DNA of 12,874 bases. It comes from Nitrospiraceae bacterium (lineage in GTDB: Bacteria > Nitrospirota_A > Leptospirillia > Leptospirillales > Leptospirillaceae). Under the pieces are notes generated by a model. That model was not told the DNA's origin. It saw only the letters and a program-made list of their open reading frames with translations, and searched no databases. The position numbers and the translations under genes are program-made. Below, one piece after another: positions 1 through 12,874 of this stretch. The DNA lies in the NCBI GenBank assembly GCA_028064945.1, contig JAPTWQ010000054.1:1-12874 (forward strand), given 5' to 3'. Numbering within the stretch: position 1 is the first letter of the stretch; each line of letters begins with the position of its first letter.

Positions 1-124
1 AACATGAGGAGGACGAATGACCTGAGTCGGGATCGAAGGAGGAAATCTTAAAAAAATCCCCTCGAAAAACCGACACAGGGGTGCGACCTTCTTCCTATCT
101 CGGAATTCGGGCAGCGATTCAAAA
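1..124. other. Upstream flank of guaB with no identifiable gene
   Basis: No coding frame here can be supported: all three plus-strand frames are closed by stops within short distances. One frame ends at 18-20 and could in principle be the last codons of a gene lying outside the window. On the minus strand a weak 5-bp stem (CCCCT with AGGGG, about 57-80) is followed by seven T residues, so it could be a poor terminator for minus-strand transcripts. Nothing else stands out. Confidence 0.4.
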
Positions 125-153
125 TTGACCCCCGGACAAAGGCTATGTAAAAT
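125..153 (+). promoter_or_regulatory. Probable sigma70 promoter of the guaB operon
   Basis: A TTGACC box at 125-130 is followed by a 17-nt spacer and TAAAAT at 148-153, each one mismatch from the sigma70 consensus. Transcription would start near 160, leaving a leader of about 28 nt before the guaB ATG at 188. A GAGGGG ribosome binding site lies just upstream of that ATG. The leader is too short for a riboswitch, and I see no operator-like palindrome, so regulation cannot be read from the sequence. The match is strong, but promoter calls made by eye stay uncertain. Confidence 0.7.
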
Positions 154-163
154 AGGAAGATAA

Positions 164-1657
<1,494 letters not shown>

Positions 1658-1688
1658 CCAGACTCTTCTACGACCCTCTTGAGAAAGA

Positions 1689-3239
1689 ATGCCTGACTTG
1701 ACTATTTCTCCTGTCCTGATCCTCGACTTCGGGTCCCAGTTGACACAGAACATCGCCCGTCGAATCCGGGAGATGGAGATCTATTCAGAAATTCTTCCCG
1801 CCACACTTCCGACCCAGGATATACGGGATCGGAACCCCCTGGCGCTCATTCTGTCGGGTGGACCCTCCTCCGTTTACGAGAAAGGCGCACCGACCCTCGA
1901 CCCGTCTCTCCTCGAGATGGGGATCCCCGTTCTCGGCATCTGCTACGGGATGCAGATTATTGCCCACGTTACCGGTGGTAATGTCGAAAGAGCCAAAGTT
2001 CGCGAATACGGGGTCCATCTTTTTTCTCCTTCGCCGAAGGCTACGACCCTATGGGACGCCTTTCGACCTGCCTCACCCGTTCTCATGAGCCATGGAGACT
2101 GGATACAGGATCTACCGAAAGGGTTTAACGTTTCGGGAAGCACCGAGACAACCCCGATCGCCGCCATGGAAGATCCCGCAAAAAAAATCTACGGGGTCCA
2201 GTTTCATCCGGAAGTGACCCAGACCGCCGCTGGAGTAGACTTTTTGCGCCATTTTCTGCGGGATGTCTGCCGAATCGCCCCAAACTGGACGATTCGGGGC
2301 TATCTCGATCGCCATATCGAGGAGATTCGGGAGACCGTCAAGAAGGATCATCTTGTGTGCGCCCTCTCGGGGGGCATCGACTCCACCGTAACAGCCCTTC
2401 TCTGCCACCGTGCCCTGGGAGAGCGCTTTCATGCCATCTTCGTAGACAACGGCCTTCTAAGGCAGGGAGAGCTGGACACGCTCCAAACCGATCTGGCCAC
2501 TCTGAACATTCCCCTCGATGTTGTTGAAGCGGAGAACATTTTTCTTACCCGTCTCAAGGGGGTCTCCGATCCGGAAAAGAAAAGAAAAATTATCGGAAAG
2601 ACCTTCATCGACGTCTTCAGCCGGGAGGCCCGGAAAAGAGGCACCATTCGATATCTGGCGCAAGGGACCCTTTACCCCGATGTCATCGAAAGCGTTTCCT
2701 CCTTCGGGGGTCCGTCGACGGTCATCAAATCCCACCATAACGTGGGGGGACTTCCCTCCCGGATGCCCTTCAAACTGGTTGAACCTCTCCGAGAGCTGTT
2801 CAAGGATGAAGTTCGACGACTGGGGAGAGAACTTGGGCTGTCCGACCGGTTTGTCAATCGGCAGCCTTTTCCTGGCCCGGGCTTGGCCATCCGTATTCTG
2901 GGTTCCATCACTCCGGAGAGACTCTCCATCATCAGAAAAGCCGATGCCGTCGTCCGTGACGAAATCGAAAAATCCCCCTTCAAATCGGACCTCTGGCAAT
3001 ATTTCGCCGTCCTTCTTCCCGTCAAATCCGTCGGAGTCATGGGGGATGCCCGGACCTATGAAAATGTCGTGGCCATAAGATCGGTCCGCTCAGTCGACGG
3101 AATGACCGCCGATGTCCACTATCTGTCCCCCGAACTGCTGGGCCAAATGTCCCACCGCATCATCGCCTCGGTGGAGGGAGTCAACCGCGTCGTTTTCGAT
3201 ATTTCTCCCAAACCTCCCGCCACCATTGAGTGGGAATAA
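1689..3239 (+). CDS. guaA: GMP synthase, glutamine-hydrolysing (GuaA)
   Basis: It converts XMP to GMP using ATP and ammonia released from glutamine, directly after the GuaB reaction. An N-terminal class I glutamine amidotransferase domain (about 1-195) carries the triad: Cys85 in GICYGMQ, and His173 and Glu175 in QFHPEV. The ATP-pyrophosphatase domain has the SGGIDS loop at 227-232. The C-terminal dimerisation/XMP-binding domain ends with the characteristic PPATIEWE. The length of 516 residues is typical. The ribosome binding site is weak (GAGAAAG), so translational coupling from guaB across the 31-nt gap may help. The next gene begins 10 nt after the stop, consistent with one transcript. Confidence 0.98.
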   Translation: MPDLTISPVLILDFGSQLTQNIARRIREMEIYSEILPATLPTQDIRDRNPLALILSGGPSSVYEKGAPTLDPSLLEMGIPVLGICYGMQIIAHVTGGNVERAKVREYGVHLFSPSPKATTLWDAFRPASPVLMSHGDWIQDLPKGFNVSGSTETTPIAAMEDPAKKIYGVQFHPEVTQTAAGVDFLRHFLRDVCRIAPNWTIRGYLDRHIEEIRETVKKDHLVCALSGGIDSTVTALLCHRALGERFHAIFVDNGLLRQGELDTLQTDLATLNIPLDVVEAENIFLTRLKGVSDPEKKRKIIGKTFIDVFSREARKRGTIRYLAQGTLYPDVIESVSSFGGPSTVIKSHHNVGGLPSRMPFKLVEPLRELFKDEVRRLGRELGLSDRFVNRQPFPGPGLAIRILGSITPERLSIIRKADAVVRDEIEKSPFKSDLWQYFAVLLPVKSVGVMGDARTYENVVAIRSVRSVDGMTADVHYLSPELLGQMSHRIIASVEGVNRVVFDISPKPPATIEWE

Positions 3240-3249
3240 AGGACCATAC

Positions 3250-4647
3250 ATGAAATCCCATCGTCCATCTGTCCCGCCCGAACCTGGAGACGGATTCCCC
3301 CCGTCTTCTCCCGAAAAAACCGGTCCGGAGACAGGTTCCGTCCGGCTTCACAAACTTCTTGCCCACAGGGGGGTCGCTTCCCGAAGAAAGGCTGAACAGC
3401 TGATCGCCTCGGGACTGGTGTCGGTGAACGGGCAGACCGTGATCGAACCAGGCACCCGGGTCAACCCTCTAGCCGATACCGTTCTCGTTGAAGGAAAGCC
3501 GCTTCGCAGGGAGTCGGACCCATTCCTTTTCCTCTTCTACAAACCTCGGGGAGTCGTTTCCACCCTTCACGATCCGGAAGGCCGACCGACCCTTCGGGAG
3601 TTTTTTCCCAATATTGAGCCCCTCCTCCATGTTGGCCGCCTTGATTTCCAAACCGAGGGCGCCCTTCTTCTGACCAACAACGGAGACCTCTCACAGAGAA
3701 TTCTCCATCCGCGGTATGCCATTCCCCGGACTTATCTGGTGAAGATCCAGGGGGGAATTTCTCCCGCCCACATGGAACGAATCGCTCGGGGGGACATCCG
3801 GCTTGACGGCAGAGCCGTGATTCCTCTGGAATTCGTTCCCGAACGGGACACCGACTCCAACGCCTGGTATCGAATCACGCTGACAGAGGGAAGAAATCGT
3901 GAAGTCCGCCGCCTTTTTGAAACCCTCAACTATTTTGTCCTGAAACTGGTTCGAACGGCATTTGGTCCTCTGACTCTGGCAGGACTTGATCCGGGAGAGT
4001 ATCGAACGGTGACAGCCGCGGAGATACGAGCCCTTCTCGCAGGAGAAACACCCACTCATATTCCCCGAACCATCGACTCGCGCCATCGGGACTCAGACAC
4101 ACAATCTCCCCGCACCCGACTGCGTCCGGCAAGGTCCCGGGAGTCGTTTGAAACGCCTCCCTCACGAAGAGGCTCTTCGGAAGAGGAAGGATCCACCACG
4201 GACCGCTCCAGCCGAAGGTCCTCATCCTTTCCAAGATCCTCTCGGAACACGGAGAGAGGAAGGCCCGGAAAACCCTTTTCCGGGGAGAGACCTTCGCCTC
4301 AGGACCGCTCCAACCGTCCCTCCCGAACCTTCCGGGATGAGGAAGGCTCCCGCTCCGGCCGGAGATCTGGCTCCTCCCCGGGACCCTCCCGGAACACGGA
4401 AAGGCCCGGAAAACTCTTTTCCGGGGAGAGACCTTCGCCTCAGGACCGCTCCAACCGTCCCTCCCGAACCTTCCGGAATTCGGGTGCGCCAAGTCGGGGG
4501 GAAGATCGCCCTTTCACAAAAGGGAAGAAAGAGGAAGACTCCCGGCCTCAAAAACAGGAGAACAAATTTTCGAATTTCAGGAACCGAAAGTCTGCTCCCA
4601 AGGGACGGGGAGGAAAATCCAATCCGTCACGTCCTAAAAAAGCCTGA
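3250..4647 (+). CDS. rluB: RluB/RsuA-family 23S/16S rRNA pseudouridine synthase with long Arg/Ser/Pro-rich tail
   Basis: This enzyme isomerises a specific rRNA uridine to pseudouridine. An S4 RNA-binding domain lies at about residues 33-80 (RLHKLLAHRGVASRRKAEQL). The RsuA-type catalytic domain runs to about residue 262, with the catalytic Asp132 in GRLDFQTEGALLLTNNG and the family motif EGRNREVRR at 213-221. I chose the ATG at 3250, which has AAAGGA about 6 nt upstream and follows guaA by 10 nt; the open frame runs further 5' into guaA, but nothing there fits the family. The protein has 465 residues, far longer than the usual 240-300, because residues from about 265 on form a disordered basic tail rich in R, S, P, E and K with an internal duplication. 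Family membership is sure. The exact member (RluB, RluE, RluF or RsuA) is inferred from the basic tail and is less certain. Confidence 0.88.
   Translation: MKSHRPSVPPEPGDGFPPSSPEKTGPETGSVRLHKLLAHRGVASRRKAEQLIASGLVSVNGQTVIEPGTRVNPLADTVLVEGKPLRRESDPFLFLFYKPRGVVSTLHDPEGRPTLREFFPNIEPLLHVGRLDFQTEGALLLTNNGDLSQRILHPRYAIPRTYLVKIQGGISPAHMERIARGDIRLDGRAVIPLEFVPERDTDSNAWYRITLTEGRNREVRRLFETLNYFVLKLVRTAFGPLTLAGLDPGEYRTVTAAEIRALLAGETPTHIPRTIDSRHRDSDTQSPRTRLRPARSRESFETPPSRRGSSEEEGSTTDRSSRRSSSFPRSSRNTERGRPGKPFSGERPSPQDRSNRPSRTFRDEEGSRSGRRSGSSPGPSRNTERPGKLFSGERPSPQDRSNRPSRTFRNSGAPSRGEDRPFTKGKKEEDSRPQKQENKFSNFRNRKSAPKGRGGKSNPSRPKKA
4261..4476 (+). repeat. In-frame direct duplication within the pseudouridine synthase tail
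   Basis: Bases 4261-4335 recur at 4402-4476, offset by 141 nt (47 codons), with a single mismatch (C at 4274, T at 4415). Both copies encode RPGK(P/L)FSGERPSPQDRSNRP followed by SRTFR. The similarity extends upstream into SRNTER, interrupted by a 6-nt indel. The near identity at third codon positions points to a recent duplication or to slippage and recombination, not to old protein-level conservation. The length change keeps the frame. Confidence 0.95.
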
Positions 4648-4659
4648 CAGGGGAACCAC

Positions 4660-5151
4660 ATGTTACCTTACTTACCCAGTGACGATCCCGGACACAAGGA
4701 AGTTCTCCAAAAACTGCGATCTCCCAGGGAGCGACTGGGAGGTTATGCCATCCTTCCACGTCTGATCGACAAGGTTCGTCTGAGAGCTGCTGGTCTCCTT
4801 CCTCCCGAATATCGGTCCAACCTGCTTCGATTGCCCGATCCCGGCAAAGGCTTTTTCCCCCTGGACGGACGATTCCTCGAGTTTACCGGTCTGGATCCCG
4901 CAGAGCTCGAACAGGCGATTCTTTCGGCTCAAAGCGATGAAGCCGTATTGGCCTGGGTCGCCGCGCATTCAAAACCTCATTCTTCTCTCGAAAGAGAGGA
5001 ATGGTCTCTCTCATTCGACAAAATTCCTCCTGACGAGAAGAGAACGGAGCATCGAAGAAAAACCTATCCATCCCTTGCTCATCGGCAGGATATCGGAACA
5101 CTGTCCCCATTCGACCTGATTGACATCGACGAGGGTCGCCAACTCCCCTGA
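4660..5151 (+). CDS. DUF5069 family protein
   Basis: The 163-residue protein has the pattern I associate with DUF5069: SPRERLGGYAILPRLIDKVR near residues 21-40, then a short Leu-rich segment, GRFLEFTGLD at about 70-79 and a late SDEAVLAWVAAH. It has no signal peptide or membrane segment and is probably cytosolic. No reaction is known to me for this family. The start is the ATG at 4660 with AGGGGAA about 6 nt upstream. It begins 12 nt after the pseudouridine synthase stop, so the two are probably co-transcribed. The charged tail after about residue 110 (KPHSSLEREEWS onward) seems less conserved. The family call is from memory of the motif, with no search behind it. Confidence 0.75.
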   Translation: MLPYLPSDDPGHKEVLQKLRSPRERLGGYAILPRLIDKVRLRAAGLLPPEYRSNLLRLPDPGKGFFPLDGRFLEFTGLDPAELEQAILSAQSDEAVLAWVAAHSKPHSSLEREEWSLSFDKIPPDEKRTEHRRKTYPSLAHRQDIGTLSPFDLIDIDEGRQLP

Positions 5152-5186
5152 ACCGTCTCTCCATGGCTTCAATTTTTGTGCCGGTT

Positions 5187-5195
5187 TGCTAAAAT
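5187..5195 (+). promoter_or_regulatory. Possible extended -10 promoter for aspS
   Basis: The sequence TGCTAAAAT forms an extended -10 element (TGn plus TAAAAT). Only a poor -35 candidate, TTCAAT at 5168-5173, sits 16 nt upstream. The element lies in the 105-nt gap before aspS, the largest gap in the plus-strand series, which suggests that aspS can be expressed independently of guaBA. A small TGCTC/GAGCA stem-loop at about 5194-5211 lies in the resulting leader; it has no U-tract and is not a terminator. Confidence 0.45.
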
Positions 5196-5256
5196 GCTCC
5201 TGTGCCAGAGCATGGCCAGCCAAAGGATTTTCTGAATCTCATTTGAGAGGACACCG

Positions 5257-7011
5257 ATGTATCGTTCCCACTTCATTTCCGATCTTTTCAGTTTCGCTCC
5301 GGGTTCTGCCGTCACGGTCGCGGGCTGGGTCCACACGGTGCGTGACCACGGGGGGCTCCTTTTTATTGAGCTCCGCGATCGTTCCGGCCGGATGCAATGC
5401 GTGATCGATGCCAAGGAGCACCCGGTCATGGAGACAATGGCAAAGACCCTCAGAGACGAATGGGTGATCTCCGTCCATGGAACCCTGGCCTCCCGACCCG
5501 AAGGAACGATCAATACAGAGATGGCCGGAGGTCATCTTGAGATCCGTGTCTCCACCCTGCGCGTCCTCAATGCGGCCCTCACACCTCCCTTCCCGGTTGG
5601 TGATACAGAGGGGGTCTCCGAGAGCCTGCGGCTGTCCCATCGATACCTCGACATCCGCTCCTCCAACCTGATGGAGGCCCTCCGCTTCCGGTCCGAACTC
5701 ACATCCCTGATAAGAAATCATATGACCTCCCATCACTTCTGGGATATCGAAACGCCGCTTCTCACACGTTCAACACCGGAGGGTGCGCGGGACTTTCTGG
5801 TTCCTTCCCGTCTCGAGCGCGGTTCTTTCTATGCCCTCCCCCAATCCCCGCAACTCTTCAAACAACTTCTGATGGTGGGGGGAATCGAACGGTACTTCCA
5901 GGTTGCCCGTTGTTTCCGGGACGAGGACTTGCGCGCCGACCGTCAACCTGAGTTCACTCAGGTCGATATCGAAGCGTCTTTTCTGACCCGCGATCAGTTT
6001 TTGGGAATCATCGAGGGACTTTTTTGCGAGATTTTCAAGACTTTCAAGAATATCACCCTGTCTCGGCCTTTCATGCGGCTGACACACGCCGAAGCCATGG
6101 AAAAGTACGGAAGCGACAAACCGGACCTCCGGTTTGGAATTCCGATCGTCGATATTTCCGCCATAGCCCAGAATACATCTTTCGCCGTCTTCACCCAAAC
6201 GCTGGGCAACGGGGGCACGGTGCGGGGTATCCGCTTTCCGGGGGGCGCTTCGAAGAGCCGAAAGGATGTGGAGGATCTGACCGCCTGGGTTCAAGGGCAG
6301 GGAGCAAAAGGACTCGCATGGATCAAGGTCGAGCAGACAGGGCTGTCGAGCCCCATTCTCAAATTCATTCCGGAGCCCCTCCAGAAAGAAATATCGATAA
6401 CGATGGAAGCCGAGCCCGGGGATCTGCTTCTCTTCATCGCAGACACCCTTCCCCAGACACTCAAGATCCTGGGTCTTCTCCGAAATCATGTGGCCAGGAT
6501 AGCCGGACTCATCGACCCTTCGAAGACCGCGCTTCTATGGGTCGTTGATTTTCCCCTCCTTGAATGGAACCCTGACGAAAATCGCTTCGAAGCGGTTCAT
6601 CATCCATTTACGGCCCCCCATCCGGACGACATGGCGATCCTTGCCGACACTCCGGAACTGACCCGTTCCCTGGCATACGATCTTGTCTACAATGGGACGG
6701 AAGTGGGCGGGGGAAGCATCAGAAATCATGAGATCGAACTTCAGAGACGGGTCTTCGACCTGATAGGGATGTCCGAGGAGGAGGCGTCAAGGAGGTTTGG
6801 ATTTCTTTTGGAAGCCCTGTCCTATGGGGCTCCCCCTCACGGGGGCATGGCCATAGGCCTTGACCGCCTGGCCATGCTTCTTCTCGGGCGGGAATCGATC
6901 CGGGATGTGATGGCCTTCCCCAAAACACAGAAGGGAAGCTGTCTTCTCACTCAGGCCCCGGCCCCCGTCGACTCGGCCCAGCTTAAGGAACTTGGAATCC
7001 GTTTGGCCTAG
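5257..7011 (+). CDS. aspS: Aspartyl-tRNA synthetase, probably non-discriminating (Asp/Asn)
   Basis: This class II synthetase attaches aspartate to tRNA. It has an OB-fold anticodon-binding domain at about residues 1-105, motif 2 as FRDEDLRADRQPEFTQVD at 220-237, the bacterial GAD insertion at about 275-410, and motif 3 as GLDRLAMLLLGRESIRDVMA from 534. The 584 residues match the bacterial type. In the OB fold, RDHGG puts His at 31 and SRPEG puts Gly at 83. Bacterial enzymes specific for tRNA(Asp) typically have Leu and Lys there, while His and Gly are reported for non-discriminating enzymes such as that of Pseudomonas aeruginosa. I therefore infer that it also charges tRNA(Asn) with Asp, which GatCAB then amidates. 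The usual N-terminal Cys-Gly of the family (THYCG) is replaced by SHFIS. The start is the ATG at 5257 after GAGAGGA. Confidence 0.96.
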   Translation: MYRSHFISDLFSFAPGSAVTVAGWVHTVRDHGGLLFIELRDRSGRMQCVIDAKEHPVMETMAKTLRDEWVISVHGTLASRPEGTINTEMAGGHLEIRVSTLRVLNAALTPPFPVGDTEGVSESLRLSHRYLDIRSSNLMEALRFRSELTSLIRNHMTSHHFWDIETPLLTRSTPEGARDFLVPSRLERGSFYALPQSPQLFKQLLMVGGIERYFQVARCFRDEDLRADRQPEFTQVDIEASFLTRDQFLGIIEGLFCEIFKTFKNITLSRPFMRLTHAEAMEKYGSDKPDLRFGIPIVDISAIAQNTSFAVFTQTLGNGGTVRGIRFPGGASKSRKDVEDLTAWVQGQGAKGLAWIKVEQTGLSSPILKFIPEPLQKEISITMEAEPGDLLLFIADTLPQTLKILGLLRNHVARIAGLIDPSKTALLWVVDFPLLEWNPDENRFEAVHHPFTAPHPDDMAILADTPELTRSLAYDLVYNGTEVGGGSIRNHEIELQRRVFDLIGMSEEEASRRFGFLLEALSYGAPPHGGMAIGLDRLAMLLLGRESIRDVMAFPKTQKGSCLLTQAPAPVDSAQLKELGIRLA

Positions 7012-7014
7012 GCT

Positions 7015-8628
7015 TCAGGGCAGAATGTCCTCTATTCCATACTTCATCATCCGGTAGCGAAGCTGCCTGGGCGTAATTCCAAGAGCCCGGGCAGCCCGGG
7101 TCTTAACGTATCCATACCTCTTCAAAACCGCCTCGATCTGCTCCTTTTCCAGGCTCGACACAGCCCCGAGGAGTCCTTCCGGGCTTTCCCCACCCGTGGG
7201 ATTGCTCTCATGAGAATCAGTGGGGCGCCCGGTCCCCCCCTCTCCCTCTGCCGAAATCTCCCGTTCCGGATGTGACGTCTTGGGATAGAGCGTCATCGCC
7301 CGGCCCAGGTCCTGGCGCGTGATGGTGGACCCGTGCGCCATCACGACCAGACGCTCCATCATGTTTTCAAGCTCCCGGACATTCCCGGGCCAATCATAAT
7401 TCACCAGCATGTCCATCGCGCCGGGTTCCACAACCACAGTCCGGTCGTTATCCCGGTTGAAACGGTCCAGAAAATGTTCAACGAGGAGGGGAACATCCTC
7501 CTTGCGCTGTCTGAGGGGAGGCAGAAAGAGAGGAACGACATTCAGACGGTAATAGAGATCTTCCCTGAACTGGTTTCGCCGGATCATCTCCTCAAGATTT
7601 CGGTTTGTGGCCGCGATGATCCTGACATCCACGGGAATAACCCGGTTCCCGCCGATTCTCTCCACCGAGCGCTCCTGGAGCACGCGAAGGAGTTTGACCT
7701 GAACCGCTGGGGTGATTTCGCCAATCTCATCGAGGAAGATCGTTCCAGTGTCCGCGGCCTCGAACTTTCCCGGTCTGGCGATGTGCGCTCCCGTGAAGGC
7801 GCCTTTTTCATGGCCGAACAGCTGGCTTTCGAGAAGGGTCTCGGGAATTGCTGCGCAATTGATCTGGACAAATGGTTTTTTCGCCCGGGGACTCAAAAAG
7901 TGGATGGCCTTTGCGATGACTTCCTTTCCGGTTCCGCTCTCTCCCTGGATCAGGACTGTCGCCCGACTGGCCGCAACTTGATAGACCGACTCGGCAATCT
8001 GGTTCATCACCTTGGAGCGGCCGATCCATCCATCAATGGCATAGCGATCTTTCAGGGCATGCTCAAGGCGATGCGTCTCGTCGATCAAGCGCTGGTTTTC
8101 CTCCGAAAACTTCTGTCGGAGAAGGACCGCCTGAACGATGGTGGAACCGATGATCGACAAAACCCGTTTATCTTCCTCGAGATCCCGCTCCCCCTCGGAC
8201 ATGTCGCAATCCGCCGAAAGAACCCCAAGCTTCATTCCCTGAAAAATGAGAGGAACGGCAATAAATGCCATCTTCTTCCGCCCCACTCCCTTTCGGGCTC
8301 CGGTCCTGTTCAGGAAGCGGGGTTCGGCTCCGATATCGGGAACGATGATCGGCAACCCCGTTGAAAGGACTGTTCCAGTGATTCCCTCTCCGATCTTGAA
8401 GCGCCCTTTTTTCTTTTCTTCATCAGACATTCCGTAGGCAAGTTCAGTCATGAGCTCGTTCGTGTCACGCTTCAGGAGAAGTATTGCCCCGCGATGCAGA
8501 TTCAGCTGGCTATCCATGATTCCAAGGATATGGTCGAGAGCCGAATCCAGGTCGGGAGAGCTGGCCAGTTCCCTGCTTATTTCGAAGAAGGCGGTGAGCT
8601 CCCGTATGATTTTTTGTTCGTGATTCAT
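7015..8628 (-). CDS. nifA: NifA-type sigma54-dependent transcriptional activator (GAF-AAA+-Fis HTH)
   Basis: This enhancer-binding protein would use ATP to open sigma54 promoters. In a 537-residue protein counted from the ATG at 8628 the domains are: an N-terminal GAF sensor (about 20-172), a short coiled linker, then the AAA+ domain with Walker A GESGTGKE (229-236), the sigma54-contacting GAFTGA loop (276-281), Walker B IFLDEIGE, and the arginine-finger region FREDLYYRL (354-362). After an acidic Gly/Ser/Glu-rich linker comes a Fis-type helix-turn-helix, TRAARALGITPRQLRYRM, close to the NifA version. A TTG at 8640 would add four residues, but it lies in the U-tract edge of a terminator, and GGAG is placed to serve the ATG. 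The interdomain Cys motif of oxygen-sensitive NifA proteins is absent. The true targets (nif or general nitrogen genes) cannot be told from here, so the symbol is provisional. Confidence 0.75.
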   Translation of the reverse strand: MNHEQKIIRELTAFFEISRELASSPDLDSALDHILGIMDSQLNLHRGAILLLKRDTNELMTELAYGMSDEEKKKGRFKIGEGITGTVLSTGLPIIVPDIGAEPRFLNRTGARKGVGRKKMAFIAVPLIFQGMKLGVLSADCDMSEGERDLEEDKRVLSIIGSTIVQAVLLRQKFSEENQRLIDETHRLEHALKDRYAIDGWIGRSKVMNQIAESVYQVAASRATVLIQGESGTGKEVIAKAIHFLSPRAKKPFVQINCAAIPETLLESQLFGHEKGAFTGAHIARPGKFEAADTGTIFLDEIGEITPAVQVKLLRVLQERSVERIGGNRVIPVDVRIIAATNRNLEEMIRRNQFREDLYYRLNVVPLFLPPLRQRKEDVPLLVEHFLDRFNRDNDRTVVVEPGAMDMLVNYDWPGNVRELENMMERLVVMAHGSTITRQDLGRAMTLYPKTSHPEREISAEGEGGTGRPTDSHESNPTGGESPEGLLGAVSSLEKEQIEAVLKRYGYVKTRAARALGITPRQLRYRMMKYGIEDILP

Positions 8629-8638
8629 GGTCTCCGCC

Positions 8639-8676
8639 AAAAAAAGGGCCTGAACAGAAATTCTTGTCCAGGCCCT
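8639..8676 (-). terminator. Rho-independent terminator of glnA, abutting the nifA-like start
   Basis: Read on the minus strand, AGGGCCTG (8676-8669) pairs perfectly with CAGGCCCT (8652-8645), with an additional ACA/TGT pairing inside the loop. Seven T residues follow at 8645-8639. The terminator lies about 70 nt after the glnA stop. The U-tract ends about 10 nt before the nifA-like ATG at 8628, so expression of that gene needs read-through or a start site in the same short spacer. Confidence 0.85.
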
Positions 8677-8709
8677 CCGTGTCGCGTCAGGGGGCCGGAA
8701 TTAAAATGC

Positions 8710-8725
8710 GGCGACCCCATTGCCG
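8710..8725 (-). promoter_or_regulatory. Weak candidate sigma54 promoter element before the nifA-like gene
   Basis: The minus strand reads CGGCAATGGGGTCGCC, which keeps the GG-N10-GC spacing required for -24/-12 promoters and matches GGCA and T-GC of the consensus, but departs at several other positions. It lies just after the glnA stop and upstream of the terminator hairpin, so a transcript from it would still pass through that hairpin. Chance occurrence is quite possible. Confidence 0.2.
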
Positions 8726-8743
8726 ATGGTTGCAATCGAAAAT

Positions 8744-10153
8744 CTAAACATCGAAATAAAGGAAGAACTCGTGCGGATGGGGCCGAAGGCGAACGGCGTC
8801 CACCTCGCGCTTGGTCTTCAGGCTGATCCACGTCTCGATCATTTCGGGCGTAAAGACTCCACCCTTCAGCAGGAACTCATGATCCTTCTCGAGGGCCGCG
8901 AGGGCTGCATCGAGGCTTCCCGGCATCTGCTTGATCTTCTTCTTTTCCCGATCGGACAGTTCATAGAGGTCCTTGTCGAGAGGAGCCGGAGGTTCGAGCT
9001 TTCTCTCGATCCCGTCGAGTCCGGCCATTAGAAGTGCCGAGAAGACGAGATAGGGGTTGCTGCTGGGATCAGGCGTACGGAACTCGATACGCTTGGCCTT
9101 CTCGCTCTTAGAATACATCGGGATTCGAACGCAGGCCGAACGATTCCGCTTTGAATACATGAGATTGATCGGAGCCTCGTATCCCGGAACGAGTCTGCGA
9201 TAAGAGTTGGTGGTCGGGGCGATAAATGCCAGAAGCGCAGGAGCGTGGTGGATCAAACCACCGATGTAGTGGCGGCAGAGCTCCGAAATATCGCCATATC
9301 CACCCTTCTGATAGAAGAGGTTCTTGCCGGCCTTCCAGAGGCTCTGGTGGACATGCATTCCGGATCCGTTGTCCTGAAAGAGCGGCTTTGGCATGAAGGT
9401 CGCAGTCTTCCCGTATTTGAAGGCAGTGTTTTTCACCACATATTTGTACTTCATGACATTGTCTGCCATCTTGGTGAGAGTGTCGAAACGCATGGCGATT
9501 TCGCACTGGCCGGCGGTGGAGACCTCATGATGATGCGCGTCGCACCGGATGCCGACCTGCTCCATGGTCAGAACCATTTCGCTCCGAAGGTCCTGGAGGG
9601 AATCCGTGGGGGGCACAGGGAAATACCCTTCCTTGTGTCGAACCTTGTATCCAAGGTTCGGCTCTTCCTCCCGGCCCGTATTCCATGTTCCCTCGATCGA
9701 ATCGACGGAATGATGAGAAAAATTCGATCCGGAACCATAACGGACATCGTCGAAAACAAAAAATTCGCATTCAGGTCCCCAATAGGAGATGTCTGCGACT
9801 TTCTTGAGATAATTTTCCGCCCGCTGGGCGATATAGCGAGGATCCTTGGCATAAGACTCTCCGGAGATCGGATCTTTGATGTTCGCGATCAGGGAGAGTG
9901 TTGGAACCTGAGTGAACGGATCGAGAAAGGCGGACTTGGAATCGGGCAGAAGAAGCATATCGGACTCATTGATGGTCTGGAAACCACGGATACTGGAGCC
10001 GTCGAAACCGATACCCTCTTCGAACAGGTCTTCGGTCAGCTGGTGGGCCGTCATGGAATAATGCTGCCAGGTACCAAGCAGGTCGGCGAACTTTATGTCG
10101 ACGATCTGCACATTGTTCTTTTTCGCATAGTCCAGAACTTCTTTCGGGGTCAT
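8744..10153 (-). CDS. glnA: Glutamine synthetase type I-beta (GlnA)
   Basis: It makes glutamine from glutamate, ammonia and ATP as a dodecamer in the cytosol and is the entry point of ammonium assimilation. The protein has 469 residues, the same as the enterobacterial enzyme. Visible motifs are the beta-grasp segment GFDGSSIRGF (49-58), the metal-binding Glu128 and Glu130 in GPECEFF, DAHHHEV (205-211), the NGSGMHVHQS loop (262-271), and the substrate Arg region CVRIP and RIEFRTPDPSSNPYL. Tyr397 in KDLYEL is at the adenylylation position, so the enzyme should be controlled by GlnE. The start ATG follows AGGAG by 9 nt. Transcription is probably governed by the structured leader at 10221-10292, and a strong terminator follows the gene. 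Confidence 0.98.
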   Translation of the reverse strand: MTPKEVLDYAKKNNVQIVDIKFADLLGTWQHYSMTAHQLTEDLFEEGIGFDGSSIRGFQTINESDMLLLPDSKSAFLDPFTQVPTLSLIANIKDPISGESYAKDPRYIAQRAENYLKKVADISYWGPECEFFVFDDVRYGSGSNFSHHSVDSIEGTWNTGREEEPNLGYKVRHKEGYFPVPPTDSLQDLRSEMVLTMEQVGIRCDAHHHEVSTAGQCEIAMRFDTLTKMADNVMKYKYVVKNTAFKYGKTATFMPKPLFQDNGSGMHVHQSLWKAGKNLFYQKGGYGDISELCRHYIGGLIHHAPALLAFIAPTTNSYRRLVPGYEAPINLMYSKRNRSACVRIPMYSKSEKAKRIEFRTPDPSSNPYLVFSALLMAGLDGIERKLEPPAPLDKDLYELSDREKKKIKQMPGSLDAALAALEKDHEFLLKGGVFTPEMIETWISLKTKREVDAVRLRPHPHEFFLYFDV

Positions 10154-10220
10154 TCTTTCATTCTCCTAAAGAATTGTGAGTAAAAGCGTCCATAATCAAA
10201 GACGCCGCCGCCCGGAACAC

Positions 10221-10259
10221 AAAAAAAGGGCATCTTCATGACATCTCATGAAGACCCCC
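10221..10259 (-). terminator. Intrinsic terminator (attenuator) in the glnA leader
   Basis: On the minus strand TCTTCATGA (10254-10246) pairs perfectly with TCATGAAGA (10241-10233) around a GATG loop. The stem extends outward through a G-T pair and, after one mismatch, three G-C pairs (10259-10257 with 10228-10230). Seven T residues follow at 10227-10221. On the plus strand there is no U-tract, so it acts toward glnA. No gene lies between it and the divergent neighbour that it could end, so it is best read as a conditional terminator 67 nt before the glnA ATG. Confidence 0.85.
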
Positions 10260-10292
10260 TTGTCTTCGCATATCTTTTCCCCTGCCTTGGGA
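10250..10292 (-). promoter_or_regulatory. Candidate ANTAR-binding dual-hairpin antiterminator in the glnA leader
   Basis: Minus-strand hairpin P1 is TCCC (10292-10289), loop AAGGCA, GGGG (10282-10279), with one G-T wobble. After an 11-nt linker, P2 is GAAGAC (10267-10262), loop AAGGGG, GTCTTC (10255-10250), a perfect 6-bp stem. Both loops have six bases with A at position 1 and G at position 4, the known recognition pattern for ANTAR-domain antiterminators. The 3' arm of P2 is part of the 5' arm of the following terminator, so P2 and the terminator cannot form together. P1 is short, which is the main weakness. The regulator would be encoded elsewhere. Confidence 0.7.
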
Positions 10293-10327
10293 TGCCGGAT
10301 ACCTCTCCGCACTCCTCATTGAGAGAA

Positions 10328-10356
10328 AGATTACACGTTGGACAAAAAAAACGCAA
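10328..10356 (-). promoter_or_regulatory. Weak sigma70 promoter candidate for glnA
   Basis: On the minus strand TTGCGT (10356-10351) and TAATCT (10333-10328) are separated by exactly 17 nt. Each box matches only about half of the consensus. Its position fits: a start near 10321 would put about 28 nt before the first leader hairpin and give a leader of roughly 170 nt. I saw no convincing sigma54 site upstream of glnA. Confidence 0.3.
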
Positions 10357-10439
10357 TACTTGGAAAAAAATATGGGGATTGCGCTTGTATTCCATAATAA
10401 TGCAGGCAATATCTGATTCGATTGTCCTCAAATGGATCG

Positions 10440-10468
10440 GTGCAATACTCCGGCTCTTCGGTTAGAAT
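10440..10468 (+). promoter_or_regulatory. Possible promoter of the flavin disulfide oxidoreductase gene
   Basis: TAGAAT at 10463-10468 is one mismatch from the -10 consensus and lies 48 nt before the GTG start, but the -35 region 17 nt upstream (GTGCAA at 10440-10445) is poor. An alternative upstream pair is TTGTCC with AATACT at about 10422-10449, spaced by 16 nt. The choice between them is open. Confidence 0.3.
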
Positions 10469-10516
10469 CTGGAAAGAAGAAGATTGCCATCCAACAAATA
10501 CCCAAGAGGTTGACGC

Positions 10517-11896
10517 GTGAAAAAAGTTCAGATCCTTGTCATCGGTGGCGGCTCTGCAGGGCGATATGCGGCGCGCGAAGCTGCACGTCTTGGACGGGAG
10601 GTTCTTCTCGCCTCCACACCGCCCTTCGGCGGACTTTGTATCCTGAAGGGATGCATGCCCTCCAAAGCCCTTCTCAGGTCAGCCCACGAACTTCATGCCG
10701 CCAGGACAGAACTCGCGCTCCTTGGCATCGATCATGCCGGAACCTTTTCTTATGATCTTCCTGCGATCATACAGATGAAAAACCGGATGATCGCGGAAAT
10801 GGCCGACTCGGCAAGGGGAAGCGTCGATGGGGTCCGGGGAATCACGCTGGTCGAAGATAGCGTGACCTTCCTTTCGCCCGAATCAGCCCGGATAGGCCAT
10901 GAAACAGTCCACTTCGAACGTGCCGTGATCGCCACGGGTTCGGTCCCGAAGATCCCGGATATCCCTGGCCTTTCCAGAAAATGGACGATAACCTCCGACG
11001 ACGTTCTGGAGCTCGAGACTCTTCCGGAATCCGTCATCGTCCTGGGAGCCGGGCCCGTTGGCCTGGAACTGGGTCAATACCTCTCCATGATGGGTGTAAA
11101 GGTCACCGTGGTCGAAATTGCCTCACGATGGAACCCGGAGCTGGATATCCGGATCGAAGAGGGTTATCTGGCCTCATTGGCAAAGAGAGGAATGGTCGTC
11201 CACCTGGGATTTCGATCGGAACGTTTTGATGAATCGGGGAACAGGCCTGTCCTTCACGGCAGGATCGGAGACAAGCCTCTCACACTGGAGGCCGAGAGCA
11301 TCCTGTGCGCCACTGGCCGCCGGCCGGATCTCGACGGCCTCGATCCCCTGGCCGCCGATGTCCATCTTTCTCACCACAGGGCCATCCATGTGGATCCTTG
11401 GCTCCGGACCTCCAACCCGAGAATTTTCGCGGCGGGCGATGTGACAGGGGCGTTGCCTGTCCTGAATCTTGCCACGTATCACGGTGAGGTCGCCGGCTTC
11501 AACGCCGCCTCGGCCGTTCCCAAAAAAGTCGAGGACCGGCCCGTGCCAACCGCTATCTTTTCCGACCCGGAATTTGCCCGGGTTGGTCTGACCGAAGTTC
11601 AGGCCCACGCCCTGCACATTCCGACCATCACCGGATATCTCCCCTTTTCAGAACTGGGGAAAGCGATTGTCAATCGGCAGACGGACGGTGCCCTGAAAAT
11701 CGTGGCCCATGAAAAAACGCGGGAAATTCTCGGAGCCGAAATGTACGGTACCGGAGCCTCCGATCTGATTCATCTGATCACCGTGGCCCTCGGATTCTCG
11801 GCGACGATTGACCAGTACCAAAGAATCCTGCACATTCACCCGACGATGGCTGAGATCGTCAAATATGTTGTGGAAGAAATGACCGAATCCTTCTGA
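10517..11896 (+). CDS. Class I pyridine nucleotide-disulfide oxidoreductase (dihydrolipoamide dehydrogenase / mercuric reductase family)
   Basis: This 459-residue FAD enzyme has an N-terminal dinucleotide-binding motif VIGGGSAGRYAAREAARLG (8-26), the redox-active disulfide Cys41/Cys46 in GGLCILKGCMPSK, a second NAD(P)-binding motif VLGAGPVGLELGQYL near 176-190, the FAD motif RIFAAGDVTG, and the C-terminal dimerisation domain with the catalytic His441-Glu446 pair in HIHPTMAE. These fit dihydrolipoamide dehydrogenase. The N-terminal HMA domain and C-terminal Cys pair of true mercuric reductases are missing. No E1, E2 or glycine-cleavage gene is near, so the substrate is not settled. The start is the GTG at 10517 with AAGAGGT 6 nt upstream. 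The gene is divergent from glnA across 363 nt. Confidence 0.88.
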   Translation: MKKVQILVIGGGSAGRYAAREAARLGREVLLASTPPFGGLCILKGCMPSKALLRSAHELHAARTELALLGIDHAGTFSYDLPAIIQMKNRMIAEMADSARGSVDGVRGITLVEDSVTFLSPESARIGHETVHFERAVIATGSVPKIPDIPGLSRKWTITSDDVLELETLPESVIVLGAGPVGLELGQYLSMMGVKVTVVEIASRWNPELDIRIEEGYLASLAKRGMVVHLGFRSERFDESGNRPVLHGRIGDKPLTLEAESILCATGRRPDLDGLDPLAADVHLSHHRAIHVDPWLRTSNPRIFAAGDVTGALPVLNLATYHGEVAGFNAASAVPKKVEDRPVPTAIFSDPEFARVGLTEVQAHALHIPTITGYLPFSELGKAIVNRQTDGALKIVAHEKTREILGAEMYGTGASDLIHLITVALGFSATIDQYQRILHIHPTMAEIVKYVVEEMTESF

Positions 11897-11907
11897 TTCG
11901 GTCATTT
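11877..11907. terminator. Perfect 13-bp stem-loop over the stop codon of the oxidoreductase gene
   Basis: AAATGACCGAATC (11877-11889) pairs perfectly with GATTCGGTCATTT (11895-11907) around a 5-nt loop; the TGA stop (11894-11896) straddles the loop and the 3' arm. The plus strand has only three T residues at the stem end and no long U-tract, so it may be a terminator helped by other factors, an mRNA 3'-end stabiliser, or a bidirectional barrier. It looks deliberate because the stem has no mismatch. Confidence 0.6.
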
Positions 11908-12109
11908 GAAAGGCCTTCACTCCCTGGTTTCCATCCGTTTCGGCTTCTTCTTTCCAAATTTCAAAGATCCGGACAAGCGGCTTTCAGAACCGCCGGAGGT
12001 GGAAGATTTTCTTTTGAATATTCCTGTGTTAGCCTTGGCAGGTAAAGAGCTTCGCCTATCGGCCACTTCCTTCTTCGTTAACCCACCGGCGGAGAACCAG
12101 GAACAGATG

Positions 12110-12871
12110 ATGCCTGATAATTCCGCAATTCCATGCAGGATTCTACTGATTCGTCCGACCATCATATCGGGGGACAAGTGGGATGCCATTGTTCAGACCC
12201 TGATGCAGTTGTCCGACCGCCAGGTAGTCCTGACCGGAATCGTGGATCCCGCTCCGTCACCCGACATCCTGATCGTGGCGGAGATGGACGGAATTCCGAT
12301 CGCTCCTCGTTTTACAGACATTGCACCTGGCAGCTTCACCCATATCGCGATGGAGGATGGGCTACCGGACATTCTCTCTTCCTCCGGAATTCCCTGGCCG
12401 CGGGTTTCATTCACAGTCATCGCGCTCCTTGCTGAACAGGTCGCATCAAAAAACCAGTTCATGGCCATCTTCAACCGCTACAGGGCCTTCGCGCAGAGTC
12501 TGACAAACCTGATCCCCCTGGACAAGGCGCTCCCTTACGAGTCCCTGATATGCCAGTCTCTAAGGACCCTCCTTTCTGCCTCCGCAGTGGCCTATTGCGA
12601 ATCCCGGGTCAGAACCCGATCGATGACCATCCGCACTTCCGATCCGAAAAATTTGTTCAAGGAGGACGACTCCTTCCCCCTGACCGAGTCCTTGAAGGCC
12701 ATACTTACAGCCAAAACAGGATATTTCGACGATCTCGATCCTGAAAAAACCGGTATTCTCCATCTTCCACAGACGGCATCCAACAGAGTCGTCGTTTTCA
12801 GGCTCATTCAGGGATCGTCATCAACCATCCCTTTTCTTTTGATTTTCCCTCCCCCCTTCCCCCCCCAATAA
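12110..12871 (+). CDS. Hypothetical protein with a GAF-like C-terminal part, ending in a poly-C tract
   Basis: I do not recognise this protein firmly. From the ATG at 12110 (AGGA 7 nt upstream; another ATG sits directly before it at 12107) it has 253 residues. Residues 8-60 alternate strands and helices (RILLIRPTII, then DRQVVLTGIV, then PDILIVAEM) like a small alpha/beta or receiver-like fold, without an obvious phosphorylatable Asp. Residues about 115-250 (LICQSLRTLLSASAVAYCES through NRVVVFRLIQ and IPFLLIFPPPFPP) resemble a GAF domain lacking its last helix. The frame closes with TAA just after an 8-base C run (12859-12866). A one-base change in that run would open the frame beyond the window, so this may be the 5' part of a longer sensor or kinase gene. 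It has no signal peptide or membrane segment. Confidence 0.6.
   Translation: MPDNSAIPCRILLIRPTIISGDKWDAIVQTLMQLSDRQVVLTGIVDPAPSPDILIVAEMDGIPIAPRFTDIAPGSFTHIAMEDGLPDILSSSGIPWPRVSFTVIALLAEQVASKNQFMAIFNRYRAFAQSLTNLIPLDKALPYESLICQSLRTLLSASAVAYCESRVRTRSMTIRTSDPKNLFKEDDSFPLTESLKAILTAKTGYFDDLDPEKTGILHLPQTASNRVVVFRLIQGSSSTIPFLLIFPPPFPPQ
12851..12866 (+). repeat. Poly-C homopolymer tract at the end of the last gene
   Basis: Six C residues, then TT, then eight C residues, immediately before the CAA TAA that ends the frame. Loss or gain of one C shifts to frames with no stop in the few bases remaining in the window. Such tracts are prone to replication slippage, which can give phase variation, and to sequencing error. 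The sequence alone does not separate the two. Confidence 0.7.
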
Positions 12872-12874
12872 CCC

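What the first reader, a model, noticed from the sequence alone, without database searches (positions are those of the whole stretch)
10221..10292. ANTAR-type antitermination leader controlling glnA
Seen directly on the minus strand: two small hairpins with six-base loops AAGGCA and AAGGGG (both with A1 and G4), an 11-nt linker, and a terminator with a 9-bp perfect core stem and seven T residues. The 3' arm of the second hairpin (10255-10250) lies within the 5' arm of the terminator, so the two folds are mutually exclusive. This matches the known architecture recognised by ANTAR regulators (NasR, EutV, AmiR), and Clostridium NitR/glnA is a remembered precedent for ANTAR control of glutamine synthetase. 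Finding it before a type I-beta glnA with an intact adenylylation Tyr would mean transcriptional antitermination layered on GlnE-type control. No ANTAR protein is in the window, so a trans-acting regulator is inferred. The first stem is short (3 G-C pairs plus a wobble).
Basis: partly seen in the sequence, partly recalled or inferred. Interest (0 to 1): 0.82.

Follow-up and report, generated by a model that had tools for sequence, protein, structure and literature searches.

The report
Switchable stop signal before glutamine synthetase
A bacterium related to the iron oxidiser Leptospirillum appears to switch its main ammonia-assimilating gene on and off with a short RNA hairpin in the gene's leader that a nitrogen-type RNA-binding protein can hold open; the switch is of a known type, but many relatives seem to use only one of the usual two hairpins.

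Summary
On the minus strand, hairpin P2 (10267-10250, GAAGAC[AAGGGG]GTCTTC) overlaps a strong terminator with seven T, between a promoter-like block and glnA. P2 plus terminator recurs before glnA in 20 of 21 family genomes; a more distant glnA leader keeps P2 with a compensatory pair change. The same core, GACAANGGNGTC, forms P2 of dual-hexaloop leaders in Nitrospira-type genomes, in 6 of 8 within 3.2 kb of a GAF-GAF-ANTAR gene; its relative, beside aroB, is found whole or in part in 16 of 21 family genomes. ANTAR antitermination of glnA is the best reading.

Three corrections. Another upstream hexaloop, CGGA[GAGGTA]TCCG, is kept in the window's clade; 13 of 19 aligned leaders (second clade, other genera) show no consistent first hairpin. 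(2) GlnE was found in 0 of 21 genomes, so there is no 'GlnE layer'. (3) ANTAR targets before genes for glutamine synthesis were predicted in 2012.

What is new: a conserved, apparently single-hexaloop ANTAR leader on a glnA without GlnE. No experiment supports it yet.

The parts
10328..10356 (-). promoter-like block TTGCGT-N17-TAATCT, inferred start of the leader near 10321
   Evidence: Recognisable by eye in the genus's leaders; the seven leaders of the four other genera have TTGACA-N17-TAGAAT at the corresponding place. The generic scan does not call it: inferred.
10296..10309 (-). P1-like hairpin CGGA[GAGGTA]TCCG (hexaloop with G1, G4), alternative candidate for the first hairpin
   Evidence: Stem kept in 7 of 7 leaders aligned from this clade, loop G1/G4 in 6 of those 7; about 28 nt before P2, within the spacing seen in Nitrospira-type dual leaders.
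   Evidence: Present in the window; 7-nt loop in 5 sister leaders, disrupted in 2, absent elsewhere.
10250..10267 (-). P2 antiterminator hairpin GAAGAC[AAGGGG]GTCTTC
   Evidence: Pattern in 20 of 21 family genomes; pair counts.
10221..10259 (-). intrinsic terminator overlapping P2, with T7
   Evidence: -21.6 kcal/mol against -7.5 for P2 alone.
8744..10153 (-). glnA, type I glutamine synthetase with the conserved adenylylation Tyr (residue 397)
   Evidence: PF00120, PF03951; TIGR00653 653.6 bits over cut-off 429.15; Tyr.
8639..8675 (-). second intrinsic terminator, between glnA and nifA (GGGCCTGGACA-N8-TGTTCAGGCCC-T7)
   Evidence: Read, seen in the genus's loci; not called by the generic scan.
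7015..8640 (-). nifA, sigma-54 activator downstream of glnA
   Evidence: TIGR01817 555.3 bits over cut-off 528.85; GAF, Sigma54_activat and HTH_8 domains.

Best explanation
It is an ANTAR-responsive transcription attenuator in the 5' leader of glnA. RNA polymerase starts upstream (near 10321, inferred), makes P2, and by default the stronger terminator takes over P2's 3' arm and stops transcription in the T tract. When the ANTAR protein is active, most likely the GAF-GAF-ANTAR protein encoded beside aroB, it binds the A1/G4 hexaloop of P2, holds the hairpin, and lets polymerase run into glnA. Shown by sequence comparison: the alternative folds, their conservation, compensatory pair changes, the presence of ANTAR proteins, the P2 core shared with dual leaders near the related ANTAR gene. 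Inferred: protein binding, the direction of the response, the signal (unknown), the transcription start.
For: Exact P2 pattern in 20 of 21 family genomes, always in a glnA leader (G013 twice, on two contigs), versus 5 of 274 other Nitrospirota genomes, where I estimate about 3 by chance and the backward control rings in 1 of 295. Model R1 (built from these leaders and others, so they match by construction): glnA 30.3-34.5 bits in 20 genomes, next best 25.1 bits, inside an open frame. Stem pair 5-18 is A-U in the family and G-C in L105 and the Nitrospira-type copies, broken in 0 of 19 distinct rows; the outer pair goes G-C, G-U, A-U within the family; L105 was found by position and hairpin scan, not by the pattern. 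P2's 5' arm is outside the terminator yet nearly invariant. P2 alone (-5.2 to -7.6) loses to the terminator (-11.6 to -25.3) in 19 of 19 leaders, so a helper is needed. ANTAR proteins in 19 of 21 genomes; positions reported to contact RNA in EutV (PMC8934654) are kept in 28 of 28 full-length family proteins as read from the motif strings, K147 being Arg in 27. Of 10 other genomes of the phylum searched, 8 have an ANTAR protein over the cut-off, 44-48% identical to the family's GAF-GAF-ANTAR protein; in 6 of those 8 it lies within 3.2 kb of a leader with the same P2 core (positions), and next to aroB in the 3 where I saw both. Acidobacterial glnA leaders L107 and L108 carry two A1/G4 hexaloops, 2 of 62 examined, 0 of 62 in the reversed control.
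Against: No binding or expression data. The first hairpin that EutV needs in vivo (PMC3369931 and PMC8934654, passages) is not conserved. L105's genome has P2 and terminator but no ANTAR hit (0 of 2 genomes, where the tool warns that nothing rang in its controls either), and its aroB locus is assembled without one (completeness not told). Part of P2's loop invariance can come from terminator pairing (AA with the T tract, GGG with CCC). The Nitrospira-type P2 copies were found by pattern, so their core identity is by selection. Pair statistics are mixed: paired cells, changed cells and covariation score are reached in 0 of 500 shuffles, but the number of pairs with a double change is reached in 292 of 500, further pair types in 500 of 500, a +3 slide scores higher on covariation (0.298 against 0.228), and the outer pair is unpaired in 9 of 19 rows. 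In the window's own genome (81.6% complete) only the nif-linked ANTAR protein is assembled.
Confidence: 0.82

Rival explanations
1. The leader is a dual-hexaloop ANTAR target exactly as the reader drew it (TCCC[AAGGCA]GGGG plus P2).
For: Both loops have A1 and G4 in the window, linker 11 nt, and 0 of 4000 shuffles give such a pair.
Against: Sister leaders have a 7-nt loop (5 of 8 clade leaders) or a disrupted stem (2 of 8, identical to each other here); 112 of 4000 shuffles give such a P1 alone; another hexaloop in the same leader is better conserved.
Confidence: 0.15
2. A plain terminator that shields glnA from upstream transcription or keeps a constant fraction of transcripts, with P2 formed by accident.
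For: The terminator is strong; AA and GGG of the loop also pair in the terminator.
Against: A promoter-like block lies upstream of the terminator in every clade; the 5' arm outside the terminator is nearly invariant and pairs with the 3' arm through compensatory changes; the other genera keep P2 although the leader upstream of it is unrelated.
Confidence: 0.08
3. P2's 5' arm is conserved because it pairs with sequence after the T tract (an extended hairpin), not because of an antiterminator.
For: In the second clade of the genus GGGRCGAA pairs with TTYGYCCC downstream (-15.1 to -17.9 kcal/mol in six leaders).
Against: In the other 13 of 19 leaders this duplex is -0.2 to -10.4 kcal/mol, so it is not family-wide.
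Confidence: 0.03
4. A different trans-acting factor (another RNA-binding protein, a small RNA or a metabolite) stabilises P2.
For: L105's genome shows P2 and terminator without a detectable ANTAR gene.
Against: The P2 core is that of dual leaders near the related ANTAR gene, and the loop follows the A1/G4 rule.
Confidence: 0.1

Closest known systems
ANTAR dual-hexaloop leaders (EutV/eutP, NasR/nasF, AmiR/amiE; PMC3369931, PMC8934654)
   Same: Hexaloop with A1 and G4, second hairpin overlaps an intrinsic terminator, nitrogen-metabolism gene downstream, ANTAR protein in the genome.
   Different: First hairpin not conserved across the family; one strong target locus per genome at the sequence level; candidate regulator has two GAF domains in place of the receiver of EutV.
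Predicted ANTAR targets before genes for glutamine synthesis and other nitrogen genes (PMC3369931, section 10 read)
   Same: Same kind of target gene and same regulatory principle.
   Different: A companion note names Actinobacteria, Bacteroidetes, Firmicutes and Proteobacteria (PMC3369936, passage); the supplementary tables were not read, so Leptospirillum may or may not be listed. Here the evidence is comparative within one family and includes a likely regulator.
Nitrospira-type dual leaders before porin/urtA and nrtA-like operons
   Same: Same P2 core GACAANGGNGTC with a terminator; related GAF-GAF-ANTAR gene within 3.2 kb in 6 of 8 genomes.
   Different: 11 of 12 have a first hexaloop (A1 or G1, G4) 4-35 nt upstream; some of the 12 are close relatives of each other; targets are mostly uptake operons, not glnA.
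Acidobacterial glnA leaders L107 and L108
   Same: A1/G4 hexaloops with a terminator before a related glnA (66% identity).
   Different: Both hexaloops present, with 8- and 6-bp stems; the terminator is weak (-5.8 to -6.7 kcal/mol for the part folded); sequences unrelated to the window's leader; ANTAR gene in these genomes not tested.

Membership tests
ANTAR-target RNA | Hexanucleotide loop with A at 1 and G at 4 on a stem of >=3 bp (antitermination hairpin) | tested here: met
   P2 with a 6-bp stem in the window; loop AARGGN in 20 of 21 family genomes.
ANTAR-target RNA | Second such hexaloop upstream (recruitment hairpin), linker about 2-25 nt | tested here: inconclusive
ANTAR-target RNA | Second hairpin mutually exclusive with an intrinsic terminator | tested here: met
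   In 19 of 19 aligned leaders the terminator replaces P2 in the minimum-energy fold.
ANTAR-target RNA | ANTAR protein encoded in the genome | tested here: met
   Own genome 1; family 19 of 21, the two without are 64% and 70% complete. Not met for outgroup L105.
ANTAR-target RNA | Protein binding and antitermination depend on A1/G4 | not testable with these tools
   Needs binding assays and in vitro transcription.
Rfam families | Match at or above gathering score | tested here: not met
   0 matches in the window.
GlnE-controlled glutamine synthetase | Adenylyltransferase GlnE in the genome | tested here: not met
   0 of 21 family genomes at E <= 1e-10 or over the cut-off; 3 of 14 controls ring. 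Tyr present in 34 of 34 family loci examined, some being records of the same species.

The most novel reading that the evidence does not exclude
A natural single-hexaloop ANTAR antiterminator: in the second clade of the genus and in four other genera P2 alone (27-30 nt after the inferred start in those four genera) suffices for control, with a GAF-GAF-ANTAR protein as regulator, and this attenuator is the main control of a glutamine synthetase that has kept its adenylylation Tyr but has no GlnE.
Probability: 0.45. Interest if true: 0.68.

Novelty: new variant of a known kind. Interest (0 to 1): 0.52.

Why it matters
EutV work concluded that one hexaloop is the minimal binding unit, yet the upstream hairpin is needed in cells (PMC8934654, abstract and passages). 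A family in which evolution seems to have kept only the overlapping hairpin would be a natural test of that model. It would also suggest how glutamine synthetase may be controlled in bacteria without GlnE, and gives a concrete candidate regulator (the GAF-GAF-ANTAR gene beside aroB) for nitrogen control in Leptospirillum-like and Nitrospira-type bacteria.

Tried and rejected
Rejected: leader peptide (the ATG frame through the leader is lost in a sister species and other clades, by eye); known riboswitch (no Rfam hit at the gathering score); other copies of P2 in the family (non-glnA one-mismatch hits were about as frequent as in the backward control; model R1 leaves a gap between glnA and the rest, with 150 of 1241-3069 first-look candidates scored per genome). 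The looser pattern search over 295 genomes (its list was cut) was noisy and served only to find the Nitrospira-type leaders. The rows I followed were chosen by hand (20 stretches); they hold 23 pattern hits, of which I kept 12 that by eye are a P2 followed by a terminator, and dropped 11 (one is the first hairpin of L208, the rest by eye coding or without terminator). Absence of the GAF-GAF-ANTAR gene in five genomes (G000, G002, G009, G017, G019) first looked like evidence against it; in all five aroB was not found either (7 genomes searched), so it is probably an assembly gap. My promoter reading of the genus block is by eye; the generic scan did not call it. Paper searches that led nowhere. 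In the 20 of 117 papers listed and the 12 of 22 I saw none on ANTAR antitermination in Leptospirillum or Nitrospira; one Paracoccus paper (PMC9409073, listing only) holds all three terms. Its text, and the text of PMC7496416, were not read.

Full report
What is there.

Is it more than chance. An 87-nt stretch folds better than 200 of 200 shuffles, mainly because of the terminator. Of 4000 dinucleotide shuffles of the 127-nt leader, 8 contain a >=6-bp Watson-Crick A1/G4 hexaloop, and none contains such a hairpin with a second one 2-25 nt upstream. The first hairpin alone is unremarkable: 112 of 4000 shuffles of the 73-nt upstream part have one as good.

Conservation. GlnA was found in 20 of 21 family genomes, and the exact pattern AAGACAARGGNGTCTT in the same 20, each time in the glnA leader; G010 (66% complete) has neither. 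G013 has two copies on separate contigs, both in glnA leaders. In 295 genomes drawn from the phylum 25 match: 20 of the 21 family members and 5 of the 274 others, where I expect about 3 by chance (my own estimate from genome sizes); the backward control rings in 1 of 295. In the alignment of 19 leaders the block AAGACAA-GG-GTCTT is invariant, including a 5' arm that the terminator does not use. On 32 P2 copies (19 distinct rows) three inner pairs never vary; the next pair is A-U in the family and G-C in L105 and the Nitrospira-type copies, with none broken; within the family the outermost counted pair goes from G-C through G-U to A-U. The controls are mixed: paired cells, changed cells and covariation score are reached in 0 of 500 shuffles, but the count of doubly changed pairs is reached in 292 of 500, further pair types in 500 of 500, and a +3 slide has a higher covariation score. 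Twelve of the copies come from Nitrospira-type genomes found by pattern, so their core is identical by selection; L105, a glnA leader with 71% identical GlnA, was found by position and hairpin scan only. In that scan the overlapping A1/G4 hexaloop was found in 15 of 15 family loci and in 3 of 65 others (L105, L107, L108), three of the 65 having 45 or fewer bases of leader.

The first hairpin. Of the 8 leaders of the window's clade, 5 have CCC and GGG around a 7-nt loop and 2 (L032 and L033, GlnA 99% identical to the window's) have lost it. A different hexaloop, CGGA[GNNGNA]TCCG, is found in 7 of the 8; the eighth, L037, keeps the stem with loop ATGAAA, which has no G4. The same scan finds a first hexaloop (A1 or G1, G4) in 11 of 12 Nitrospira-type leaders, 4-35 nt upstream (some of the 12 are close relatives), so the scan can see one when it exists. 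In the second clade of the genus and in the four other genera (13 of the 19 leaders) P2 is the only hexaloop at a consistent place, others being sporadic; in those four genera P2 starts only 27-30 nt after the inferred transcription start.

The regulator. The own genome holds one ANTAR protein, in a cluster with two PII genes (NifI-like by my recollection), a homocitrate-synthase-like gene and modABC-like genes, the latter named by eye. Family-wide there are two kinds: a GAF-GAF-ANTAR protein (full-length in 15 genomes; begun and cut by the contig end in a 16th, G020), directly downstream of aroB in the loci where I saw both (L053, L057, L229, L230), and a short ANTAR protein in the nif-type cluster (full-length in 13 genomes; the cluster was looked at in G000, G004 and G009). 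Pfam was run on one family protein of the first kind (two GAF matches plus ANTAR) and two of the second (ANTAR only). In the five genomes without the first kind aroB was not found either, so the gap is probably in the assembly, G009 (96% complete) included; I did not see a family genome with aroB but without this gene. Residues of EutV reported to contact RNA (PMC8934654, passages) are kept in 28 of 28 full-length family proteins as I read the motif strings against the alignment, with K147 as Arg in 27.

Link between regulator and site. In Nitrospira-type genomes (unnamed; the label is mine) the core GACAANGGNGTC with terminator stands before porin plus UrtA operons (UrtA by TIGR03407 in one; the others by eye) and before nrtA-like operons (by eye). 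Of 10 genomes searched, 9 have a PF03861 match and 8 are over the cut-off; those 8 proteins are 44-48% identical to the family's over about 380-450 residues. In 6 of the 8 the gene lies within 3.2 kb of a leader with the core (positions), in the other 2 on a different contig from the leaders listed; aroB is its neighbour in the 3 genomes where I saw both (G077, G148, G154). This is the best evidence that P2 is the site of that protein family.

Mechanism. P2 alone is worth -5.2 to -7.6 kcal/mol and the terminator -11.6 to -25.3; in 19 of 19 leaders P2 is not in the minimum-energy fold of the whole segment. So termination is the default and something must hold P2 open. ANTAR binding to the hexaloop is the simplest candidate. 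Binding, signal and direction are inferred. A study of L. ferriphilum calls glutamine synthetase highly expressed in ammonium-rich medium (PMC5772234, passage), which neither supports nor excludes the switch.

Consequences for glnA. The glutamine synthetase keeps the adenylylation Tyr (34 of 34 family loci, 65 of 65 others) but GlnE was found in 0 of 21 family genomes, with E. coli, Caulobacter and Corynebacterium among the controls ringing.

Known or new. ANTAR targets before genes for glutamine synthesis were predicted in 2012 (PMC3369931, section 10 read; PMC3369936, passages). The kind is known. A structure paper redefined the minimal motif as a single hexaloop while noting that the upstream hairpin is needed in vivo for EutV (PMC8934654, abstract and passages). 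A family-wide leader that seems to lack a constant first hairpin, on a glnA without GlnE, is a variant I did not see described in the listings and passages of my searches. Against it: L105 has the element and no detectable ANTAR gene, and no experiment exists. Acidobacterial leaders L107 and L108 with two A1/G4 hexaloops before a related glnA (2 of 62 leaders, 0 of 62 in the reversed control; weak terminator) suggest that the classical dual form on glnA exists nearby and that the first hairpin may have been lost here.

Surroundings. Downstream of glnA lies nifA (TIGR01817 over its cut-off). The order glnA-nifA is seen in the window's genus, in genus g4 and in L105, but not in the loci of genera g2, g3 and g5. 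A second conserved terminator separates the two genes in the window's genus, so co-transcription is not assured. Nearest named records to the window's glnA are 'Nitrospirae bacterium' MAGs at 99% and, further off, 'Leptospirillum sp.' MAGs at 79-82% protein identity; that the family is Leptospirillum-like is inferred from these names.

Changes made on checking: wording and counts only (terminator scan, pair-count controls, distances to the ANTAR gene, where aroB was seen, extent of the glnA-nifA order, the uninformative NitR search).

Noticed in passing
window 8696-8639, minus strand: Second intrinsic terminator directly before nifA, with an upstream GGCCC that can pair with the terminator's 5' arm GGGCC; seen with sequence changes in the genus's loci, no A1/G4 hexaloop by eye. 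It may be a separate attenuator for nifA.
   Followed up: partly
L038-L042 and L050, around P2: In the second clade GGGRCGAA before P2 pairs with TTYGYCCC after the T tract, with covarying positions; an extra outer stem of unknown role.
   Followed up: partly
L107:350-425; L108:2374-2450: Acidobacterial glnA leaders with two A1/G4 hexaloops (8 and 6 bp) and a weak terminator: classical dual ANTAR-like leader.
   Followed up: partly
L207:3119-3140 (genome G077): P2-type hairpin and terminator between a GAF-GAF-ANTAR gene and an NAD-synthetase-like gene, without a first hexaloop in the scan: possibly another single-hexaloop leader. The same 15 bases occur in five more genomes of that genus, not looked at.
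   Followed up: partly
L001:214-1740, L056: Short ANTAR protein with a degenerate receiver-like N-terminus (by eye) encoded after two PII genes in a nif-type cluster; Pfam sees only the ANTAR domain. Its own RNA targets were not found.
   Followed up: partly
L053, L057, L203, L207: The GAF-GAF-ANTAR gene lies directly downstream of aroB in both Leptospirillum-like and Nitrospira-type genomes; reason unknown. In L106's genome a NifA-like gene takes that place.
   Followed up: no
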